This document shows positions 1 to 64,000 of a DNA stretch of 64,000 nt, piece by piece. This stretch comes from Hymenobacter sp. BT559. Lineage in GTDB: Bacteria > Bacteroidota > Bacteroidia > Cytophagales > Hymenobacteraceae. The translations under genes and the position numbers were made by a program. The stretch covers positions 1,488,001 through 1,552,000 of the forward strand of contig NZ_JAELXV010000001.1 of NCBI RefSeq assembly GCF_016427535.1, written 5' to 3'. The notes beneath the pieces are model-generated. The model searched no databases, had not been told where the DNA came from, and saw only the letters and a program-made list of their open reading frames with translations. Each line of letters opens with the position of its first letter. Within the stretch, counting starts at the first letter, position 1.

Positions 1-429
1 AGTAGAAAGTTGCACCATAGGGCGGGGAATAGAGTAGCGAAACGCCTAGGTAGCCTGCCGAGCAGCTAAGGTGCTTAAACCTCTTAATTGCCCGCGCTAA
101 GTGTTACCAATTGCAGCGTAGTAAATTTAAGCTGACTCAGGTATTTAGCACTGCTGAAAGTTGAATTTTCTGCAGCTTTTATTGCCCTCCTTGGGGGTTT
201 GTGCTTCGCCCCAGTAAATCTGGCCCTCCTAGGCCAGCAATGGCCTTGCTTGAAACGTACTTCGGATTTACAAGAAGCTTTTAGGCCCTCATGCCGAACG
301 CAGGGAATATAATTCCCTGCGTTCGGCATGAGGGCCTCAGACTAGGCAGTAGATGTGCTTCCCTGCATTCAGCACGGCCATAATCGAAAATCTTAATCAG
401 GCTCTTGCACAGGCTTACGCTAGCGACTG
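1..429. other. intergenic region, no gene seen
   Basis: I see no convincing coding frame here. The stretch is richer in A+T than its surroundings and its only distinct structure is the 55-base palindrome listed separately (283-337). The neighbouring gene at 430 ends towards it. Confidence 0.5.
283..337. repeat. perfect 55-base palindrome (26-bp arms, 3-nt loop)
   Basis: Bases 283-308 are the exact reverse complement of 312-337, with the loop ATA between. It lies 3' of the hypothetical gene at 430-1110 (minus strand), so it could end that transcript, but there is no T-run on either side and the arms are longer than in the window's ordinary terminators. It may instead be a dispersed palindromic element. 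Confidence 0.8.
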
Positions 430-1110
430 CTACTGCCAGTACTCTGCGATGCGGGCACGGGTATCTGCGTCGGGGGCGGGGGCGTCCAGCAGGGCAGTCA
501 ATAGCTCCTCAAACGACTTGGGCGCGGTGAAATGCGACTCGCGCACGGGGTTGCTGCTGAGACGAATAAACATCGGCTGGCCATTTACGCTCACCAAGTC
601 GAGCGTGATGAGGCCGTAGCGCTGGTTGCAGCGGCCACATTCGGCGCAGTCGGTGGGGTTAGGCTTGAAAAGCTGCTTATGCACCGTTTCGTGGTGCTGC
701 TCGTGGCGGCGCTGGCGCTGGTCGTGGCAGGCGCGGTGGTAGCCCAGCGCCGTTACGCGCTCGCCCAGCAGCTCGTAGAGGTGCCCAAAATTGCCCGGCC
801 CGATGCTGGGGTCATAAAACAAGAGCGCGCCTTGGCGGCCTTCTTCGCGCAGCAGCTCCACACGCAGGCCGCGCTTGCCGCCGGCTCCGCCTTTGCGCAG
901 GTGGTAGGCTTTGTAGTAAGGCGCTAGCCAGTTGCGGTACACCTCCTCGGCCACCCAGCGGGCGTGCTGCTGCGCTTGCTCGGGCGTGGGCACCCGGGCG
1001 GGCTGCCAGGTGGCTGCCGCTGCATCGGCGCCTGCGCGCCGCCCAAAAAGCTGTTGAAGAAAGTGTATCACCCTTGCTAAAACCGATAAGCCGGACTGCG
1101 GGAAAAACAC
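430..1110 (-). CDS. conserved hypothetical protein, Cys/His-rich
   Basis: Function unknown; I do not recognise the family. The 226-residue product has no signal peptide or membrane segment. A His/Cys-rich stretch at about 125-144 (H125, C128, H129, H136, H139, H140, H144) is followed by a tight C-x2-C-x2-C motif at 155-161, which together could bind a metal; that is inference. The annotated start is GTG at 1110, abutting an AGGAG; an internal GTG near residue 14 is an alternative. It stands alone between a palindrome downstream and a hairpin upstream. Confidence 0.75.
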   Translation of the reverse strand: MFFPQSGLSVLARVIHFLQQLFGRRAGADAAAATWQPARVPTPEQAQQHARWVAEEVYRNWLAPYYKAYHLRKGGAGGKRGLRVELLREEGRQGALLFYDPSIGPGNFGHLYELLGERVTALGYHRACHDQRQRRHEQHHETVHKQLFKPNPTDCAECGRCNQRYGLITLDLVSVNGQPMFIRLSSNPVRESHFTAPKSFEELLTALLDAPAPDADTRARIAEYWQ

Positions 1111-1155
1111 CTCCTAGGGCAAATAGTTTCGGTTTGGTAGGGGCTATTAACAAAA

Positions 1156-1189
1156 AACAGCGTCTTTTCCGGGCGGAAAAGACGCTGTT
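1156..1189. terminator. hairpin between two minus-strand genes
   Basis: A perfect 15-bp stem (1156-1170 with 1175-1189) with a 4-base loop. A-rich sequence on its left makes a T-run for the minus strand, so it fits as the terminator of the DUF2147 gene that ends at 1210. Confidence 0.75.
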
Positions 1190-1209
1190 CTAAAAGAATC
1201 GTTTTACGG

Positions 1210-1653
1210 CTATTTTACCCGCGTCCAGGTTTGCGACTTGCCAATGAGCGAGAAGCCGATGTAGCCCTTCACTTCCATGGTGTTGGCGCTCTCCATCTTC
1301 ATGTAGCACGAGTAAGTTTTGCCGCTTTCGGGGTCGTATATCTTGCCGTTATCCCACTTATTATCACCGTCGTAGCTAAATCCTTCCATGAACACTAGGC
1401 CCAGGCGCGGGCGGGTGCGCAGCTTGGGGTCGGGGTTTTTGGTATCGACCTTGGGCTTGCCGGTTGCGGGGTCGTTGGGTACGGCCAGGGTCACGAGCTT
1501 ACCGCAGAGCTTATCGCCACACTTATAGATTTCGAAGGTGGCTTTCTTTTCAGAATTAGTCCAGATGCCGAGCGGCGAAAGGGTTTGGGCCTGGGCTGAC
1601 TGGCTGGCTAATCCTAGCCAGAGCGCTAGCAGTAGCAATACTGATTTGTACAT
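1210..1653 (-). CDS. DUF2147 family secreted protein
   Basis: A 147-residue exported protein. A signal peptide (MYKSVLLLLALWLG, cleavage likely after a Gln-rich AQA) leads into a DUF2147 domain: the typical opening SPLGIWTNSEKKATFEIYKC, the Cys pair in KCGDKLCGK, and the closing GxSxxGKSQTW. DUF2147 proteins are small beta-barrel-like secreted proteins of unknown biochemical role, common in Bacteroidota and Proteobacteria. An upstream in-frame ATG would add 27 residues, but that extension is not signal-like, so I start at 1653. It has its own terminator at 1156-1189 and appears monocistronic. Confidence 0.85.
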   Translation of the reverse strand: MYKSVLLLLALWLGLASQSAQAQTLSPLGIWTNSEKKATFEIYKCGDKLCGKLVTLAVPNDPATGKPKVDTKNPDPKLRTRPRLGLVFMEGFSYDGDNKWDNGKIYDPESGKTYSCYMKMESANTMEVKGYIGFSLIGKSQTWTRVK

Positions 1654-1859
1654 CGTGAGAGAGCGGGGAATATGGGGGGTTAGAAAGAGGGGCAAGCTAA
1701 GGTAAAAAAATCGCTTCCCAGTGCCTATTCGCAATTATGCGGCCAATTTTCATCGGTGCCTCACGGAGTGGGAACGCGGTGTCTTCAAAAACAATTGCCT
1801 TGACTTTCAGACTAATGCTGCCCAAACACCCCCTAGGGCCTTAAAAAAGCTTCAAAAGC

Positions 1860-1889
1860 TTTGAACCTATGTCCCGGCAATTAACTTTA
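1860..1889 (+). promoter_or_regulatory. Bacteroidota-type promoter for the putative RNA
   Basis: TTTG at 1860-1863, 18 bases, then TAACTTTA at 1882-1889, which matches TAnnTTTG in all but the last base. The predicted transcription start is near 1896, just before the first hairpin of the structured region. It faces away from the DUF2147 gene. Confidence 0.5.
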
Positions 1890-1986
1890 CCTATCAGTAG
1901 CGAGTGCTACGGCCCCCTTCAAGCAGCCCTAAGGTGCTGGGAAGCGCGATGGGGGTTATGTCGAACGTAAAGAAAGGAGGTACAAA

Positions 1987-2058
1987 ATGTCTAGTAGTCC
2001 CAACCAAATCCTGCCGAGCCTGTCCAATGTAGTACGCGTCACCGCCGTACTCGCCTAA
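1987..2058 (+). CDS. 23-codon ORF with perfect SD inside the structured RNA
   Basis: ATG at 1987 lies 7 bases after AGGAGG (1975-1980 region, AAAGAAAGGAGG), an SD far better than any other in this window. The predicted peptide starts MSSSPNQILP, ends VRVTAVLA and stops with TAA at 2056-2058. The long-range stem and the 2031-2036/2046-2051 hairpin fall within its codons, so translation and RNA folding would compete. It could be a leader peptide, a small protein or a dual-function RNA. No homologue is recognised. Confidence 0.4.
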   Translation: MSSSPNQILPSLSNVVRVTAVLA

Positions 2059-2174
2059 TACACAGCTCGGCGGAGGGCACTGCGGTATCGCGGCTCCCTT
2101 TCGTTGGACAGGTCTTACTGTGAGACGTCGGCGCTGTACCCCAGCGAAGCCGCTCGGTAAGATTTGAAGGATTA

Positions 2175-2236
2175 GATGCCTGGTTGGCCCGATGGCGTTC
2201 GCAAGAACGCCGGGGCCGACCGGGCATCGCTTTTTT
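2175..2236 (+). terminator. strong intrinsic terminator of the putative RNA
   Basis: A stem of 16 pairs (2175-2190 with 2213-2228, two G-U) continues into 7 pairs (2194-2200 with 2205-2211) closed by a GCAA loop and followed by six T at 2231-2236. It is oriented for plus-strand transcription, where no protein gene ends. Confidence 0.8.
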
Positions 2237-2239
2237 ATA

Positions 2240-2313
2240 ATGAGCAATTGGCAATGAACAATGGGTAGCCCGCTTATGCAGGGAATACTCATTGTTCATT
2301 GCCAATTGCTCAT
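2240..2313. repeat. inverted repeat of the ATTGCTCATTG type
   Basis: Perfect 24-bp arms at 2240-2263 and 2290-2313 around a 26-base spacer. The arms are built from the words GAGCAATTG and GAACAATG. It sits between the convergent 3' ends of the putative RNA and the NlpC/P60 gene. Similar word-built palindromes occur near 18.2, 27.6 and 40.0 kb. Confidence 0.8.
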
Positions 2314-2317
2314 TTAT

Positions 2318-2893
2318 TTAAATGACCCGCCGCACTTGCATAAAGCGCTGCTCGTAGCCGCTGCCCTCTACCTGGCTGATTTTGACGCCCGACTCGCGCC
2401 GGGCCGAGGAAGAGTGCACAAAGCGCAACGGCGTCTCGCCTAGGTCCGAGATAACGATGCCCGCGTGGCCAGGCGTGGTACTGCCCGGCGCTGTGCCTGT
2501 AAAAACGACAATGTCGCCGGGCCGCGCCTGGGCGCGGGGCACCGGCCGGCCCACCCCAATAAGCAAGCTGGTAGAGTGGGGCATATCTACGGCGAAGCGG
2601 CCAAACACAAACCGCACGAAGCCCGAGCAGTCGAAGCCCGTGGTGGGGTTGCTGCCGGCGTAGCAGTAGTTGGTGCCAAGCTGCGCCAATGCAAACCGCA
2701 CCACGCTATCGGCCCGCACGGGGCGCGGCCGGCGCGCCGACGCGGGCCGCCGCTCGACCACCGACAAGATGGGTAGCGCCGCTTGCTGGGAAGTAGAAGC
2801 GGGCGCTGCTGCCGGGTGCTGGTAGTGCCAGCCCGCGGCGAGCACCACCGCGAGCAGTGTACCAAAAAGTAGCCAGATAAAGCGCATAAGCAA
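2318..2893 (-). CDS. NlpC/P60 family cell-wall hydrolase
   Basis: A probable cell-wall endopeptidase that cuts peptide stems of peptidoglycan. The 191-residue protein has an N-terminal membrane anchor or signal (residues 5-20), a linker, and one NlpC/P60 domain (about 62-185). The triad is visible: Cys89 in FDCSGFV, His143 in PGHAGI and His160 in RFVHSSS. The DNA also gives ATG at 2887, two codons inside, as an equal start. The domain is complete and the active site intact; the specific bond cleaved cannot be told from sequence. Confidence 0.9.
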   Translation of the reverse strand: MLMRFIWLLFGTLLAVVLAAGWHYQHPAAAPASTSQQAALPILSVVERRPASARRPRPVRADSVVRFALAQLGTNYCYAGSNPTTGFDCSGFVRFVFGRFAVDMPHSTSLLIGVGRPVPRAQARPGDIVVFTGTAPGSTTPGHAGIVISDLGETPLRFVHSSSARRESGVKISQVEGSGYEQRFMQVRRVI

Positions 2894-2995
2894 GCTAAAC
2901 GGATAGATAGTGCTCAGCCTAACGCCCAGGGCATGGTTGAGGTTCGCGGTCCCTTTGGGTTGGCGTAGCCCGGTACGGGTCGTTTCTTTGTGGGT

Positions 2996-4867
2996 ATGCT
3001 AAAAACCGCTTCTGCTTTAGGCCGCGCCACGTTGGTGCTAGGCCTGCTGGCGGCCGTACCCGTGGCCGCGCAAACCAAGGTTAAAACCAAAGTAAAAAAG
3101 GGAAACACCACGGCCACGGCGGCGCCCGCCGACAAAGGCAATGCTAGCCTGCGCTACACCCTGGCCATGCCCGCACCCCAAACCCACTACTTCGAAGTGA
3201 AAATGGAGCTGCGAGGCTTCGACCGCGAGTACACCGACATCAAAATGCCCGTGTGGGCGCCGGGCTCGTACCTGGTGCGCGAGTTTGCGCGGCACGTCGA
3301 GCGCCTGCAAGCCACGGCGGGCGGCCAGCCGCTGGCTGTGGAGAAGCTTGATAAAAACACCTGGCGGGTGCGCCACCCCAAGCAAAGCAGCTTTCAGGTG
3401 AGCTACGGCGTGTACGCCTACGAGCTAAGCGTGCGCACGAGCTACATCGATGCCGACCACGGCTTCGCGCTCGGCAGCAGCATCTTTATGTACCCGGCAG
3501 GCTACAAAGACCTCAGCAGCCAGGTAACAGTGCAGCCCGCCGCGGGCTGGAACACGGTGAGCACCGCACTGCGCCCGGCCACGGGCATGCAGAAGTTCAC
3601 GTATCAGTCGGCCAACTACGACGAGCTAGCTGATTCACCGATTGAAGTGGGCAGCCAGAAAGTGTTGAACTTCACGGCCAATAACACGCCACACCAGATG
3701 GCAATGTTTGGTCCGTTTACCGCCGATGAGCCCCGCCTGCTGGCCGACATGAAGCGCGTGACGGAAGCGGCCCAGCGCGTAGTAGGCCAGAACCCGCTCG
3801 ACCATTACCTCTTCATCGTGCACCACACCGAAGCCGGTGGTGGGGGCCTCGAGCACCTCTACTCGACTACCCTAGGTGCCCGGCCGGGCACGTATAGCTC
3901 AGAAGTGGGCTACAAGAATTTTATGCGCCTAGTGGCCCACGAGTACTTCCACCTCTGGAACGTGAAGCGCATCCGACCCATCGCCCTCGGGCCGTTTGAC
4001 TACGACCGCGAAAACTACACGCACATGCTGTGGGTAAGCGAAGGCCAGACCGAATACATGGCCAACCAGATAACCCAGCGGGCGGGCTTCTACACGCCGC
4101 AGGAGTATTTCGACATTCTGGCGGGCGTAATCAGCGGCGTCGAAAACCAGCCCGGCAACAAGTTTCAGCCAGTGGCCATGTCGAGCTTCGACGCCTGGAT
4201 TCGGGGCTACCGGCCCGACGAAAACTCGCGCAACTCGGAAATCAGCTACTACGACAAGGGCGAGCTAGTAGGCATGGTGCTCGACCTGATGATAGTGCAG
4301 GCTACCAACGGCCAAAAGCACATTGACGACGTGTTTCGCCTGCTCTACGACAAGTACTACAAGGGCCTGAAGCGCGGCTTTACTGACCAAGAATACCAGG
4401 ACGCCGTGGCCGAGGTGGCCGGCCGCCGCTACGACGATTTCTTTCAGAACTGCGTGTATAACACCCGCACCCTAGACTACGCTACGGCCCTCGGCTACGT
4501 AGGCCTGGGCATCACGAGCGCCCCGGCCAGCCCCAATGGCAGCCTAGGGGCCACCATCGCCAGCCGTGGTGGCCGCTTTATGGTCACGTTCGTGAAGCGC
4601 GATGGCGTGGCCTGGAATGGCGGCCTCAACGTGAACGACGAGATACTGCAGCTCAACGGCGCCGCGCCCACCGAAGACGCTCTCAAGCAGGCCATACTAG
4701 GTAGCCCCGCCGGCACTACCCTCAAGCTGCAAGTGAAGCACGGCGCCCAAACCCATGACCTCAGCCTGACCCTAACGCCCGACCCCGACCGCAAGTACCA
4801 GATTCAGCCCCTGGCTACCGCCACGCCCGACCAGCAGCGCCTGCTGGCCAAGTGGCTCGGCAAGTAG
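2996..4867 (+). CDS. M61 family peptidase with PDZ domain
   Basis: A secreted or periplasmic metallopeptidase of the M61 glycyl-aminopeptidase family. After a signal peptide (MLKTASALGRATLVLGLLAA) comes the M61 N-terminal beta domain, then the zinc site HEYFH (His315, Glu316, His319) in AHEYFHLWNVKRIRP, and the third ligand Glu in WVSEGQTEY (about 349). A PDZ domain follows at about 500-600 (FVKRDGVAWNGGLNVNDEIL). Length of 623 residues fits the family. A GTG two codons upstream is possible but ATG at 2996 starts the signal peptide directly. A good terminator follows at 4897. Confidence 0.93.
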   Translation: MLKTASALGRATLVLGLLAAVPVAAQTKVKTKVKKGNTTATAAPADKGNASLRYTLAMPAPQTHYFEVKMELRGFDREYTDIKMPVWAPGSYLVREFARHVERLQATAGGQPLAVEKLDKNTWRVRHPKQSSFQVSYGVYAYELSVRTSYIDADHGFALGSSIFMYPAGYKDLSSQVTVQPAAGWNTVSTALRPATGMQKFTYQSANYDELADSPIEVGSQKVLNFTANNTPHQMAMFGPFTADEPRLLADMKRVTEAAQRVVGQNPLDHYLFIVHHTEAGGGGLEHLYSTTLGARPGTYSSEVGYKNFMRLVAHEYFHLWNVKRIRPIALGPFDYDRENYTHMLWVSEGQTEYMANQITQRAGFYTPQEYFDILAGVISGVENQPGNKFQPVAMSSFDAWIRGYRPDENSRNSEISYYDKGELVGMVLDLMIVQATNGQKHIDDVFRLLYDKYYKGLKRGFTDQEYQDAVAEVAGRRYDDFFQNCVYNTRTLDYATALGYVGLGITSAPASPNGSLGATIASRGGRFMVTFVKRDGVAWNGGLNVNDEILQLNGAAPTEDALKQAILGSPAGTTLKLQVKHGAQTHDLSLTLTPDPDRKYQIQPLATATPDQQRLLAKWLGK

Positions 4868-4896
4868 CCTAGGTAGCCGCTCTGGCTGCTAGCAAC

Positions 4897-4934
4897 AAAA
4901 AGCCCCGACCTAGGAAACTAGGTCGGGGCTTTTT
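4897..4934. terminator. bidirectional terminator with GAAA loop
   Basis: A perfect 17-bp stem, A-tract on one side and T-tract on the other, and a GAAA tetraloop. It separates the convergent M61 peptidase and kup genes and can serve both. CCTAGG forms the top of the stem. Confidence 0.93.
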
Positions 4935-4960
4935 TAATGAAAGAGAATCGCTGATGCCAT

Positions 4961-6898
4961 CTAGGCGATGCGCGTTAGCGCTACCTCCCGCACCGGAGCA
5001 ATTACCAGCGGTACTTTCTCTACTTTCACCGATGAAGTGTCGAGGCCGAAGTATTGCGGCTCGGACGAAATGAACTGTCGGATATAGAAGTAGGCTTGCA
5101 TCACGAGCTTCTCCATGGTGGGGAAGTCGTTTTCGATGGACAAGTACTTCTCTAGCACCACAAAGCGGAAGTCACCCACCACGTGCTGCTTGCTCAGCGA
5201 GGCGTAGCGCGAGGTAATATCCACTTCCTTGTTGCGCACCAGGTCTTCGACCACCTTGCGGAAAAACAGGTTGATGCGCTGTTGCACCCGGAAGCCCAGC
5301 CGGAAGTTGATGCGGAACACGTCGTCGGAAGCCAGCTCGGTTACCTTGTACTCCATGGTATACGGCTCATCGGTGGTATCGACGTGAATAAACCAGTAGA
5401 TGTCAGCGCGCTTGGGCCGCTTTTGGAAGATGGAGTAAATGATTTTTTGCTCAATCTCGCTGGCCCGCTCGGCCGAGGTCAGGAACACCAAGTGCGTAGC
5501 GTACTTCGGCACCGATTCGTCGTTGCTGAGCTGCTTGAGCGGCTCGATGTAGGGCTCCATCTTTACGAAGTCGGTGAGGCGGCGCTTGATGTAGAACGCC
5601 TTCAGCCACACGTACATCACGCTCATCAGTGTAGCGCCGATGGCCAGCGATACCCAGCCGCCATGCGGGAACTTGACGAGGTTGGCCACTAGGAAAGACC
5701 CCTCAATGAGCCCGTACACGAGCACAAACAAGAAGATGAGCGGCGTCGCCACCCGCTTGATGCGCCAGAGCCACACCGTGAGCAAGATGGTGGTCATCAG
5801 CATAGTAAGCGTGATGGCGAGGCCGTAGGCCGCTTCCATATTGGAGCTTTCGCGGAAGAACAATACCACGCCGATGCAGCCTAGCAGCAGTAGGCGGTTC
5901 ATGCTGGGCACGTAGAGCTGGCCCTTCACATCAGTAGGGTAGTTGAGGCGCACTTTGGGCCACATATTCAGGCGGATAGCCTCAGCCACCAGCGTAAACG
6001 AACCCGTGATGAGCGCCTGCGAGGCAATAATGGCCGCTACCGTGGCCAGCGCAATGCCGGGCAGCAGGAACCACGACGGCATCAGCTCATAAAATGGGTT
6101 GCGGCCATTTAGCTGCTGGTTTTGGTGCGCCAGCAGCCATGCACCCTGCCCTAGGTAGTTGAGCAGCAGCGTCGATTTCACGAACGTCCAGCTAATGCGG
6201 ATGTTTCCTTTGCCGCAGTGCCCTAGGTCCGAGTACAGAGCCTCGGCCCCGGTGGTGCACAGGAATACGGCCCCGAGCAACCAGAACCCGCCAGGATAGT
6301 TCACCAGCAGGTCGTAGGCGTAGTAGGGGTTAAGTGCCTTAAGCACGGTCGGGTCCTGGGCAATCCAAGTGGCACCCAAGATGCCGAGCATGCTGAACCA
6401 CAAAAACATGATGGGGCCGAATGCCTTGCCTACTATCTGGGTGCCAAAGCTTTGCAGCAGGAAGAGACCCGCAATGATGCCAATAACGATGGGCACCGTC
6501 GGAATACTAGGATACTTGGCCTGCAAGCCCTCGATGGCTGACGCTACCGAGATAGGTGGCGTAATGACACCATCGGCCAGCAGCGCCGCGCCCCCAATAA
6601 TGGCTACGGCCGATAGCCAGGCGCCCCGCCGCCGCACTAGGGCGTAGAGCGAGAAAATGCCGCCCTCGCCGTTGTTGTCCGCATTTAGCGTCAGCAGCAC
6701 GTACTTGATAGTCGTTTGCAGCGTCAGGGTCCAGATAACGCAGGAAATGCCGCCCAGCACGAGCTTTGGCTCGATAAGGTCCGGCACAATGGCCTTCATC
6801 ACGTACAGCGGCGAGGTGCCGATGTCGCCATAGATAATACCGAGCGCAATGAGCAGCCCGGCCCCGGATATGGCGGTGTGGGAGGATTTAGAACTCAT
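4961..6898 (-). CDS. kup: Kup-type potassium uptake protein
   Basis: Potassium/proton symporter of the KUP/HAK family in the inner membrane. The 645-residue product shows the family opening GIIYGDIGTSPLYVMKAI, the NADNNGEGGIFSLYAL motif and about twelve hydrophobic segments up to residue 440, followed by a cytoplasmic tail of about 200 residues (YATHLVFLTSAE...). Length and domain order match bacterial Kup. It stands alone, convergent with the M61 peptidase. The start ATG at 6898 fits the conserved N-terminus. Confidence 0.96.
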   Translation of the reverse strand: MSSKSSHTAISGAGLLIALGIIYGDIGTSPLYVMKAIVPDLIEPKLVLGGISCVIWTLTLQTTIKYVLLTLNADNNGEGGIFSLYALVRRRGAWLSAVAIIGGAALLADGVITPPISVASAIEGLQAKYPSIPTVPIVIGIIAGLFLLQSFGTQIVGKAFGPIMFLWFSMLGILGATWIAQDPTVLKALNPYYAYDLLVNYPGGFWLLGAVFLCTTGAEALYSDLGHCGKGNIRISWTFVKSTLLLNYLGQGAWLLAHQNQQLNGRNPFYELMPSWFLLPGIALATVAAIIASQALITGSFTLVAEAIRLNMWPKVRLNYPTDVKGQLYVPSMNRLLLLGCIGVVLFFRESSNMEAAYGLAITLTMLMTTILLTVWLWRIKRVATPLIFLFVLVYGLIEGSFLVANLVKFPHGGWVSLAIGATLMSVMYVWLKAFYIKRRLTDFVKMEPYIEPLKQLSNDESVPKYATHLVFLTSAERASEIEQKIIYSIFQKRPKRADIYWFIHVDTTDEPYTMEYKVTELASDDVFRINFRLGFRVQQRINLFFRKVVEDLVRNKEVDITSRYASLSKQHVVGDFRFVVLEKYLSIENDFPTMEKLVMQAYFYIRQFISSEPQYFGLDTSSVKVEKVPLVIAPVREVALTRIA

Positions 6899-7012
6899 AA
6901 AAAACGGTTCGGGTAGAGAAATGCAGCAAGTAGGGCAATAAGTAAGCAGGCGAAGCCCAGTGCGCTGCTAGCGGAGGTATATCGCCCGCAGCGCCTGGTT
7001 CATTACAGCCAG

Positions 7013-7702
7013 CTAGTACGCGGGTGGAGGAGGAAAGGTAGCGGCGGGTATGGTGGGCGCTTGCTGGGCGGCTTCTGCCTCAGCCAGGGCCAGCAGGTAG
7101 GCTGCTTCGGCCGCCACCCAGTCGTGGGTGCGCGCAATGCGGCGATTCAGCTCGCCTACCAGGCGCTGCCAGAGCGATAAGTCGCCGGGCAGCGCGAAAT
7201 GCGCGGCAGAGCTACTGAGCCGCCATAGCCGCAGCCGGTTGGTGCCGCGCTGTCCATACGCTAGCAGCAGCGCCGTAGTCGCCATGCCCAGCATGGCGGG
7301 CCCGGTGTGCAGCCAGTTTTGCAAAAAGGCGATGAGCACTACAGCAAGCCCTAGGCTCCCTAGCAGCACCCACAGCACCCAACGCACGTGGTGCACTTCG
7401 GCTCGCTCCAACTCGCGCAGCCCAAAGGTTTGGCCGAGAACCGTCAGGTGCGTGTCAGTTAGCACCAAGCGGCCATCGGGGCTTTGCACGGTGGGCAGTG
7501 GTGGTAGTGGTGGGGGCGGGGTCGGTAGCTCAACTACCGGAGGCACAGGGGCCTCCGGTAGCGTGCTTGCAGCAGGGGTAGAAGGTGCCGGTGGGCGGTC
7601 GCCGGCAGTAGCAGTACTGCTCAGCACCCAGGCCGGGGCCGATACCCTAGGGCCCGCAGCGGGCGGGTCGGGCTGGGCGGCGGGCGACGGCTCGGGCACC
7701 AC
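7013..7702 (-). CDS. proline-rich membrane protein, DUF6232-like
   Basis: Function unknown. A low-complexity Pro/Ala N-terminus (1-75) precedes a segment resembling the bacterial PH-like/DUF6232 layout: a short beta part (GRLVLTDTHLTVLGQTFGLREL), two hydrophobic helices (about 108-128 and 135-150) and a C-terminal tail ending RIARTHDW...ALAEAEAA. The family call is tentative. It begins with GTG only six bases after the FKBP stop, so the two genes are probably co-transcribed. The proline-rich head would be disordered. Confidence 0.65.
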   Translation of the reverse strand: MVPEPSPAAQPDPPAAGPRVSAPAWVLSSTATAGDRPPAPSTPAASTLPEAPVPPVVELPTPPPPLPPLPTVQSPDGRLVLTDTHLTVLGQTFGLRELERAEVHHVRWVLWVLLGSLGLAVVLIAFLQNWLHTGPAMLGMATTALLLAYGQRGTNRLRLWRLSSSAAHFALPGDLSLWQRLVGELNRRIARTHDWVAAEAAYLLALAEAEAAQQAPTIPAATFPPPPAY

Positions 7703-7708
7703 GGCGGC

Positions 7709-8344
7709 TCAGTTATTTACTTTTAGCAGTTCCACGTCGAATATCAGCGCCGAGTCAGGACCGATATCGCGGCCAGCGCCACGCTTACCGTAGGCCAGGT
7801 CCGAGGGGATGTACAGGCGCCACTTCGAGCCTTCGGGCATCAGCTGCAGGGCCTCAGTCCAGCCCGCAATAACCTGGTTTACCCCGAACGTAGCCGGTTG
7901 GCCGCGCTGGTAGCTGCTGTCGAACACCTTGCCATTGATGAGGGTGCCGTGGTAGTGCGTAGTCACCGACGAGCGGGGGCCAGCTTTCTTGCCACTGCCT
8001 TCGGTAAGTACTTCGTACTGCAGGCCGCTAGGCAGCGTCGTTACGCCGGGCTTGTTAGCGTTTTCCGCTAGGAAGGCTTCGCCTTCCGCTTTGTTGTTGT
8101 TCATAGAGTTGGATTGGGTGTCATCGTCTTCATCTTCCATGCCTCCGCCGAGCTGCTCTTGCAGCTGTTGCATGGCGGCTTGCATCTGCTCTTGGCTCAG
8201 GCGGCTGGGCTGGCCCGAAAGACCTTCCTTGAGGGCGGCGGCTAGGGTGTCGATGTCAAGCTCCAGGCCCTGCTGCGCAAAGTTGCGGGCCAGGTCACGG
8301 CCGATGATGTAGCTTACTTGTTGTTGGTTGGTGTCGAGCGTCAC
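7709..8344 (-). CDS. FKBP-type peptidyl-prolyl cis-trans isomerase
   Basis: Catalyses proline isomerisation in protein folding. An FKBP N-terminal dimerisation domain (TNQQQVSYIIGRDLARNFAQ...) with an acidic, Gln-rich linker leads to a complete FKBP_C domain (GPRSSVTTHYHGTLINGKVF ... IGPDSALIFDVELL). I choose GTG at 8344, where the conserved domain begins; an ATG at 8431 would add 29 residues that look neither conserved nor signal-like. There is no signal peptide with either start, unlike periplasmic FkpA. A -7-like box TACATTCG (8354-8361) sits 10 bases before the GTG. Probably co-transcribed with the DUF6232-like gene. Confidence 0.85.
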   Translation of the reverse strand: MTLDTNQQQVSYIIGRDLARNFAQQGLELDIDTLAAALKEGLSGQPSRLSQEQMQAAMQQLQEQLGGGMEDEDDDTQSNSMNNNKAEGEAFLAENANKPGVTTLPSGLQYEVLTEGSGKKAGPRSSVTTHYHGTLINGKVFDSSYQRGQPATFGVNQVIAGWTEALQLMPEGSKWRLYIPSDLAYGKRGAGRDIGPDSALIFDVELLKVNN

Positions 8345-8441
8345 AGAGGAAGTCGAATGTAGCAGCGGGCCCGATAGCCCGGTGTGCTGATGGGGAAAAA
8401 TGAGTGGGCAAATGTCGGTGCCAGCGCTCAATGCCTACGCA

Positions 8442-8467
8442 AAAAGCCCCGCCAAGGGCGAGGCTTT
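8442..8467 (-). terminator. terminator of the 44-residue gene
   Basis: A hairpin with GCC/GGC pairing closed by AA and bordered by an A-tract, which gives GGGGCTTTTT on the minus strand. It lies between the small gene ending at 8497 and the FKBP gene. Confidence 0.75.
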
Positions 8468-8496
8468 ACGCGTAAAAATAAATGCAAAATGCAGGC

Positions 8497-8631
8497 TTAC
8501 AAGTAGTGGTGGTCTTCTTCACCCTGAAGCGAGAAGGTCAGATTGAGCGTGGCCAGCCGGGCCGTGAGGTAGCTGAGCGAGCCTAGGCCGCCCAGGAGCA
8601 GTAGCGAGGAGAAGGCAGTTGTCTTTTTCAT
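8497..8631 (-). CDS. 44-residue small membrane or exported protein
   Basis: A short frame starting ATG AAA AAG ACA, giving MKKTTAFSSLLLLGGLGSLS then a polar tail ending QGEEDHHYL. The N-terminus has two lysines followed by a hydrophobic run, as in a signal or single membrane segment. Support for it being real: a TATATTTG promoter box 32 bases upstream (8663-8670) and an intrinsic terminator immediately downstream (8442-8467). No family is recognised. Confidence 0.5.
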   Translation of the reverse strand: MKKTTAFSSLLLLGGLGSLSYLTARLATLNLTFSLQGEEDHHYL

Positions 8632-8662
8632 ACTCGTGGTGACTGAGTGGCTAATGAGCTAG

Positions 8663-8670
8663 CAAATATA
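8663..8670 (-). promoter_or_regulatory. -7 box TATATTTG upstream of the small gene
   Basis: Matches TAnnTTTG exactly on the minus strand. TTTTG occurs 13 bases further up, closer than the usual 18-21, so the -33 element is uncertain. Confidence 0.45.
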
Positions 8671-8722
8671 CGAAAACTACAATCAAAAGTAGTAGGCAAG
8701 CCGACTAAATTTGCGTGCTCGG

Positions 8723-9298
8723 CTAAGCCTGGGCGGCACTAGCCGCCTCAGCGGCATTCTCTTGCATTTGGGTCAGGTGGCGGCGGGCGTGTTGGGCCAG
8801 AAAGTAAGCGTATTCATATACGTTGAGCTTGCCTAGGTCATTCACGCTCATAGTAGTTTGGTGCAGCAGGCCTTCTCCATTGGGCAGTTGGTCGAGGTAC
8901 CCTAGGGCTTGGCCCAGCTGGTCGCGCAGCTGCTGCCGAATAGCGGGCAGCAACCGCTGGTTGAGGTGGGGCTGCATGTGGTCGGGCCGCGCCCAGGTAA
9001 AGCCGTGCAGCACCCCAATTGCCGCCAACTTCTGGTTGGGAAATTGGTAGGTGGCCAGCTCCGCAGCTAAGTCGCGGCCTTGAGTGTTGGCTAAGGCCTT
9101 GGCAGTGCCTTTCTCAATCAGAATGAGTAGGTAGTGATTGGCAAGGCCAATGTGGGCCAAGACTTCATCAATAGTCCAGCCTAGGTCGGCTGGCCGGTAT
9201 GCCCGTAGCACCGCCGGCTGGTCGAATCAAGCATCGACCAAAGCGAACGTTTCGGTCAGGTAGCTTTGCAGTTCAGCGAGTAGGCTGGTGATAGTCAT
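8723..9298 (-). pseudogene. DinB-like protein gene broken by in-frame TGA
   Basis: DinB/YfiT-like four-helix proteins are putative metal-dependent thiol transferases or damage-inducible proteins. The open part (8723-9211) reads AYRPADLGWTIDEVLAHIG ... HARRHLTQMQ, the family's usual helix-1-to-end core with the C-terminal HxxxH. The natural start is ATG at 9298 (MTITSLLAELQSYLTETFAL), in the same frame but separated by TGA at 9227-9229 (codon 24). One base change explains it. Either the gene is freshly inactivated, the base is a sequencing error, or a truncated protein starts at GTG 9211. Confidence 0.75.
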
Positions 9299-9326
9299 GT
9301 GCGTGGCGGCAAAAGGTGTGCAGTTG

Positions 9327-9782
9327 CTAGCTAGAGTGGTCGGCCACAATGACCCACTGACCACCTAAGCGCCGAAAAATCAGCAGAAACTGGCCCTGCA
9401 GGTCGCCCGCAGCCGCACCGGGCCGCGCTAGGTGCCAGTGCCCTACCACCTGTGCCACGTCGGCTGAGACCGGCGTGATGCGCAACTGACTAAAATCGAG
9501 CTGCCCCATCTGGGTGAGGTCGGGGTAACTTTTGCGGTAGTTATCGAGAGTAGGTTGCCAGCCGTAGGTAGGGCCGCTCTTCCCGATAAACACCACCGAA
9601 TCGGAGCGCCAGTAGCCTGCCATGAATGTGGTAAGGTCGCCCTTGTTCCAGGCAGCAACCTGGGTCGCTAGCACCTTGGCAATGGCTTGGCGAGTGGCGG
9701 CCGGGGTAGGTGCTGGGGGCGCCGCGTAGGAAGTTGCGCTCAAGAAAAAGCTTAAAGCGAGGGTAGGCAACAATCTGTTCAT
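9327..9782 (-). CDS. secreted SnoaL/DUF4440-like protein
   Basis: A 151-residue protein with a signal peptide (MNRLLPTLALSFFLSATSYA) followed by one NTF2-like fold domain: VLATQVAAWNKGDLTTFMAGY, a W/Y-rich centre and a closing strand pair GQFLLIFRRLGGQWVIVADH. This pattern is that of DUF4440/SnoaL-like proteins, which are often small-molecule binding or catalytic, role unknown here. It stands alone in the same orientation as the broken DinB gene downstream. Confidence 0.8.
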   Translation of the reverse strand: MNRLLPTLALSFFLSATSYAAPPAPTPAATRQAIAKVLATQVAAWNKGDLTTFMAGYWRSDSVVFIGKSGPTYGWQPTLDNYRKSYPDLTQMGQLDFSQLRITPVSADVAQVVGHWHLARPGAAAGDLQGQFLLIFRRLGGQWVIVADHSS

Positions 9783-9908
9783 GGAATGTTTATGAAGTGG
9801 CGAAGCTAATGTAGTGGTCCAAGCAAGCTAGGTGTTGCACAGGCAATACTTCACGCCGCCGGTCCTTTGCCACCTAGGTCCCTGCCGCAAGCGCGGAATT
9901 GCTGAAGC

Positions 9909-10706
9909 TTAGTTATTGAGCAAGGTTGCCACGTAAGCCGACCCGCCCAGCGAGCGCATTTTGCGCAGCACGCGCAGTTGCTTGGCCCGGGCCTGCGGCC
10001 CCGGCTGGCCGGCCCGGAAGCGCAGCGGATTGGGCAGCACGCCGGCCAGCAGGGCGGCCTCGGGCGGGCTGAGGCTACGGGCCGGTTTGTGAAAATAGCG
10101 CTGGCTAGCGGCCTCCACGCCGAAGGTGCAGTCGCCCATTTCGGCCACGCTCAGGTACATCTCCATAATGCGGCGCTTGCTCCAGAGCGTTTCGATGAGG
10201 ATGGTAAAGTACGCTTCGGCGGCCTTGCGCACGTAGGAGCGGCCATGCCAGAGAAAGACATTTTTGGCTACCTGCTGCGAGATGGTGGAGCCGCCGCGCA
10301 CGGGCTTTCCCTCGGCGCGGTTCCAGTTGTACTTCGCCGCACTCCACATGCCATCCAGGTCAAAGCCATGGTGCAGCAAAAAGCGCTGGTCTTCGGAGGC
10401 CACCACGGCCAGGGGCACGCTGGGTGCCACCTCATCGAGGGTGCTGAAGCGGTAGCCCACGTGGCGCGGGTCGGCCTGAATGCCGTAGTAGCCTAGGCCC
10501 ACCGGTGCGTGGGCGCGGCGGTCGAGCATGAGCCAAGTGGCGGGCGGCGGCACCCAGCGGTACACCAGTACCCAGGCCACCGAAACCAGAAACAGGGCCG
10601 CCGCCGTTTGCAGGCTCACGCGCACCACGGTGCGCCAAGAGGGAATAAGATTTTGTACAGCTTGGGCCAAAACGTGGGGCGAAAGGAGATAAAGAGCGAG
10701 CGGCAA
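9909..10706 (-). CDS. mtgA: monofunctional peptidoglycan transglycosylase
   Basis: Polymerises lipid II into glycan strands at the inner membrane. The 265-residue protein has one N-terminal membrane helix (about 28-50) and a GT51 domain with the catalytic Glu in VVASEDQRFLLHHGFD, the GGSTISQQVAKN motif, RSYVRKAAEAY and IMEMYLSVAEMG. No transpeptidase domain follows, so it is the monofunctional type. It sits 36 bases after the App1-type gene in the same direction and may be co-transcribed. An internal start closer to the membrane helix is possible. Confidence 0.93.
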   Translation of the reverse strand: MPLALYLLSPHVLAQAVQNLIPSWRTVVRVSLQTAAALFLVSVAWVLVYRWVPPPATWLMLDRRAHAPVGLGYYGIQADPRHVGYRFSTLDEVAPSVPLAVVASEDQRFLLHHGFDLDGMWSAAKYNWNRAEGKPVRGGSTISQQVAKNVFLWHGRSYVRKAAEAYFTILIETLWSKRRIMEMYLSVAEMGDCTFGVEAASQRYFHKPARSLSPPEAALLAGVLPNPLRFRAGQPGPQARAKQLRVLRKMRSLGGSAYVATLLNN

Positions 10707-10742
10707 AGTTCGGGCAAGGCCTGCGGGCCGCCAAACCCGGTA

Positions 10743-11891
10743 TTAGTCCTCCCGGCTGGCGGCGACCACTTGCGCTAGCCCCTCGGCCGTGATGAGCCCT
10801 AGGTCGGCCGCATGCTTGGCGGCGGCTGTGTAGTCGGGCACTACCACTAGCTCTACCTTGCCTTCGGCGCGCAGGGCGTCGGCCACTGGTGTCACCAGGG
10901 CGGTGCGGGCGGGCACACCCACATCGCGGATGTAAATAACCAGGATGCGGCCTGGGTATTGGCGCGCCACCTCAGCGTAGATGTCAGCGTCGTGCTGCCC
11001 GCTGTCGCCCAGCAAGATAAAAGGCAGGTCGGGGTAGGTGTCTAGCAGCTGCTTGATTTCGCGCAGCTTGTGGCCGTGGTGCAGCGAGTCGTTGCTAGAG
11101 GCTACTTCGCCAGGGCGCAGGGCTGGGGCCCGCAGCAGCGAGTCGCGCAGCAGCATGGGCCCCAGCGGAATGCCACGCAGCCGCAAGAAGTCTTCCAGTA
11201 CGTCGTACAGGTTCCAGGGCGAGGAGCTGACGTAGAAAAACGGGTTGTCGGGCCGCCCGCTTTGCCCGTGCTGCAAGGCTTGGTAGAAGGCCGCCACGCC
11301 CGCCAGCGGCTCGTGCGAGTGAGCATTGCGGAAAAGCACCGTGCGCAGCATCCGCAGCATGTGCGTGGCGCGCGTCACTATTACGGTATCGTCGAGGTCC
11401 GAAATAACCCCGAACTCGGCCGTGGTAGGCGGGATGAGCACCTGCGCCGTAGCCCGCACCGCCCCGTGCAGCCCCCGAAAGCGGTGCGGCAGTTGGCTCA
11501 GCTGCACCGGCACCGGGTGCCAGAGGTAGTCGCGGGCGGCGGGCAGCTCGGGCGGGTCGAGGGCCAGCGTGAAGTAGCCGCCCTTGTCGGTGGTGACGTA
11601 GGTATCGAGCCCGCCTGGCATGGTCACCAGAATGCGGGCGCCGGCTATCTCGCGGCTGTTGAAGCGCCGGTACATCGCCTGGAAATTGCGCCAGGGCGAA
11701 TCGGCCTCGGTTTGGGGCGTGAGGCCACGGTCGGCCAGCAAGCGCCCTTTCAAGTAAAAGCGGTGCGGCGTGCCGTAGCTGCGATACGCATCGAGGTGCA
11801 GGGGGCGCAGGCGACCTAGGCGGGCCGCCGTGCGCGTGACCAGCGCATCGGCCCAGTCGAGGGCATCCGAAAACCAAAGGCCTAACTCCAT
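10743..11891 (-). CDS. App1-type phosphatidate phosphatase domain protein
   Basis: Carries the App1/DUF2183 catalytic domain, a haloacid-dehalogenase-type phosphatase first defined in yeast phosphatidate phosphatase App1. The nucleophile motif DLDDTV follows a beta-sandwich-like N-terminal half (to about residue 160); later motifs FFYVSSSPWNLYDVL and LLGDSGQHDADIY match HAD motifs II and IV. Bacterial members are not well studied; a lipid phosphate substrate is inferred. The 382-residue length is normal. Co-directional with mtgA, which fits an envelope role. Confidence 0.85.
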   Translation of the reverse strand: MELGLWFSDALDWADALVTRTAARLGRLRPLHLDAYRSYGTPHRFYLKGRLLADRGLTPQTEADSPWRNFQAMYRRFNSREIAGARILVTMPGGLDTYVTTDKGGYFTLALDPPELPAARDYLWHPVPVQLSQLPHRFRGLHGAVRATAQVLIPPTTAEFGVISDLDDTVIVTRATHMLRMLRTVLFRNAHSHEPLAGVAAFYQALQHGQSGRPDNPFFYVSSSPWNLYDVLEDFLRLRGIPLGPMLLRDSLLRAPALRPGEVASSNDSLHHGHKLREIKQLLDTYPDLPFILLGDSGQHDADIYAEVARQYPGRILVIYIRDVGVPARTALVTPVADALRAEGKVELVVVPDYTAAAKHAADLGLITAEGLAQVVAASRED

Positions 11892-12015
11892 CTGACAAAC
11901 CTACGCCCGACGAGGGTTTTCTGGCCTCATGGTGGGGGTTTCTTGCTGTGCTTACTCTCCTTTAAATGCAGAATTACGTAAGCCTCTTTACTTAATATTC
12001 TTCTGCTCCGCGTCC

Positions 12016-13134
12016 ATGCCCACCGCCACCCACGCCGCTCCCCGCCCCAAAACCCGCAAAAAGCACTTGGCTCCGCTGCCCGACCTCGCTGCGCACGAAC
12101 TCTACAAAGACCCCGCCCGCCAAGCCGAGCTGGCTGGCTTGCACTACGGCACCGATGCTGGCCCCGGCCTGCGCCGGGAGGCCGCCGCGGGCAAAGGCGA
12201 GTTTCAGTACTTCGATGCGAAGGGCCACGTAATCAAAGATGCCAAGACGCTGGACCGCATTCACAGCTTCGTGATTCCGCCGGCCTGGACGGAGGTGTGG
12301 ATTGCGCCCGACCCCATGCTGCACTTGCAGGTGACGGGCCACGATGCGGCCGGCCGCAAGCAGTACCGCTACCATCCGGCCTGGGACGCCGCCCGCTCGC
12401 TCACCAAGTTTTCGCGCTTGCTGGCCTTTGGGCAGAAGCTCGGCGCCCTGCGCCAGCAGCTTAAAAAAGACCTTGACCGCCCCGACCTCGACCGCGATAA
12501 AGTCGTGGCCCTGGTACTTACGCTCATGGACCAGTCGTTCATTCGCATTGGCAACGAAGAGTATGCCAAGAAGAACAAAAGCTACGGCCTGAGCACGCTG
12601 CTCGACAAGCACGTGAAAATTGACGGGGCCGACTTGCGCTTTTCCTTCGTTGGCAAAAAAGGCGTACCCCACGACGTGACCCTGCACGACCAGAAGCTGG
12701 CCCGCCTAGTGCGCAAGTGCAAGGAGATTCCCGGCCAGCACCTGTTTCAGTTCTACGGAGCCGATGGTCACCGTCACCCCCTAGAGTCGGGCCACGTAAA
12801 CGAGTACTTGCATCGGCACACCGGACTAGCCCTGTCGGCCAAGGACTTTCGCACCTGGGGCGGCACCGTCAAGATGGTGAGCTGCCTCGAAGCCGTGCTG
12901 CACGCCGAACCCGACCTAGGGCCTGAAAAAGTGATACGCAAGGCCGTAAAGGAGGTGGCCACCAACCTAGGTAACACGCCTACTGTGTGCTCCAAATATT
13001 ACATTCACCCGCAGGTGGTCGAGCTATTCAAGTCGGGCAAGCTCATCGAGTACCTGCGCCGCCATGATGCTGACCCCGCCGACCAAGACGAACTCTCGCC
13101 CGTCGAGCACCTCGTGCTAGAAATGCTGGCGTAA
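12016..13134 (+). CDS. DNA topoisomerase IB (poxvirus-like)
   Basis: Relaxes supercoils by transient 3'-phosphotyrosyl cleavage. The start at 12016 (MPTATHAAPRPKTRK) is preferred over an ATG-like start 29 codons upstream, whose extension looks non-coding. Visible: the N-terminal domain (DRIHSFVIPPAWTEVWIAPD, GRKQYRYHP), catalytic-domain motifs MDQSFIRIGNEEYAKKN, FVGKKG, FRTWGGT, and the active-site Tyr329 in CSKYYIHP. Length of 372 residues fits bacterial TopIB. No partner genes are adjacent. Confidence 0.94.
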   Translation: MPTATHAAPRPKTRKKHLAPLPDLAAHELYKDPARQAELAGLHYGTDAGPGLRREAAAGKGEFQYFDAKGHVIKDAKTLDRIHSFVIPPAWTEVWIAPDPMLHLQVTGHDAAGRKQYRYHPAWDAARSLTKFSRLLAFGQKLGALRQQLKKDLDRPDLDRDKVVALVLTLMDQSFIRIGNEEYAKKNKSYGLSTLLDKHVKIDGADLRFSFVGKKGVPHDVTLHDQKLARLVRKCKEIPGQHLFQFYGADGHRHPLESGHVNEYLHRHTGLALSAKDFRTWGGTVKMVSCLEAVLHAEPDLGPEKVIRKAVKEVATNLGNTPTVCSKYYIHPQVVELFKSGKLIEYLRRHDADPADQDELSPVEHLVLEMLA

Positions 13135-13146
13135 ATATAAAGCAGT

Positions 13147-13214
13147 GAGCAATAAATAAGGAGCCATGAGCAGGCTGCATACTGGCACTGCTCATGGCTC
13201 CTTATTTGTTGCTC
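13147..13214. repeat. inverted repeat between convergent genes
   Basis: 27-base arms (13147-13173 and 13188-13214) differ at one position and surround a 14-base loop. The arms contain GGAGCCATGAGCAG and GAGCAATAAATAAG. Lies between the 3' ends of the topoisomerase and the kinase-like lipoprotein gene, so it may also act as a bidirectional terminator. Confidence 0.8.
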
Positions 13215-13222
13215 CTTGAAAG

Positions 13223-14806
13223 CTATTCGTCGGCCAGACGGTCGTAATTTTCGAAGGCTTCCTTCTCGGTGCGGGGGCGGGGTACGTCGAGGTTGCCGTT
13301 GGCTTCTTGACTAAATTCAACCCTAGGCGCGTTGGCGGGGCGCACTACGTCTTGGTCGGCGCCTCCGTGCAGCACCAGCGGCATGCCCCGGCCGGTTATT
13401 TCAAAAGTATCGTTGCCGCCCAGGCCCTCCAGGGTCAGCCGGCGCGTTTCTTTGCTGAAGTAGGTGCGCTGAAAATAAAGCGAATCGGCCCCTAGGGCCC
13501 GGCTGTAGATGCGCACGGTAGTAGAGTCGGGGGTGCGCTGCACCTGAAAAAAATCGGGCTGGTCGGTGCCGGCCACAATGGGCTGGCGGGCCTTCAGCAG
13601 GTAGTACTTGCGGGCCACGGCGGGCAGCTGGTCGCGGCGATGCTTCAGGTCGCGGAGCAGGCGCTTGCCTGCATGGGCATACACGGGCGGGGGCAGGCGG
13701 TGCACGGCGCGGGCCAAGGTTGAGTCGGGCAGGTGCTGCTGCACGTAGCGCGCCGCTTGGTCGAAGTCGCGGCGCGTGAGCTCGGGCATGCCGCGCTGGT
13801 CTACGAAGCGGCCCTGGCCGGTGAGGGCCTTCACATCGTGAATCCGCTTCTTGAACGTAACCAAATGGCGTACCGTGAACTTGCGCGTGCCCAGCCAGCC
13901 TACCAGCCCGTCCGAAACGCGGTAAAACGTTTGGTCACGGTCTTTGGGCACGGGCGCGTAGCGGCGGCGGGTGGGGTGGGCCGGGTCGGGCAGCACGGCC
14001 CACTGCCATTGCCCAGAGTGGCGGTCCCAGTCGCCAATGAGTACATCAAGCAGACGCGCCCGCAGCAGGGCCTGCTGGTCGGGTCGGTCGGCAGGGCTAG
14101 CGTAAATGCGCTTACGCATATCCTCGTCGCTGATAAACTCCCGCGCTTGGGGAAGCAGCGGCGAGCTGACCTGCTTGCCGTTGTACTTCTCTTCTAGCAG
14201 CACCATTTTGCCGCGCAGGCGCTCATTGGCATCGTCCACCGTAAACCTCGTTTCGGAAGAATCGACGTAGAAAATGCGTGGGTGCGTGTGCGGCACCCCC
14301 AGCGCCTGGGCCAGCGGCGGCACTACCAGGGCCCCGTAGGGGTTGCCGGCCGAAGTGCCATCGCGCAAGGCATTAGTCACAAAGGTTTTTTGATAAAACT
14401 TGGGTAAGATGCGTGCGGGGTCTTTATCGAGCGAGCGCAGCGCGTAGGTGCGGCCATCGGCCGCCGTCAGCGTTAGGCTGGTGCTCTGAAAGCCACCGCC
14501 CAGCTTAGTAGGCTTCAGGGGGCCCGCGTCCTTATCGGCCGAGGCGAGCCGAAATACGGGTACCCGCACTGGCGTCGCCCACAGCGCCCGGTGGTGCGGC
14601 CCCATAAAGCGCCTGAAAAGCCAGCCGTGCTGATTGTAGTGGCGGCCTGCCGTGGCCCACACGCTATCGGCCGAGGCCTGGCGGGCAGGTGCTACCGACT
14701 GTGGGCGCACCTGCGCATCGGACTGAAAAAAATCCTTGCGCGCACAACCTGTAGTAATGCTTAGCGCCAGACTACAATAAAAAAAAGAAAATGTAAAAGA
14801 GCGCAA
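13223..14806 (-). CDS. lipoprotein with kinase-like GDWDRH/DRD motifs
   Basis: No proven function known to me. A lipoprotein signal ends at Cys21 (ITTGC). The body (about 95-320) contains LRSLDKD (Lys128), LLEEKYNG (Glu205/206), LIGDWDRHSGQWQW (Asp259, Asp261, His263, Gln266) and VPKDRDQTF (Asp289, Asp291). This order resembles Lys-hinge-catalytic-loop-metal-Asp of Fam20/HipA-type kinases; that reading is inference. In other Bacteroidota the same block occurs in large metallophosphoesterase/outer-membrane proteins. The C-terminal GLGGNDTFEI...LHGGADQDVV resembles glycine-rich calcium-binding repeats. It is divergent from a paralogue at 15001. Confidence 0.7.
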   Translation of the reverse strand: MRSFTFSFFYCSLALSITTGCARKDFFQSDAQVRPQSVAPARQASADSVWATAGRHYNQHGWLFRRFMGPHHRALWATPVRVPVFRLASADKDAGPLKPTKLGGGFQSTSLTLTAADGRTYALRSLDKDPARILPKFYQKTFVTNALRDGTSAGNPYGALVVPPLAQALGVPHTHPRIFYVDSSETRFTVDDANERLRGKMVLLEEKYNGKQVSSPLLPQAREFISDEDMRKRIYASPADRPDQQALLRARLLDVLIGDWDRHSGQWQWAVLPDPAHPTRRRYAPVPKDRDQTFYRVSDGLVGWLGTRKFTVRHLVTFKKRIHDVKALTGQGRFVDQRGMPELTRRDFDQAARYVQQHLPDSTLARAVHRLPPPVYAHAGKRLLRDLKHRRDQLPAVARKYYLLKARQPIVAGTDQPDFFQVQRTPDSTTVRIYSRALGADSLYFQRTYFSKETRRLTLEGLGGNDTFEITGRGMPLVLHGGADQDVVRPANAPRVEFSQEANGNLDVPRPRTEKEAFENYDRLADE

Positions 14807-15000
14807 AGTCGAAGCAATAGTAGCGGTGGAATAAGCCGCAAGGCATTTTACTACTTCAACGCAGGCCAGCCGGAAAAGATAAGCTAATCTGCTAGCGGCA
14901 ACCCCGACCCGCTAACTGCGCTATAAAGCGGGCCCAGCGCCGCCCGCCGGCCGCTCTGCCTGGGCCAAGCGAGTTAATAAGCCAGTGTCAGGTTAAGCTA

Positions 15001-16617
15001 GTGGTTGGTAGCAAAGTTTATGACGTAAGGAAGGGCTGGCTGACGCTGCTAGGTGCGCTGCTGAGCGGGGGATTTCTGGCCGCGTGCAGCGAGCCAACCG
15101 CTTCGGTTAGCGCAGCCGACCGCCCGGTATTCGGGCCTGACTCGGCCTGGGTGCGGGTGGCGGCAGGGGCGCACTATGCCCAGCGCGGCTGGTGGTGGCA
15201 GCGGCTGTGGGGCCAACACTACCGCCAGCTGTGGGCCACGCCCGTAACGGCCCCCGTACTGCGCCTAGGGGCCGCCGAGCTGCTGCCTGTGCAAGTGGGC
15301 GGCAGTTTCCAAACTAATACCCTGCGTCTGCACACCGCCGATGGCCGCACCTTTGTGCTGCGCTCGGTCGACAAAGACTTGAGCCGCAGCCTGAACACCG
15401 GCTTAAGCCGCTTGGTGGCGCCCGTGCTGCGCGACCAAACCTGCGCCGCACCACCTTATGGGGCGTACATCGCGGCGGTGCTGGCCGAGGCGGCGGGCGT
15501 GTACCACACCAACCCGCGCCTGGTCTACCTGCTGCCCGACACGGTGCTGGGTTCTTTTCGAGCACAGTTTCGGCCCGCGCTCTACCTGCTAGAAGAGCGC
15601 CCCGACCGCAACCAGGCCCACGCCCCGAGCTTTGGGGGCGCGCGCCTAGTAATGGGCTCGGAGCAAATGCTGCGCACCGTATTGGCCCGGCCCACGGCCC
15701 ACGTAGCGGCCCGCGCCTACCTGCGCGCCCGGCTGCTCGACCTTTTGGTGGGCGACTGGAGCCGCCGCGCCGACCAGTGGCGCTGGGCCGCCTTTGCCAA
15801 AGGGGGCGACCTAGAGCTGCGGCCCATTCCGCGCGACCGTGACCAAGCCTTTTTTCGCTTCGATGACGGCTGGCTCACGCGGGCCTTGTCGTGGGTGCGG
15901 CCCCGCTACCAAACCTTTGATGCGACCCCCACGCTGGCGCAAGTCGACCCACTTACCGTCACGGCCCGCCCGCTCGACGAAACGGTGTTGTCTCTGCTGC
16001 CCGAAGCAGTTTTTCGGGCCGAAGCTGACTCGCTGGCGCGGCGCCTGACCGATTCGGTGTATGCCCAGGCTCTGCGCACTGTGCCGCCCGAGGTGCGCCC
16101 ACGCATGACGCACGAGCTACTGCCCGCCCTGCGCGTGCGGCGGGGGCTGCTGCCCGCGGCGGCAGCCCGCTACTTCCGCGCCCTGCAAGTAGATGCTGCC
16201 GTGATAGGTAGCGATGCCGCCGAGCGCTTTGTGGTGCAGGCAGCAGGCCCGGGCCGTGTGCACCTGCAGGTATGGGCCCAGCGCCCAACGCGCCCCGACA
16301 GCCTCTTGGGCGAGCAGCACTACGACGTAGCCCACACGCGCCGGCTGCGCATCTATGGCCTGGGGGGCAACGACCAATTTGAGCTGCGCGGGCACCTAGC
16401 GCCGGGCTTCGCAGTGTGGCTAGATGGGGGCGCGGGCACCAATCGCTTTGTGCAGCTGGCGCCTGCTACCGGTGGCCTAGGCCTGCGGGTGTACACAGGG
16501 CCCCACGACCAGCGGCAGCTTAGCCCGGCTGTGCACGTGCGGCCTTTGCCTGCTGCGAGCCGCAATGCGGCCAGTTGGGTGGCCACGTACTATCGGCTTC
16601 GGCTTGGTAGTCGATGA
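15001..16617 (+). CDS. paralogous lipoprotein with degenerate kinase-like motif
   Basis: Paralogue of the gene at 13223-14806, transcribed away from it. Lipobox LAAC (Cys29) follows a hydrophobic signal. Shared blocks: VGGSFQTNTLRLHTADGRTF, LRSVDKD (Lys125), YLLEERPDR (Glu198/199), LLVGDWSRRADQWRW, IPRDRDQAFF (Asp279, Asp281) and GLGGNDQFELRG. The loop reads WSRR where the partner has WDRH, so the putative catalytic Asp and His are replaced by Ser254 and Arg256, as in a pseudo-enzyme. Start is GTG; no ATG precedes the signal peptide. 538 residues. Confidence 0.7.
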   Translation: MVGSKVYDVRKGWLTLLGALLSGGFLAACSEPTASVSAADRPVFGPDSAWVRVAAGAHYAQRGWWWQRLWGQHYRQLWATPVTAPVLRLGAAELLPVQVGGSFQTNTLRLHTADGRTFVLRSVDKDLSRSLNTGLSRLVAPVLRDQTCAAPPYGAYIAAVLAEAAGVYHTNPRLVYLLPDTVLGSFRAQFRPALYLLEERPDRNQAHAPSFGGARLVMGSEQMLRTVLARPTAHVAARAYLRARLLDLLVGDWSRRADQWRWAAFAKGGDLELRPIPRDRDQAFFRFDDGWLTRALSWVRPRYQTFDATPTLAQVDPLTVTARPLDETVLSLLPEAVFRAEADSLARRLTDSVYAQALRTVPPEVRPRMTHELLPALRVRRGLLPAAAARYFRALQVDAAVIGSDAAERFVVQAAGPGRVHLQVWAQRPTRPDSLLGEQHYDVAHTRRLRIYGLGGNDQFELRGHLAPGFAVWLDGGAGTNRFVQLAPATGGLGLRVYTGPHDQRQLSPAVHVRPLPAASRNAASWVATYYRLRLGSR

Positions 16618-16739
16618 GGAAATACCAGAAACTTAAACCCAATAAATGCAGCTAGGTAGGCTAATGTAGTTGAAGATATACTTCTAACTAAAAGTGACCT
16701 AATGCAATAGTCCAACACGCTATTAGCGCGAGTCTCACC

Positions 16740-17363
16740 TCAGGTTTGATAGTCGGTAATGCGCACCTGCTCTTCGCAAAACGCATACTCGGCTGGTACG
16801 TTGGACGAGACAATCACCAGGCGCTCGGCCGTGCGCACCCGCGCTACGTGCTCTAGGTACCAGGCCGTGCCCGTAGCATCGAGGTTGGTGGTGGGCTCAT
16901 CGAGCAGCAGCAGTGGCGTGGCCGCGTACAGCGCTAGACCGAGCTTGAGACGCTGCTTCATACCCGACGAAAACTCGCGCACCGGCTGGTGCCGCGCTTT
17001 TTCTAGGTACATCAACTCAACCAGCCCCACCGCTGTCAGGCCCGGCTGCAAGGGCTTGAGGCGAGTATGGAAAGCCAGCAGCTCTAGCAGGGTAAAATCT
17101 TCGGGCAAGTCGAGGTAAGGGGCGCAGTAGGCCAGCTGGCGCGGTACCTCGGCCACGGGCAGCGCCCGGCCCCCTAGGGTGTAGTGCACCTGCCCGGTAG
17201 TAGGTAGCAGCTGCCCGGCCAGGATGCTAAGCAGTGTACTCTTGCCCGCGCCATTCGGCCCGAGCACGGCCGTAGCCGTGCCGGGCTGAAAGACGTGACT
17301 CAGCTCCTTAAAAATCCATTGGCGGCCGTAGCGCCGGCCTAGCCCTTGGGCCTCAATCTGCAC
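16740..17363 (-). CDS. ABC transporter ATP-binding protein
   Basis: A single nucleotide-binding domain of about 207 residues with Walker A GPNGAGKST, signature FSSGMKQRLKLGLAL, Walker B LLLLDEPTTNLD and an H-loop region replaced by IVSSNVP. No permease is adjacent, so the partner and cargo are unknown. I start at GTG 17363, which overlaps the lpxA stop by 11 bases; an ATG at 17423 would overlap lpxA by 71. The tight overlap suggests co-transcription and translational coupling with lpxA. Confidence 0.85.
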   Translation of the reverse strand: MQIEAQGLGRRYGRQWIFKELSHVFQPGTATAVLGPNGAGKSTLLSILAGQLLPTTGQVHYTLGGRALPVAEVPRQLAYCAPYLDLPEDFTLLELLAFHTRLKPLQPGLTAVGLVELMYLEKARHQPVREFSSGMKQRLKLGLALYAATPLLLLDEPTTNLDATGTAWYLEHVARVRTAERLVIVSSNVPAEYAFCEEQVRITDYQT

Positions 17364-18156
17364 TTTCTTCGCTTTTGCGGCGGCCTGGTCCTTTGATAAT
17401 ACCGCGCTCGGCTGCGTGTACAAAGCTGACGACTAAGTCGCGCTCGGCCGAAGGAGCTATCTCGGCTTCGATGCGCGCGAGGGCTTCTCGCATACCTAGG
17501 CCGCTCAAGTACAGAATGCGGTAGAGCTCGTGAATCTGGTGCACTTGCCCCTCGCTAAAGCCCCGGCGGCTCATGCCCACCGAGTTGACGCCCGCATACG
17601 TCAGCGGTTCGCGGGCAGCCTTTACGAAGGGCGGCACATCGGAGCGCACTAGCGAGCCGCCCGCAATAAAGGCGTGCGCCCCAATATTGGTAAACTGATG
17701 GATAGCCGAGGTACCCCCAATAATGGCCCAGTCGCCCACCTGCACGTGGCCGGCCATCTGGGTGGAGTTCGAAATCACGCAGTGGTTGCCCACTAGGCAG
17801 TCGTGGGCAATGTGCACGTAGGCCTGCAGCAGGCAGTGGCTTCCCACCACCGTGCGGCCCTGCTCCACGGTGCCGCGGTTCACGGTCACGCACTCGCGCA
17901 GTACGGTATAGTCGCCTATCACCGCAGTAGTGACTTCGCCCGCAAACTTTAAATCTTGCGGAATGCCCGCCACTACGGCCCCCGGAAATACTTGGCAGTT
18001 GGCCCCAATGCGGGCCCCATCCATGATGGTCACGTTAGGGCCAATCCAAGTGTTTTCGCCAATCTCCACGTCGCCATAAATAGTAGTAAACGGCTCAACG
18101 GTAACCCCCGGCGCAAGCCGGGCAGCGGGGTGGATATGGGCGAGGGGAGAAATCAT
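17353..18156 (-). CDS. lpxA: UDP-GlcNAc O-acyltransferase LpxA
   Basis: First step of lipid A synthesis: transfers a hydroxyacyl chain from ACP to UDP-N-acetylglucosamine. The product (267 residues) shows left-handed beta-helix hexapeptides from residue 5 (HPAARLAPGVTVEPF) to about 185, the catalytic His in VHIAHDC, and the helical C-terminal domain (HELYRILYLSG). It lies downstream of lpxC-fabZ and lpxD on the same strand, the usual Bacteroidota gene set. Confidence 0.96.
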   Translation of the reverse strand: MISPLAHIHPAARLAPGVTVEPFTTIYGDVEIGENTWIGPNVTIMDGARIGANCQVFPGAVVAGIPQDLKFAGEVTTAVIGDYTVLRECVTVNRGTVEQGRTVVGSHCLLQAYVHIAHDCLVGNHCVISNSTQMAGHVQVGDWAIIGGTSAIHQFTNIGAHAFIAGGSLVRSDVPPFVKAAREPLTYAGVNSVGMSRRGFSEGQVHQIHELYRILYLSGLGMREALARIEAEIAPSAERDLVVSFVHAAERGIIKGPGRRKSEESAD

Positions 18157-18177
18157 TGGGGGTCAATTATCAGGTAG

Positions 18178-18265
18178 CAATGAGCAATTAACAATTATCA
18201 AGCGAAAGCAAAAGGTGGTTGGAAAACAAGCAGTTTGCTAATCGCTCATTAATAATTGTTCATTG
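18178..18265. repeat. imperfect inverted repeat between lpxA and lpxC-fabZ
   Basis: CAATGAGCAATTAACAATTAT on the left and CGCTCATTAATAATTGTTCATTG on the right can pair imperfectly across about 45 bases. Same word type as the repeats at 2240, 27533 and 39972. It stands inside what should be one lpx transcription unit. Confidence 0.65.
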
Positions 18266-18267
18266 AT

Positions 18268-19665
18268 TTAAACGTTGTCTTTGCGCACGATAGCGGCGCT
18301 CATCTCGGCGTCGCACACCACTTTGCCGTTCACAAAGGCCTGGCCTTTCATCTTGGCAATGCCGCGCTTAATAGGCGCCGTAAGCTGGCAGTGGAAAATA
18401 ACGGTATCGCCGGGCAGCACTTTCTTGCGGAAACGGGCATTTTCGATACCTAGGAAATACTGCCAGTAGTTTTCGGGGTCGGGCACGGTGTTCATGACCA
18501 AGATACCGCCCGTCTGGGCCATGGCCTCAATCTGTAGCACGCCCGGCATCACGGGGTTGCCGGGAAAGTGACCCTGGAAGAACGGCTCGTTCATCGTAAT
18601 ATTTTTCACGGCCGTCACCATTTGGCTGTCCAGATGAATGACTTTGTCGAGCAGCAAGAACGGGTAGCGGTGCGGCAGCACCTGCATGATGCGGTTGATG
18701 TCCATCACCGGCTCGCGGGCGGGGTCGTACACCGGCACCGGGCTGGTTTTGTCTTCCAGCATCTTCTTCTTGATTTTCTTGGCAAACGCCACGTTGGCCG
18801 CGTGGCCGGGCCGGGCGGCCAAGATTTGTCCCTTCAGCGGGCGGCCCACCAGGGCCAGGTCGCCCACAATGTCGAGCAGCTTGTGGCGGGCGGGCTCGTT
18901 TTTGTGGCGCAGGTCCACATTGTTCAGAATGCCTTCCTTCTTTACCGATACCTTGGGCTTGCCCAGCATGGCGGCTAGCTCATCGAGCTCGTGCTCGCCC
19001 ACGGCGCGGTCTACTACCACGATGGCATTGCTTAGGTCACCGCCCTTGATGAGGTTTGACTTGTAGAGGTATTCTAGCTCGTGCAGAAAGCAGAAAGTGC
19101 GCGACGACGAAATTTCGCTCTCAAACAGGTTGATATCGGTGAGCGTGGCGTGCTGCGAACCTAGGACCGGCGAATTATAGTCGACCATTACCGTGAGGCG
19201 GTAGTCGGCTAGCGGCAGGGCCGCTATCTCCACGCCGCGGGCGTTGTCGACGTAACGGATGGTGTCGGGTATCTCGTAGTAGTTGCGCAGCGCGTTTTGC
19301 TCCTCAAAGCCCACGGTGTGCAGCGCCTTGATAAACTCCGCCGACGAGCCATCCATGATGGGCGGTTCGGGGCCGGAGAGCTGAATCAGTACGTTGTCGA
19401 GCTGCAAGCCCACCAAGGCGGCCAGCGTATGCTCCACGGTGTTGACGCGGGCGCCGTTTTGCTCGATGGTGGTGCCGCGCGAAAGGTCTACTACGTTGTC
19501 AACGTCGGCATCCACGATGGGCTGACCGGGCAGGTCGGTGCGCTGAAACTTGTAGCCGTGGCCCACGGGCGCGGGGCAAAAGGTCATGGTGGCCTCCACG
19601 CCGGTGTGCAGCCCGATGCCCCGCACGGTCACGGGGGCCTTGATGGTGTGTTGCTTGTCGTTCAT
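18268..19665 (-). CDS. lpxC/fabZ: bifunctional LpxC deacetylase / FabZ dehydratase
   Basis: Fused enzyme typical of Bacteroidota. The N-terminal part (1 to about 310) is the zinc deacetylase LpxC that commits UDP-acyl-GlcNAc to lipid A, with zinc-site residues His79 (VEHTLAAL), and His/Asp in RHKLLDIVGDLALVG. The C-terminal part (about 325-465) is the hotdog-fold dehydratase FabZ with the active-site His in FFQGHFPGNPVMPG and Glu in LQIEAMAQTGG. 465 residues, both halves complete. Lies between lpxD and lpxA. Confidence 0.96.
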   Translation of the reverse strand: MNDKQHTIKAPVTVRGIGLHTGVEATMTFCPAPVGHGYKFQRTDLPGQPIVDADVDNVVDLSRGTTIEQNGARVNTVEHTLAALVGLQLDNVLIQLSGPEPPIMDGSSAEFIKALHTVGFEEQNALRNYYEIPDTIRYVDNARGVEIAALPLADYRLTVMVDYNSPVLGSQHATLTDINLFESEISSSRTFCFLHELEYLYKSNLIKGGDLSNAIVVVDRAVGEHELDELAAMLGKPKVSVKKEGILNNVDLRHKNEPARHKLLDIVGDLALVGRPLKGQILAARPGHAANVAFAKKIKKKMLEDKTSPVPVYDPAREPVMDINRIMQVLPHRYPFLLLDKVIHLDSQMVTAVKNITMNEPFFQGHFPGNPVMPGVLQIEAMAQTGGILVMNTVPDPENYWQYFLGIENARFRKKVLPGDTVIFHCQLTAPIKRGIAKMKGQAFVNGKVVCDAEMSAAIVRKDNV

Positions 19666-19677
19666 TCTTTAGCCGTA

Positions 19678-19765
19678 AGCTTTTGGCTGTTAGCTGTTAG
19701 CTTTTTAAGATAAGGAGTGCATTGCTGCATGATTGAACAGGGCTAACAGCTAACAGCTAATAGCT
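19678..19765. repeat. inverted repeat of GCTGTTA words between lpxC-fabZ and lpxD
   Basis: Arms 19678-19701 and 19742-19765 are built of tandem GCTGTTA/TAACAGC words and pair with about three mismatches around a 40-base loop. It lies within the lpx cluster, 12 bases before the lpxC-fabZ start codon. Confidence 0.7.
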
Positions 19766-19788
19766 AGCAGCTCAAATCGACCGCAAAG

Positions 19789-20829
19789 CTAAAGCTTTTC
19801 CAGTGCTGGCTGGCTTTTTTCCAATGCAGTAAGGCGACGTTCCAATTCGGGCAGGCGGCGGTAGACGGCCGTAGCGCGCTGGTTTTCCTTGAGGCCAATA
19901 GCTGGGAAGCCTTGCAAAATCTGGCCTTCAACTTTAGTGGATTTCTGCACGCCGCTTTGCGCCGTGATGGTGGTGCGGTTGGCCAGGGAGATGTGGCCTA
20001 CCAAGCCTACCTGCCCCGCCAGCACGCAATAGTCGCCCACTTTGGTCGAGCCCGAGATACCGGTTTGGGCCGCGATAACGGTGTGGCGGCCAATCTCGAC
20101 ATTGTGCGCAATCTGCACTAGGTTGTCAATTTTAACGCCTTGACGGATAAGCGTTGAGCCCATCGTGGCGCAATCAACGGTAGCATTGGCCCCGATGCTC
20201 ACATCATCTTCCAAGATTACCTGGCCAATTTGCGGAATGGCCTTATAGGAGCCGTCGGTTTGGGGCGCAAAGCCAAAGCCATCGGACCCCACCACCGCGC
20301 CGGCCTTGATGACGCAGCGCTGCCCGATAACAGTGTCGGCGTAAATTTTGGCGCCGGCGTGAATGATAGAATTGTCGCCAATGCGCACCCGGTCGCCGAT
20401 GTAGGCGTGCGGAAAAATGAGCACATTTTCGCCTAGCACGCAGCCCTCACCCACGTAAGAAAAAGCGCCACGGTAGTGCCCCGGCCCAATGGTAGAGCTA
20501 GCGCCTAGGTGGCTGGGTTCTTCCACGCCGCGCCGGCTAAAGCGTGTGGCTTGCTGATAAAACTCCAGCAGCTTGGTAAAAGCTGAGTAGGGGTCGGCCA
20601 CCCGAATAAGGGTGGCGGCCACTGCCTGGCGTAGTGCCAGCTCGGGGCTCACGATGACGGCCGTAGCTTTGGTAGTATACAAAAACGGCTCGTATTTGGC
20701 GTTTGCCAAAAATGCCAATGCCCCGGGCCCGGCCTCTTCGATTTTTGCCAGGCTAGACACAGTGGCGTTTGCGTCGCCCTCTACGGTGCCGCCCACTACC
20801 TGGGCAATCTGACCAACGGTAAATTTCAT
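19789..20829 (-). CDS. lpxD: UDP-3-O-acylglucosamine N-acyltransferase LpxD
   Basis: Adds the second hydroxyacyl chain to the glucosamine precursor of lipid A. An N-terminal uridine-binding domain (MKFTVGQIAQVVGGTVEGDA) is followed by hexapeptide beta-helix repeats (about 100-310), with the catalytic His in LVQIAHNVEIG, and a C-terminal coiled helix (RRLPELERRLTALEKS). The start at 20829 is set by the conserved MKF; a longer frame exists upstream but is unconserved. First gene of the lpx set here. Confidence 0.96.
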   Translation of the reverse strand: MKFTVGQIAQVVGGTVEGDANATVSSLAKIEEAGPGALAFLANAKYEPFLYTTKATAVIVSPELALRQAVAATLIRVADPYSAFTKLLEFYQQATRFSRRGVEEPSHLGASSTIGPGHYRGAFSYVGEGCVLGENVLIFPHAYIGDRVRIGDNSIIHAGAKIYADTVIGQRCVIKAGAVVGSDGFGFAPQTDGSYKAIPQIGQVILEDDVSIGANATVDCATMGSTLIRQGVKIDNLVQIAHNVEIGRHTVIAAQTGISGSTKVGDYCVLAGQVGLVGHISLANRTTITAQSGVQKSTKVEGQILQGFPAIGLKENQRATAVYRRLPELERRLTALEKSQPALEKL

Positions 20830-20857
20830 AGGGAGGCAAAAGTACACGGCGCGCCCG

Positions 20858-21217
20858 CTACGGCGCGGGCAGGAGGTCGGTCCCGAAGTAGGCGTGCAGC
20901 CGCTCGCGGAGGAGCGCCACGAGCGCAGCATCCTGAAACTGATAGTCGTCAGGAATGCGCAGGTTAACCAATGCTTTACCCTGCAGCTCGTCCCGGAATT
21001 TGGCGCGCAGGCGGTCGGCGTGCTTCTTTTCCATCACGAAGATGACGTCGGCCCACCCTAGGTGCCCCGCCGTCACCCGCACCCGGGCGCCCGGCTCGGT
21101 GCCCGCCGAGCGCGCCTGCACCTCGGGGTGCCCGTCGAAAAGCCGCTCGGCGGTAAGGCTACGCCAGCGGTTCTGGCTATAAATAAAGAGGAGCTGGCTA
21201 GGTAGGGCGGCGGGCAC
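20858..21217 (-). CDS. low-MW tyrosine phosphatase-like protein lacking the Cys
   Basis: The product matches the short LMW-PTP-like family: LLFIYSQNRWRSLTAERLF, AGTEPGARVRVTAGHLGWAD, VIFVMEKKHADRLRAKF and IPDDYQFQDAALVALLRERL. The catalytic P-loop should be C-x5-R; here residue 13 is Tyr (TAT) and Arg19 remains, so the nucleophile is missing, and the usual Ser-Pro after Arg is Ser-Leu. A phosphate-binding non-enzyme, or a recent loss by one base (TGT to TAT), are both possible. The GTG start at 21217 is my choice because the frame further upstream overlaps the YqaE gene. Confidence 0.7.
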   Translation of the reverse strand: MPAALPSQLLFIYSQNRWRSLTAERLFDGHPEVQARSAGTEPGARVRVTAGHLGWADVIFVMEKKHADRLRAKFRDELQGKALVNLRIPDDYQFQDAALVALLRERLHAYFGTDLLPAP

Positions 21218-21246
21218 GCGGGTAGTAAAAGGGTGAGAAAGTTGAC

Positions 21247-21450
21247 CTAGGTGCGGCCCTGCTCGGCCAATACGCGCAAGGTTTCCTGGTGGCGCTTCTC
21301 GGCCAGGTCCTGACTGCGCGATACCACCGCCCAAATGGCAGCCGGAATCCAGCCAATGAGCGTGACCTGCAGGATAAAGCACAGAATACCCTTGAGGATA
21401 TGGCCGTTGAGTATCATCGACAGCGGCGGAAGCAGAATGGCGAGCAGCAT
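21247..21450 (-). CDS. YqaE/Pmp3 family small membrane protein
   Basis: A 67-residue protein with two membrane helices and the Pmp3 pattern: LLAILLPPLSMILNG, then GILCFILQVTLIGWIPAAIWAVV, followed by a charged tail. Pmp3/YqaE proteins are stress-related membrane proteins; in yeast they affect membrane potential. It is immediately upstream of the phosphatase-like gene on the same strand. Confidence 0.9.
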   Translation of the reverse strand: MLLAILLPPLSMILNGHILKGILCFILQVTLIGWIPAAIWAVVSRSQDLAEKRHQETLRVLAEQGRT

Positions 21451-21524
21451 CGGAAAGCAAAAAGAGGTGAGCTTATAGCATACGCAAATTACCCCCTAGG
21501 GTGCGCCAAGGACCGCTGCTGCGG

Positions 21525-22970
21525 CTAGGGCACATCCGTTACGCGCACCTTCACGCCCTTGACCTTGGCGCCGTTGAGGCGCTCCAGCACGTCGGCAGCT
21601 TGCTTGCGCGGCACGGCCACATAAGAGTAAAAGTCAAATACCTCGATACGGCCCACGTCTTCGCGGGCCAGCCCGCCTACGTTGACGATGGCACCAACCA
21701 GGTCGTGGGCACTGACCTTATGCTTTTTACCGGCCGTGATGTGCAGCGTGACGGTGGTGGGGCGCGGCGGGCGGGCAGCGTTGGCGGCGGGCAGGGGCGG
21801 GGGCGTTAGGCGGGCCCAGGCCACGGCCTGCGCGGCGGGCCAGCCTTGCACGCGGGTTTGCTCGGGCGGAGTGGCGAGCAGGTGGGCGGTGCCCGCGGCG
21901 CCGGCCCGCGCTGTGCGCCCGGCTCGGTGCTGGAAGGTTTCGGCGTCGTGCGGCAGGTCGTACTGAACAACCGTGTCCAAGGCGGGCACGTCGAGGCCGC
22001 GGGCGGCCACATCGGTAGCCACTAGCGCCTGGGCCGAGTTATTACGCAGCTTCATCAAGGCTTTGTCGCGCTCGGGCTGCGGCAGCTTGCCGTGCAGCAC
22101 CTCGGCTGCCACGCCCCGGCCGCGCAGAAACTGGGCTAGCTCCTGCACCTTCTCGCGGGTATTGGCGAAGATGAGCGTTTGGCCCGTTTCGGGCTGCTGC
22201 AACAGGTGGTAGAGTGCGGCGGGCTTCTGCTCCACAGCATTGAGCACGTGGCCGCGAAGGGTGAGTGACGAGGGCATGACGGCCGCGCCACCTTCGGCCG
22301 CGGCGCCGGGCACCAGGCCACCCTCGGCGGCTAGCAGGCGCGGGCGGGTCAGGTACTCGCGCACCAGGGCCATTACCTTGTCGGGCATGGTGGCCGAGAA
22401 TAGCAGCGTTTGCCGCCGCCTAGGGAGCCGGCTCACGATAGTGGCCATCTCCTGTTGAAACTTCAACTCCAGTAGCTTATCAGCCTCATCCAGCACCATT
22501 ACTTTAAGCTGGTTGGGGATGATGTTGCGCTTTTCGAGGTGGTCGAGCAGGCGGCCGGGCGTGGCCACTACCACGTGCGGCGTCTGCTGCAGGGTCTTTA
22601 CTTCGTCGCGCATGGCGTGGCCGCCGTAGAGGGCCGCCACTCGCAGGCCGGGGGCGGGCAAGTACTTGCCCAGGCTCTTGAGGGCCTCGCGCACTTGCAA
22701 TGCTAGCTCGCGGGCGGGCACTATCACGATGGCTTGCACGGCCTTGGCGGCCGGGTCTATCTGGGCCAGGATGCCGAGGCCGTAAGCGGCCGTTTTGCCC
22801 GAGCCGGTGGGCGCCTGGCCGGCCACGTCTTGGCCGGCCAGCACGGGCGGCAGCACCAGCGCCTGCACCGGCGTGGGCTGAGTAAAGTTGAGCTCGGTCA
22901 GCGCCTGCGTGAGCGGGGCCGGAAGGTTGAAATCTAGAAATGTGGCCGGAGCGGCAGAGTCAGCTTGCAT
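21525..22970 (-). CDS. dbpA: DEAD-box RNA helicase with DbpA RNA-binding domain
   Basis: ATP-dependent RNA helicase, probably in ribosome assembly. RecA domain 1 carries Q motif (FTQPTPVQ), Walker A PTGSGKT (54-60), VLDEADKLL and SAT; domain 2 carries VATDVAARGLD and HRAGRTARAG. The C-terminal residues (about 405-481, VTLHITAGKKHKVSAHDLVG ... GVKVRVTDV) form the DbpA-type domain that binds 23S rRNA hairpin 92 in E. coli DbpA. 481 residues. Single gene; a TACCTTTG box lies only four bases before the ATG. Confidence 0.92.
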   Translation of the reverse strand: MQADSAAPATFLDFNLPAPLTQALTELNFTQPTPVQALVLPPVLAGQDVAGQAPTGSGKTAAYGLGILAQIDPAAKAVQAIVIVPARELALQVREALKSLGKYLPAPGLRVAALYGGHAMRDEVKTLQQTPHVVVATPGRLLDHLEKRNIIPNQLKVMVLDEADKLLELKFQQEMATIVSRLPRRRQTLLFSATMPDKVMALVREYLTRPRLLAAEGGLVPGAAAEGGAAVMPSSLTLRGHVLNAVEQKPAALYHLLQQPETGQTLIFANTREKVQELAQFLRGRGVAAEVLHGKLPQPERDKALMKLRNNSAQALVATDVAARGLDVPALDTVVQYDLPHDAETFQHRAGRTARAGAAGTAHLLATPPEQTRVQGWPAAQAVAWARLTPPPLPAANAARPPRPTTVTLHITAGKKHKVSAHDLVGAIVNVGGLAREDVGRIEVFDFYSYVAVPRKQAADVLERLNGAKVKGVKVRVTDVP

Positions 22971-22974
22971 CCAG

Positions 22975-22982
22975 CAAAGGTA
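22975..22982 (-). promoter_or_regulatory. -7 box TACCTTTG four bases from the helicase start
   Basis: An exact TAnnTTTG on the minus strand placed so that transcription would begin at or next to the ATG. No clear -33 TTTG is seen, so the call is weak. Confidence 0.3.
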
Positions 22983-23046
22983 GGCCTAGGTAAGTAGGTA
23001 GAATACCACAGAGGGTGCGCGATTAGTTAGGTAGGCATATTTATGC

Positions 23047-24015
23047 TTACCTCCTTGCTTCGTCATACTGCTCCGCCACGTTTACTAGCTTGTAGCGCAC
23101 GGCAGATTTTTTGGGCCGAATATCGAGCCCCACGTGGTGGGCGTACACCTGCGTGAACGCGGCGCCGAAGTAAAAAATCATGGCCGAGTAGAATACGAAC
23201 AGCAGCACCAGCACTAGGCTGGCCGCCGGGCCATAAATAGGCCCTAGGTCGCGCGAAACCAGTAGTAGGCCCAGCACGCGCTCACCGGCCTCAATGAGCA
23301 CGGCCGTGAGCAAGGCCCCGCGCCGCACGGCCCGCCAAGGCACCTTGGCCGCGCTGAGCGTGCGAAACACATAGCCGCACCACACAGCCAGAATCAGCAG
23401 GCTCACCACCGCGTTTAGCCCCTGCACTAGGTAGTAGGCAAAGGTGGCGTCGAAACCCGCAATGGCTTGGCTAAAGAAAGCCAGCGCCGCATCGGCCGAA
23501 AAGGCCAGTACCGATAGCCCTGCCGTGGCCAGCAGTACGCCACCCGAACGCAGCCGCTCGCGCAGGGCCACCGATACTTGGCTCACCTGCCGCCTAGACC
23601 GCACGTGCCACAACTGATTGAGCGAGTGCTGAATAACCGTAAATAGGGTAGTGGCCACAAAGACCAGAAAGGCAAACCCCAGCCAGGTAATAAGCCGGTT
23701 GGTGCCGGCATTAGCCACGTTGTGCACCGTTTGGGCCACCAGGCCCGCCGCCGACGAGCCAATGAGCTGGCTGAGCTTGGTAAGCAGCATGAGGCGAGCG
23801 CCGCGGGCCGAGTACACTGAGCCCAGCAGCTGCACCAAAATAATAACGATGGGCGGCAGCGCAAACGACGTGAAAAACGCCGTGGCCGCACCCAGCCGCA
23901 GGGGGTCGTTGGCGGCGAGCTCGCGGGCCGCGCGGCGCAGCAATAAGTATTGCTCTACCCACCACGAGCGGTGATGCAGGGGCGGGTGAGGGGCTACGGG
24001 TACAGGACTGGACAT
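23047..24015 (-). CDS. YihY/UPF0761 family inner-membrane protein
   Basis: A 322-residue protein with six predicted membrane helices and the family features: a cytoplasmic start, RLGAATAFFTSFALPPIVII, the WLGFAFLVFVATTLFTVIQHSLNQLW region and a C-terminal AAFTQVYAHHVG. Once called ribonuclease BN or BrkB, the family has no settled function; RNase BN was later assigned to another gene. It diverges from the DUF2062 gene. Confidence 0.9.
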   Translation of the reverse strand: MSSPVPVAPHPPLHHRSWWVEQYLLLRRAARELAANDPLRLGAATAFFTSFALPPIVIILVQLLGSVYSARGARLMLLTKLSQLIGSSAAGLVAQTVHNVANAGTNRLITWLGFAFLVFVATTLFTVIQHSLNQLWHVRSRRQVSQVSVALRERLRSGGVLLATAGLSVLAFSADAALAFFSQAIAGFDATFAYYLVQGLNAVVSLLILAVWCGYVFRTLSAAKVPWRAVRRGALLTAVLIEAGERVLGLLLVSRDLGPIYGPAASLVLVLLFVFYSAMIFYFGAAFTQVYAHHVGLDIRPKKSAVRYKLVNVAEQYDEARR

Positions 24016-24149
24016 ACTAAACTTAACGCCGGGCAGACAACATTTTATTCCAAAGCGGGTAAAAAAGAGACGGTCCCGCTGGCCGCAGCCGGGCCCGGCA
24101 CCTCAGCCGCGCTTGCTGCCAACAGTTATCAGGCCCGCTAGTTACGCAC

Positions 24150-24698
24150 ATGTCCATTACTTCCATATCGGCTACCGGGGTCCGGGCCGTGCCCGAGCCG
24201 CCGCCCCGCACCTGGGTACAGCGCCGCTTGCTCGACCCCTTTATGAGCCTGCTCAAGGCCGGGCTTTCGCCCAGCGGCCTGGCCCTCACAGTAGGGCTGG
24301 GCGTAGCCTTTGGGCTAGCTCCTACATTTGGCATTACTACCATTGTAAGCACAGCCGTGGCCTTGCGGCTGCGCCTTAATGTAGCGGCCATTCAACTAGT
24401 ATGCCATCTGCTTAGTCCCGTGCAACTTATTCTGCTGCTGCCTTTCCTGCGCTGGGGGGCGACTATTTTGGGGCATGGCGAGCAGGTAGCGAACCTCACA
24501 TTCGAGCAAATCAAGGAGATGGGCAGCGCCGAAGGTTGGGGCAGCGTGCTGCACCTGTTGTGGCGGGCCGAGCTCGGTGCCCTCATGCTGTGGGCGCTGG
24601 CCGCTGTGCCAGTAGTGGCGGCGCTGTACGTGGGCCTGCGGCCGCTCTTCCGCAAAGTAGTGCAGCGCCAGGAAGAAGCGGAGGCCGTACCGGCCTAA
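24150..24698 (+). CDS. DUF2062 domain membrane protein
   Basis: 182 residues with the DUF2062 pattern: RLLDPFMSLLKAGLSPSGLA, then hydrophobic helices (LTVGLGVAFGLAPTFGITTI, LVCHLLSPVQLILLLPFLRW, LMLWALAAVPVVAALYVGL). In other Bacteroidota this domain is often attached to or near glycosyltransferases; nothing of that kind is next to it here. Role unknown. It ends before a strong terminator. Confidence 0.85.
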   Translation: MSITSISATGVRAVPEPPPRTWVQRRLLDPFMSLLKAGLSPSGLALTVGLGVAFGLAPTFGITTIVSTAVALRLRLNVAAIQLVCHLLSPVQLILLLPFLRWGATILGHGEQVANLTFEQIKEMGSAEGWGSVLHLLWRAELGALMLWALAAVPVVAALYVGLRPLFRKVVQRQEEAEAVPA

Positions 24699-24732
24699 GG
24701 CCTTAGTGCAGCTACCTAGGTTGCTTCTAAAG

Positions 24733-24819
24733 AAAAAAGCTACGGCGCCCCCGCTAAAATCGGGGGCGCCGTAGCTTTTTTAGTCCTAGGGTGGCTACGC
24801 GCTGGCGAGCCACCCTAGG
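24733..24819. terminator. double hairpin between convergent genes
   Basis: First stem 24733-24753/24761-24781 (21 bp, A- and T-tracts) is a classic bidirectional terminator. A second perfect 12-bp stem follows at 24785-24796/24808-24819, built around CCTAGG at both ends. Confidence 0.9.
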
Positions 24820-24835
24820 GCTGGTGCCGAGCAAC

Positions 24836-25798
24836 CTACGCCACGATGTACACAGGCTCTACGTCGGCCATCTTGAAGTAGGGGTTCACACCTTCCTCCG
24901 AATTTAGGTCCAGCAGCATTAGGTCAACGTGCTGGAATTCGCCGGTGCGGCCTTCGAGGGCTGGGCCCAGCTGGGGCAGGAACTCGGGGTTCTGGTCGGT
25001 AGTGTCAAACGCCAGCAGCAGGCGCGCGGGCTGGCTGGGGTCATTGGCCAGGGTCATTTGGGCCAGGTAGATGGCACGCACGCTGGGCACGGTAGCGCCA
25101 AAGGCGCGCAGGCTGTCTTCAAGGCCCTCGGGCATAGTCTCGGGCTGGCTTAGGGTTACCTGGGCATCGGGCGGCAGGCCGCCAGCTTGCGTGAGCTGAC
25201 CGCTGAGCATGGCCCCAATTTCATCGGCGGGTAGCAGTTTGCCGGCTGGCGAGAAGGGGTTGAGCACCACGTCCTGGCCCTGGGTCATGCTGAAAAACGC
25301 GTGGCCGGGCAGGCGCACGTAAGTCACGGGGCCGTTGTCGACGCCGCCATCGCTCATGCGGGCTACCGACGAGAAGATGGGTATTTTGTTGTCTTGCAGC
25401 ACTTGTAGCTGAATCTGCTGGCCTTCTTCGAGCTGGGCTTCGCCGGGCTCCTGGCCTTCTTGCGGAGCTAGCACCAGCAGCACCTCCTCGCCGAGCAGGG
25501 CGCGGTAGAAGTCGGGGCGGGCGGCCTCGTTCACGGAGGCAATCAGCAGCAACTCTTCCAGAATGTTTTCGGGCTGGAAGGGCAACTCGGGCAGTTCCTG
25601 CGGCTCGGGCATGGGCGGCACAAACTGCTGGTTGGGGGCCGGCACCGGGGTAGGGGCTGCGGGCGCTACGTAGTTAGAGCCCTGGTAGCGCGGGCCAGCT
25701 TTAGGGGCGGCGGGGGTGCCTTCTGTCGGCGCGGGGGTAGGCGTAGCGCCAGGTGCGGCGGGCTGGGGCTTGTTTTTGAAAATGTCGAGGAGTCCCAT
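24836..25798 (-). CDS. SseB-family protein
   Basis: 320-residue cytoplasmic protein with the two SseB domains: the N-terminal one (NILEELLLIASVNEAARPDFYRALL ... YVRLPGHAFFSMTQGQDVVL) and the C-terminal one (LEDSLRAFGATVPSVRAIYLAQ...). SseB was named for enhanced serine sensitivity in E. coli; the molecular role is unclear. A proline/alanine-rich linker occupies about 10-75. ATG at 25798 (MGLLDIF) is the conserved start. Confidence 0.85.
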   Translation of the reverse strand: MGLLDIFKNKPQPAAPGATPTPAPTEGTPAAPKAGPRYQGSNYVAPAAPTPVPAPNQQFVPPMPEPQELPELPFQPENILEELLLIASVNEAARPDFYRALLGEEVLLVLAPQEGQEPGEAQLEEGQQIQLQVLQDNKIPIFSSVARMSDGGVDNGPVTYVRLPGHAFFSMTQGQDVVLNPFSPAGKLLPADEIGAMLSGQLTQAGGLPPDAQVTLSQPETMPEGLEDSLRAFGATVPSVRAIYLAQMTLANDPSQPARLLLAFDTTDQNPEFLPQLGPALEGRTGEFQHVDLMLLDLNSEEGVNPYFKMADVEPVYIVA

Positions 25799-25864
25799 GT
25801 AGGTAGGAATAGAAGAGGAGGTTGAAAAGCAAATGTAAGCCAAGCCGCCCGCGGCGGCGCTACC

Positions 25865-26323
25865 CTAGCGCTCGCCGCAGGCGCGCAGCTCAGCTTCGGT
25901 GCCCGCAATAGTGCGGGCACCGGCCGGGCCAGGGTGGTTGCCCCAGTGGCCTTCGATATAGTTAAGTAGGTTGGTAATCTGGGCGGGCGAGAGGTGGCGG
26001 TGAGTGGCCGTGTCCTGCACGCCCAGCATTTCTTGGTTGTAGCTCACGCCATTGACCACAATAGGCCCGCGCAGCCCCTGCCGCACAATGCACGCCAACT
26101 GCGTGCGGTGCCCGGCCAGGTAGTCGGAGCCCGCCAGGGGCGGAATCAGGCGCCCTAGGCCCTCGCCCTGCTCGCCGTGGCAGCCCGCGCAGTGCTGCAC
26201 GTAGAGGCGCTCGCCCTGATGCTGCTTATTGGTAAAGCAGCCGGGTAGGAGCGTGAGGCCTACTGCAATAGTAGGCACCAGCCAGCGCAGCGCAGTAGGG
26301 GCAGAAAAGGACATGGCGGGCAC
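25865..26323 (-). CDS. lipoprotein cytochrome c
   Basis: A single-haem c-type cytochrome anchored by lipid: signal and lipobox LLPGC (Cys29), haem-binding CAGCH (45-49), Pro-rich RLIPPLAGSDYL, and a distal Met in NQEMLGVQD; the closing helix LSPAQITNLLNYI is typical. It lies 4 bases after the SCO1 stop on the same strand and is likely co-transcribed with it. The pairing with SCO1 suggests a role near the terminal oxidase. Confidence 0.9.
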   Translation of the reverse strand: MPAMSFSAPTALRWLVPTIAVGLTLLPGCFTNKQHQGERLYVQHCAGCHGEQGEGLGRLIPPLAGSDYLAGHRTQLACIVRQGLRGPIVVNGVSYNQEMLGVQDTATHRHLSPAQITNLLNYIEGHWGNHPGPAGARTIAGTEAELRACGER

Positions 26324-26327
26324 TAGG

Positions 26328-26993
26328 CTAGCTTTTTTTCTGGCGCTCTTTTACCTCTGCCAGCAGCACGGGCAGGTCGGTGAGCAGTGCCTGCACCTGC
26401 GTGGGATTGAGGCTGTCGTAGAGGCCGCGCACGTGGCCCTGGTCGTCGACGAGGGCAAAGGTGCCGTTGTGCGCAAAGCCGCCGGGCGCGGTTTTGTCGG
26501 GCATGGCGGCCGTATACAGGCCGTGCGCCAGCGTAAACACGCTGTCCTTGCTGGTGCGCACAAAGCGCCAGTTGGCGTTGGTGGGGGCACCTAGGCGCTG
26601 GGCATAGTCGCGCAGCACGGCCAAGCTGTCGTGGTCGGGGTCGATGGTGAACGACACAAAGCTCAAGCCAGGCGTTTGGCCGTACTGCTTATATACTTTC
26701 AGCAGCTCGCCGTTCATCTTGGGGCAAATGCCGGGGCAAGTCGCAAAAAAGAAATCGGTAAGGTAGACCTGGCCCGCAAAATTTTGGTTGGTCACGAGCT
26801 GTCCGTTCTGGTCGTGCGCCCGGAAGGCGGGCACCGTAGCAAAGATGGTATCAGCGGGGCCGCCCTTCGGGTTTTCGCGCACATCGCGCTCACCTAGGAT
26901 GGGCAGGCGGCGGGGTTCTTCCTGGCAGCTGGCCAGCAGCAGCGCCCCCGCAAGCAGCGGCAGCAAGCCGCGGCGCAAAACAGAGATTTGCAT
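26328..26993 (-). CDS. SCO1/SenC family copper-chaperone lipoprotein
   Basis: Helps deliver copper or reduce cysteines at the CuA site of cytochrome oxidase. The lipoprotein signal (lipobox LASC, Cys23) precedes a thioredoxin fold with the copper-binding C-x3-C (Cys86 and Cys90 in CPGICPK) and a His in FAHNGTFALVD. The start at 26993 (MQISVLRRG) gives a clean signal peptide; a longer upstream frame looks non-coding. Sits between the lipoprotein gene and cytochrome c, all one direction. Confidence 0.93.
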   Translation of the reverse strand: MQISVLRRGLLPLLAGALLLASCQEEPRRLPILGERDVRENPKGGPADTIFATVPAFRAHDQNGQLVTNQNFAGQVYLTDFFFATCPGICPKMNGELLKVYKQYGQTPGLSFVSFTIDPDHDSLAVLRDYAQRLGAPTNANWRFVRTSKDSVFTLAHGLYTAAMPDKTAPGGFAHNGTFALVDDQGHVRGLYDSLNPTQVQALLTDLPVLLAEVKERQKKS

Positions 26994-27024
26994 CAGAGAT
27001 AACAAGCAAAGTGCCAGCCGCCGC

Positions 27025-27507
27025 CTACTTAGTGGCCGGCGTGGCTGGGGTGGTCGGAGCCGTAACACCAGCGGCCGGTAGTTGGTGCAATGCCGCATTG
27101 GCCGAGTCCAGGGCCCCGCGCAGGCGGCGCTCTACGCCGGCCAGCTGGCGCTGCTGGTCTTGCAGGTAGGTAAGGCGCTGGCTAATGGGAGCAGCGCTGT
27201 CGGGGGCCTGGTAGTGGTGCATCCAGTTCATCATGGCTTGGTCGGCGGCCTGCATTTTGGCGATAACCGGGGCCGTGGTGGCGGGCGCCTGGGCGGCTGT
27301 AAGCTTAGTCTTCAACTCAAACAGTTGCTCGGTTTGGGCCATCGCGCGGTCGTGGTGCGCCATTAGGGTGTCTTCGAGGGCCCGGGCCTGGTCGGTGGGC
27401 GCGGCGGCCGTGGGGGTAGAGGAGGTGCCCGCCCCGCCGCAGCTGGGCAGCAAGGCAATGGCGACTAGCGAGCAAGCCGCCCGCAGCGGCAACGATAGTT
27501 TTATCAT
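27025..27507 (-). CDS. lipoprotein, helical, of the copper/cytochrome cluster
   Basis: 160-residue lipoprotein (Cys23 in LLPSC). The mature part is mostly helical and charged: LEDTLMAHHDRAMAQTEQLF, then MQAADQAMMNWMHHYQ and LTYLQDQQRQLAGVERRL, with Met/His-rich stretches that could bind metal. Such proteins are often annotated as viral A-type inclusion protein, a name with no functional meaning. It precedes SCO1 and cytochrome c, suggesting a respiratory or copper-related role (inference). ATG at 27507 starts the signal. Confidence 0.75.
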   Translation of the reverse strand: MIKLSLPLRAACSLVAIALLPSCGGAGTSSTPTAAAPTDQARALEDTLMAHHDRAMAQTEQLFELKTKLTAAQAPATTAPVIAKMQAADQAMMNWMHHYQAPDSAAPISQRLTYLQDQQRQLAGVERRLRGALDSANAALHQLPAAGVTAPTTPATPATK

Positions 27508-27532
27508 GCCGCAAAGGACGGGAATAATGAAC

Positions 27533-27654
27533 AATGAGCAATTAGCCAGGAGCCGGGAGCAGTGAAAGCGGGAGGAACAATCGGGGGCTGGGCTGTTGCT
27601 TCTCCTAGGGCAGACGTAGTTCGGCTGCTCATTCTTTACTGTTAATTGCTCATT
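27533..27654. repeat. inverted repeat with AATGAGCAATTA arms
   Basis: AATGAGCAATTA (27533-27544) pairs with TAATTGCTCATT (27643-27654) across a 98-base loop, in the divergent region between the lipoprotein and the aldo/keto reductase. The right arm ends five bases before the reductase ATG. Confidence 0.6.
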
Positions 27655-27659
27655 CAAGT

Positions 27660-28658
27660 ATGCAAACCCGCCAACTCGGCCGCACCGGCCTCACTGTTTC
27701 GGCCCTCGGCCTCGGCTGCATGGGCATGTCCGATTTTTATGGCCAGCGCGACGACGCCGAAAGCCTGCGCACCCTGGCCCGCGCCCTAGAGCTGGGCGTG
27801 ACTTTCCTCGACACGGCTGACATGTACGGCCCTTACACCAATGAGGAGCTGCTGGGCCGCTTCTTCAAGGAAGACAAAGCTCGCCGCGACCAGGTGCAGC
27901 TGGCCACTAAGTTCGGCATCGTGCGCGACCCCCACGACCCCAGCAAGCGCGGTATCAGCGGCCGGCCCGACTACCTGCGCCAGGCCTGCGAAGGCTCGCT
28001 GAAGCGCCTAGGTACCGACCACATCGACCTCTACTACCAGCACCGCGTAGACCCCACCGTGCCTATTGAAGAAACCGTGGGCGAAATGGGCCGCTTGGTG
28101 GAAGAAGGCAAAGTGCGCTTTCTGGGCCTGAGCGAGGCCGGGGCCGAAACCATCCGGCGCGCCCACGCCACGCACCCCATCACGGCAGTGCAAACCGAGT
28201 ACAGCCTCTGGAGCCGCGATGTGGAGGTGGAAGTGCTGCCCACCCTGCGCGAGCTGGGCATCGGGCTGGTGCCGTACTCGCCCCTAGGTCGGGGTTTTCT
28301 GACCGGCGAGATTCAGAAGTTCGAAGACTTTGCGCCCGACGACTACCGCCGCTTCTCGCCCCGCTTCCAGGGCGAGAACTTCGACAAAAACCTCAAGCTG
28401 GTAAACCACTTGCGCGACCTGGCCCAGCTGAAAGGCGTAACGGCCGGCCAGCTAGCCCTGGCCTGGGTGCTGGCCCAGGGCGACGACCTGGTGCCCATCC
28501 CCGGCACCAAGCGCGTGAAGTACCTCGAAGAAAACGTGGCCGCCGCCGACATCAAGCTGAGCGCCGACGAGCTGCGCCACCTCGATGAGCTGCTGCCCCT
28601 AGGTGCCGCCGCAGGTACCCGCTACCCCGAAGCCATGATGGCGGCCGTGAATAGGTAG
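27660..28658 (+). CDS. aldo/keto reductase
   Basis: NADPH-dependent reductase of the AKR superfamily, YajO/AKR13-like, soluble. 332 residues with the opening [20 protein letters not shown], the catalytic Asp/Tyr in [18 protein letters not shown], Lys in LATKFG, the His in YYQHRVDP, and the cofactor-site end [16 protein letters not shown]. Substrate unknown. Single gene with a terminator at 28681. Confidence 0.94.
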
Positions 28659-28680
28659 CAAGTATTTTAGCTAGTGCAAA

Positions 28681-28713
28681 CGCCCGTCAGCCGCCCGGCT
28701 GGCGGGCGTTTTT
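28681..28713 (+). terminator. terminator of the aldo/keto reductase gene
   Basis: 12-bp stem 28681-28692/28697-28708 with one G-U, loop GCCC, followed by a T-run. Confidence 0.9.
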
Positions 28714-28759
28714 GGTTATATGCACTGGGCAAAACGGGCGCTGCGGGCTAGCACTATGC

Positions 28760-29299
28760 CTAGCGCGGTGGTTGTGCCGGTAGGTAGTTAGATGCTTCGG
28801 CGGGCCACGGGCGGCCGGGCTCGCTATTGATGCCATAGGTAGCGCGCAAGAATACCCGCAGCGAGTTGTCGTGTCGGCTGCCCGTGCGAAGCGCTGCCCG
28901 AAACGCGGCCAACGAATCGACAGGTGGCACCAGGGCTAGGACCACGGGTAGCAATAGGGGACGCTCAAGGTTGTCTGAGGCTGGTAGCACCAAGCCGCGC
29001 GCCTGGGCCACTCCAAAATTCCAGTATTGCTTCTTGAAACTGACGTTGCCAAAGAGGGTATCGAAGCGGCAGGGCTGCGCCAAGTAGTTAGTCAAGGCCA
29101 GCGTGAGATGCAGCTGCGCCGGCTGCCCCTGGGTAGCGGGGGCCAAGCTGTCGCGCACTACCCGGACGCGCACGGTGGGCACATAGCGCCCGTGCTCGTT
29201 GAGGCTGAAGGCGCACTGCCCCCACAGCAACAACGCCAGCAAACCCAACAAGAGCAGCGCGGGCACGCTACGAACCATAGCACTAGTCGAGTGAGACAT
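28760..29299 (-). CDS. hypothetical membrane-anchored protein
   Basis: Unrecognised. 179 residues starting MSHSTSAMVRSVPALLLLGL, one hydrophobic anchor (about 12-30), then a beta-rich periplasmic part (RVRVVRDSLAPATQGQPAQL, LTLALTNYLAQPCRFDTLFG) that looks like an immunoglobulin-type fold for binding or adhesion; that is only an impression. Diverges from the Lgt-like gene. An alternative start 22 codons upstream would overlap that gene's start. Confidence 0.65.
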   Translation of the reverse strand: MSHSTSAMVRSVPALLLLGLLALLLWGQCAFSLNEHGRYVPTVRVRVVRDSLAPATQGQPAQLHLTLALTNYLAQPCRFDTLFGNVSFKKQYWNFGVAQARGLVLPASDNLERPLLLPVVLALVPPVDSLAAFRAALRTGSRHDNSLRVFLRATYGINSEPGRPWPAEASNYLPAQPPR

Positions 29300-29341
29300 C
29301 GGGGCTAATTTACCGCGCTTTTCCGAACAACCTCTGCCCGC

Positions 29342-30094
29342 TTGACCTACCCCGTCCAACTCCACCTAGGTAGCTTTCACTTGCCCGTGCACCTGCTGTG
29401 CGAGGTGTTAGCCTATTCGCTGGGTTACCGGCTCTATACGACCCTGCGCGCCCGCACCCCTGACCGCATCAGCGACCAGGGCCGCCAGTGGATATTCGTG
29501 GGGGCGGCGGCGGGGGCGCTGCTGGGTTCGCGGCTGCTAGGACTGCTCGAGCACCCTGCGCTACTGCTGCACCCGCCCGGTGGCTGGCTTTATTACACCA
29601 CCAACAAAACCATTGTGGGAGGCTTCTTAGGTGGCCTGATAGGAGTGGAGCTGACCAAGAAGTACCTAGGCATTAAAGCCAGTAGCGGCGACCTCATGGT
29701 GTTCCCGCTGCTGCTGGGGCTGGGTATCGGGCGGCTCGGCTGCCACCTCAGCGGCCTCACCGATGGCACATTTGGCACGCCCACTAGCCTGCCCTGGGGT
29801 GTCGACTTCGGCGATGGTATCGCGCGCCACCCTACCAACCTCTACGAAATTGGGTTCCTAGGTGCGCTGGCGCTGCTGCTTCACACCCTAGAGCGCGGCC
29901 GCCCGCTGCCCAATGGCCGCCGCTTCGAGCTGTTTCTGGCCGGCTACCTGCTGTTTCGGCTGCTGGTCGAGTTTCTCAAGCCCACGGCGGCGCTGCCGGG
30001 ACTAGGCCTCACGGCCATACAGTGGGCGTGCGTGGCGGGGTTGGGATATTATGTTTGGCTGTGGTTTCGTCCAGTTAGGCCACTATCAATATGA
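29342..30094 (+). CDS. Lgt-like membrane transferase
   Basis: Divergent member of the prolipoprotein diacylglyceryl transferase family, about seven membrane helices. Family features: KTIVGGFLGGLIGVEL, GRLGCHLSGLTDG (Arg131) and RHPTNLYE (His163, Tyr168, Glu169). The Asn-rich Lgt signature after GR is missing, so it is probably not the general lipoprotein enzyme; another lipid or prenyl-type acceptor is possible. Start TTG at 29342. Its last four bases (ATGA) overlap the next gene, and the radical SAM gene follows, hinting at joint work on a membrane lipid. Confidence 0.75.
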   Translation: MTYPVQLHLGSFHLPVHLLCEVLAYSLGYRLYTTLRARTPDRISDQGRQWIFVGAAAGALLGSRLLGLLEHPALLLHPPGGWLYYTTNKTIVGGFLGGLIGVELTKKYLGIKASSGDLMVFPLLLGLGIGRLGCHLSGLTDGTFGTPTSLPWGVDFGDGIARHPTNLYEIGFLGALALLLHTLERGRPLPNGRRFELFLAGYLLFRLLVEFLKPTAALPGLGLTAIQWACVAGLGYYVWLWFRPVRPLSI

Positions 30095-30810
30095 CTGCTC
30101 TTGAAAGAAGAATTCTCGAAGTAGCGACTTGGATTTTAAAAGTTAATCCTCAGCTTGAGCATAATTACTTCCGTAGCGAAGAAATTAATTCACTTTGGGG
30201 GAATAATGCTTCAATCAAGAATAAGTATCCGCTGGTCAGCGCTGATGGTGTTGTTGAAACTGCTAAGAGAAGAGCATTGCTATTGCAAGAGCGAGGTATT
30301 CCATTGGTTTCACTAGAAGAAGCTGCTGGTTATGGAAACCTGGTTTATACTCTTCCTGAAGAATCTCATCTTGATGGAGGAGCTGAATTCTATTCACAAG
30401 GGCTAGTTGATATATGGGAAGTGCCAGCTTGGGATACTTGGGTAGCTTTTGGTAATCATGAGTTCAAAGAATTTAACTTATATCCTAGTGCTGTAATAAG
30501 TTGGATTCCTAGAACCATTAATAACCTGTTTTTTAGTGGCCGAGAGGTATCTATTATTGAAAACTTAGGATGGCTAGATTTAAATACCAATAACCAGTTT
30601 TTATCATCTTTAACTGGGCAGCCAGAGAATTTGGTATTCATAGATATCGCTGATGAAGACAAAGGTGCTATGTCCCTGCGGCTGCAATTGATAAATGGGT
30701 GGGGAGTCGAAAGTGAGAAAAAAGTTGAAGCTAATGAAGAAGTTAGTGATGCAATTGTAAAGCCAGTCGCTGGCGGATTGCTTAACACAATTAAAAACTG
30801 GTTTAAATAA
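30091..30810 (+). CDS. AT-rich orphan protein inserted in the locus
   Basis: Unrecognised 239-residue soluble protein. It is clearly richer in A+T and uses codons such as AGA, TTA and AAT that neighbours avoid, so it was probably acquired from elsewhere. Its ATGA overlaps the Lgt-like stop, and the radical SAM gene starts 11 bases after it, so it is translated as part of the unit. Features seen: aromatic/acidic centre (VDIWEVPAWDTWVAFGNHEF), a stretch NNLFFSGREVSIIENLGWLD, and an amphipathic C-terminal end LLNTIKNWFK. Confidence 0.75.
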   Translation: MTALERRILEVATWILKVNPQLEHNYFRSEEINSLWGNNASIKNKYPLVSADGVVETAKRRALLLQERGIPLVSLEEAAGYGNLVYTLPEESHLDGGAEFYSQGLVDIWEVPAWDTWVAFGNHEFKEFNLYPSAVISWIPRTINNLFFSGREVSIIENLGWLDLNTNNQFLSSLTGQPENLVFIDIADEDKGAMSLRLQLINGWGVESEKKVEANEEVSDAIVKPVAGGLLNTIKNWFK

Positions 30811-30821
30811 AACCACATTCT

Positions 30822-32216
30822 ATGCCCGAACGCCCCTACACCTACTACGACTTCACCCTGAGCCTGTGCCCACACTGCCTGCGGCGCATCGAGGCCAAAA
30901 TCGTCTTTGAAGACGGGGGCGTGTATATGCTCAAGCGCTGCCCCGAGCACGGGCGGCAGAAGGTGCGCATTGCCACCGACATCGAGTACTACAAAAGTAT
31001 TCGCAACTATGTGAAGCCCAGTGAGACACCTAGGCGCTTCAATATGGCTACCCACTACGGCTGCGGCCTCTGCACCGACCATGAGCAGCACTCCTGCCTC
31101 ACTGTGATTGAGGTAACCGACCGCTGCAATCTCACCTGCCCCACCTGCTACGCCGAAAGCAGCCCCTATCACGGCCGCCACCGCACCCTCGCCGAAATTG
31201 AGGCGATGGTAGACCTGGTAGTGGCCAACGAGGGCGAGCCCGACGTGGTGCAGCTCTCGGGCGGCGAGCCTACGCTGCACCCGCAGTTCTGGGAAATTCT
31301 GGACATGTGCAAGCGTAAGCCCATCAAGCACTTGATGGTGAACACCAACGGCATTCGCTTAGCCAAAGACGAAGCCTTCGTGGCCCGGTTGGCCACCTAC
31401 GCGGGCGCCTTTGAGGTGTACTTGCAGTTCGACTCGTTCCGCGAAGACGTGCTGCTGACTATGCGCGGGCGCGACCTGCGCGAGGTGCGCCGCCAGGCCA
31501 TCGCGCACCTCAACAAGTACAACCTGAGCACTACGCTCGTCGTGACCCTGCAAAAAGGTCTCAACGACGACGAAATGGGCGCCATCATCGACTACGCGCT
31601 CCAGCAGAAGGGTATTCGCGGCGTCACGTTTCAGCCCACCCAGGCGGCTGGCCGCATCGAGCACTTCAATCCCGAAACCGACTCGTTTTCGCTCACCGAA
31701 GTGCGTCAGGGCATCATCGCCCAAAGCCCCGTCTTCACGGCCGAGGACCTGCTGCCGGTGCCCTGCAACCCCGACGCCCTAGCTATGGCCTACGCCCTGA
31801 AGCTCGATGGCGAAGTGTTTCCGCTCACGCGCTACATCGACCCCGCCGACCTGCTGCAAAGCGGTGGCAACACCATTGTGTACGAGCGCGACCCGCGCCT
31901 GCGCCAGCACCTGCTCAAGCTCTTCAGCACCGCCAACACCGTCGATACGGTGGTGCCCGAAATTAACCAGCTGCTGTGCTGCCTGCCCCAGGTGTCGGCC
32001 CCCAATCTAGGCTACGACAACCTCTTTCGGGTCATCATCCTGCAATTCATGGACCCCTGGAATTTCGACGTGCGCGCCGTGAAGAAGTCCTGCGTGCACA
32101 TCGTGAGCAAGGATTTGAAAATCATCCCTTTCGAAACCATGAACATCTTCTACCGCGACCAAGAGAAGCTAGCGCGGCTGGAGGAGCTACGTAATGAAAG
32201 AATAGGTATAATATGA
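30822..32216 (+). CDS. radical SAM protein, tetraether-synthase-like group
   Basis: 464 residues. Radical SAM core Cys102-x3-Cys106-x2-Cys109 (CNLTCPTC) with the GGE motif SGGEP. Extra cysteines fit added clusters: Cys16/Cys19 and Cys40 (CPHC, RCPEHG; a rubredoxin-like site), Cys81/Cys84/Cys92 (CGLCTDHEQHSC), Cys315, Cys386/387 and Cys424. This pattern (CGLC..H.QH.C, QFMDPWNFDVRAVKKSC) is that of the archaeal MJ0619/Tes group, where Tes joins lipid chains to form tetraethers. Bacterial members are widespread and of unknown function; a role on lipids is inferred, helped by the adjacent Lgt-like gene. Confidence 0.75.
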   Translation: MPERPYTYYDFTLSLCPHCLRRIEAKIVFEDGGVYMLKRCPEHGRQKVRIATDIEYYKSIRNYVKPSETPRRFNMATHYGCGLCTDHEQHSCLTVIEVTDRCNLTCPTCYAESSPYHGRHRTLAEIEAMVDLVVANEGEPDVVQLSGGEPTLHPQFWEILDMCKRKPIKHLMVNTNGIRLAKDEAFVARLATYAGAFEVYLQFDSFREDVLLTMRGRDLREVRRQAIAHLNKYNLSTTLVVTLQKGLNDDEMGAIIDYALQQKGIRGVTFQPTQAAGRIEHFNPETDSFSLTEVRQGIIAQSPVFTAEDLLPVPCNPDALAMAYALKLDGEVFPLTRYIDPADLLQSGGNTIVYERDPRLRQHLLKLFSTANTVDTVVPEINQLLCCLPQVSAPNLGYDNLFRVIILQFMDPWNFDVRAVKKSCVHIVSKDLKIIPFETMNIFYRDQEKLARLEELRNERIGII

Positions 32217-32338
32217 AGCTGTTGGAAGATAATCCACAACCCCAAAATGGCTGCTTCTGGACCGGGGTGCTGCTGGTGCTGGTTGCACTTCTAATTGGCT
32301 TCGGTATGTGTAGTAATCTGCACCTAGGTACGCATTAA
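32213..32338 (+). CDS. 41-residue single-span membrane protein
   Basis: Starts within the radical SAM stop (ATGA overlap). Sequence MKLLEDNPQPQNGCFWTGVL then a hydrophobic helix (LLVLVALLIGFG) and a short tail with CSNLHLGTH. The four-base overlap and membrane character support a real, translationally coupled gene. It could be a small subunit or anchor for the radical SAM system. Confidence 0.55.
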   Translation: MKLLEDNPQPQNGCFWTGVLLVLVALLIGFGMCSNLHLGTH

Positions 32339-32360
32339 ATGAGGTGACTTAACGTAAGCC

Positions 32361-32645
32361 GTGCAGACAACACCTTCCCCCAACGGCAAAAAGCCGTTTT
32401 CTTGGCCCATTGCGCTAAACCTAGGGCTGCTGGTGCTGGCCGCCCTCGTCACGGGGGCCGAGCCTGGTGCGCTGGCCATCGTCGTGGTGGTGCTGGCGGT
32501 AATCAACGGTATAGCGGCCGTGATAATGAGCATTTCGGGTAAGATGAATTACGTGGTTGCCTTCATCCTGTCGGCGCTGCTGATACTGCTGATTGGCCTA
32601 GGTATCTGCGCGTTGCTATTATCGAATATGGGTAGCATGCACTAA
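32361..32645 (+). CDS. small three-span membrane protein
   Basis: 94 residues from GTG 32361, with three hydrophobic helices (WPIALNLGLLVLAALVTG, GALAIVVVVLAVINGIAAVI, YVVAFILSALLILLIGLGIC). No family recognised. It follows the 41-residue gene by 22 bases in the same direction and closes the Lgt-like/radical SAM run, before a long inverted repeat. Confidence 0.65.
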   Translation: MQTTPSPNGKKPFSWPIALNLGLLVLAALVTGAEPGALAIVVVVLAVINGIAAVIMSISGKMNYVVAFILSALLILLIGLGICALLLSNMGSMH

Positions 32646-32650
32646 TAGCA

Positions 32651-32795
32651 CCCTCCCGCGGGGCAACCTCACCCCCGGCCCTTCTTCAAAAGAGAGGGGA
32701 GCCCAATGAATTCTTACGTGAGCTTATGTCCGCTGGCGATAGGTTCCCCTCTCTATTGGAGAGGGGCCGGGGGGTGAGGTTGCCCCGCGGGAGGG
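32651..32795. repeat. long inverted repeat, GGGGCCGGGGGTGAGG type
   Basis: Arms of about 50 bases (32651-32703 and 32742-32795) with few mismatches. Contains CCCGCGGGGCAACCTCAC and GAGAGGGGCCGGGGGGTGAG. It separates convergent genes (small membrane protein and tilS) and ends four bases before the tilS stop. This sequence type resembles dispersed intergenic repeats found in several bacterial phyla. Confidence 0.8.
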
Positions 32796-32798
32796 CGT

Positions 32799-34133
32799 CT
32801 ACCCCCGCCGCAGCACCAGCACCCGCTGCGTATCCTCGGTTACTTTAAATCTATCATCGGGCCGCAGGCCTACCACCCAACAGATTTTGCCGTCGGCCGA
32901 GGTCAGCACCCGCACGTTGTCCTTGAGGTTGAGCGGGATTTTTTGGTCGATGAGAAAGTCGCTTAGCTTCTTCTTGCCTTTGAGCCCTAGGGGCATAAAC
33001 GTGTCGCCCTCCTGCCACTTGCGCAGCGTGAGCGGAAACTTCAGTTTGTCCGCATCGAGCGCCGTCGAGCCTTTGCCCTTCGGAATATCAAATGCGGCGG
33101 GGTCTATTTCGAGCAATTCCGCGGTAAGGCGCACGCCGTCGGCGCGCAGCTCGGGTTGCCCGGCCGCCAGCTGAAAAGTGCCAAAGCCGGCTAGCGAGCG
33201 GGGCGTAATCACGAGCTGGTCGCGGTCTTTTACCAAGCGGTGAGTGGGCGAGTCGAACTGCCGCCCGGCCGGGGCCTGAAAGGCCGCCACGATGTCCTTC
33301 ACCACTAGGTAGGAGAAGCCGAAAGGCCGCAGCAACTCGTGCAGCACCAGCGCAGTGGCGGCCGTTTTTTGCAGCGTGGCAATGCTGAGGTAGGTGGCCT
33401 CAGGCTCGTCGCGGCGGGCCTCAGCGGCGGTATCGGCCACGTAGCGGCGCACTATTTCCTCGGCCCCGCCCACGCGCTCGGCCGTGATACCTAGGGTGTT
33501 GTCTAGGTTGGGATTAATCTCGCGCAGCACGGGCAGCACCTGCTGGCGCAGGCGGTTGCGCTGGTACACGGGGCTGTCGTTGCTGGCGTCTTCGCGCCAG
33601 ATGAGGCGGTTTTCAACCACGTAGTCGTAGAGGTCGTCTTTGGCGCAGGGCAGCAGCGGGCGCACCACGTGGCCGTTCTTGGCCTGAATGCCGTGCAGCC
33701 CCGCCAGCCCGGTGCCGTGGGTGAGGTTGAGCAGCATGGTTTCGGCGGCGTCACGTTGGTGGTGGGCTGTGGCTATTACGGCCAGCCTCTCGCGCTCGCG
33801 CACGGCCTCAAACCAACGGTAGCGCAGCAGGCGCGCCGCCATCTGGGTCGAAATGTGCTCCTGCTCGGCGAAAGCTTTGGTCTGGAAAAACTCCACGAAG
33901 TAGGGCGCGTTGTACTGTTTGGCTAGCTTGCGCACAAACTGCTCGTCGGCATCGGCCTCCTCGCCACGCAGCCCAAAGTGGCAGTGTGCCACCGCCACCT
34001 GCACCCCTAGGCGGTGCAGCACGTCGAGCAGCACCACCGAGTCGAGCCCGCCGCTCACGGCCACCAGCACGGGGTCGGTAGTAAGGTTAAAAAGCTGATG
34101 TTCTTCGATGAACTGGCGAACCTGGTCGAGCAT
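32799..34133 (-). CDS. tilS: tRNA(Ile)-lysidine synthetase
   Basis: Adds lysine to C34 of the AUA-reading tRNA-Ile so that it is charged and decoded correctly. PP-loop motif AVSGGLDSVVLLDVLHRLG near residue 28, then AHCHFGLRGEEADADEQFV, ATAHHQRDAAETMLLNLTHG, and the C-terminal TilS domain ending KVTEDTQRVLVLRRG. 444 residues, normal for the long form. Essential housekeeping gene. Confidence 0.96.
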   Translation of the reverse strand: MLDQVRQFIEEHQLFNLTTDPVLVAVSGGLDSVVLLDVLHRLGVQVAVAHCHFGLRGEEADADEQFVRKLAKQYNAPYFVEFFQTKAFAEQEHISTQMAARLLRYRWFEAVRERERLAVIATAHHQRDAAETMLLNLTHGTGLAGLHGIQAKNGHVVRPLLPCAKDDLYDYVVENRLIWREDASNDSPVYQRNRLRQQVLPVLREINPNLDNTLGITAERVGGAEEIVRRYVADTAAEARRDEPEATYLSIATLQKTAATALVLHELLRPFGFSYLVVKDIVAAFQAPAGRQFDSPTHRLVKDRDQLVITPRSLAGFGTFQLAAGQPELRADGVRLTAELLEIDPAAFDIPKGKGSTALDADKLKFPLTLRKWQEGDTFMPLGLKGKKKLSDFLIDQKIPLNLKDNVRVLTSADGKICWVVGLRPDDRFKVTEDTQRVLVLRRG

Positions 34134-34302
34134 GAAAGCAGAAATAGATAGTGCCCGCTACGAGGGCAGCGGGCACCAAATAGTAGAAGTTGCAGCAAAA
34201 TTAATGGCTTTCGACGGGCGCCGGTTTAGGAACTGCCTAAACTAGCATCCATTCGAATATCGGTTTACTGCTTAAAGTAGAGCCTATATATCTAGTATCA
34301 GC

Positions 34303-34310
34303 TACATTTG
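34303..34310 (+). promoter_or_regulatory. -7 box TACATTTG upstream of lipoprotein gene
   Basis: Exact TAnnTTTG about 70 bases before the preferred ATG at 34379; no good -33 element is seen at the right spacing. Confidence 0.4.
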
Positions 34311-34378
34311 AATTACATAGCTCTAGCATGCTTACTAGGGCCGCCGACGCAGATTTAGCTCGTTTAAACTCGAAGTAC

Positions 34379-34951
34379 ATGAGAAAATTGATTCCTGTCC
34401 TAGTTGCAGCAGGCGCGCTTACTAGTTGCCAGAAAAGCACGCCCGAACCTAGTGAAGACACGATGGCTTTGCACGACCAGTTTCACGGCAAGTATCGCCT
34501 GGTGTCAGCTACAACTGAAACAGCAGTTGACCTGAATAGAGATGGACAGGCTTCTAAAGACTTGCTAAAGGAAATTCCTGACTTAACACTATCAGCCGGG
34601 CAGTTGATTTTGCTAATTCAGAATAATGCGAAGCTATTCAATCAGTTCTGGCCCCAGCCTAATGTAACGCGCGATTATCAGCAAAATAGCCCCGATTCGT
34701 TGACGGTACAAGGATATGCTGACCAAATGACGCCGCGATATTTTTCATTTGATAAGTCGGTAACGCACCTAGTAGTAGAGCCTGGCCCCGCCATATCAGT
34801 TGACGGTGACCGCTTTCCAGTACCCGAGGAAGTAACACTCGAAGGCAATGAGCAAATCCGAGTAGTTGTAAACCGACGGGTTTTCACTCGTCAAGGTTGG
34901 CGCTTCGTGCGCATTACCACGCGGTATAAGCGCTACACGATTATCACTTAA
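34379..34951 (+). CDS. hypothetical lipoprotein
   Basis: 190 residues. Signal and lipobox LTSC (MRKLIPVLVAAGALTSC) place it as a lipoprotein. The body reads HDQFHGKYRLVSATTETAVD, LNRDGQASKDLLKEIPDLTL and closes WRFVRITTRYKRYT; it resembles lipocalin-like small lipoproteins of Bacteroidota, with an EF-hand-like LNRDGQAS loop, but I cannot name a family. An ATG at 34328 would add 17 residues without a signal. Moderately AT-rich compared with neighbours. Confidence 0.75.
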   Translation: MRKLIPVLVAAGALTSCQKSTPEPSEDTMALHDQFHGKYRLVSATTETAVDLNRDGQASKDLLKEIPDLTLSAGQLILLIQNNAKLFNQFWPQPNVTRDYQQNSPDSLTVQGYADQMTPRYFSFDKSVTHLVVEPGPAISVDGDRFPVPEEVTLEGNEQIRVVVNRRVFTRQGWRFVRITTRYKRYTIIT

Positions 34952-34956
34952 AATTG

Positions 34957-35004
34957 TAGCTTCACTGCAGGCTTTGCTAAATAGGACCTCCCGCAGTGAA
35001 GCTA
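34957..35004. terminator. hairpin between convergent lipoprotein and accC
   Basis: Perfect 12-bp arms, 34957-34968 and 34993-35004, around a 24-base loop. No long T-run, so a terminator role is probable but not certain. Confidence 0.6.
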
Positions 35005-35010
35005 AAGTTT

Positions 35011-36522
35011 CTACCGCACCCCCAGTCGGTTCCGGCGCCAGCCCGAAGCGGTAGCTTCCGTGGTTTCGGCAGTCGCCACCGGCGTGGCCTGTTTCTTCTC
35101 ATTTAGCAGCATGGCTACTAGCGCCGCTGCTACTTGGGCAGTGCCTTCGTCGGGCATGCTGGGGGCCAGCACAGCAGGGCTGAAGTGGTCGCGGATGAAA
35201 TTTGTATCGAAGTTGCCGCTCACGAAAGCCGGGTGCTTGAGCACGAAAGTGCCAAAAGGCAGCGTGGTTTCGATGCCCGTAATCTGGTATTCGGCAATAG
35301 CGCGCAGCATGCGGTCGATAGCCTCCTGGCGGGTAGCGCCATAGGCCACCAGCTTGGCAATCATGGGGTCGTAATAAATCGGAATGTCCATGCCCTGCTC
35401 GAAGCCGTCATCGACGCGCACGCCGGGGCCCTGGGGGCGCACGTAGGTGGCCAGCCGGCCGATATCAGGCAGGAAGTTGTTTTGCGGGTCTTCGGCGTAC
35501 ACGCGCAGCTCCAGGGCGTGGCCATTGATGGCCAGGTCTTCCTGGCGGAAGGGCAGGGGCTGGCCCTCGGCTACCCGTATCTGCTCCTTCACTAGGTCGA
35601 GGCCCGTTATCATCTCCGTCACGGGGTGCTCGACTTGCAGGCGCGTGTTCATTTCGAGGAAGTAGAAGCGGTGCTGGTCGTCGAGCAAAAACTCGACGGT
35701 GCCGGCCCCGGCGTACTGGCAGGCGCGGGCCACTTCCACGGCGCAGCGGCCCATTTCGGCGCGCAGCTCGGGCGTGAGCACCGACGAAGGCGCTTCCTCA
35801 ATCACTTTCTGGTGGCGGCGCTGAATCGAGCATTCACGCTCGAACAGGTGCACAATATTGCCGTGCTCATCACCTAGGACCTGAATCTCGATGTGGCGCG
35901 GCCCGGTCACGAACTTTTCGATGAACACGGCCCCGTCGCCAAACGCTGAGGTGGCCTCGCTCACGGCTAGCTGCATCTGCTCCTCAAACTCGTCGGCGTT
36001 GTGTACCAGGCGCATACCCTTGCCGCCACCGCCCGCCGAGGCTTTTATCAGGATGGGAAAGCCGACTTCCTGAGCAATTTGCTTGGCCGCTTCCACGTCC
36101 GAAATAGCCTCGTCGGTGCCCGGCACCAGCGGAATGTTGTAGGCTTTTACCGTTTGCTTGGCCGAGAGCTTGTCGCCCATCAGCTCCATCGCTTCAGGGC
36201 TGGGTCCTACAAAAATCAGCCCGGCGTCGCGCACGGCGCGGGCAAAGCCGGCATTTTCGGAGAGGAAACCATAGCCGGGGTGAATGGCATCGACGCCTAG
36301 GTCCTTGCAGACTTCAATAATCTTGTCGCCCCGCAAATAACTCTGGGCCGAAGCGGGCGGGCCGACGCATACGGCCTCGTCGGCGTAGCGCACATGGGGC
36401 GAGAGGCGGTCGGCCTCCGAGTAGATGGCCACCGTGGCGATGCCCATTTCGCGGGCCGAGCGCAGCACGCGCAGCGCGATTTCGCCGCGGTTGGCAACCA
36501 GGAGCTTAGCTATTTTTTTCAT
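35011..36522 (-). CDS. accC: biotin carboxylase
   Basis: ATP-dependent carboxylation of biotin carrier protein for acetyl- or propionyl-CoA carboxylase. 503 residues: LLVANRGEIALRVLRSAREM, the ATP-grasp glycine loop KASAGGGGKGMRLV, catalytic region FLEMNTRLQVEHPVTEMITG and the biotin carboxylase C-terminal domain. About 50 extra residues at the end (ALVAMLLNEKKQA... SGWRRNRLGVR) are as in the acyl-CoA carboxylase type rather than E. coli AccC. No carrier or carboxyltransferase gene is adjacent, so its exact complex is unknown. Confidence 0.93.
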   Translation of the reverse strand: MKKIAKLLVANRGEIALRVLRSAREMGIATVAIYSEADRLSPHVRYADEAVCVGPPASAQSYLRGDKIIEVCKDLGVDAIHPGYGFLSENAGFARAVRDAGLIFVGPSPEAMELMGDKLSAKQTVKAYNIPLVPGTDEAISDVEAAKQIAQEVGFPILIKASAGGGGKGMRLVHNADEFEEQMQLAVSEATSAFGDGAVFIEKFVTGPRHIEIQVLGDEHGNIVHLFERECSIQRRHQKVIEEAPSSVLTPELRAEMGRCAVEVARACQYAGAGTVEFLLDDQHRFYFLEMNTRLQVEHPVTEMITGLDLVKEQIRVAEGQPLPFRQEDLAINGHALELRVYAEDPQNNFLPDIGRLATYVRPQGPGVRVDDGFEQGMDIPIYYDPMIAKLVAYGATRQEAIDRMLRAIAEYQITGIETTLPFGTFVLKHPAFVSGNFDTNFIRDHFSPAVLAPSMPDEGTAQVAAALVAMLLNEKKQATPVATAETTEATASGWRRNRLGVR

Positions 36523-36534
36523 GGGTGGGGGAGG

Positions 36535-36605
36535 GTAGCGCGAGCTTTTAGCCCGCGATGCGTGAGGTCAATACAATATTCGGGCGGACTAAAAGGCCGC
36601 GCTAC
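36535..36605. repeat. inverted repeat upstream of accC
   Basis: Arms 36535-36557 and 36581-36605 (GTAGCGCG..CTTTTAG..CCGC and its complement) pair with a few mismatches. Lies in the divergent region between accC and the serine-palmitoyltransferase-type gene, in the probable accC leader. Confidence 0.65.
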
Positions 36606-36703
36606 GGGCTGCAAAGAAAACCCTGCCGCCCGGCCTTACGTCAAAAGCCACCTGCGCAGGGTTGCGCCAATGCCCAAATTATGCACATAGCCGGGGGCAG
36701 ACT

Positions 36704-36711
36704 TATCTTTG
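36704..36711 (+). promoter_or_regulatory. -7 box TATCTTTG
   Basis: Exact TAnnTTTG on the plus strand, about 78 bases before the GTG of the aminotransferase-type gene; -33 element not clear. Confidence 0.4.
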
Positions 36712-36788
36712 CCAATTAACCATTTAACCGGTTCGCCTGCCTGGGCTCGTCGGTTTCGCTCTTTTTACCTTATTCCCCAAGTTTTTCA

Positions 36789-38027
36789 GTGGATATTTTC
36801 GACCGCGTTACGGCCAATCGGGGCCCACTGGGCTCGCACTCGCACTACGCCCACGGCTACTTCACGTTTCCTAAGCTCGAAGGCGAGATTAAGCCCCGCA
36901 TGCAGTTCCGCGGGAAAGAAGTGCTCACCTGGAGCCTCAACAACTACCTAGGGCTGGCCAACCACCCTGAAGTGCGCCAGGCCGATACCGAAGGCGCCGC
37001 CGAGTTTGGCATGGCTTACCCCATGGGCGCCCGCATCATGAGCGGCAACTCGACCCTGCACGAGCAGCTCGAAAACGAGCTGGCCGAGTTCGTGAACAAG
37101 CCCAGCGCGCTGCTGCTCAACTTTGGCTACCAAGGCGTGGTGAGCATCATCGACTCGCTGGTGAGTCGCCACGACGCCATCGTGTACGATGCTGAGTCGC
37201 ATGCCTGCATCATCGACGGCGTGCGCCTGCACCAGGGCAAGCGCTTCGTGTTTCCGCACAACGATATTGAGAACCTAGAGAAGCAGCTGGAGCGCGCCAA
37301 GCGCCTCACCGACGAAACCGGCGGCGGCATCCTGGTGATTACCGAAGGCATGTTTGGCATGTCGGGCAACCTCGGCAAGCTGCGCGAAATCGTGAAGCTG
37401 AAAGAGAAGTACAACTTCCGCATCTTCGTTGACGACGCCCACGGTTTTGGCACCCTAGGGCCCACCGGCGCGGGCACGGCTGAACATTTGGGCGTGCAAG
37501 AGGGTGTAGACCTGATTTTTTACACCTTCGCCAAGAGCATGGCCAGCATTGGTGCGTTCGTAGCCGGCCCTGAAGGCGTTATTGAATATTTGCGTTATAA
37601 CATGCGCAGCCAGATTTTCGCCAAATCGCTGCCTATGCCGCTCGTAATTGGTGCCCTGAAGCGCCTAGAGCTAATTCGCAACCACCCCGAGTACCGCGAA
37701 AACCTCTGGACCATCGTGCGCGCCCTACAAAGCGGCCTGCGCGAAAAAGGCTTCAACATCGGCACCACCGAGTCGCCGGTAACGCCGGTGTTCCTCAACG
37801 GGCAGATTCCTGACGCTACGGCGCTCACGTTCGATTTGCGTGAGAATCACGGCATTTTCTGCTCTATTGTCGTTTACCCGGTCGTGCCCAAGGGCGTGAT
37901 TATGCTGCGCCTCATCCCCACGGCCGTGCATACGCTGGCCGACGTGCAGGAAACCATCACTGCTTTCGAGGCCATCGCGGCCAAACTCGACAAAGGCCTC
38001 TACAGCAAGCAGCCCGCAACTACCTAA
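36789..38027 (+). CDS. serine palmitoyltransferase-type PLP enzyme
   Basis: PLP-dependent alpha-oxoamine synthase family: condenses an acyl-CoA with an amino acid. 412 residues: SLNNYLGLANHPEV, LLNFGYQGVV, the PLP Asp/His in DDAHGFGTLGPTGAGTAEHL, and the Lys in FYTFAKSMASIGAFVAGPEG. Members in Bacteroidota with this KSMASIGAF motif are serine palmitoyltransferases that start sphingolipid synthesis, though a 2-amino-3-ketobutyrate or KAPA synthase role cannot be excluded from sequence. GTG start. Single gene. Confidence 0.88.
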   Translation: MDIFDRVTANRGPLGSHSHYAHGYFTFPKLEGEIKPRMQFRGKEVLTWSLNNYLGLANHPEVRQADTEGAAEFGMAYPMGARIMSGNSTLHEQLENELAEFVNKPSALLLNFGYQGVVSIIDSLVSRHDAIVYDAESHACIIDGVRLHQGKRFVFPHNDIENLEKQLERAKRLTDETGGGILVITEGMFGMSGNLGKLREIVKLKEKYNFRIFVDDAHGFGTLGPTGAGTAEHLGVQEGVDLIFYTFAKSMASIGAFVAGPEGVIEYLRYNMRSQIFAKSLPMPLVIGALKRLELIRNHPEYRENLWTIVRALQSGLREKGFNIGTTESPVTPVFLNGQIPDATALTFDLRENHGIFCSIVVYPVVPKGVIMLRLIPTAVHTLADVQETITAFEAIAAKLDKGLYSKQPATT

Positions 38028-38055
38028 AGCAGGCACGCAGCCGCTATTTTGCTCC

Positions 38056-38088
38056 AAAGCCGGCTACTCCAGTGAGTAGCCGGCTTTT
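38056..38088 (+). terminator. terminator after the serine-palmitoyltransferase-type gene
   Basis: 14-bp stem 38056-38069/38074-38087 followed by T-run. Confidence 0.9.
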
Positions 38089-38204
38089 TGTTTTGGTACT
38101 TTTTGAAGGTAAAAAGCTGCTTCGAAACTCATTGCGAAATCATTTTGCAGAAAAAAAACGGCCTTCTGACGCTAGAAATGCAGTTTTAATTAAAACTGGA
38201 AAAA

Positions 38205-38235
38205 TTTGCTTGCGTAGAAAGCGCCTGTATATTAG
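38205..38235 (+). promoter_or_regulatory. promoter of the histone-like gene
   Basis: TTTG at 38205-38208, 19-base spacer, TATATTAG at 38228-38235. The predicted leader is about 44 bases, in an A+T-rich stretch, fitting a well-expressed gene. Confidence 0.6.
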
Positions 38236-38285
38236 GGCCGCGTAAGCACAATTTTCTTTTCTCACCCATTTCCAACCCATAGTTC

Positions 38286-38555
38286 ATGGCTAACCCTTTC
38301 AACAAAATCAAGGACCTTGTTGCCTCGCTGGAAGACGACTTCGAAAAAGCGTATGACAAGCACAATGCTGCTGCCGGCACCCGCGTACGTAAGGGCATGC
38401 AGGAGCTGAAGACCATGGCACAGGACATCCGCCTGGAAGTGCAGAATCAGAAAAACGCCGCCAAGGATGGCTCGGCTGACTCGACCGCTAAAGCTGCTCC
38501 GGCTGCTAAAGCTGCTCCCGCCGCCAAGAAGGCTGCCCCTGCTAAGAAGAAGTAA
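38286..38555 (+). CDS. histone H1-like DNA-binding protein
   Basis: 89 residues. A helical N-terminus (FNKIKDLVASLEDDFEKAYD, then GTRVRKGMQELKTMAQDIR) is followed by a lysine/alanine/proline tail with repeated KAAPA units (about 62-89). This layout is the Hc1-type histone-H1-like family of Bacteroidota and Chlamydiae; such proteins coat DNA and compact the nucleoid. Own promoter and terminator, so an independent gene. Confidence 0.92.
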   Translation: MANPFNKIKDLVASLEDDFEKAYDKHNAAAGTRVRKGMQELKTMAQDIRLEVQNQKNAAKDGSADSTAKAAPAAKAAPAAKKAAPAKKK

Positions 38556-38616
38556 GTCTGAGCCACAGAGTTGGCGGATTTTTCGGATGACGCGGATTCT
38601 GTGGACGGTTTACAAT

Positions 38617-38648
38617 AAAAAAAGCCCCGCTGCCAGCGGGGCTTTTTT
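38617..38648. terminator. bidirectional terminator
   Basis: Stem AGCCCCGCT/AGCGGGGCT with A- and T-tracts on both sides; serves the histone-like gene and the convergent tyrS. Confidence 0.9.
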
Positions 38649-38682
38649 GTGGGCTGTCTGGCCACCGCCTAAAACGGTGCGC

Positions 38683-39981
38683 CTAGGTAAGCTCTACCAG
38701 GTAGTAGTCTTTCTTACCCTTTTTCACTACCAGATACTTGTCGTGCAGTAGGGGCAGCTCGGTCACGGGCGCCTCGGGCGAAGTGAGCTTATTACCGTTT
38801 ACCGACAAGCCATTGGCCTTTACCAGCTTGCGTACCTCGCCGCGCGAGGGCAGAATTTGCTGGTCGGTGGTTTCGCTGAGCAGCACGGCCACGTTGAGGT
38901 CGGCCACATCGGTGCGGGGCACGCGCAGGTGCGGCACGCCCGCAAACACGTCGAGCAGCGTAGCCTCGTCGAGTGCACCTAGGTCGCCTTTGCCAAACAA
39001 TACTTCCGACGCCGCCACGGCAGCCTCGTAGGCCGCTTGCGAGTGCACCCGGATGGTTACGTCTTTGGCTAGGGCTTTTTGCAGCGTCTTCAGGCCGGGG
39101 TTTTGGGCATGCTCGGCCTCAATGGCTTCAATTTCTTCCTGGTTGAGCAAGGTAAATACGCGAATAAGACGCGGCGCATCAACGTCTTCGGAGCGCAGGA
39201 AGAACTGGTAGAACTGGTAGGGCGACGTCAGGTTGGGGTCGAGCCACACGGTACCGGTTTCCGACTTGCCGTACTTGGTGCCGTCGGCCTTGGTGATGAG
39301 CTTGCCGGTGAGGGCGTAGGCCTTGCCCTCGCCGTCGGTGATGCGGCGCAGCAGCTCGGTGCCGGTCGTGATGTTGCCCCACTGGTCGCTGGCGCCCATT
39401 TGTAGAGTGCAGCCCAGCGTTTTGTAGAGGTGCACGAAGTCGTAGCCCTGCAGCAGTTGGTAGCTAAACTCGGTGTAGCTGAGGCCATCGGCCGTGTCGC
39501 CCTCGGCTGGGTTGATGCGGCGCTTCACCGAGTCCTTGGCCATCATATAGTTGACGGTGAGATGCTTGCCAACTTCACGCAAGAACTGCAAGTAGCCAAA
39601 CTCCTTAAACCAGTCGTAGTTATTAACGAGCACCGCGCCGGTGGGCGAGTCGTTGAAATCCAGGAATTTTTCGAGCTGGGCGCGAATGCCGGCTTGGTTG
39701 ACGCGCAGGGCGTTTTCATCCAAGAAATTGCGCTCGGCCGACTTACCACTGGGGTCGCCTATCATGCCGGTGGCGCCGCCCACCAGGGCCACCGGGCGGT
39801 GGCCGGCGCGCTGCAGGTGCACGAGCAGCATAATAGTGGCTAGGTTGCCGATGTGCAGCGAAGCCGCCGTGGGGTCGAAGCCGATGTAGCCCGACACGGG
39901 CGCGGCGCTGGCCAGGTGCTCGGCGGTGCCGGGCATGGCATCGTGGTACATGCCGCGCCAGGTTAGTTCTTCAATTAACAT
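38683..39981 (-). CDS. tyrS: tyrosyl-tRNA synthetase
   Basis: Charges tRNA-Tyr. Class I synthetase with the HIGH-like motif [10 protein letters not shown], tyrosine-site GASDQWGNI and the KMSKS-like motif [10 protein letters not shown]-terminal S4-type domain ([18 protein letters not shown]...). 432 residues. The ATG lies inside the left arm of an inverted repeat shared with the divergent holA. Confidence 0.96.
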
Positions 39982-40123
39982 TTATCAATTAACAATTAAC
40001 AGTTGCCTGCTTGCCCTTTACGGAGCGGTAGAATCGTGGCAAAGTTAGCCTAGGAGTAACTTCGTATGATTCGGCAGACCAGCCTCTGCCTATTGTTAAA
40101 TGTTAATTGATAATTGATAATTG
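39972..40123. repeat. inverted repeat of TTAATTGATAA words spanning both start codons
   Basis: Left arm 39972-40001 and right arm 40092-40123, made of tandem CAATTAAC/TTAATTGAT words, pair imperfectly across a 90-base loop. The left arm contains the tyrS ATG (39979-39981) and the right arm ends at the holA TTG (40121-40123). Confidence 0.75.
40040..40047 (-). promoter_or_regulatory. -7 box TAACTTTG for tyrS
   Basis: Exact TAnnTTTG on the minus strand in the loop of the repeat, about 60 bases before the tyrS ATG. Confidence 0.4.
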
Positions 40124-41173
40124 AATACCGACGCCGACGCCATCTTGAAAGCCGTGCAGCAGCGGCAGTTTCAGCCGGTGTATTTTTTGCAGGGCGAGGA
40201 GCCGTATTTTATTGATACGGTGGCCGATGCGCTCGAAGGTGCTGTCTTGCCCGAAAGCGAGCGCAGCTTCAACCAAACCGTGCTCTATGGCAAGGACACC
40301 GACGCGGCGGGCATCCTAGGGCAGGCCAAGCGCTTCCCGATGATGAGCGACTACTCGGTGGTCATCGTGAAAGAAGCACAGGCCGTGGCCGACCTGGAAA
40401 GCGAAAAAGCTTGGCCGTTTCTCGAAGCCTACCTCAAAAACCCGCTCGCCAGCACTGTGCTGGTGCTGTGCTACAAGCACAAAACCCTCGACAGCCGCAA
40501 GAAGCTGGGCAAGCTGCTGGCTGCCGCCCCCGGCGTGGCCCTCATGACGAGCAAAAAGCTCTACGACAACCAAATACCGCAGTGGCTGGGCGGCTACGTG
40601 CGCCAGCGCAAGCAGCAGATTACGCCCGGCGCCACGGCCCTGCTGGCCGAGTACATCGGGGCCGACCTAGGGCGCCTAGCCAACGAGGTGAACAAGCTGC
40701 TGCTCAACGTGAAGCAGGGCCAGGCCATCGACGAAGACCTGGTGCAGCGCATGGTGGGCATCAGCAAAGACTACAACATCTTTGAGCTGCAGCGGGCGCT
40801 GGTAACGCGCGACGTGCTGAAGGCCAACCGCATCCTGACGCACTTCGCCGCCAATCCCAAGGCCAACCCGCTCATTCCGAACCTGACGCTGCTCTTCAAC
40901 TTCTTCACGCGGCTGCTGATGCTACACCAGGCCGGCCCCAACCCCTCGGACAGCGACATGCAGAAAATGGGCATCAACAAGTTTGCCCAGAAGGAGTACC
41001 AGTTGGCCCAGCGGCAGTTCAGCCCCGAGCGCACGATGGACCTTATTCACCTCATCCGGCGGGCCGATGCGCAGAGCAAAGGCATCGAGAGCGGCAGCAT
41101 GGATGAGGGCGAAATCTTGCGCGAGCTGGTGTGGCTCATCTTACACCCCGTGCCAGTGGCCGCGGTGGGGTAA
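40121..41173 (+). CDS. holA: DNA polymerase III subunit delta
   Basis: Clamp-loader subunit that opens the sliding clamp. 350 residues: the family opening ILKAVQQRQFQPVYFLQGEEPYFID, Rossmann/AAA-like domain without a P-loop, and the helical collar (MVGISKDYNIFELQRAL, LIPNLTLLFNFFTRLL). The only start consistent with the family length is TTG at 40121, which sits in a repeat arm. Divergent from tyrS. Confidence 0.93.
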   Translation: MNTDADAILKAVQQRQFQPVYFLQGEEPYFIDTVADALEGAVLPESERSFNQTVLYGKDTDAAGILGQAKRFPMMSDYSVVIVKEAQAVADLESEKAWPFLEAYLKNPLASTVLVLCYKHKTLDSRKKLGKLLAAAPGVALMTSKKLYDNQIPQWLGGYVRQRKQQITPGATALLAEYIGADLGRLANEVNKLLLNVKQGQAIDEDLVQRMVGISKDYNIFELQRALVTRDVLKANRILTHFAANPKANPLIPNLTLLFNFFTRLLMLHQAGPNPSDSDMQKMGINKFAQKEYQLAQRQFSPERTMDLIHLIRRADAQSKGIESGSMDEGEILRELVWLILHPVPVAAVG

Positions 41174-41231
41174 CGCGGCCGGCCCTAGGTGCGTAGAAAG
41201 CGGGTATTCACCCTTCAACCTGCTTTCACTC

Positions 41232-41423
41232 ATGAGCGATAACCAACCGAGCGGCACCCTAGGGGGCATGCTATCCAGCCTATTTGGCCGCCGCAACGCC
41301 GAAGACAACACCGAGAACCGCAGCTTCTCTTCCAAGCACAAAATCCTGAGCGGCGCCCTGTTAGCCGCTGGCGCTGCCTACCTCTACAAGCGCGCTAAAA
41401 ACAAGCAAACGATGCTGGGCTAG
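41232..41423 (+). CDS. 63-residue protein with GALLAAG module
   Basis: A short gene starting MSDNQPSGTLGGMLSSLFGR, with a hydrophobic segment HKILSGALLAAGAAYLYKR near the C-terminus. The same segment occurs in the two PA2169-type proteins at 42406 and 43331. Probably a small membrane or membrane-associated protein; function unknown. Followed by a terminator. Confidence 0.8.
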   Translation: MSDNQPSGTLGGMLSSLFGRRNAEDNTENRSFSSKHKILSGALLAAGAAYLYKRAKNKQTMLG

Positions 41424-41444
41424 TAGCCAAGTAGCTACGTGACA

Positions 41445-41493
41445 AAAGCCCCGCCGGACGTGCCCCTTCAAACGGCGCGTCCGGCGGGGCTTT
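41445..41493 (+). terminator. terminator after the 63-residue gene
   Basis: Perfect 16-bp stem 41445-41460/41478-41493 with A/T tracts. Confidence 0.9.
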
Positions 41494-41528
41494 CTACTGC
41501 ATTTTTGCGGCCTCGTAGCCTCATTTAT

Positions 41529-42266
41529 ATGCGCGCCCACATTCACTTCGACCGCCAGGGCTGGCCTCAGAGCATTAATAACTACCTGGCCATGGATGGC
41601 TTCCAGCAAATGGGCTGGGAAATAGTGCCCTATACCGATGCCGCGCCAGTGCGCGACCACGCGCCCGACGAGATAGTGGTGGGCCACATCGCGGCCGTGC
41701 GGGCTGGGCTGCGGGCGCTGGGCCTGGCCGTGCCCGCCGAGCTGGGCTACCCCGAGGCGCTACGCCCTTACCTAGGGCGGCGCTTGTGGCCTAGCACCAT
41801 CAATGCCGTGGCGGCGCATCCCGAAAGCTGGCCAGTATTTGTGAAGCCCATGCACGACGCCAAAAAGTTTACGGGGGTGCTGGTGCGCCGCGTGGGCGAC
41901 CTGGTGGGCTGCGGCGACCAGCACCAGGACACGCCCGTGTGGTGCGCCGAGCCGGTGCAGTTCCGAGCCGAGTGGCGCTGCTTTGTGCGATACGGCCGCA
42001 TCCTGGATGCCCGGCCGTATAAGGGCGACTGGCGGGCGCACTTCGACCCGGCCGTGGTGGAGGCGGCCTTGGCCGCCTATGCACCCGAAGCGCCGGCCGC
42101 TTTTGCGCTCGATGTGGGCGTGACCACGGCCGGCGCCACGCTGGTAGTGGAGGTTAACGATGGCTACGCCCTAGGTGCCTATGGCCTGATGCCATTGGCT
42201 TATGCCAAGTTTTTGTCGGCCCGCTGGGCGCAGCTAACTGGTACCGAAGATTATTGCAATTTTTAA
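41529..42266 (+). CDS. ATP-grasp domain protein (DUF4343-like)
   Basis: 245 residues. Visible ATP-grasp features: VFVKPMHDAKKFTGVLVRR (nucleotide Lys), WCAEPVQFRAEWRCFVRYGR, and the metal-binding end FALDVGVTTAGATLVVEVND. ATP-grasp enzymes ligate a carboxylate to an amine or thiol; the substrate here is unknown. A longer frame exists upstream but overlaps the terminator, so ATG 41529 is chosen. No obvious partner enzyme. Confidence 0.8.
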   Translation: MRAHIHFDRQGWPQSINNYLAMDGFQQMGWEIVPYTDAAPVRDHAPDEIVVGHIAAVRAGLRALGLAVPAELGYPEALRPYLGRRLWPSTINAVAAHPESWPVFVKPMHDAKKFTGVLVRRVGDLVGCGDQHQDTPVWCAEPVQFRAEWRCFVRYGRILDARPYKGDWRAHFDPAVVEAALAAYAPEAPAAFALDVGVTTAGATLVVEVNDGYALGAYGLMPLAYAKFLSARWAQLTGTEDYCNF

Positions 42267-42405
42267 GCAAGGCAATAGGGTAGCCGCTCGCGTGAACGCG
42301 CAGTGAAGAAGTGAAAAATTATATTGAAAAGGTAATGCTTTGCCAACATGCGGGCTGTGCTTACCGTACTGCAAGTGTTTCCCATATATCTTGATTTTTA
42401 GCGCA

Positions 42406-43110
42406 ATGAAATTGCCCGAACCCATCTCCAACGCCGCCGACCAGGCCAAAGGCGTATATAATGACGCTGCTGCCAAGGCAAACGAACTGTACGACGAAGC
42501 CGCAGCTAAAAGCAAGGACTTGCTTAACAGCGCACCTGAGTCGCTGAAAGGCGCTAGCGACAAAGCCGTAGGTGCTTATAACAAGCTCACGACCACCCAA
42601 AAAGTAGTGGGTGGAGCGCTACTTGCCGCGGGCCTGGCCCTGCTGATTGCCCCTAAGAAGAAGGGTAAGGAAAAGCGGGCAGCCAAGGCGCTGGACGAGC
42701 TGCTACTTTTCGTAAACGACCGTATTGAGGGTTACAAGCGGGCTGTGGCCCAGAGCAAAGACACCCAGCTGAAGAGCTACTACCAGCAGCTAGTAGGCCA
42801 AAGCCAGCAGTTTGCCAGCACCCTCAATAGCTACTTGACGCAGAAAGGTGGCGAGCGCGAAACAGGTACTACGCTGAAAGGTAAGCTCTACCGCAAGCTG
42901 ATGGATGCCCAGGCCGTAGTAGTGGCCCGTGATGAAAAGGCCATCCTAGCCGCCAACATCTACGGCGAGCGCTGGGCCATCAAGGCTTACAAAAAGACAT
43001 TACGCCGCAAGGCCCTCAAGGGTGCCATTCGGGAGGCAGTAGAGCGGCAATTTGCCGTGTCGAAACAGACCTACAAGCGTCTGAAGGAACTGACCGCCGA
43101 ACAGAACTAA
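42406..43110 (+). CDS. PA2169/DUF2383 family protein with hydrophobic module
   Basis: 234 residues. N-terminal amphipathic Ala/Lys repeats (AADQAKGVYNDAAAKANELY), a membrane-type segment QKVVGGALLAAGLALLIAP at about 66-85, then a four-helix ferritin-like domain of the PA2169/DUF2383 type (ALDELLLFVNDRIEGYKRAV ... QLKSYYQQLVGQSQQFA ... YGERWAIKAYKKTL). Such proteins are stress-associated and poorly understood. ATG at 42406 is the first good start. Paralogue of the next gene. Confidence 0.85.
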   Translation: MKLPEPISNAADQAKGVYNDAAAKANELYDEAAAKSKDLLNSAPESLKGASDKAVGAYNKLTTTQKVVGGALLAAGLALLIAPKKKGKEKRAAKALDELLLFVNDRIEGYKRAVAQSKDTQLKSYYQQLVGQSQQFASTLNSYLTQKGGERETGTTLKGKLYRKLMDAQAVVVARDEKAILAANIYGERWAIKAYKKTLRRKALKGAIREAVERQFAVSKQTYKRLKELTAEQN

Positions 43111-43125
43111 GCGAGTAAGCTTTGC

Positions 43126-43171
43126 AAAAGCCCCGTCGGATATGGCTTGTACCATGTCCGACGGGGCTTTT
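43126..43171 (+). terminator. terminator of the first PA2169-type gene
   Basis: 20-base arms 43126-43145/43152-43171, one mismatch, T-run follows. Confidence 0.9.
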
Positions 43172-43330
43172 TGCGTGCGTGTAGGGCCAGGCAAGCCAAC
43201 TGCTTTTTGAAAATAAGTAAGCAGGAATTTTGGCGTAGCACTTTGGTAGTAGGGTATTTACCTAAATAAGCTCCACCTAACAGGTTGATAGTAAAAGACG
43301 TAGGTATTGAGAATCTTTTTTCTTTTTCAG

Positions 43331-43975
43331 ATGAGTAAGTCCCAAACTCCTGCTGCACCTACCCAAGCTCCAACCGCGCCTAGCCCGGCCCAGCCGAGTG
43401 GCAACACCCTAGGCGGCCTGCTGCGCCAAGTGCCCGCCACCGTAAAGAAGTCCAGCACCACCCAGAAAGTAATGGGCGGCGCACTGCTGGCAATAGGCGT
43501 AGCCCTGCTAGCCACCCGCTCTAAAAAGGCCAAGCCCAGCCCCGAAGCTGCCACTCTCGACGAGTTGCTGTACTTCGTAAACGACCGCATTGCGGGCTAC
43601 GAGCGGGCCGTAGCCGAAAGCCAGGACGCCGAGCTGCGCGGCTACTACAAGCAGCTGGTGAGCCAGAGCCAACAGTTCTCCACAGACCTCAATACCTACC
43701 TAACCCAGGAGGGCGGCGAGCGCGAAACCAGCACGACGCTCAAAGGCAAGCTCTACCGCGCCTGGATGGACGCCCAGGCTGCCGTGACCGGCCGCAGCGA
43801 AAAGACCATCTTGGGTGCCAATATCTTCGGTGAGGAGTGGGCCCTGAAAGCCTATCAAGAAGCCCTGGCCGACCAGACCCTAACCGGCTCTATGCGCCAG
43901 GCCGTGGAGCGTCAGTATGCGCTGTCGCAAAAAACCTACGACCGCCTGACCAAGCTGCAGGAAAAGCAAGCTTAG
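43331..43975 (+). CDS. second PA2169/DUF2383 family protein
   Basis: 214 residues; a tandem paralogue of the gene at 42406. It replaces the Ala/Lys N-terminus with a Pro/Ala/Thr-rich one, then has QKVMGGALLAIGVALLATR and the four-helix domain (TLDELLYFVNDRIAGYERAV ... GYYKQLVSQSQQFSTDLNTY ... GEEWALKAYQEAL). The domain is far more conserved between the two than the N-termini, as after duplication and relaxed linkers. Own leader and hairpin. Confidence 0.85.
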   Translation: MSKSQTPAAPTQAPTAPSPAQPSGNTLGGLLRQVPATVKKSSTTQKVMGGALLAIGVALLATRSKKAKPSPEAATLDELLYFVNDRIAGYERAVAESQDAELRGYYKQLVSQSQQFSTDLNTYLTQEGGERETSTTLKGKLYRAWMDAQAAVTGRSEKTILGANIFGEEWALKAYQEALADQTLTGSMRQAVERQYALSQKTYDRLTKLQEKQA

Positions 43976-44055
43976 GCGCGGCAAGCCGCCGCTGTGTGGG
44001 CGTTGTAGTCCGCAGTGGGGGTGCCCGCTAACGCGCGCGGACTGCCAAGTCTGCG

Positions 44056-44106
44056 CCACAGCAACGCCCCGTCGTGAAAACCATTCGCGGCGGGGCGTTG
44101 CTGTGG
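44056..44106. terminator. hairpin after the second PA2169-type gene
   Basis: Perfect 16-bp arms 44056-44071/44091-44106 with a 19-base loop. No T-run, so it could be another kind of palindrome. Confidence 0.6.
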
Positions 44107-44150
44107 TTGCTACCTTCGTGGTTTAGCAGACCGCACCGTTTTTGAGAAAC

Positions 44151-45164
44151 ATGAAATACCTGGCGACGCTGCTGTTGAGCGGCTTTTGTCTTTCCGCCGT
44201 GGCGCAGCAGCGCCAGTTCGACGTTCGCTCGCTTTCCCTGCCCAAGGAGCTGGAATACTACGACAACCAGTTTTCGGGCCTGGCCATCGCCCAAAGCCAG
44301 CTCTACCTGCTTTCCGAAAGCCGGCTGCAAGACCGGGCCGAGGCCAAGCTCTATACCGTGGCGCTCGCCGACCTCGACCGCAAGCTTGCGGACACAACCT
44401 ACGTCTTGCCCTATCGCAAACTGCCCATTAACAACCTAGGCCGGCTGCGCGCGAAAATGAAAGACCTAGGGCAAAGCTACGAGGGCCTCGAAGCCATGCT
44501 ATTCACGAAGGATGCGGCGTATTTCTCGGTCGAAACCGCCACGCCCTCGGCCAACTGCTACCTGCTGAAAGGCCACTTAGGCGCCACCGCCGTGGAGCTG
44601 GATACCACCTTCCTCGTGACCCTGCCCAAGCCCGTGGCGGCCGATGGCTCGCACATCTACAACGCTGGCTTTGAGGCTCTGGCCAACGTAAACGACCACG
44701 TAGTTGCCTTTTTCGAGTATAATTTCTTTGCTAAAAACTACGCCTACGAAGTGGGCAATGGGAACAGGCACAGCGGGGGTAAAATCCGGCCGCTGCCCTT
44801 CAGCCCGCTGCCCTTTCGTCTCACCGACCTTACGGCTACGGGCGGCCGCCACTTTACAGGCATCGATTACTTTTTTAAAGGCGAGGGCGACGATACAATA
44901 TACCGTCTGCCCGCTACCGACGTGGCCAACACCAAGCTTATCTCGGAAAACGGCGTGTTTAAAAACTACTGCCGGCTGGTCGATATCGAGTTGAAAGGCA
45001 ACACCTTCACCTGGAAGCCGCTGTGGGAGTTCCCGGTGGCCTACCGCAGCTACAACTGGGAGGGCATCGCGGCCTACAAGGGTGGCTATTTCATCATCAA
45101 CGACAAGTACACGCCCGCGCGCCCGTACCGCACTACACTGCTGTACTTGCAGGCGCGCAAGTAG
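44151..45164 (+). CDS. secreted hypothetical, beta-propeller-like
   Basis: 337 residues with a signal peptide (MKYLATLLLSGFCLSAVA). The mature part is strand-rich: FSGLAIAQSQLYLLSESRLQ, YEGLEAMLFTKDAAYFSVET, FTGIDYFFKGEGDDTIYRLP, WEGIAAYKGGYFIINDKY. The recurring EG(L/I)A pattern is like phytase-like/SdiA-regulated propellers, so an esterase or phosphatase-like fold is possible; this is a guess. No operon partners. Confidence 0.7.
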   Translation: MKYLATLLLSGFCLSAVAQQRQFDVRSLSLPKELEYYDNQFSGLAIAQSQLYLLSESRLQDRAEAKLYTVALADLDRKLADTTYVLPYRKLPINNLGRLRAKMKDLGQSYEGLEAMLFTKDAAYFSVETATPSANCYLLKGHLGATAVELDTTFLVTLPKPVAADGSHIYNAGFEALANVNDHVVAFFEYNFFAKNYAYEVGNGNRHSGGKIRPLPFSPLPFRLTDLTATGGRHFTGIDYFFKGEGDDTIYRLPATDVANTKLISENGVFKNYCRLVDIELKGNTFTWKPLWEFPVAYRSYNWEGIAAYKGGYFIINDKYTPARPYRTTLLYLQARK

Positions 45165-45183
45165 CGTGCCTGGTAGGTAGGAG

Positions 45184-45256
45184 TATATAAAGGGCCCCTA
45201 GGTAGGCTTCGCACTGCAACACAGCGCGAAGCCTACCTAGGGGCCCTTTGTATATA
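45184..45256. repeat. inverted repeat containing CCTAGG in both arms
   Basis: Arms 45184-45212 and 45226-45256 are near perfect (two-base insertion in the right arm) with TATATA at both ends and a 13-base loop. Confidence 0.85.
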
Positions 45257-45260
45257 AAGT

Positions 45261-45330
45261 CGCAGTAGCTAGAAAACGGTTGTCCTTGCGAGCGCAGCGA
45301 AGCAAGGACAACCGTTTTCTAGCTACTGCG
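45261..45330. repeat. perfect inverted repeat with GCGAAGC loop
   Basis: 29-bp arms 45261-45289 and 45302-45330 without mismatch. The right arm runs into the last codons of the M28 peptidase gene. The loop region has GAGCGCAGCGAAGC, the same core as the repeats at 47183 and 61961. Confidence 0.85.
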
Positions 45331-47029
45331 GGCGGCTCTTGAGGCGCACAGCCCGGAACTCGGAGCCAGCTTTCCACTGCGGGAAAGTTGTTTCGCCCGC
45401 TAGCTGCTGGCCCACGCGGAACATCAGGCGCGCATCTTGGGCAGCGCCGCGCAGGTCCCACTTGGGATTATACTCGTCGGAGGGCTGGTGGTAATTGTTG
45501 GCCTCGAAGTCTTCGCGCTCTTTTTCGGCGAAGGCCTTGCCGTGTAGGCGGCTCTCGAAGGCACCGCTGGCGTAGAGCGCCGGAATGCCCACCTTGGCAA
45601 AGCTGAAATGGTCGGAGCGGTAGAAGCTGCCGGTTTCGGGGTGCTGGTAGGGGATGACGTAGCGGTTCTGCTCCTTGGCCGCGGTGCGGGCGTAGTCATC
45701 TAGCTCCGACTGCCCGTAGCCCGTGATGGTGAGGTCGCGCATCGGCCCGAAGGCCAGCAGCTCGTCCATGTTGATGTCGGCCACGGTGTTCTTGACCGGA
45801 AACAGCGGGTGCTCGGCGTAGTACGCCGAGCCTAGCAGGCCCTGCTCCTCGCCGGTCACGGCCAGGAATACGATGCTGCGCTGGGGCTTTTCCTTGGCTT
45901 GCTGGAAGGCGGTGGCAATAGCCAGCAGGCCGGCGCAGCCGCTGGCATTGTCGAGGGCGCCGTTGTAGATGCTGTCGCCCTTCACGGCCGGGCCAATGCC
46001 TAGGTGGTCCCAGTGCGCCGAGTAGATGATATATTCTTGCGGGCGGGTGGTGCCGGGCAGCACGGCCACTACGTTCTTGGAGGTTTTATAAGTGATTTTA
46101 TTGTGCAGCGTGGTCGTCAGGCTCAGCCCCAGGTCCTGGCCTTTGAAGCCGGGCTTGTTGGCAGCGGCGTAGAGCGCGTCGTAGTTCTGGCCAGCGGCGT
46201 CGAACATCCGTTTGGCGGCGTCGAGAGTTATCCAGCCTTCGAGGGCCACTTTGCTGGCGCCGTGGTCGGGGGTGGTGGGGTGCAGCTTGGCGCCACCGTT
46301 GCTGCTTTGCACCACGGTCCAGGGATAGGCAGCGGGCTTGGTGTCGTGAATAATGATGAGGCCGGTGGCACCGTGGCGGGCGGCCTCCTCGTACTTGTAC
46401 ATCCAACGGCCATAGTAGGTCATTTCCTTGCCCTTGAACATTGTGGTGTCGTTGCCCGCATTGCCGGGGTCATTGATGAGCACCACTACGGTTTTGCCCT
46501 TCACGTCGAGGCCCGCGTAGTCGTCCCACTTATACTCGGGGGCCGTCACGCCGTAGCCGGCAAATACCAGCGGCGAGCTTTTGATTTCGACCGTCGGCTT
46601 CTCGCGCTCGGTCAAGAACATGTAGTCGGTGCGGTACTTCAGGGTCAAGCTTTTGCCCTTGCCTGCAATGGTCGCCGCGGAGTCGGGCATACCCGCAATT
46701 TCGACCAGCGGTACTGGCTGGAAGTAGCTGCCGCCAGGGCCCGGCTGCAGCCCCAGCTTCTTGAACTCGGCGGCCAGGTAGGCAGTGGCTTTTTCCTCGC
46801 CTTTGGTAAACGGTCGTCGCCCCTCGTACTCGTCCGAAGCCAGCACTTTGATATGCTGAGCCAGTAGCGCGGGCGTAATACCGTCGTTGGGCGCGGGCAC
46901 GCTAGCCGTGTCGGTGGGTGCGGCCTCGGCGGGTTGGCCGGTGGCAGTAGTTTCGGAAGTGCTGGTGTTGCCTTGGCAGCTGGCGAGTAGCAGGGCGGCC
47001 CCTAGGGCTGGTAAAAGGGTAAAGCGCAT
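45323..47029 (-). CDS. M28 family metallopeptidase lipoprotein
   Basis: A two-zinc aminopeptidase-type enzyme, exported lipoprotein (lipobox LASC in MRFTLLPALGAALLLASC). 568 residues. Domains: N-terminal cap, protease-associated insert (about 150-330) and the M28 catalytic part with metal ligands in YSAHWDHLG (His), NGALDNASGC (Asp), VTGEEQGLLGS (Glu), NMDELLAFG and YRSDHFSF (His). ATG 47029 begins the signal; a longer frame upstream is not coding-like. Probably digests extracellular peptides. Confidence 0.93.
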   Translation of the reverse strand: MRFTLLPALGAALLLASCQGNTSTSETTATGQPAEAAPTDTASVPAPNDGITPALLAQHIKVLASDEYEGRRPFTKGEEKATAYLAAEFKKLGLQPGPGGSYFQPVPLVEIAGMPDSAATIAGKGKSLTLKYRTDYMFLTEREKPTVEIKSSPLVFAGYGVTAPEYKWDDYAGLDVKGKTVVVLINDPGNAGNDTTMFKGKEMTYYGRWMYKYEEAARHGATGLIIIHDTKPAAYPWTVVQSSNGGAKLHPTTPDHGASKVALEGWITLDAAKRMFDAAGQNYDALYAAANKPGFKGQDLGLSLTTTLHNKITYKTSKNVVAVLPGTTRPQEYIIYSAHWDHLGIGPAVKGDSIYNGALDNASGCAGLLAIATAFQQAKEKPQRSIVFLAVTGEEQGLLGSAYYAEHPLFPVKNTVADINMDELLAFGPMRDLTITGYGQSELDDYARTAAKEQNRYVIPYQHPETGSFYRSDHFSFAKVGIPALYASGAFESRLHGKAFAEKEREDFEANNYHQPSDEYNPKWDLRGAAQDARLMFRVGQQLAGETTFPQWKAGSEFRAVRLKSRPQ

Positions 47030-47182
47030 GAAGAAATCAGTGGTGGAAGAATGGGCGCCGCAAGCTAGCAGCTTGGTGCTAGGAGCGGTCGCGAATGTAA
47101 CCGTGTAGACGAGGTACGGAGCTTTCAGTTGGAGTGCCCACGTAGTCTCAGAGGTCATTTAAGTTACCTCTAGCAACTTAAA

Positions 47183-47286
47183 AAACAGCTGTCATTGCGA
47201 GCGTAGCGAAGCAATCGCATCAGGACGAGCTGTTCGGGTACTCGCTAGGTACGATTGCTTCGCTACGCTCGCAATGACAGCTGTTT
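47183..47286. repeat. perfect 35-bp inverted repeat, GCGAGCGTAGCGAAGCAATC type
   Basis: Arms 47183-47217 and 47252-47286 without mismatch; loop of 34 bases. The core GTCATTGCGAGCGTAGCGAA belongs to a widely dispersed class of bacterial intergenic palindromes. Lies just after the Gfo/Idh/MocA gene's stop and upstream of the M28 gene. Confidence 0.9.
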
Positions 47287-47306
47287 CTGATAATTTAACT
47301 GAATTC

Positions 47307-48383
47307 TTAGAGCCGCACCACCTCACTGGTGCGTACGCTCTCGTCACAGGCCAGTGCGATACGTAGGCTGTTGACGGCATCGGCCAGGTGCTCGCTCAAG
47401 TCGAGCTGCTCGCGAATGGCTTGCAGAAACCAACGCTGCTCGCGGTTGCACAACTCCTGGTGGTCGGGTTCGTCGGCGAGGTCAATCCAGGTATCGGGCT
47501 CGGCAAAGGCGTCGTCAGCAGTCAGGCGGGCGTGGTGAATGCGGAGCGCTTCGGTCTGGGTGTGAGCCGCTACGTTGGCTGAGTTGCCGGCCGCCCCCGC
47601 GTGCCGCGCCGTGATGGACACGCTACCTAGGGGCCCCACTACGTCTTTCACGAAGAAAGCCGTTTCGCTCATCATTGGCCCCCAACCCGCCTCGTACCAA
47701 CCCACCGACCCGTCGTCGAAGCGAATTTGCAGCTGGCCGTAGTTGTACTGGCCCGGCGGAATATCATCGGTGAGGCGGGCGCCAATGGCCGATACCCACA
47801 CCGGCCGGGCGCGCGTCATTTGGCACATCACGTCGAGGTAGTGCACGCCGCAGTCCACGATGGGGCTCAGTGATTGCAGCAGGTTGCGGTGCACAGTCCA
47901 CATGCGGCCGTGGCTTTGCTGGTTCAGGTTCAGGCGCATTACCAGCGGCTTGCCTAGGTGCCGGGCCTCCTCCACAAACCGCGCCCACGACGGATGCACC
48001 CGCAAAATGTAGCCCACCAGCAACTGCCGGTCCGCCTGCCGCGCCGCCGCTACCACCCGCTCGGCTCCGGCTAGGGTCGTGGCCAGCGGCTTTTCCAGAA
48101 ATACGTGGCACCCCGCCGCCAGCGCCTGCACCGCGAACGCCTCGTGGGTGTCGGGGTAGGTGGAGATGCACACCGCATCGGGCCGGGTGCGCGCTAGGGC
48201 CTCCGTGTAGTCGTCGAACACTGCATACCCGCCGCCTATCTGGGCGTTGAGCACGTGCTTGCTCTGGCCCGTTGAGACGAGGCCGACTAGCTCAAACCCC
48301 TCTAGGGTGTGGTAAGCCATGGCGTGCGAGGCGCCCATGTTGCCGCAGCCGACAACCAGGACGCGCAGGGGAGAATGAGGCAT
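47307..48383 (-). CDS. Gfo/Idh/MocA family oxidoreductase
   Basis: NAD(P)-dependent sugar or inositol-type dehydrogenase. 358 residues: Rossmann opening LVVGCGNMGASHAMAYH, the FLEKPLATTLAGAERVV motif carrying the catalytic-site Lys, and a C-terminal substrate domain with SPIVDCGVHYLDVM. Substrate unknown; nearby GH92, GH1-like and MFS genes point to sugars. Single gene. Confidence 0.92.
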   Translation of the reverse strand: MPHSPLRVLVVGCGNMGASHAMAYHTLEGFELVGLVSTGQSKHVLNAQIGGGYAVFDDYTEALARTRPDAVCISTYPDTHEAFAVQALAAGCHVFLEKPLATTLAGAERVVAAARQADRQLLVGYILRVHPSWARFVEEARHLGKPLVMRLNLNQQSHGRMWTVHRNLLQSLSPIVDCGVHYLDVMCQMTRARPVWVSAIGARLTDDIPPGQYNYGQLQIRFDDGSVGWYEAGWGPMMSETAFFVKDVVGPLGSVSITARHAGAAGNSANVAAHTQTEALRIHHARLTADDAFAEPDTWIDLADEPDHQELCNREQRWFLQAIREQLDLSEHLADAVNSLRIALACDESVRTSEVVRL

Positions 48384-48725
48384 AGCTGGAATAAGTAGGA
48401 GGTAAAGTAAAGCTACTGCGGCTGCCTTGGGCTGCTACCGGAGCGGCCTACACACTATTGTGCATAGCTGCTCGCGACTCTCAATTGCTGCCAGCGCGCT
48501 GGTAAGGCGCGGTAGTGGGCCATAAACAGCCAATTTTACTTACAAAATATAGACTTGTCAAAGTCAGTACGGTATGTTGATTTTGTATTTATAATCAACG
48601 TGTTGAGATTGTGATTCAAAATTATAATTCGTTTTAAAAAGTCTAATAAATCGCTAAATCAGCTTTCTGCCCCTTAGAGGTGCCTTCTACTTTTGAGCCA
48701 TACTTCAAGCCCAACCAACTCAACC
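48384..48725. other. AT-rich intergenic region
   Basis: Between divergent genes. The right half is unusually A+T-rich for this genome. It contains no convincing ORF; a promoter for the YiaAB gene is at 48664-48695. Nothing else recognised. Confidence 0.5.
48664..48695 (+). promoter_or_regulatory. promoter of the YiaAB-like gene
   Basis: TTTC at 48664-48667 (imperfect -33), 20-base spacer and exact TACTTTTG at 48688-48695; leader about 25 bases to the ATG at 48726. Confidence 0.5.
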
Positions 48726-49157
48726 ATGACTCCTGCTGCCGTAACCACCGCTCGTACCTCCGCCGCCTTCATCGCCGCTTCGTGGCTTGCCCTGCTCATG
48801 GGCATGGCCGGCTTCGTCCTAGGTCTCTGGAACGCCACGATGGCGCTCAATGAAAAGGGGTATTACTTCACCGTACTCATGTTCGGGCTGTTTGCCGCCA
48901 TCTCGCTCCAAAAGACCGTGCGCGACCGCCTAGAGCGAATACCTGTAACGGGCCTTTATTACGGCTTGGCTTGGTTTGCCACGCTGCTGCCCATCCTACT
49001 GCTGCTGGTCGGCCTCTGGAATGCTACCCTGACGCTCAGCGAAAAAGGCTTCTACGGCATGGCCTTTTTGCTAGCCTTGTTTGGAGCTATCGCCGTGCAA
49101 AAAAATACGCGGGATACGCGCCCTACATCAACTGGTATGTCTGCTAATATCGAATAG
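48726..49157 (+). CDS. YiaA/YiaB-like inner-membrane protein
   Basis: 143 residues with four membrane helices arranged as two YiaAB two-helix units. The repeat is visible: [20 protein letters not shown]...LQKTVRD and [20 protein letters not shown]...VQKNTRD. YiaAB proteins are widespread and of unknown function. ATG 48726 is chosen over a TTG 11 codons upstream. Strong promoter box and a terminator frame the gene. Confidence 0.88.
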
Positions 49158-49189
49158 CCGCTTCACATCTTTCTGAGTCTATGAAAACA

Positions 49190-49219
49190 AAAAAGCCACG
49201 GTATGAGCCGTGGCTTTTT
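49190..49219. terminator. bidirectional terminator
   Basis: 12-bp stem AAAAAGCCACGG/CCGTGGCTTTTT between convergent genes. Confidence 0.9.
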
Positions 49220-49241
49220 CTGTTCTGGTGCCTAGGGTTGT

Positions 49242-49679
49242 CTAGCTATATCGAACGCCTAGATACCGTTCTTTTATGTTCTCACTTTCGTGATACACAA
49301 TAGCCCCGTTATCGACGATGATGAACGCGCCTATGTTTTGACCTAAAATCTGTTTCAAAGCCTCTTCGAGGTCCATCCACTTACCATCTAGCTCCTGGCT
49401 TTCGTGCATGATGTAACACTCGGTAGTTGCTGTTAGCGAGTTGATTTCAGCGAGTACATAGCTCACGGATTGCGAACCACTTGGTATTTTCTTGCAAAAG
49501 CGTAGGTCCAGATTGTGAGTGAAATGCGCAAGCTCACCAAAGCCGTAGCCACCTGATTTATTAGGCTTTTCACTCATAGCTAGGTATCTGTCCTTTCTGT
49601 GTTTGACCACAAAATTTCTGATTACTCTAGCTACAATTTCTGCTTCTGGAAGCCTAGCTACTTTACTGGCAGGTTTCAT
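49242..49679 (-). CDS. hypothetical protein, relatively AT-rich
   Basis: Unrecognised 145-residue soluble protein starting MKPASKVARLPEAEIVARVI. Core stretches: FVVKHRKDRYLAMSEKPNK, GGYGFGELAHFTHNLDLRFC, DGKWMDLEEALKQILGQNIG and AFIIVDNGAIVYHESENIKE. No membrane segment. Base composition is less GC-rich than neighbours, so it may be a recent arrival. It follows GH92 by 32 bases on the same strand but is probably unrelated. Confidence 0.65.
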   Translation of the reverse strand: MKPASKVARLPEAEIVARVIRNFVVKHRKDRYLAMSEKPNKSGGYGFGELAHFTHNLDLRFCKKIPSGSQSVSYVLAEINSLTATTECYIMHESQELDGKWMDLEEALKQILGQNIGAFIIVDNGAIVYHESENIKERYLGVRYS

Positions 49680-49711
49680 TGGGTAGAAGCGTCTGGTAAA
49701 ACACAAGTTAG

Positions 49712-52015
49712 CTACTTACGAGCCGGCTTGCTGCCCATTACAAACTCCAGCGTGCCGCCCTGGCGCACCTCATTTACTGGAAGGAAGGGGCGCGTCAGCA
49801 ACTTGCCGTTAAGCTTGGCCGACTGCACGTAAACGTTCTTATCCGACTGGTTTTTAACCGTTACGGTGAAGGTTTTTCCTTCGCCAACTTGTAGCACGGC
49901 GCCGTGCACGGCGGGGCTACCTAGGGCGTACTCGCCCGAGGCGGGGGCCACGGGGTAGAAGCCCAGGGACGAGAAGATATACCAAGCCGACATCTGGCCG
50001 CAGTCGTCGTTGCCGCCGAGGCCGTCGGGGCCCTGGTGGTACATCTTGTTCAGAATCATGCGGATGCGGGGCTGTGTTTTGTAGGGTTGGTCGGTCCAGT
50101 TGTAGAGGTAGGCGGCGTGGTGGGCGGGCTCGTTGCCGTGCACATAGTTGCCGATGATGCCGTCGCGGGTGATATCCTCAGTTTCGGCAAAGAACTTGTC
50201 GGGCAGGTTCATCGTGAACAGCGAATCGAGGTGCGGCACGAAGCGTTTGTTGCCGCCCATTTTGGCGATGAGGCCGGCCGGGTCGTGGGGCACGTAGAGG
50301 CTGTAGTTCCAGGCGTTGCCTTCAATGTAGCCGGGGTCGCTGGTGGTCAGCACGTCAAACTTTTGGCGGAACGTGCCATCGGCCAGGCGCGGGCGCATGA
50401 AGCCGATGCGAGCATCGTACACATTCTGCCAGTTGGTGGCGCGCTGGCTGAATTCCTTCTCGATATCGGCGCGGCCCAACTTCTTAGCTGCCTGCGCGAT
50501 GCAGTAGTCATCGAAGGCGTATTCCAGCGTCTTCGACACCGAGGCGCCGCTCTTGTCCTCGGGCACGTAGCCTTTGTCCATGTAGAGACCTAGGCCGTCG
50601 TACCAGCGCTGGCGGGCGGTGGTCACGCAGGCGTCGAGGGCCTTGTTCTGGTCGAAGGGCGCGTTGCCGAGCACGATGGCATCGCACACCACGGGTACCG
50701 AGTGGTAGCCTATCATGCACCAGTTTTCGTTGGCGTAGTGGCTCCACACGGGCAGCATGTGCTCGGCGCTCTGGTCGAAGTGCGTGAGCATGCTCTGCGC
50801 CATGTCGGCGTTGCGCTTGGGCTGCACCAGGTTATAAAGCGGGTGCAAGGCGCGGTAGGTATCCCAGAGCGAGAAGGTGGTGTAGTTAGTGAAGTCCTTG
50901 GCCTGGTGGTTGTTCTGGTCCAGGCCGCGGTACTGCCCGTCGGCGTCTTGGTAGGTGGTCACGCCCGTAAAGGCGTGGTACATGGCCGTGTAGAAGTTCT
51001 CTTTGTCAACTCGTTTCGGCGAGCTGATGACGATTTTACTCAGTTCCTGCTGCCACATCGCCTGGCCTTTTTGCTTGTAGTCGGCAAAGCTCCAGCCCGG
51101 CGCTTCGGCGCGCAGGTTGGCCAGCGCGCCGGCGGTGCTCACGGGCGAGAGGGCCATTTTCAGCTTCACCTGCTGGCCGGCCTGGGTGGCGCCAAAGTCG
51201 AAGTGCATCCGCAGCTGGTGGGCAGCGAGGTCGGGCCAGTTGTGGTTTTGGTCGAAGCGGCCCCAGAAGCCGCGATAGGGCTGCTTTTGGTCGTAGTTGC
51301 GGCTGCCGTAGCTTTTGAATGGCTTGGAAAAACTGAGCGCGAAGTACACCGTGCGAGTGCGGCCCCAGCCGTTGGTTTGGCGGTAGCCCGTCACGAGCGA
51401 GTCATTTTCAACCCGCACGAAGGTCCAGGTATTTTTGCCAGGATAATTATAAATCCCGGCCATCAAATCCAAAATAATGTGCGATTCGTCGGCCTTCGGG
51501 AACGTGTACTGGTGAATACCGACCCGCGTGGTGGCCGTCAGTTCGGCCAGAATATCATTATCGGCCAGCCGCACCTTGTAGTAAGCCGGCTCGGCTACCT
51601 CGGTTTGGTGCGAGTAGGCCGAGCGGTAGCCACCTAGGGGCTTGTCAGCGGTGCCAGGGTTAAGCTGGAGCTTGCCGGTGGTGGGCATCACCAGAAAATC
51701 GCCGAGGTCAGAGTGCCCCGTGCCGCTGAAGTGCGTGTGGCTAAAGCCCACAATAGTGGGGTCTTTGTACTGATAGCCCGCGCAATAGCTATAAATGTCG
51801 GGGTTGTACTTACCGTTTTGCTCGTAGCTAATCGTGTCAGTGTCAGGCGACAACTGCACCGCGCCAAAGGGCACCGTGGCGCCAGGGTAGGTGTGGCCCA
51901 TCTTGGCGGTGCCCACCAGCGGGTGGGCGTACTGCACGAGGTTTTCGGGGGCTGATTTTTGCGCGAGGCAGGCGAGGGGCAGGGCAACGGCCGCAGCCAG
52001 CAGGGAGTGCTTCAT
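49712..52015 (-). CDS. GH92 alpha-mannosidase
   Basis: Calcium-dependent exo-alpha-mannosidase family GH92, abundant in Bacteroidota and used on N-glycans and yeast mannan. 767 residues with a signal peptide (MKHSLLAAAVALPLACLA), then YAHPLVGTAKMGHTYPGATV, FSHTHFSGTGHSDLGDF, TFSLWDTYRALHPLYN, GNEPAHHAAYLYNW and NDDCGQMSAWYIFSSLGFYP, all family motifs. No SusC/SusD pair is nearby, so it is outside a classic PUL. Confidence 0.94.
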   Translation of the reverse strand: MKHSLLAAAVALPLACLAQKSAPENLVQYAHPLVGTAKMGHTYPGATVPFGAVQLSPDTDTISYEQNGKYNPDIYSYCAGYQYKDPTIVGFSHTHFSGTGHSDLGDFLVMPTTGKLQLNPGTADKPLGGYRSAYSHQTEVAEPAYYKVRLADNDILAELTATTRVGIHQYTFPKADESHIILDLMAGIYNYPGKNTWTFVRVENDSLVTGYRQTNGWGRTRTVYFALSFSKPFKSYGSRNYDQKQPYRGFWGRFDQNHNWPDLAAHQLRMHFDFGATQAGQQVKLKMALSPVSTAGALANLRAEAPGWSFADYKQKGQAMWQQELSKIVISSPKRVDKENFYTAMYHAFTGVTTYQDADGQYRGLDQNNHQAKDFTNYTTFSLWDTYRALHPLYNLVQPKRNADMAQSMLTHFDQSAEHMLPVWSHYANENWCMIGYHSVPVVCDAIVLGNAPFDQNKALDACVTTARQRWYDGLGLYMDKGYVPEDKSGASVSKTLEYAFDDYCIAQAAKKLGRADIEKEFSQRATNWQNVYDARIGFMRPRLADGTFRQKFDVLTTSDPGYIEGNAWNYSLYVPHDPAGLIAKMGGNKRFVPHLDSLFTMNLPDKFFAETEDITRDGIIGNYVHGNEPAHHAAYLYNWTDQPYKTQPRIRMILNKMYHQGPDGLGGNDDCGQMSAWYIFSSLGFYPVAPASGEYALGSPAVHGAVLQVGEGKTFTVTVKNQSDKNVYVQSAKLNGKLLTRPFLPVNEVRQGGTLEFVMGSKPARK

Positions 52016-52080
52016 GCTGCCAAAGTAACAAGGACCTAGGCAGAGGTTGCGGGACCGGCCGCCTAGCGCGCTTAGCTCCA

Positions 52081-52116
52081 AAAAAATAGGGCTTCCCGCC
52101 CTGGCGGAAAGCCCTA
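52081..52116 (-). terminator. terminator of the HdeD-like gene
   Basis: 14-base arms 52087-52100/52103-52116 with one mismatch; an A-run at 52081-52086 gives the T-run on the minus strand. Confidence 0.85.
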
Positions 52117-52142
52117 CTCGCAATTTGAAATTTGACGTTTGG

Positions 52143-52697
52143 CTACGCCGCCCGGCGCAGCCGCAGGCCTAGTACGAAGGCTGCCACACCCAGCACCAGC
52201 AGCGCAAAAGCCAGCCAAGTGGTAGCCCCCAGCACCCCGATGGCCGGGTTGCCCAGTACTAGAAAGGCCAGCACTACGCCGAGTAGCCCCAGCGCCAGGC
52301 TCCAACCCCAATTGCGGTAGCCTAGGCGGCGCAGCGTAAAAGCATTGGCCACTGTGGAGCCGCTACGCAGCAGCAGCCAGAAGCCAATGACGAAAGCCAG
52401 CGTGCCCGCCGCCACAATGGGCTGGCTCAGCAGGTACAAGCCAAATAAGATTTCGGCCAGCCCTAGGGCCAGCAGCCAGCCCCAGCCCCGCAGCCGCGTG
52501 CGGTTGCTGAACGAGAAAATCGTGTTGGCCACGCCATTAAATAAAATGAGGGCGGCGAAGTAGATGGTCATCCCCAGGAAGGCCGCGCCGGGGCTATTCA
52601 ACACCCAGATACCTAGCCCGAACAGCCCAATGCCCGCCAACAGGTATACCCACCAGTTTGAGGCCGCCTGGCGAAGCGGAGAAGCAGAAGTTTCCAT
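52143..52697 (-). CDS. HdeD family membrane protein (DUF308)
   Basis: 184 residues, six hydrophobic helices in three DUF308-type pairs (WWVYLLAGIGLFGLGIWVL, WLLALGLAEILFGLYLLSQP, WGWSLALGLLGVVLAFLVL). HdeD is an acid-resistance membrane protein in E. coli; here role unknown, stress-linked at best. It is followed by a terminator and stands alone. Confidence 0.88.
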   Translation of the reverse strand: METSASPLRQAASNWWVYLLAGIGLFGLGIWVLNSPGAAFLGMTIYFAALILFNGVANTIFSFSNRTRLRGWGWLLALGLAEILFGLYLLSQPIVAAGTLAFVIGFWLLLRSGSTVANAFTLRRLGYRNWGWSLALGLLGVVLAFLVLGNPAIGVLGATTWLAFALLVLGVAAFVLGLRLRRAA

Positions 52698-52839
52698 AAA
52701 AACAGCAAAAAGTGATATTGCACCAGCTTACGGTTCAGCTTATGGCCAGGTTATACTACTCTCAATAGCTGTTTGAGCCCACACAGCGAGCTAGGGCTAA
52801 CGTTTTTTTGCCGCTAGAGTATGGAAATCAATCTACTAC

Positions 52840-53577
52840 TTATAGATTATCGAGCCGGCCGCCATCTACGCGTACCTCGGCGCCCTGCACAAAGGCAGCA
52901 TCGTCGGAAGCTAGGTAGGCAATGGTAGCGGCTACGTCTTCGGGCTTACCCACATCGTTGGGGTTGATTTTTTCGACACCCGACTTTACGTTGGGGTTGT
53001 CCCAGAGCATGGGCGTGTCGATAGCGCCCGGCAGCACCGCATTGATACGCAGCCCCTTAGGCTTACCCTCGATGGCCGACGAGCGCGTGAGCGACAGCAC
53101 GGCGGCCTTGGCCGCGGCGTAAGGCGCTACTAGCGCCTCAGTTTCCACGGCGTGGATGCTCGATACGTTCACGACATTGCCGCCCGGCTTCATGTGCAAA
53201 AACGCCTGCTTGGTGAAATAAAAGGCACCTAGCAAGTCCACGTTCAGGATGCGCAGCCAGTCATCGCCAGTGAGCTGTTCGAGCGCTTTAAACTGCATCA
53301 GGCCCGCGTTATTGACCACTACATCGAGGCGGCCAAACTGGGCTAGCGCGCCCTGGACAGTGGCAATGACTTGGTTTTCATCGGCTACATTGCACACGCT
53401 GGCCCACACGGCGGGCGCGCCCGCCTGCTGCACTTGTGGCACCGCCGCATCGAGCGCGGCTTGGTTGATGTCGGCTAGCACGAGGCGGGCTCCTTCGCTA
53501 GCCAGGCGCTTGGCAATGGCCAGGCCAATGCCGTTGGCCCCACCCGTCACGATGGCTACTTTGTCTTGGAAACGCAT
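52840..53577 (-). CDS. SDR family oxidoreductase
   Basis: Short-chain dehydrogenase/reductase, classical type. 245 residues: NAD site TGGANGIG, NNAGLMQ, the catalytic Ser (NVSSIH) and Tyr-x3-Lys (YAAAKAAV), and a C-terminal glucose-dehydrogenase-like end QGAEVRVDGGRLDN. Substrate unknown. Sits downstream of the GH1-like gene on the same strand with an inverted repeat between. Confidence 0.94.
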   Translation of the reverse strand: MRFQDKVAIVTGGANGIGLAIAKRLASEGARLVLADINQAALDAAVPQVQQAGAPAVWASVCNVADENQVIATVQGALAQFGRLDVVVNNAGLMQFKALEQLTGDDWLRILNVDLLGAFYFTKQAFLHMKPGGNVVNVSSIHAVETEALVAPYAAAKAAVLSLTRSSAIEGKPKGLRINAVLPGAIDTPMLWDNPNVKSGVEKINPNDVGKPEDVAATIAYLASDDAAFVQGAEVRVDGGRLDNL

Positions 53578-53581
53578 TTGT

Positions 53582-53664
53582 TAGTGGTTAGTTGTTAATG
53601 GTTAATGACTTTGGTGAAGTGCGATAGCTAATGGAGAGCATTAACCATTAACCATTAACCATTA
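53582..53664. repeat. inverted repeat of TTAACCA words
   Basis: Arms 53582-53606 and 53640-53664; the right arm is three copies of ATTAACC. The left arm pairs with about three mismatches. Begins five bases before the SDR start codon (minus strand), inside a possible operon. Confidence 0.75.
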
Positions 53665-53668
53665 AAAA

Positions 53669-54988
53669 TCAGTGGATTTCGGGCTGGGCGGCATTCATGG
53701 CTTTGGTGTCGGGGTCGCGGCGGGTGCGGCGGGCCCGCTCGCGCTGCTGCACGGCCCAGGGCTCGTCTGCTTCGTGGGGCATCACTAGGGGTATTTGCAG
53801 GCAGGCGCTCTGGGCGGGTAGCACCTGGCGCCAATCCTCGATGAGCTGCTTGTAAGCCGTGCCCACAGGCCGAACGTTGCGGTCTAAATCGTAGAGCCCT
53901 AGCGGATTCACCGTGCCGTGGTTTTCACGCAGGGCGGTATCCCAGTCTACCTGGTCGGTGAGCGAGTACCAGGTAAAGCCCACGATGGGCACGCCGTCGT
54001 TGCGCACGCGCAGCACATTGGCCCACTCTTTCCACAGCCAGTTCACCGCCTCGTCGCCGTTCGGGCCTTGCCACAGGTTGGTTTCGGTGTGCATCACGGG
54101 CAGCTGGTAGCGGTCGTGGTACTGGGTCGTAATGACATGGTAGCCAAAAACCTCACCCGATGCCGTGGTGCTGCCGTCGGCCCGCACGCGGTGCTCATTG
54201 GTGCGGTAGTAGTCATTGCCCATGATGCATTGGTGCTTGAGGTTGTTGCCCAAGAAGAAGTGGTACTCGTCGCGGGTCATGCCGTTGTCGAGCAGGTACT
54301 CGTACATCTCTGAGTCCACGCGGCGGCCGTAGTTGAGGTCCAAAGACAAGAAGCGCTTCGAGTTCATGAGCTCGGCGGGCTTAATGGCGGCGGGATTTTC
54401 GGCATGGAAATATTCGCTGCTTTCGCTCTGAATAAAGAGTGCATCGGCCCGCACTTCCAGAATGCGCTGCATGGCTAGCACGTTGCCCTTCACAATATTT
54501 TTGAGGGCCGTCACAAAAGAGCGGTCGTCAGCTAGTTGCTCGTTCCACCAGCCGTAGAGGGCCGAAAACTCGGCGCAGATGTACATCTCATTGACGGGCG
54601 TATAGAGCTGCACCCACGGGTAGCGCGCGGCAAAATCGTGGCAGTAGTCGCCGAAAAGCTTGGCGAAGTCTAGGTTCTGAAAATTACCCAGCCAGTCAGG
54701 TACCCCAAAGTGGCACAAATCCACGATGGGCATGATATTGCGTCGCTTCAAGTCATTAAATGTCGCGTCGGCAAAGCTCCAGTCGTACTTGCCCACGCCC
54801 AGCCAGGTGGTGTGGATGGGCGGCCCATAGCGCAAAAACCGAATGCCCAATTCCTGCACTAGGTCAAAGTCCTTCTGCCAGAACTGGTAGTGCTTGCACT
54901 TCTCCATCTCATCCACTCGCAGGCGGCCGTTTTGGATGGTGGGGTTGGAGTTTTCGATGCCGGTGGCAAACAGAAACTGAGCGTCCAT
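53669..54988 (-). CDS. GH1-like family glycoside hydrolase
   Basis: A TIM-barrel beta-glycosidase resembling GH1. 439 residues from MDAQFLFATGIENS. Acid/base Glu in YTPVNEMYI (GH1 motif NEP altered to NEM) and nucleophile Glu in VMHTETNLWQ; also HFGVPDWLGNF and TWYSLTDQVDWDTALREN. No signal peptide, so it is likely cytoplasmic; with the sugar transporter nearby it could act on imported disaccharides. The altered motif leaves the exact family open. Confidence 0.82.
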   Translation of the reverse strand: MDAQFLFATGIENSNPTIQNGRLRVDEMEKCKHYQFWQKDFDLVQELGIRFLRYGPPIHTTWLGVGKYDWSFADATFNDLKRRNIMPIVDLCHFGVPDWLGNFQNLDFAKLFGDYCHDFAARYPWVQLYTPVNEMYICAEFSALYGWWNEQLADDRSFVTALKNIVKGNVLAMQRILEVRADALFIQSESSEYFHAENPAAIKPAELMNSKRFLSLDLNYGRRVDSEMYEYLLDNGMTRDEYHFFLGNNLKHQCIMGNDYYRTNEHRVRADGSTTASGEVFGYHVITTQYHDRYQLPVMHTETNLWQGPNGDEAVNWLWKEWANVLRVRNDGVPIVGFTWYSLTDQVDWDTALRENHGTVNPLGLYDLDRNVRPVGTAYKQLIEDWRQVLPAQSACLQIPLVMPHEADEPWAVQQRERARRTRRDPDTKAMNAAQPEIH

Positions 54989-55037
54989 GGGGGTGGGGTG
55001 GGGCGAGGATGGCAAAGGGAACACGGCTACATGAAAA

Positions 55038-55071
55038 AACCGGGAAGCTGCACACTAGCAGCTTCCCGGTT
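55038..55071 (-). terminator. terminator of the methyltransferase gene
   Basis: Perfect 14-bp arms 55038-55051/55058-55071; T-run on the minus strand. Confidence 0.9.
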
Positions 55072-55099
55072 CTAACGGATTCGGAGGTAGTAAGGCCAC

Positions 55100-55915
55100 C
55101 TAGGCCTCTTTGCCTGCCGTGAAGTTGAGCCCAAAAAATAGCTTCTCCTTAAGCAGGGAGTTGGTGCGCCACAGCCGGTCTTCGCGGGCCATAAGCTCGG
55201 GCACATTGTCGGATTTAAACATGAAGGGCGGAAACAGCCGGATGTACTGTACCTCCTGCGTTGGAATGTGCAGCCCCTGCCGGGCCAACTCGCGCCGCCA
55301 CGTAGCCAGGTCGCGGATGTTCTCGTTGCCGAGCAAGATGTTCTTTTTCAGCTGCTCATCATAGATGGTAATGATGCGCTTGTTGCCCCGGCGCAAATAC
55401 AGTTTGAAGCTCTGCACCACGTTGCCGCCGTTTTCTTCTACCACAATGAGGTCGCCGCCCGGCCGCAGGGCCTCCCGGAAAATGCGCAGCGCATCTTGCA
55501 GCGGTTCGAGGTGGTGCAGCGTGTCCTGGATGATGATGTGGTCGTAGGAGGCCGGCGGCGGGGGCGAGTCAAACAGGTTTTCGTAGCTGTACGTGAAGCC
55601 CGACACGTCGCCAAACTGCCCCCAGTACTGTAGGCGCTTGGCAATGTGCTCGTAGTAGAACTCTAGGGTGGTGCCGTGCACCTTGTAACCATTGAGGGCT
55701 AAGAAGATGGCCGTGGTGCCGTAGCCGCAGCCGCAGTCCCAAATGGCGGCATTCTGGCTCGGCAGGTGCTCTAGGATGTAGTGCAGCCGCTGCACCACGT
55801 AGGCCTTGCGAAACTCGAAGCTGGCGGGGTTAGCCAGCATTTTATAGTAGCTGGTAAGCTGAGGGTTACTACGTAATTCGTCTAGAAACAGGTCGAAAAA
55901 CTCATTGACAGTCAT
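55100..55915 (-). CDS. class I SAM-dependent methyltransferase
   Basis: 271 residues from MTVNEFFDLFLDELR. SAM site IWDCGCGYGTTAIFLALNGY, acidic loop VHGTTLEFYYEHI and post-motif DHIIIQDTLHHLEPLQDAL resemble small-molecule methyltransferases (ubiquinone/sugar type). Substrate unknown. An ATG two codons upstream (55921) is equally good. Single gene. Confidence 0.88.
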   Translation of the reverse strand: MTVNEFFDLFLDELRSNPQLTSYYKMLANPASFEFRKAYVVQRLHYILEHLPSQNAAIWDCGCGYGTTAIFLALNGYKVHGTTLEFYYEHIAKRLQYWGQFGDVSGFTYSYENLFDSPPPPASYDHIIIQDTLHHLEPLQDALRIFREALRPGGDLIVVEENGGNVVQSFKLYLRRGNKRIITIYDEQLKKNILLGNENIRDLATWRRELARQGLHIPTQEVQYIRLFPPFMFKSDNVPELMAREDRLWRTNSLLKEKLFFGLNFTAGKEA

Positions 55916-56110
55916 ACACAAAGCGGCAACACGAAAAGCATAAAAAATAGCGGGCCAGTCCCACCCGCTACGCGGCGAAGTTACACGCCGCCCGCAATAG
56001 CCTCCAGCTAATGGGTGGGCGGCCCCCCGGGGGCTGGCCCAAGGCCACGCCTGCTACGGCCTGCAAGCGTGACGGTTGCGGCTAGTACTGCTTGGCTTAG
56101 GCAGCGGCTG

Positions 56111-57391
56111 CTAATGGGGCGAATTGGATAGCGGCTTTCGTCCAGCTTTGTAGAGCTTGGCGGCAAACAAAAACACTACCACGTAGCAGATAATGGGCAG
56201 GTAGTAAGCCTGCGCCACGCTGCGGTCGGCCACCAGGCCCATAAGTCGCGGGAAGAGCGCCGCGCCCACTACACCCATCACGATAAACGACGAGGCCAGC
56301 TGCTTGTGCCGCCCTAGGTCCTTGAGGCCCAGGCTGTAGATGGTGGGAAACATGATGCTGAAAAAGAAATTCAGCAGAATAAGTGCTACAAACGACACCA
56401 CGCCCCAGTGCTGCGCCACCAGTAGGCACATGCCGATGTTAGCCACCGCCACGGCCGCCAGCAGGCGATTGGGCGCGATAAACTGCATGAGGTAAGTACC
56501 TAGGAAGCGGCCCACCATCATACCCACCAAGCTAAGCGAGAAAAAGTAGGCCGCTTTATCGTTGCTCAGGCCGAAGTATTCGGTGCCGTAGTTGATAAAG
56601 AAGGCCCAAGTGCCGCCCTGGGCCGCCGTATTGAAGAACTGCGCCACGCAGGCCCACACAAAATGCTTGTGCTGAAACAAGCTTTTATCGGCCCCTAGGT
56701 CAGTGGGCGCCTCACCAGTTTCGCTCGTGGCGGTGCCGGGCGTGTGCTCGGCGTTGAGGGGTGGCACTTTCACGAAAAAGAAGGCCAGCCCGATGCTACC
56801 CACTACCACCCCAATGGCCGAATACAGCACCTTGACGGAAGTGAGGTCGCCAGCCGCGTGGGTGCCGCGCAGCACAAAGTACCCCCCAATCAGCGGCCCC
56901 GACACCGCCCCAATGCCATTGATGGCGTGGGCAAAGTTGATGCGGCGGTCGGAGCTGTCTGGGTCGCCCAGTCCATCGAGGAAGGGGTGCGCCACGGCCT
57001 CGAGCGTGGCCAGCCCGCAGGCTAGCACAAACAGCGCAATGCGCAGGTAGCCAAAGGACAGCGCATTGGCCGCCGGCACCATCAGAAAAGCACCTAGGGC
57101 GTAGAGACCCAGGCCCAGCAGCACGCCCTTCTGGTAGCCAAAGCGCTTCATAAACCAGCCCGCCGGCAGCCCCATGATAAAGTAGGCTCCAAAAATGGAG
57201 AACTGCACCAGCGCCGAGTCAGCCTTGCTCACGTGCAACACTTCCTGAAAGTGCTTGTTGAGAATATCACCCATCGTGACGCCCACGCCCCACAGCATAA
57301 AGAGCGAGGTGACGAAAATGAGCGTAAGCACATAGCGCCGCTCGGTGAAAGCCGGGGTACCTAGGGCCGGCGGCGAAGTAGTTGTTGGCAT
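56111..57391 (-). CDS. sugar MFS transporter (FucP-like)
   Basis: Proton-coupled sugar uptake, FucP/GluP group. 426 residues, twelve hydrophobic helices; opening LTLIFVTSLFMLWGVGVTMGDILNKHFQEVL and the GYFIMGLPAGWFMKRFGYQKG loop are typical, with FLDGLGDPDSSDRRINFAHA in the middle. Substrate could be fucose, glucose, galactose or similar. Close to the GH1-like gene but on its own transcript. Confidence 0.9.
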   Translation of the reverse strand: MPTTTSPPALGTPAFTERRYVLTLIFVTSLFMLWGVGVTMGDILNKHFQEVLHVSKADSALVQFSIFGAYFIMGLPAGWFMKRFGYQKGVLLGLGLYALGAFLMVPAANALSFGYLRIALFVLACGLATLEAVAHPFLDGLGDPDSSDRRINFAHAINGIGAVSGPLIGGYFVLRGTHAAGDLTSVKVLYSAIGVVVGSIGLAFFFVKVPPLNAEHTPGTATSETGEAPTDLGADKSLFQHKHFVWACVAQFFNTAAQGGTWAFFINYGTEYFGLSNDKAAYFFSLSLVGMMVGRFLGTYLMQFIAPNRLLAAVAVANIGMCLLVAQHWGVVSFVALILLNFFFSIMFPTIYSLGLKDLGRHKQLASSFIVMGVVGAALFPRLMGLVADRSVAQAYYLPIICYVVVFLFAAKLYKAGRKPLSNSPH

Positions 57392-57501
57392 AAGGAAAAG
57401 AAAAACTAGAAAGAACCTGGGCAGTAAGCCTATTTAAAGCTACTCCGTAATGGCCGGGCGGGTTGGCAAGCGCAGCCGCAGCGGCGAGAAACGGCGCACA
57501 A

Positions 57502-57534
57502 AAAAGCCGTTGCCAGTAGTTGGCAACGGCTTTT
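57502..57534 (-). terminator. terminator of the RCC1 gene
   Basis: 14-bp stem AAAAGCCGTTGCCA/TGGCAACGGCTTTT; an A-run supplies the T-run on the minus strand. Confidence 0.92.
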
Positions 57535-57558
57535 GGTGGCTGGTAGCAACCAAATAAC

Positions 57559-59973
57559 TTACTCTACCACGAGGCGCAGCGCGCGGGTAGCGCGGGCCGC
57601 CGTGGCGTGCAGCAGGTACAGGCCCGGCGCTAGGCCCGCCAGCTCGACCTGCGGCGTGGTGGCCGTGCGCACCAAGCGCCCCTGGTCATCAAACAGGCGT
57701 AGCGTGAACGCCCCGGTGAGGCCGCGTACCTCTACTCGGCCGCGGGCCGGGTTAGGCACCAGCTGCCATACTACAGTCTGGCTGGGCGTGCTACCCAGCG
57801 GAGTGCCCGCGATGGCCTGCGGCACGAGGCTGGTATTGGGCTGGGCCAGCTGGCCGCTGCCATTGTATCCCCAAAGCCAGAGGCTACCGTCGGCGCGCAC
57901 GGCGGCGGTGTTGGTGCCATTGGCGGCCGCAAGCACCCAGTTGCCTCCGCCGCTCACGAGAGTGGGCGAAAGCTGGTTGGTGGTGGTGCCGGTGCCGAGC
58001 TGGCCATTGGCATTGCTGCCCCAGGCCCAAAGGGTGCCGTCCTGGCGCAGGGCTACCGAGTGGCTGTTACCCGCGGCTACCATGCGCCAGGTAGTAGCGG
58101 TGCCCACCTGCAGGGGCACGGCGTGGGCCAGGGTGGTGCCATCGCCGAGCTGGCCGCTGGTATTATCGCCCCAGGCCCAAAGGGTGCCGTCTTGGCGCAC
58201 GGCCACGGTGTGGGTAGCCCCAGCGGCCACGCTAGTCCAGGCGGCGCCTTTGCCTATCTGCGTTGGGTCAAGCCGGTAGATAGTATCGCTGAGGCCGGTG
58301 CCGAGCTGGCCGTTGGCATTGTTGCCCCAGGCCCAGAGGGTGCCATCCTGGCGCAGGGCTACGGTGTGGCTGGTGCCCGCGCTGGCGCTAGCCCAGGTAG
58401 TGGCCGTGCCAATAAGCTGGGGCTCGGGCTGCACTGTGGTGTTACCATTACCGAGTTGGCCCTGGGTATTGCGGCCCCAGGTCCAGAGGGTGCCATCCTG
58501 GCGCAGGGCTACCGAGTGGTACCAGCCCGCCGCCACGCTGGTCCAGGTGGTGGCCGTCCCGATTTGGATAGGAGCGGGTTGATTGGTATTGGTGCTGCCG
58601 TTGCCCAGCTGGCCCTGGTTGTTGTAGCCCCAGGTCCAGAGGGTGCCGTTCTGGCGCAGGGCCATGGTGTGAAACTGGCCGCTAGCTACAGCCTGCCAGG
58701 TGGCTGCCGGGCTGCCGTTGGTCGGCGTCATCTGGGCGCCGGGGCTACCCGCGCCCAGGCCGAGCTGGCCGGCACTATTATCGCCCCAGGTCCAGAGGGT
58801 GCCATCCTGGCGCAGGGCGCCCACGTGGCTACCCCCTAGGGCCACCGTGCGCCAGAGGCCGGGCATGGCCAGCGCGGCAGGCACTAGCTGCATGCCTGTG
58901 CCGAGGCCAAGCTGACCGTTGACATTGTAGCCCCAGTCCCAAAGCGTGCCATCCTGGCGCTGCGCTAAGGTGTGGTACCAGCCGGCGGCCACGGTCTGCC
59001 AGGTGGTGGCGGTGCCTACCTGGGCGGGCAGCAGCTGGTTGGTGGTAGTGCCGAGGCCCAGCTGGCCGTAGTAGTTGTAGCCCCAGGTCCAGAGGGTGCC
59101 GTCCTGGCGCAGGGCCACGGTGTGGCTGTTGCCCGTGGCTATGCTGGCCCAGGTAGTAGCCGTGCCCACCTGGGTGGGCGAGAGCTGGCTGGTGGTAGTG
59201 CCAGTGCCCAGCTGGCCCTGGCCGTTGTAGCCCCAGGCCCAGAGAGTGCCATCCTGGCGCAAGGCCACGGTGTGGTTGTTGCCTGTGGCCACGCTGGCCC
59301 AGGTAGTGGCCGTGCCAATGGGCTGGGGCGTCCGGTACAAAACAATATCACCGGTGCCCAGCTGGCCCTGGCTGTTGTCGCCCCAGGCCCAAAGGGTACC
59401 ATCGCGCCGAATGGCCGCGGTTTGGTGGTTGTTGGCGCTCAGGCTGGCCCAGGTGGCGGTGCCCACCTGCGTGGGCGTGGGGCGGTCGGTGGTGCCGCCA
59501 TCTCCGAGCTGGCCGTAGGAATCATCGCCCCAGGTCCAGAGGGTGCCGTCCTGGCGCAGCGCTACTACGTGGTGCCAGCCCGCGCTCACGCTAGTCCAGG
59601 TAGTGGCGGTGCCTACTTGCACGGGTGTGGCGTGGGCTTGGGTCGTGCCATCGCCGAGCTGGCCATCACTGTTGGCGCCCCAGGTCCAGAGGGTGCCGTC
59701 TTGGCGCACCGCCACCGTAAAGTCCATGCCCGTAGTTACGCTACGCCAGGTGGTAGCCGCTGGGCCAACGGCGGCTGGCGTAGGTTGGTAGGTAGCGCCT
59801 CCGGTGCCAAGCTGCCCGTAGGTATTGTCGCCCCAGGCCCAGAGGGTACCATCGGCGTAGATGGCTGCCGTGTGCTGGTAGCCGGCTGCCAGGCGCTGGG
59901 CCTGGGCCCGGCTCATCCATAGTCCGCTCAAGCAAACCAGGAAAAGCCCTAGTTTACGGGTAAAAATTGACAT
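57559..59973 (-). CDS. RCC1-repeat secreted protein with T9SS C-terminal domain
   Basis: 804 residues. Signal peptide, then fourteen RCC1-type repeats of about 50 residues, each with W(A/T)WG.N..GQLG and QDGTL, then a C-terminal sorting domain (about 725-804: PNPARGRVEVRGL ... LAPGLYLLHATAARATRALRLVVE) that directs export by the type IX system. Fourteen repeats equal two seven-bladed propellers. The repeats are also similar in DNA, which suggests recent expansion. Binding role likely, ligand unknown. Confidence 0.94.
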   Translation of the reverse strand: MSIFTRKLGLFLVCLSGLWMSRAQAQRLAAGYQHTAAIYADGTLWAWGDNTYGQLGTGGATYQPTPAAVGPAATTWRSVTTGMDFTVAVRQDGTLWTWGANSDGQLGDGTTQAHATPVQVGTATTWTSVSAGWHHVVALRQDGTLWTWGDDSYGQLGDGGTTDRPTPTQVGTATWASLSANNHQTAAIRRDGTLWAWGDNSQGQLGTGDIVLYRTPQPIGTATTWASVATGNNHTVALRQDGTLWAWGYNGQGQLGTGTTTSQLSPTQVGTATTWASIATGNSHTVALRQDGTLWTWGYNYYGQLGLGTTTNQLLPAQVGTATTWQTVAAGWYHTLAQRQDGTLWDWGYNVNGQLGLGTGMQLVPAALAMPGLWRTVALGGSHVGALRQDGTLWTWGDNSAGQLGLGAGSPGAQMTPTNGSPAATWQAVASGQFHTMALRQNGTLWTWGYNNQGQLGNGSTNTNQPAPIQIGTATTWTSVAAGWYHSVALRQDGTLWTWGRNTQGQLGNGNTTVQPEPQLIGTATTWASASAGTSHTVALRQDGTLWAWGNNANGQLGTGLSDTIYRLDPTQIGKGAAWTSVAAGATHTVAVRQDGTLWAWGDNTSGQLGDGTTLAHAVPLQVGTATTWRMVAAGNSHSVALRQDGTLWAWGSNANGQLGTGTTTNQLSPTLVSGGGNWVLAAANGTNTAAVRADGSLWLWGYNGSGQLAQPNTSLVPQAIAGTPLGSTPSQTVVWQLVPNPARGRVEVRGLTGAFTLRLFDDQGRLVRTATTPQVELAGLAPGLYLLHATAARATRALRLVVE

Positions 59974-60304
59974 ATAATAAAGCGGAAGTAATTAGGATAG
60001 TGTGCTGAAATACCGGCAAATGTAAGGCCTTGCCGAGCGGCTTCAATGCTCGGCAAGCAGCTAATTATTGCCGCTGCCCGAGCGCTCGCTCTCAGCCTGC
60101 CACTTACGATAAAGAAGGGCCATTGGGTGTAGCCATTTTTAAGTAAAGCCTCAACTGTAGCAGCGCGGTAAGCTCGGCTTGGTCGGGTAGGGCGTCTACT
60201 CGGCAACAGGACCGTCTGCGGCAGCCCTAGGTTGCCCGAGGCGGGCTGATGTGCTGCTATGCTTATTGCTTGTATTTTGAGCATAAGCTGCTAATAAACA
60301 GTAT
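59974..60304. other. intergenic region with promoter and hairpin
   Basis: Holds the RCC1 promoter (60017-60047) and a GCCGAGC/GCTCGGC hairpin (60032-60054) overlapping it, which could also end the permease-fusion transcript. No gene seen. Confidence 0.5.
60017..60047 (-). promoter_or_regulatory. promoter of the RCC1 gene
   Basis: On the minus strand TTG (60046-60044), 19-base spacer, exact TACATTTG (60024-60017); leader of about 37 bases to the ATG at 59973. Confidence 0.6.
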
Positions 60305-61894
60305 TTATTTCTGTAGGTATTTGCCTAGGTTCGAAATGCTAGTAATACCTAACTCAGTGGCCTGCTGCTCCCGCATCAGCAAGCAGTAAGCATTGTTGAA
60401 GCCCAGCGGGGCGCGCCAGGCCAGTCCGTAGCGTCGCCCAAACTCGGCCTGCACGTAGCTGAACACCGCCTCGGGGCGCCCGCCCAGCGAGTCGAGCACT
60501 GCCGCCGAGGGCTGGAGCAGCACTTGCAGGCCGGTGCCAGTGTACTCCGGGTACATATCTATCTGGCCGCCGCGCAGGGCCTCAAAGCAGATGGTGGTGC
60601 CGCCCAGGCCAGTTTTAGTGGCTACACCTAGGTCGGTATTGCCTCGAATGAGAGCGGCATACATCTCGACCAGAATGTATTGCTCCGCAAAAATCTTAGA
60701 GCCCAGGCGCACCTCCGGCGCGCCGGGTGGTAGCGGGCGCGGGGCTTTGAGCAGGCCGCGGCGCCGCAGCCACCCTAGGGCCACCGCCTTGGGGTCGCGG
60801 TGCAAATTATCGACCTGGTAGTTGAGGTTAGTCATGGCCGAGTCGGAGAGCTGCCCACTGAGCTGGTCGAGCACGGGGCCCAACTCGGGGTGGGCGCGTA
60901 GCACCTCGGGCCGCAGCACGGGCGCGCAGTAGTAGGGCGGCAGGGCGTGGCGGTCGTCGCGCAGCACGCGCAGGCCGTAGGCCCGGATGCGCCCGTCGGT
61001 AGAGTAGCCGTCGATGACATCGACGCGGCCATCGCGCAGGGCTTCGTAGACCAGAGCCGGGGCCAGTACACCGTGCGGCAGCTTGCCTAGGCCATAGATG
61101 CGGCTGAGACCCGGCAGGCAGTCGGCCCGCCCCACAAACTCGGGGCTAAAGGCAGCCTGCAAGGCCGGCTGGCCCCGCCGCGCGCCCAGCAGCTGCGGCC
61201 CCCAGTAACCGGCCGCCAGCAGCGGCAGCACCACCAGCAGCCCTAGGCCTACCGCCCGCAGGCGCCGGGCCGACAGTGCCGCCAGCGCGCCCAGCCCCGC
61301 ATCGAAGGCCAGCGCCAGCGCGGCCGACGGCAGGGCACCCGCCAGTATCATCACCGGGTTATTAAGCGAAATGCCCTCGAAGATGAACTCGCCCAGCCCG
61401 CCCGCCGCCACGTAAGCGGCCAGCGTAGCCACGCCTACATTGATGACCGTGGCTGTGCGGATGCCCGCCATAATCACGGGCAAAGCAAGTGGTAATTCAA
61501 CTTGCCGAAAAAGCTGCCCATTGGTGAAGCCCAGCCCGCGTGCCGCCTCCACCACGGCGGGCGGCACGCCCTGAATGCCCGCCACCGTATTGCGAATAAT
61601 GGGCAGCAGCGAGTACAGCAGCAGCGCCACGATGGCCGGCCGCGCCCCAATACCCATAAACGGAATCAGAAAGCCGAGCAACGCGATGCTGGGCACGGTT
61701 TGGAGCACGCCCGCCGCACCTAGCACCGCCCCTTGCCAGCGCGGCCGCCGCGTGAGCCACAGCCCGACGGGTACCCCCACGGCCACGCCCAGCCCCAGCG
61801 CCGCCGCCGTCAGGGCCACGTGCTGGAGCGTTTGGTGGCCTAGCTTGCCGGCCTGCTCGTGCCAAAAAGTGAAAAGGTCGGGGAGGAGGGACAT
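60305..61894 (-). CDS. glycine betaine/choline-type ABC permease-binding protein fusion
   Basis: A single chain carrying both membrane and solute-binding parts, as in OpuBB/OpuBC-type fusions. Residues 1 to about 210: permease (TAAALGLGVAVGVPVGLWLT, the EAA-like VVEAARGLGFTNGQLFRQVE). Residues about 250-529: binding domain of the OpuAC type (VRLGSKIFAEQYILVEMYA, LRGGQIDMYPEYTGTGLQVL). Likely imports an osmoprotectant such as glycine betaine. The ATPase gene lies upstream, separated by a palindrome. Confidence 0.92.
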   Translation of the reverse strand: MSLLPDLFTFWHEQAGKLGHQTLQHVALTAAALGLGVAVGVPVGLWLTRRPRWQGAVLGAAGVLQTVPSIALLGFLIPFMGIGARPAIVALLLYSLLPIIRNTVAGIQGVPPAVVEAARGLGFTNGQLFRQVELPLALPVIMAGIRTATVINVGVATLAAYVAAGGLGEFIFEGISLNNPVMILAGALPSAALALAFDAGLGALAALSARRLRAVGLGLLVVLPLLAAGYWGPQLLGARRGQPALQAAFSPEFVGRADCLPGLSRIYGLGKLPHGVLAPALVYEALRDGRVDVIDGYSTDGRIRAYGLRVLRDDRHALPPYYCAPVLRPEVLRAHPELGPVLDQLSGQLSDSAMTNLNYQVDNLHRDPKAVALGWLRRRGLLKAPRPLPPGAPEVRLGSKIFAEQYILVEMYAALIRGNTDLGVATKTGLGGTTICFEALRGGQIDMYPEYTGTGLQVLLQPSAAVLDSLGGRPEAVFSYVQAEFGRRYGLAWRAPLGFNNAYCLLMREQQATELGITSISNLGKYLQK

Positions 61895-61960
61895 ATTGTT
61901 TTTACTGCGCAGGGGGCAGAAGCTGAATGAACTTACCCTGGTGTCTGATTAAGAATGCAA

Positions 61961-62070
61961 CACATTGGTCATGTAGCGCGCAGCGAAGCATCTCGTGTGC
62001 TGACGTCTGCGACCGTCATTTATTACTGCGCCACGCGAGATGCTTCGCTGCGTGCTGCATGACCAATGTG
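61961..62070. repeat. inverted repeat with GCAGCGAAGCATCTCG core
   Basis: 39-base arms 61961-61999 and 62032-62070 match at 36 positions. It stands between the ATPase and permease genes of one transporter, and shares the AGCGAAGCA core with the repeats at 45261 and 47183. Confidence 0.85.
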
Positions 62071-62094
62071 GGTTAGGTATTAAAGAAACAATTA

Positions 62095-63090
62095 TTAACC
62101 TAGGGCCTGGCCGAAAGCGGCCAGTAGCTGACCCCGCGTGATGACCTGCGGCTGGTCGGCTAGCCGAAACGCGGATGCTGCCCCGGCATCTAGCTGCCCT
62201 AGGGCCTCGTGCACGCTGGCAGTGGGCGGAAGCGTAGGCGTGTCGGCTGAAGCCGCCGGCTGGCCCTGGGGCAGGAAGGGCTGCACCTCGGCCAGCGTGA
62301 CCACCCGCAGCTGCAAAGCCAGCTGCTCGGCCTGGAAGAAGCTGCGCACAAAGTCGCTGGCTGGGTGCAGTAGCAGCTCACGGGGCGGGCCCAGTTGCTG
62401 AATCTTGCCTTTGTCGAGCAGCATGATGCGGTCGGCCAGCTCAAAGGCTTCCGTCACGTCGTGGGTTACGAGCACCACCGTTTTGCGGCGCAACTCGTCG
62501 AGCTCGCGAAAATCGCGGCGCACGGCGGTGCGCGTAATGGGGTCGAGCGCGCCGAAGGGCTCATCCAGCAGTATTACGGGCGGGTCGGCGGCCAGGGCGC
62601 GGGCCAGGCCCACGCGCTGCTGCTGCCCGCCCGAAAGCTCGGCCGGCAGCATGGGCCCGAAGCGCTCGGCCGGCAGGTGCAGCCGGTTGAGCAGCTCGGT
62701 GGTGCGAGCGGCCGTTTCGGCCGGGGGGCGACCTAGGAGGCCGGGCACCACGCCCACATTCTGGGCCACGGTGAGGTGCGGTAGCAGTCCTACCTGCTGA
62801 ATAACGTAGCCGATGCCGCGCCGCAGTTCCTCCGGCTTCTGCTGGCGCACGTCGCGGCCATTTATTTCTATCGTGCCGCCGTTGGGCTCGATGAGGCGGT
62901 TCAGGGTTTTGAGCAGGGTGGTTTTGCCGCAGCCGCTGGGGCCCAGCAGCACCAGCGTTTCGCCGGCGGCTACTTCAAAGCTGAGGTCATCGACCACTAC
63001 CTGCGCGCCAAAGCGCTTGGTGAGGTGCGATACGCGAATGACGGGTGAGGGAGGTATCAAAAGGAGGAGGTGACGCAGAGAAGCAGCCAA
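62095..63090 (-). CDS. glycine betaine/choline-type ABC ATPase
   Basis: ATPase of the osmoprotectant transporter. 331 residues: Walker A GPSGCGKTT, YVIQQVGLLPHLTV, signature LSGGQQQRVGLARAL, Walker B VILLDEPFGALDP and H-loop LVTHD. The C-terminal 80 residues (TVHEALGQL-type, ending FRLADQPQVITRGQLLAAFG) look like a degenerate CBS-type regulatory part, as in osmosensing OpuA. Start ATG 63090, though the conserved domain begins at about residue 17. Confidence 0.92.
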   Translation of the reverse strand: MAASLRHLLLLIPPSPVIRVSHLTKRFGAQVVVDDLSFEVAAGETLVLLGPSGCGKTTLLKTLNRLIEPNGGTIEINGRDVRQQKPEELRRGIGYVIQQVGLLPHLTVAQNVGVVPGLLGRPPAETAARTTELLNRLHLPAERFGPMLPAELSGGQQQRVGLARALAADPPVILLDEPFGALDPITRTAVRRDFRELDELRRKTVVLVTHDVTEAFELADRIMLLDKGKIQQLGPPRELLLHPASDFVRSFFQAEQLALQLRVVTLAEVQPFLPQGQPAASADTPTLPPTASVHEALGQLDAGAASAFRLADQPQVITRGQLLAAFGQALG

Positions 63091-63176
63091 GATACAGTCG
63101 GCTTTGGCGCGCCTCCTGCTTAAAAGTAGCTAGAACTAGCTCGCAACTCTGTAACCATCCAGTTGTCATTACCCGG

Positions 63177-63293
63177 GTGCGTTTCCTCGCTCTAGCAGCG
63201 GCGGCTCTTCTAAGCTGCGAGCCTGCAGCGAATGACCTAGGCGAACTGCGCGAAAGAAAATCACCTCCAAAAACCTCAGAATTTAGCAAGTAG
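63177..63293 (+). CDS. possible 38-residue lipoprotein
   Basis: From GTG 63177: MRFLALAAAALLSC then a charged tail with LGELRERK, ending EFSK. The lipobox ALLSC directly after a short hydrophobic run is typical of small entericidin-like lipoproteins. No SD or promoter box is clear, and short frames like this can occur by chance. Confidence 0.3.
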   Translation: MRFLALAAAALLSCEPAANDLGELRERKSPPKTSEFSK

Positions 63294-63441
63294 ACAAGAA
63301 AACTTAGCAAGAAAGCAAGAGGCATAACCACTTGATTTGCGCTACCTAGGCCCACACCTGGCGCGCAAATTGCGGCAAGCGTTTTTGTACGTACCAACTG
63401 CTGGGCTTCCTGCGTTGGATTCAACTATAGCGGGTGCCCGA

Positions 63442-63471
63442 TTTGGCGCCCGCATTTTCTCCCTACTTTTG
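63442..63471 (+). promoter_or_regulatory. consensus promoter of the TPR gene
   Basis: TTTG (63442-63445), 18-base spacer, exact TACTTTTG (63464-63471), 62 bases before the ATG. The best match to the Bacteroidota consensus seen in the window. Confidence 0.7.
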
Positions 63472-63533
63472 ACCACTTGCGGCCCAGCAGCTCGGTTGGG
63501 GTCGCCTTCTTAAGTTCACGCTGCGCTTATTCC

Positions 63534-64000
63534 ATGAAGCAACTTCCCCGGCTCGCGCTGGCGGCCAGCCTAACGGCACCGCTCGCGCTGGCTTCTCCCA
63601 CCGCCCACGCCCAGCAAACGCAGACGTTCACCGCCACCGAGCGGTATTTTCAGGAAGGCCTCGACCTGTTTGACCGCCAGCAGTACGGCGCGGCCCAGCA
63701 GGCTTTTCAGCTCTACCTGCGCCAGGCGCCCCAGCGCGTGCAGGAGCAGAGCGGTCCGGCCGACGTAAGCGGCCGCCTCGAGCGCCTGGCCGATGCCGAG
63801 TACTACTACGCCGTGAGCGGCCTCTACCTGCTGCACCCTGATGCCGAGGGCCTCATCCTGGCCTTTGCCCAACAGCACCCCACGCACCCGCGGGCGGCGG
63901 TGGCCTACTTCGAGCTGGCCAAGTTTTATTTCGACCAAAAGAACTACGGCCAGGCCCGCGCCTACTTCTTGAAAGTAGCGCCCGCCAACCTCAGCGCCGA
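63534..64000 (+). CDS. TPR-repeat protein, 5' part only
   Basis: Runs off the window after about 155 residues. Signal peptide (MKQLPRLALAASLTAPLALA), then TPR-like helical pairs: FQEGLDLFDRQQYGAAQQAF, LADAEYYYAVSGLYLLHPDA, AAVAYFELAKFYFDQKNYGQ. This resembles large periplasmic or outer-membrane-associated TPR proteins of Bacteroidota, often co-working with transport or gliding systems. Complete function cannot be judged. Confidence 0.85.
   Translation, partial: MKQLPRLALAASLTAPLALASPTAHAQQTQTFTATERYFQEGLDLFDRQQYGAAQQAFQLYLRQAPQRVQEQSGPADVSGRLERLADAEYYYAVSGLYLLHPDAEGLILAFAQQHPTHPRAAVAYFELAKFYFDQKNYGQARAYFLKVAPANLSA

Follow-up and report, generated by a model that had tools for sequence, protein, structure and literature searches.

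Positions 1860 to 2236 of the window (the whole 64-kb stretch of DNA that was analyzed) encode a predicted stand-alone RNA which, as judged by sequence comparison, belongs to a genuine and widely distributed RNA class of soil and water bacteria, found in Cytophagales and in some of their relatives. In the genus Hymenobacter, the one extended Shine-Dalgarno (SD) motif of the genome sits on this RNA, and a ribosome using it would have to unfold a conserved structure. The RNA class, its structure, the strength of its SD, the occurrence of one such SD per genome in the genus, and the absence of such an SD from rpsU were established by computation. There is a strong hint that the RNA functions in the docking of ribosomes with a free 16S 3' tail, coupled to opening of the fold, and we infer the mechanism beyond docking as set out below.

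Organization and genomic setting of the RNA

The element is flanked by a DUF2147 gene, which is divergent, on one side and by an NlpC/P60 gene, which is convergent, on the other; its features are as follows.

1860 to 1867, + strand: TTTGAACC, which we take to be the -33 element of a Bacteroidetes-type promoter; conserved in a 62-copy genus alignment
1882 to 1889, + strand: -7 element TAACTTTA, conserved in the genus alignment; predicted transcript start near 1894
1897 to 1910, + strand: 5' hairpin GTAGC-GAGT-GCTAC (MFE fold); stem kept in congeners and, by reading, also in other genera
1911 to 1957, + strand: second 5' hairpin region, more variable, with a conserved CCTAAGGT (MFE fold, alignment)
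1971 to 1981, + strand: extended SD AGAAAGGAGGT, a perfect 11-nt complement of the 16S 3' tail ACCUCCUUUCU
1987 to 2058, + strand: mini-ORF of 23 codons plus TAA, MSSSPNQILPSLSNVVRVTAVLA, open in 78 of 78 distinct copies
1996 to 2000, + strand: 5' strand of helix P0, AGTCC, inside codons 4 and 5; pairs with 2169 to 2173 in the MFE fold
2005 to 2019, + strand: 5' strand of the long-range stem P1, inside the ORF; both-side changes in 6 of 12 pairs (covariation)
2020 to 2151, + strand: internal helices of the domain, lineage variable (MFE fold; helices 2 and 3 of the covariation test)
2152 to 2166, + strand: 3' strand of P1 (MFE fold, covariation)
2169 to 2173, + strand: 3' strand of P0, GGATT, immediately 5' of the terminator; kept in Cytophagales copies
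2175 to 2236, + strand: intrinsic terminator with a GCAA loop and a T run (CTTTTTT) (MFE fold, sequence)

Several of these parts had been named in a first-pass annotation and are present as described, namely, the TTTG at 1860 to 1863, TAACTTTA at 1882 to 1889, the hairpin at 1897 to 1910, the ATG at 1987, the stop codon at 2056 to 2058, and a terminator hairpin whose GCAA loop and subsequent CTTTTTT can be seen in the sequence. Two others needed revision: the 15-bp stem formed by 2005 to 2019 and 2152 to 2166 exists, with one mismatch and as part of a larger domain, and the SD, given as AGGAGG at 1975 to 1980, is there but belongs to a longer one, AGAAAGGAGGT, at 1971 to 1981. In the 62-copy genus alignment, conservation is among the highest at the promoter pair, at the start region, and along the 3' arm. 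For comparison, PMC9723704 gives TAnnTTTG at -12 to -5 as the sigma-A box of F. psychrophilum. A sigma-70 promoter scan found no promoter, which is the expected result for this phylum; a terminator scan did not list the GCAA-loop hairpin, and the U run is interrupted in some congeners (e.g., CATCGCTTCGTTT).

Two other structures occur close by. Immediately past the terminator, at 2239 to 2314, is a near-perfect inverted repeat (AATGAGCAATTGGCAATGAACAATG ...), for which 32 of 37 matching rows (E ≤ 1, both strands counted) are copies in the same genome or the repeat itself and for which weak Rfam microRNA matches are surely accidental. On the minus strand, behind the DUF2147 gene, a strong terminator-like hairpin of 17 bp lies at window positions 1154 to 1191.

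Across the family, the upstream neighbor is a divergent DUF2147 gene at 94 of 94 loci, and the downstream neighbor is NlpC, convergent at all 91 of the 94 loci where it was found; additional genes intervene at some loci, and at the g34 loci a different gene stands before NlpC, the next gene being convergent. The block DUF2147-RNA-NlpC is retained in every sampled genus of the family, for which vertical descent and a functional tie are both possible explanations. Outside the family, DUF2147 and NlpC are near the RNA at 0 of 40 loci, and the nearest downstream frame, as reported by a naive caller, is mixed in kind and strand (17 plus, 13 minus). No conserved co-directional downstream gene was seen among the family loci or the 40 outside loci. 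Because the neighbors differ outside the family, we consider that the RNA stands alone and that it, and not a neighbor, is the conserved unit. At the sequence level, the element has a conserved promoter-like pair and a terminator hairpin without a conserved co-directional neighbor, and it is predicted to be transcribed; the earlier suggestion, made from the gene layout, that it forms its own transcript agrees with the convergent NlpC and with the absence of both neighbors outside the family.

The same neighborhoods bear on the idea that the element is an attenuator or the leader of a neighboring gene. Leader-peptide attenuators do have a comparable layout, with a short ORF behind an SD and then hairpins and a terminator, but the next gene is convergent in the family and the downstream frame varies in kind and direction elsewhere. 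We therefore reject this reading, which is exceedingly improbable; an attenuator without a downstream gene had been one of three options in the first-pass annotation, and it proved the weakest of them.

By BLAST, the RNA was found in all 61 genus genomes (the source genome and 60 others), in a single copy except in one (G060), and 3 of 38 other-family genomes share only the core around the SD. The two copies in G060 are mirror images equidistant from the ends of one contig (C110) and probably reflect an assembly palindrome. A covariance model built from 32 copies (R1) was run on 390 genomes of the order and matched 91; we accepted 88 of these as real (79 of 79 in the family, 7 of 8 in f5, 1 of 1 in f17, and 1 of 10 in f20); matches in G150, G163, and G424 and a second match in G230 (L231 to L234) were judged upon reading to be due to chance. 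No R1 match was obtained in about three-quarters of the genomes sampled from the order. When the species collection was scanned with an exact pattern, 29 loci emerged, some of them in genomes already counted, including loci in Chryseolinea, Ohtaekwangia, Chryseosolibacter, Dawidia, Cesiribacter, Nafulsella, and Xanthocytophaga. Among 395 genomes sampled across the whole class, R1 matched 8, of which 4 belong to the genus and 4 are distant (three from f23 and one from f51); in the four distant copies, an SD of this kind is accompanied by a short ORF and a terminator. Since strict filters were applied to large samples, weak kin may have been missed. The RNA was absent from phage and plasmid collections searched with blastn. 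Shortly downstream of one f23 copy, and outside the RNA, lies a cobalamin riboswitch (L278, 1191 to 1417). The first-pass annotation had left the question of homologues to a covariance search of relatives, and every sampled genome of the genus and of the family carries one.

When the window and the RNA of 18 related loci were compared with Rfam 15, no family reached the gathering cutoff, in line with the initial impression that the element matches no known RNA class. A permissive Rfam scan of 1700 to 2400 returned solely inverted-repeat matches and one chance-level match, ARAGORN detected no tmRNA, and the Rfam model of OLE RNA gave no match in a run of the whole library. In a literature search that covered few subscription papers, we found no title or abstract describing this RNA. 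The Rfam and ARAGORN results lead us to reject a known RNA class. A divergent housekeeping RNA (tmRNA, 6S, RNase P, or SRP) would suit an RNA that is family-wide and, as a rule, present once per genome, but the missing gathering-score and tmRNA matches, together with the large share of the order in which R1 is unmatched, make this hardly credible.

Extended Shine-Dalgarno sequence, fold, and mini-ORF

A search with RF00177 found no 16S rRNA in the source genome, and the 16S 3' tail was therefore taken from relatives of the same family, ten genomes of which have GGATCACCTCCTTTCT. The duplex AGAAAGGAGGU / ACCUCCUUUCU comprises 11 nt at -17.7 kcal/mol. When the tail of the Hymenobacter family was used for all, SD:ASD pairing ranged from -16.8 to -20.3 kcal/mol in 140 of 140 distinct cores from 14 lineage groups, a constancy that is partly a selection effect, as 29 loci came from a pattern containing the SD, R1 rewards the SD, and core extraction needed an SD-like string. 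All 140 cores exceed the criterion of < -13 kcal/mol for rpsU autoregulation given in PMC9976891. In the 74 genus copies, which came mostly from whole-element BLAST, the SD is kept throughout. All 9 of 9 genus genomes contain a single match to the pattern AGAAAGGAGGT-N3-9-ATG, in every case at this RNA; a reversed control pattern had a single match in each of two of those nine genomes, and in two other-family genomes the matches to AGAAAGGAGGT-N3-9-ATG lie in or at protein genes.

The SD and the start are retained in every lineage group, in agreement with the first-pass view that the RNA has its own initiation signal; the exception is one decayed copy, L229, which was excluded from the 140 cores. 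In this copy, from a genome (G138) that is 75% complete, the SD is reduced to AAAGGTGC and the start and P0/P1 region remain. Among the 136 copies with a standard SD, the start, AUG or GUG, lies 3 to 5 nt past it. GTG takes the place of ATG in 6 of 6 g36 copies and 2 of 2 f5g5 copies, a swap that fits a start-codon role. The SD is barely more accessible than the rest of the sequence (mean unpaired, 0.44 versus 0.35 in other windows).

The 377-nt stretch has a folding energy of -165 kcal/mol, which none of 100 dinucleotide shuffles reached (z = -6.2). For the domain running from the AUG through GGATT, which leaves out the terminator, 12 genus copies were tested and gave z values between -3.9 and -6.0; some groups outside the genus show less excess stability (z of -3.7 to +0.8 in 14 copies of the Chryseolinea group and -1.1 in f17). 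The larger domain is closed by P0 (AGTCC at 1996 to 2000 with GGATT at 2169 to 2173), whose 5' side, [AG][AG]UCC, consists of the codons just past the start and whose partner, GGAUU, abuts the terminator. P0 was scored as present (at least four of five pairs) in 113 of 134 individual MFE folds (59 of 74 in the genus, 54 of 56 in other Cytophagales, and 0 of 4 in f23/f51), a count that leans toward P0, since the GGAUU end also served to delimit the domain; six mis-trimmed cores (L207, L209, L211, L219, L222, and L228) were excluded from the MFE and P0 counts. The copies scored as lacking P0 include 3 of 3 from f23, the one from f51, and 15 of 74 from the genus. In the f23 copies, the P0 strands read GTTCC / GGAAT and pair in the MFE fold of L278, incompletely in L277 and L279.

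Covariation argues for the remainder of the fold. In alignment A1, 96.5% of cells are paired, and 12 of the 20 pairs in P1 and two inner helices changed on both sides. Shuffles gave 6.7 ± 1.3 such pairs, with 0 of 500 reaching the observed number, and slid structures gave 5 at most; the slid control flatters the result because the structure was drawn from the consensus of the same alignment. The number of further pair types was less striking (26 versus 23.1 in shuffles, with 27 of 500 shuffles reaching it). The first-pass annotation had described a structured RNA in which codons of the ORF take part in the long stem; the covariation check that it proposed gave the result above, and the 5' strand of P1 does fall within the ORF. 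A GGA/UCC pairing across the SD suggested by RNAalifold was dropped because its pairs never vary. For the Chryseolinea group, RNAalifold on a MAFFT alignment (A3) gave no useful structure, and individual folds were used.

The ORF has 18 to 23 codons across the class, is open in every copy examined, and supplies the 5' arm of a domain whose closing helix begins 3 to 6 nt past the start codon (6 nt in the genus). An initiating ribosome covers about 15 nt past the AUG, so P0 and initiation would be unable to coexist. In the genus, the stop follows codon 23 in 74 of 74 distinct copies, and in the Chryseolinea group it falls at one aligned column in 17 of 21 copies, despite ORFs of 19, 21, or 22 codons. 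Both the fixed stop and the close spacing of SD and start suggest real translation and thus speak against an RNA whose SD holds the 16S tail of immature or idle 30S subunits (as an assembly check, in hibernation, or as a decoy), with translation of the ORF being incidental. Such tail binding would accord with an SD that few other parts match in constancy between lineages, with a peptide body that is not conserved, and with an ORF length similar to that expected by chance, as a chance frame after an AUG also ends about 20 codons on. On balance, we regard it as rather unlikely.

The peptide begins with MS(S/N)P, often followed by I/V-L-S, in most Cytophagales groups, and the remainder differs between genera. 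Third codon positions vary more than the others in Hymenobacter (permutation p = 0.012) and in g36 (p = 0.04), suggesting that the peptide may matter in those groups; no such bias was seen in g34 (p = 0.26) or the Chryseolinea group (p = 0.67), from which the test took 12 of 18 and 12 of 20 copies, respectively (one ORF length each). The variant codons comprise 13 silent and 16 replacing ones in Hymenobacter (8 silent expected; p = 0.036) and 5 silent versus 55 replacing ones in the Chryseolinea group (12 of 20 copies). A small mRNA or dual-function RNA, in which the peptide is the product and the structure and SD merely set its expression, would explain the silent excess and position-3 variability, the consistently open ORF, and the widespread MS(S/N)P start. 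However, the peptide past its first codons differs between genera, replacements dominate in the Chryseolinea group, and the shared N-terminal codons overlap the P0 and P1 strands, so that RNA pairing can explain them; this alternative seems to us unlikely. We take this pattern to mean that the peptide is probably under less selection than are initiation and the RNA.

Relation to bS21 and possible function

According to PMC9976891, the 16S tail in Bacteroidia is hidden by bS21, bS18, and bS6, hence their failure to use SD sequences, and ribosomes lacking bS21 translate rpsU via an extended SD, which is present on rpsU in many Flavobacteriales and in only about 20% of Cytophagales. With an extended SD on rpsU defined as < -13 kcal/mol, we read the rpsU starts of 79 RNA-bearing genomes (53 from f1, 7 from f5, 1 from f17, 1 from f20, and 17 named or MAG) and compared them with a set of 62 RNA-less genomes; one of 118 rpsU starts was unreadable, as were all but three of six extra rpsU copies. 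From the exact-pattern scan, 19 of the 29 loci entered this comparison, L170 and L177 representing the same genomes as G152 and G126. Among RNA-bearing Cytophagales with a single rpsU, 0 of 76 have an extended SD on it, the strongest pairing being -9.9. Of the RNA-less genomes, 61 were readable; 27 of these carry an extended SD on rpsU (21 of 26 in f19, 3 of 3 in f22, and 3 of 8 in f11), and the other 34 have neither the RNA nor an extended SD on rpsU.

Cesiribacter, Nafulsella, and YIM B00369 have two rpsU genes each, one of which carries an extended SD (-20.9, -19.5, and -19.2, respectively); the other copy in YIM B00369 is at -12.7. Paralogue switching of bS21 is a possibility in these two-rpsU genomes (L341, L370, L344, L371, L345, and L372; Cesiribacter andamanensis, Nafulsella turpanensis, and YIM B00369). 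The RNA and an extended SD on rpsU occur together in two f23 genomes (G742, -16.7, and G779, -13.6), and no extended SD is found on the rpsU of a third (G722, -3.3 and -3.4) or of the f51 genome (G455, -1.3). With these exceptions, the RNA and the extended SD on rpsU appear to be mutually exclusive in Cytophagales, a relationship that is suggestive and falls short of statistical proof because few independent lineages are involved.

The SD of the RNA itself precedes an ORF of 18 to 23 amino acids, not bS21, and rpsU is located elsewhere. Pairing between the RNA and rpsU mRNA did not exceed chance in 24 genomes (z of -1.6 to 1.4) in a crude comparison of whole-length duplexes with simple shuffles. 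For a trans-acting base-pairing sRNA with a seed freed by translation, rpsU was the sole target tried. Such an sRNA would fit the strong conservation of the 3' arm and of the GGAUU strand, both of which a passing ribosome would free, but internal pairing accounts for the conserved strands, and with no signal from rpsU we consider this improbable.

We tentatively favor the hypothesis that the stand-alone RNA is a docking and sensing device for ribosomes with a free 16S 3' tail. The extended SD would pair with an exposed tail; since the bS21 pocket holds the tail in most ribosomes of this class of bacteria, initiation at this site would be expected mainly from 30S subunits that are poor in bS21 or have an exposed tail for another reason. 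As P0 adjoins the start codon, beginning 3 nt (6 nt in the genus) past it, an initiating ribosome would have to open P0/P1, and elongation through the mini-ORF would then strip the 5' arm as far as the stop codon. The RNA may thus be a two-state switch, either closed or opened by a ribosome, which, where it occurs, would replace the extended SD on rpsU in reading out the level of bS21-less ribosomes. The freed 3' arm, a bound protein, the peptide, and ribosome sequestration are possible effectors. That the RNA acts in trans as a reader of ribosome composition, with only bS21-less 30S subunits or new ones that have yet to receive bS21 docking on it and unzipping the domain, is conceivable, if on the unlikely side.

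On this last reading, the RNA would serve as the bS21 sensor in bacteria whose rpsU has no extended SD, and it may be the first stand-alone RNA that takes ribosome heterogeneity as its input. What senses missing bS21 in the other Cytophagales becomes a directly testable question, and a conserved RNA class is added that Rfam 15 does not hold.

Comparison with known systems

SgrS/SgrT and RNAIII are dual-function sRNAs, that is, stand-alone structured RNAs with a short ORF. The RNA described here shares that design but differs in that its ORF lies inside the closing helix and the body of its peptide drifts. In leader-peptide attenuators, passage of a ribosome over a short ORF alters the RNA fold, as it would here; unlike in those systems, the RNA has no conserved co-directional gene behind it.

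The extended SD of rpsU, as described in PMC9976891, is similar in its near-complete pairing with the 16S tail (< -13 kcal/mol), in the presence of a single such motif per genome in the genus, and in an expected preference for bS21-less ribosomes. In contrast to it, the motif here sits on a stand-alone structured RNA with an ORF of 18 to 23 codons, and in Cytophagales this RNA is found mostly where rpsU has no extended SD. The nearest idea that we found in print is OLE RNA, which, according to PMC12054373, carries an ASD mimic that binds bS21 and is likewise a structured bacterial RNA tied to SD/ASD pairing and the bS21 site. Unlike OLE RNA, the RNA presented here bears an SD predicted to bind the ASD itself, and it is shorter and contains an ORF.
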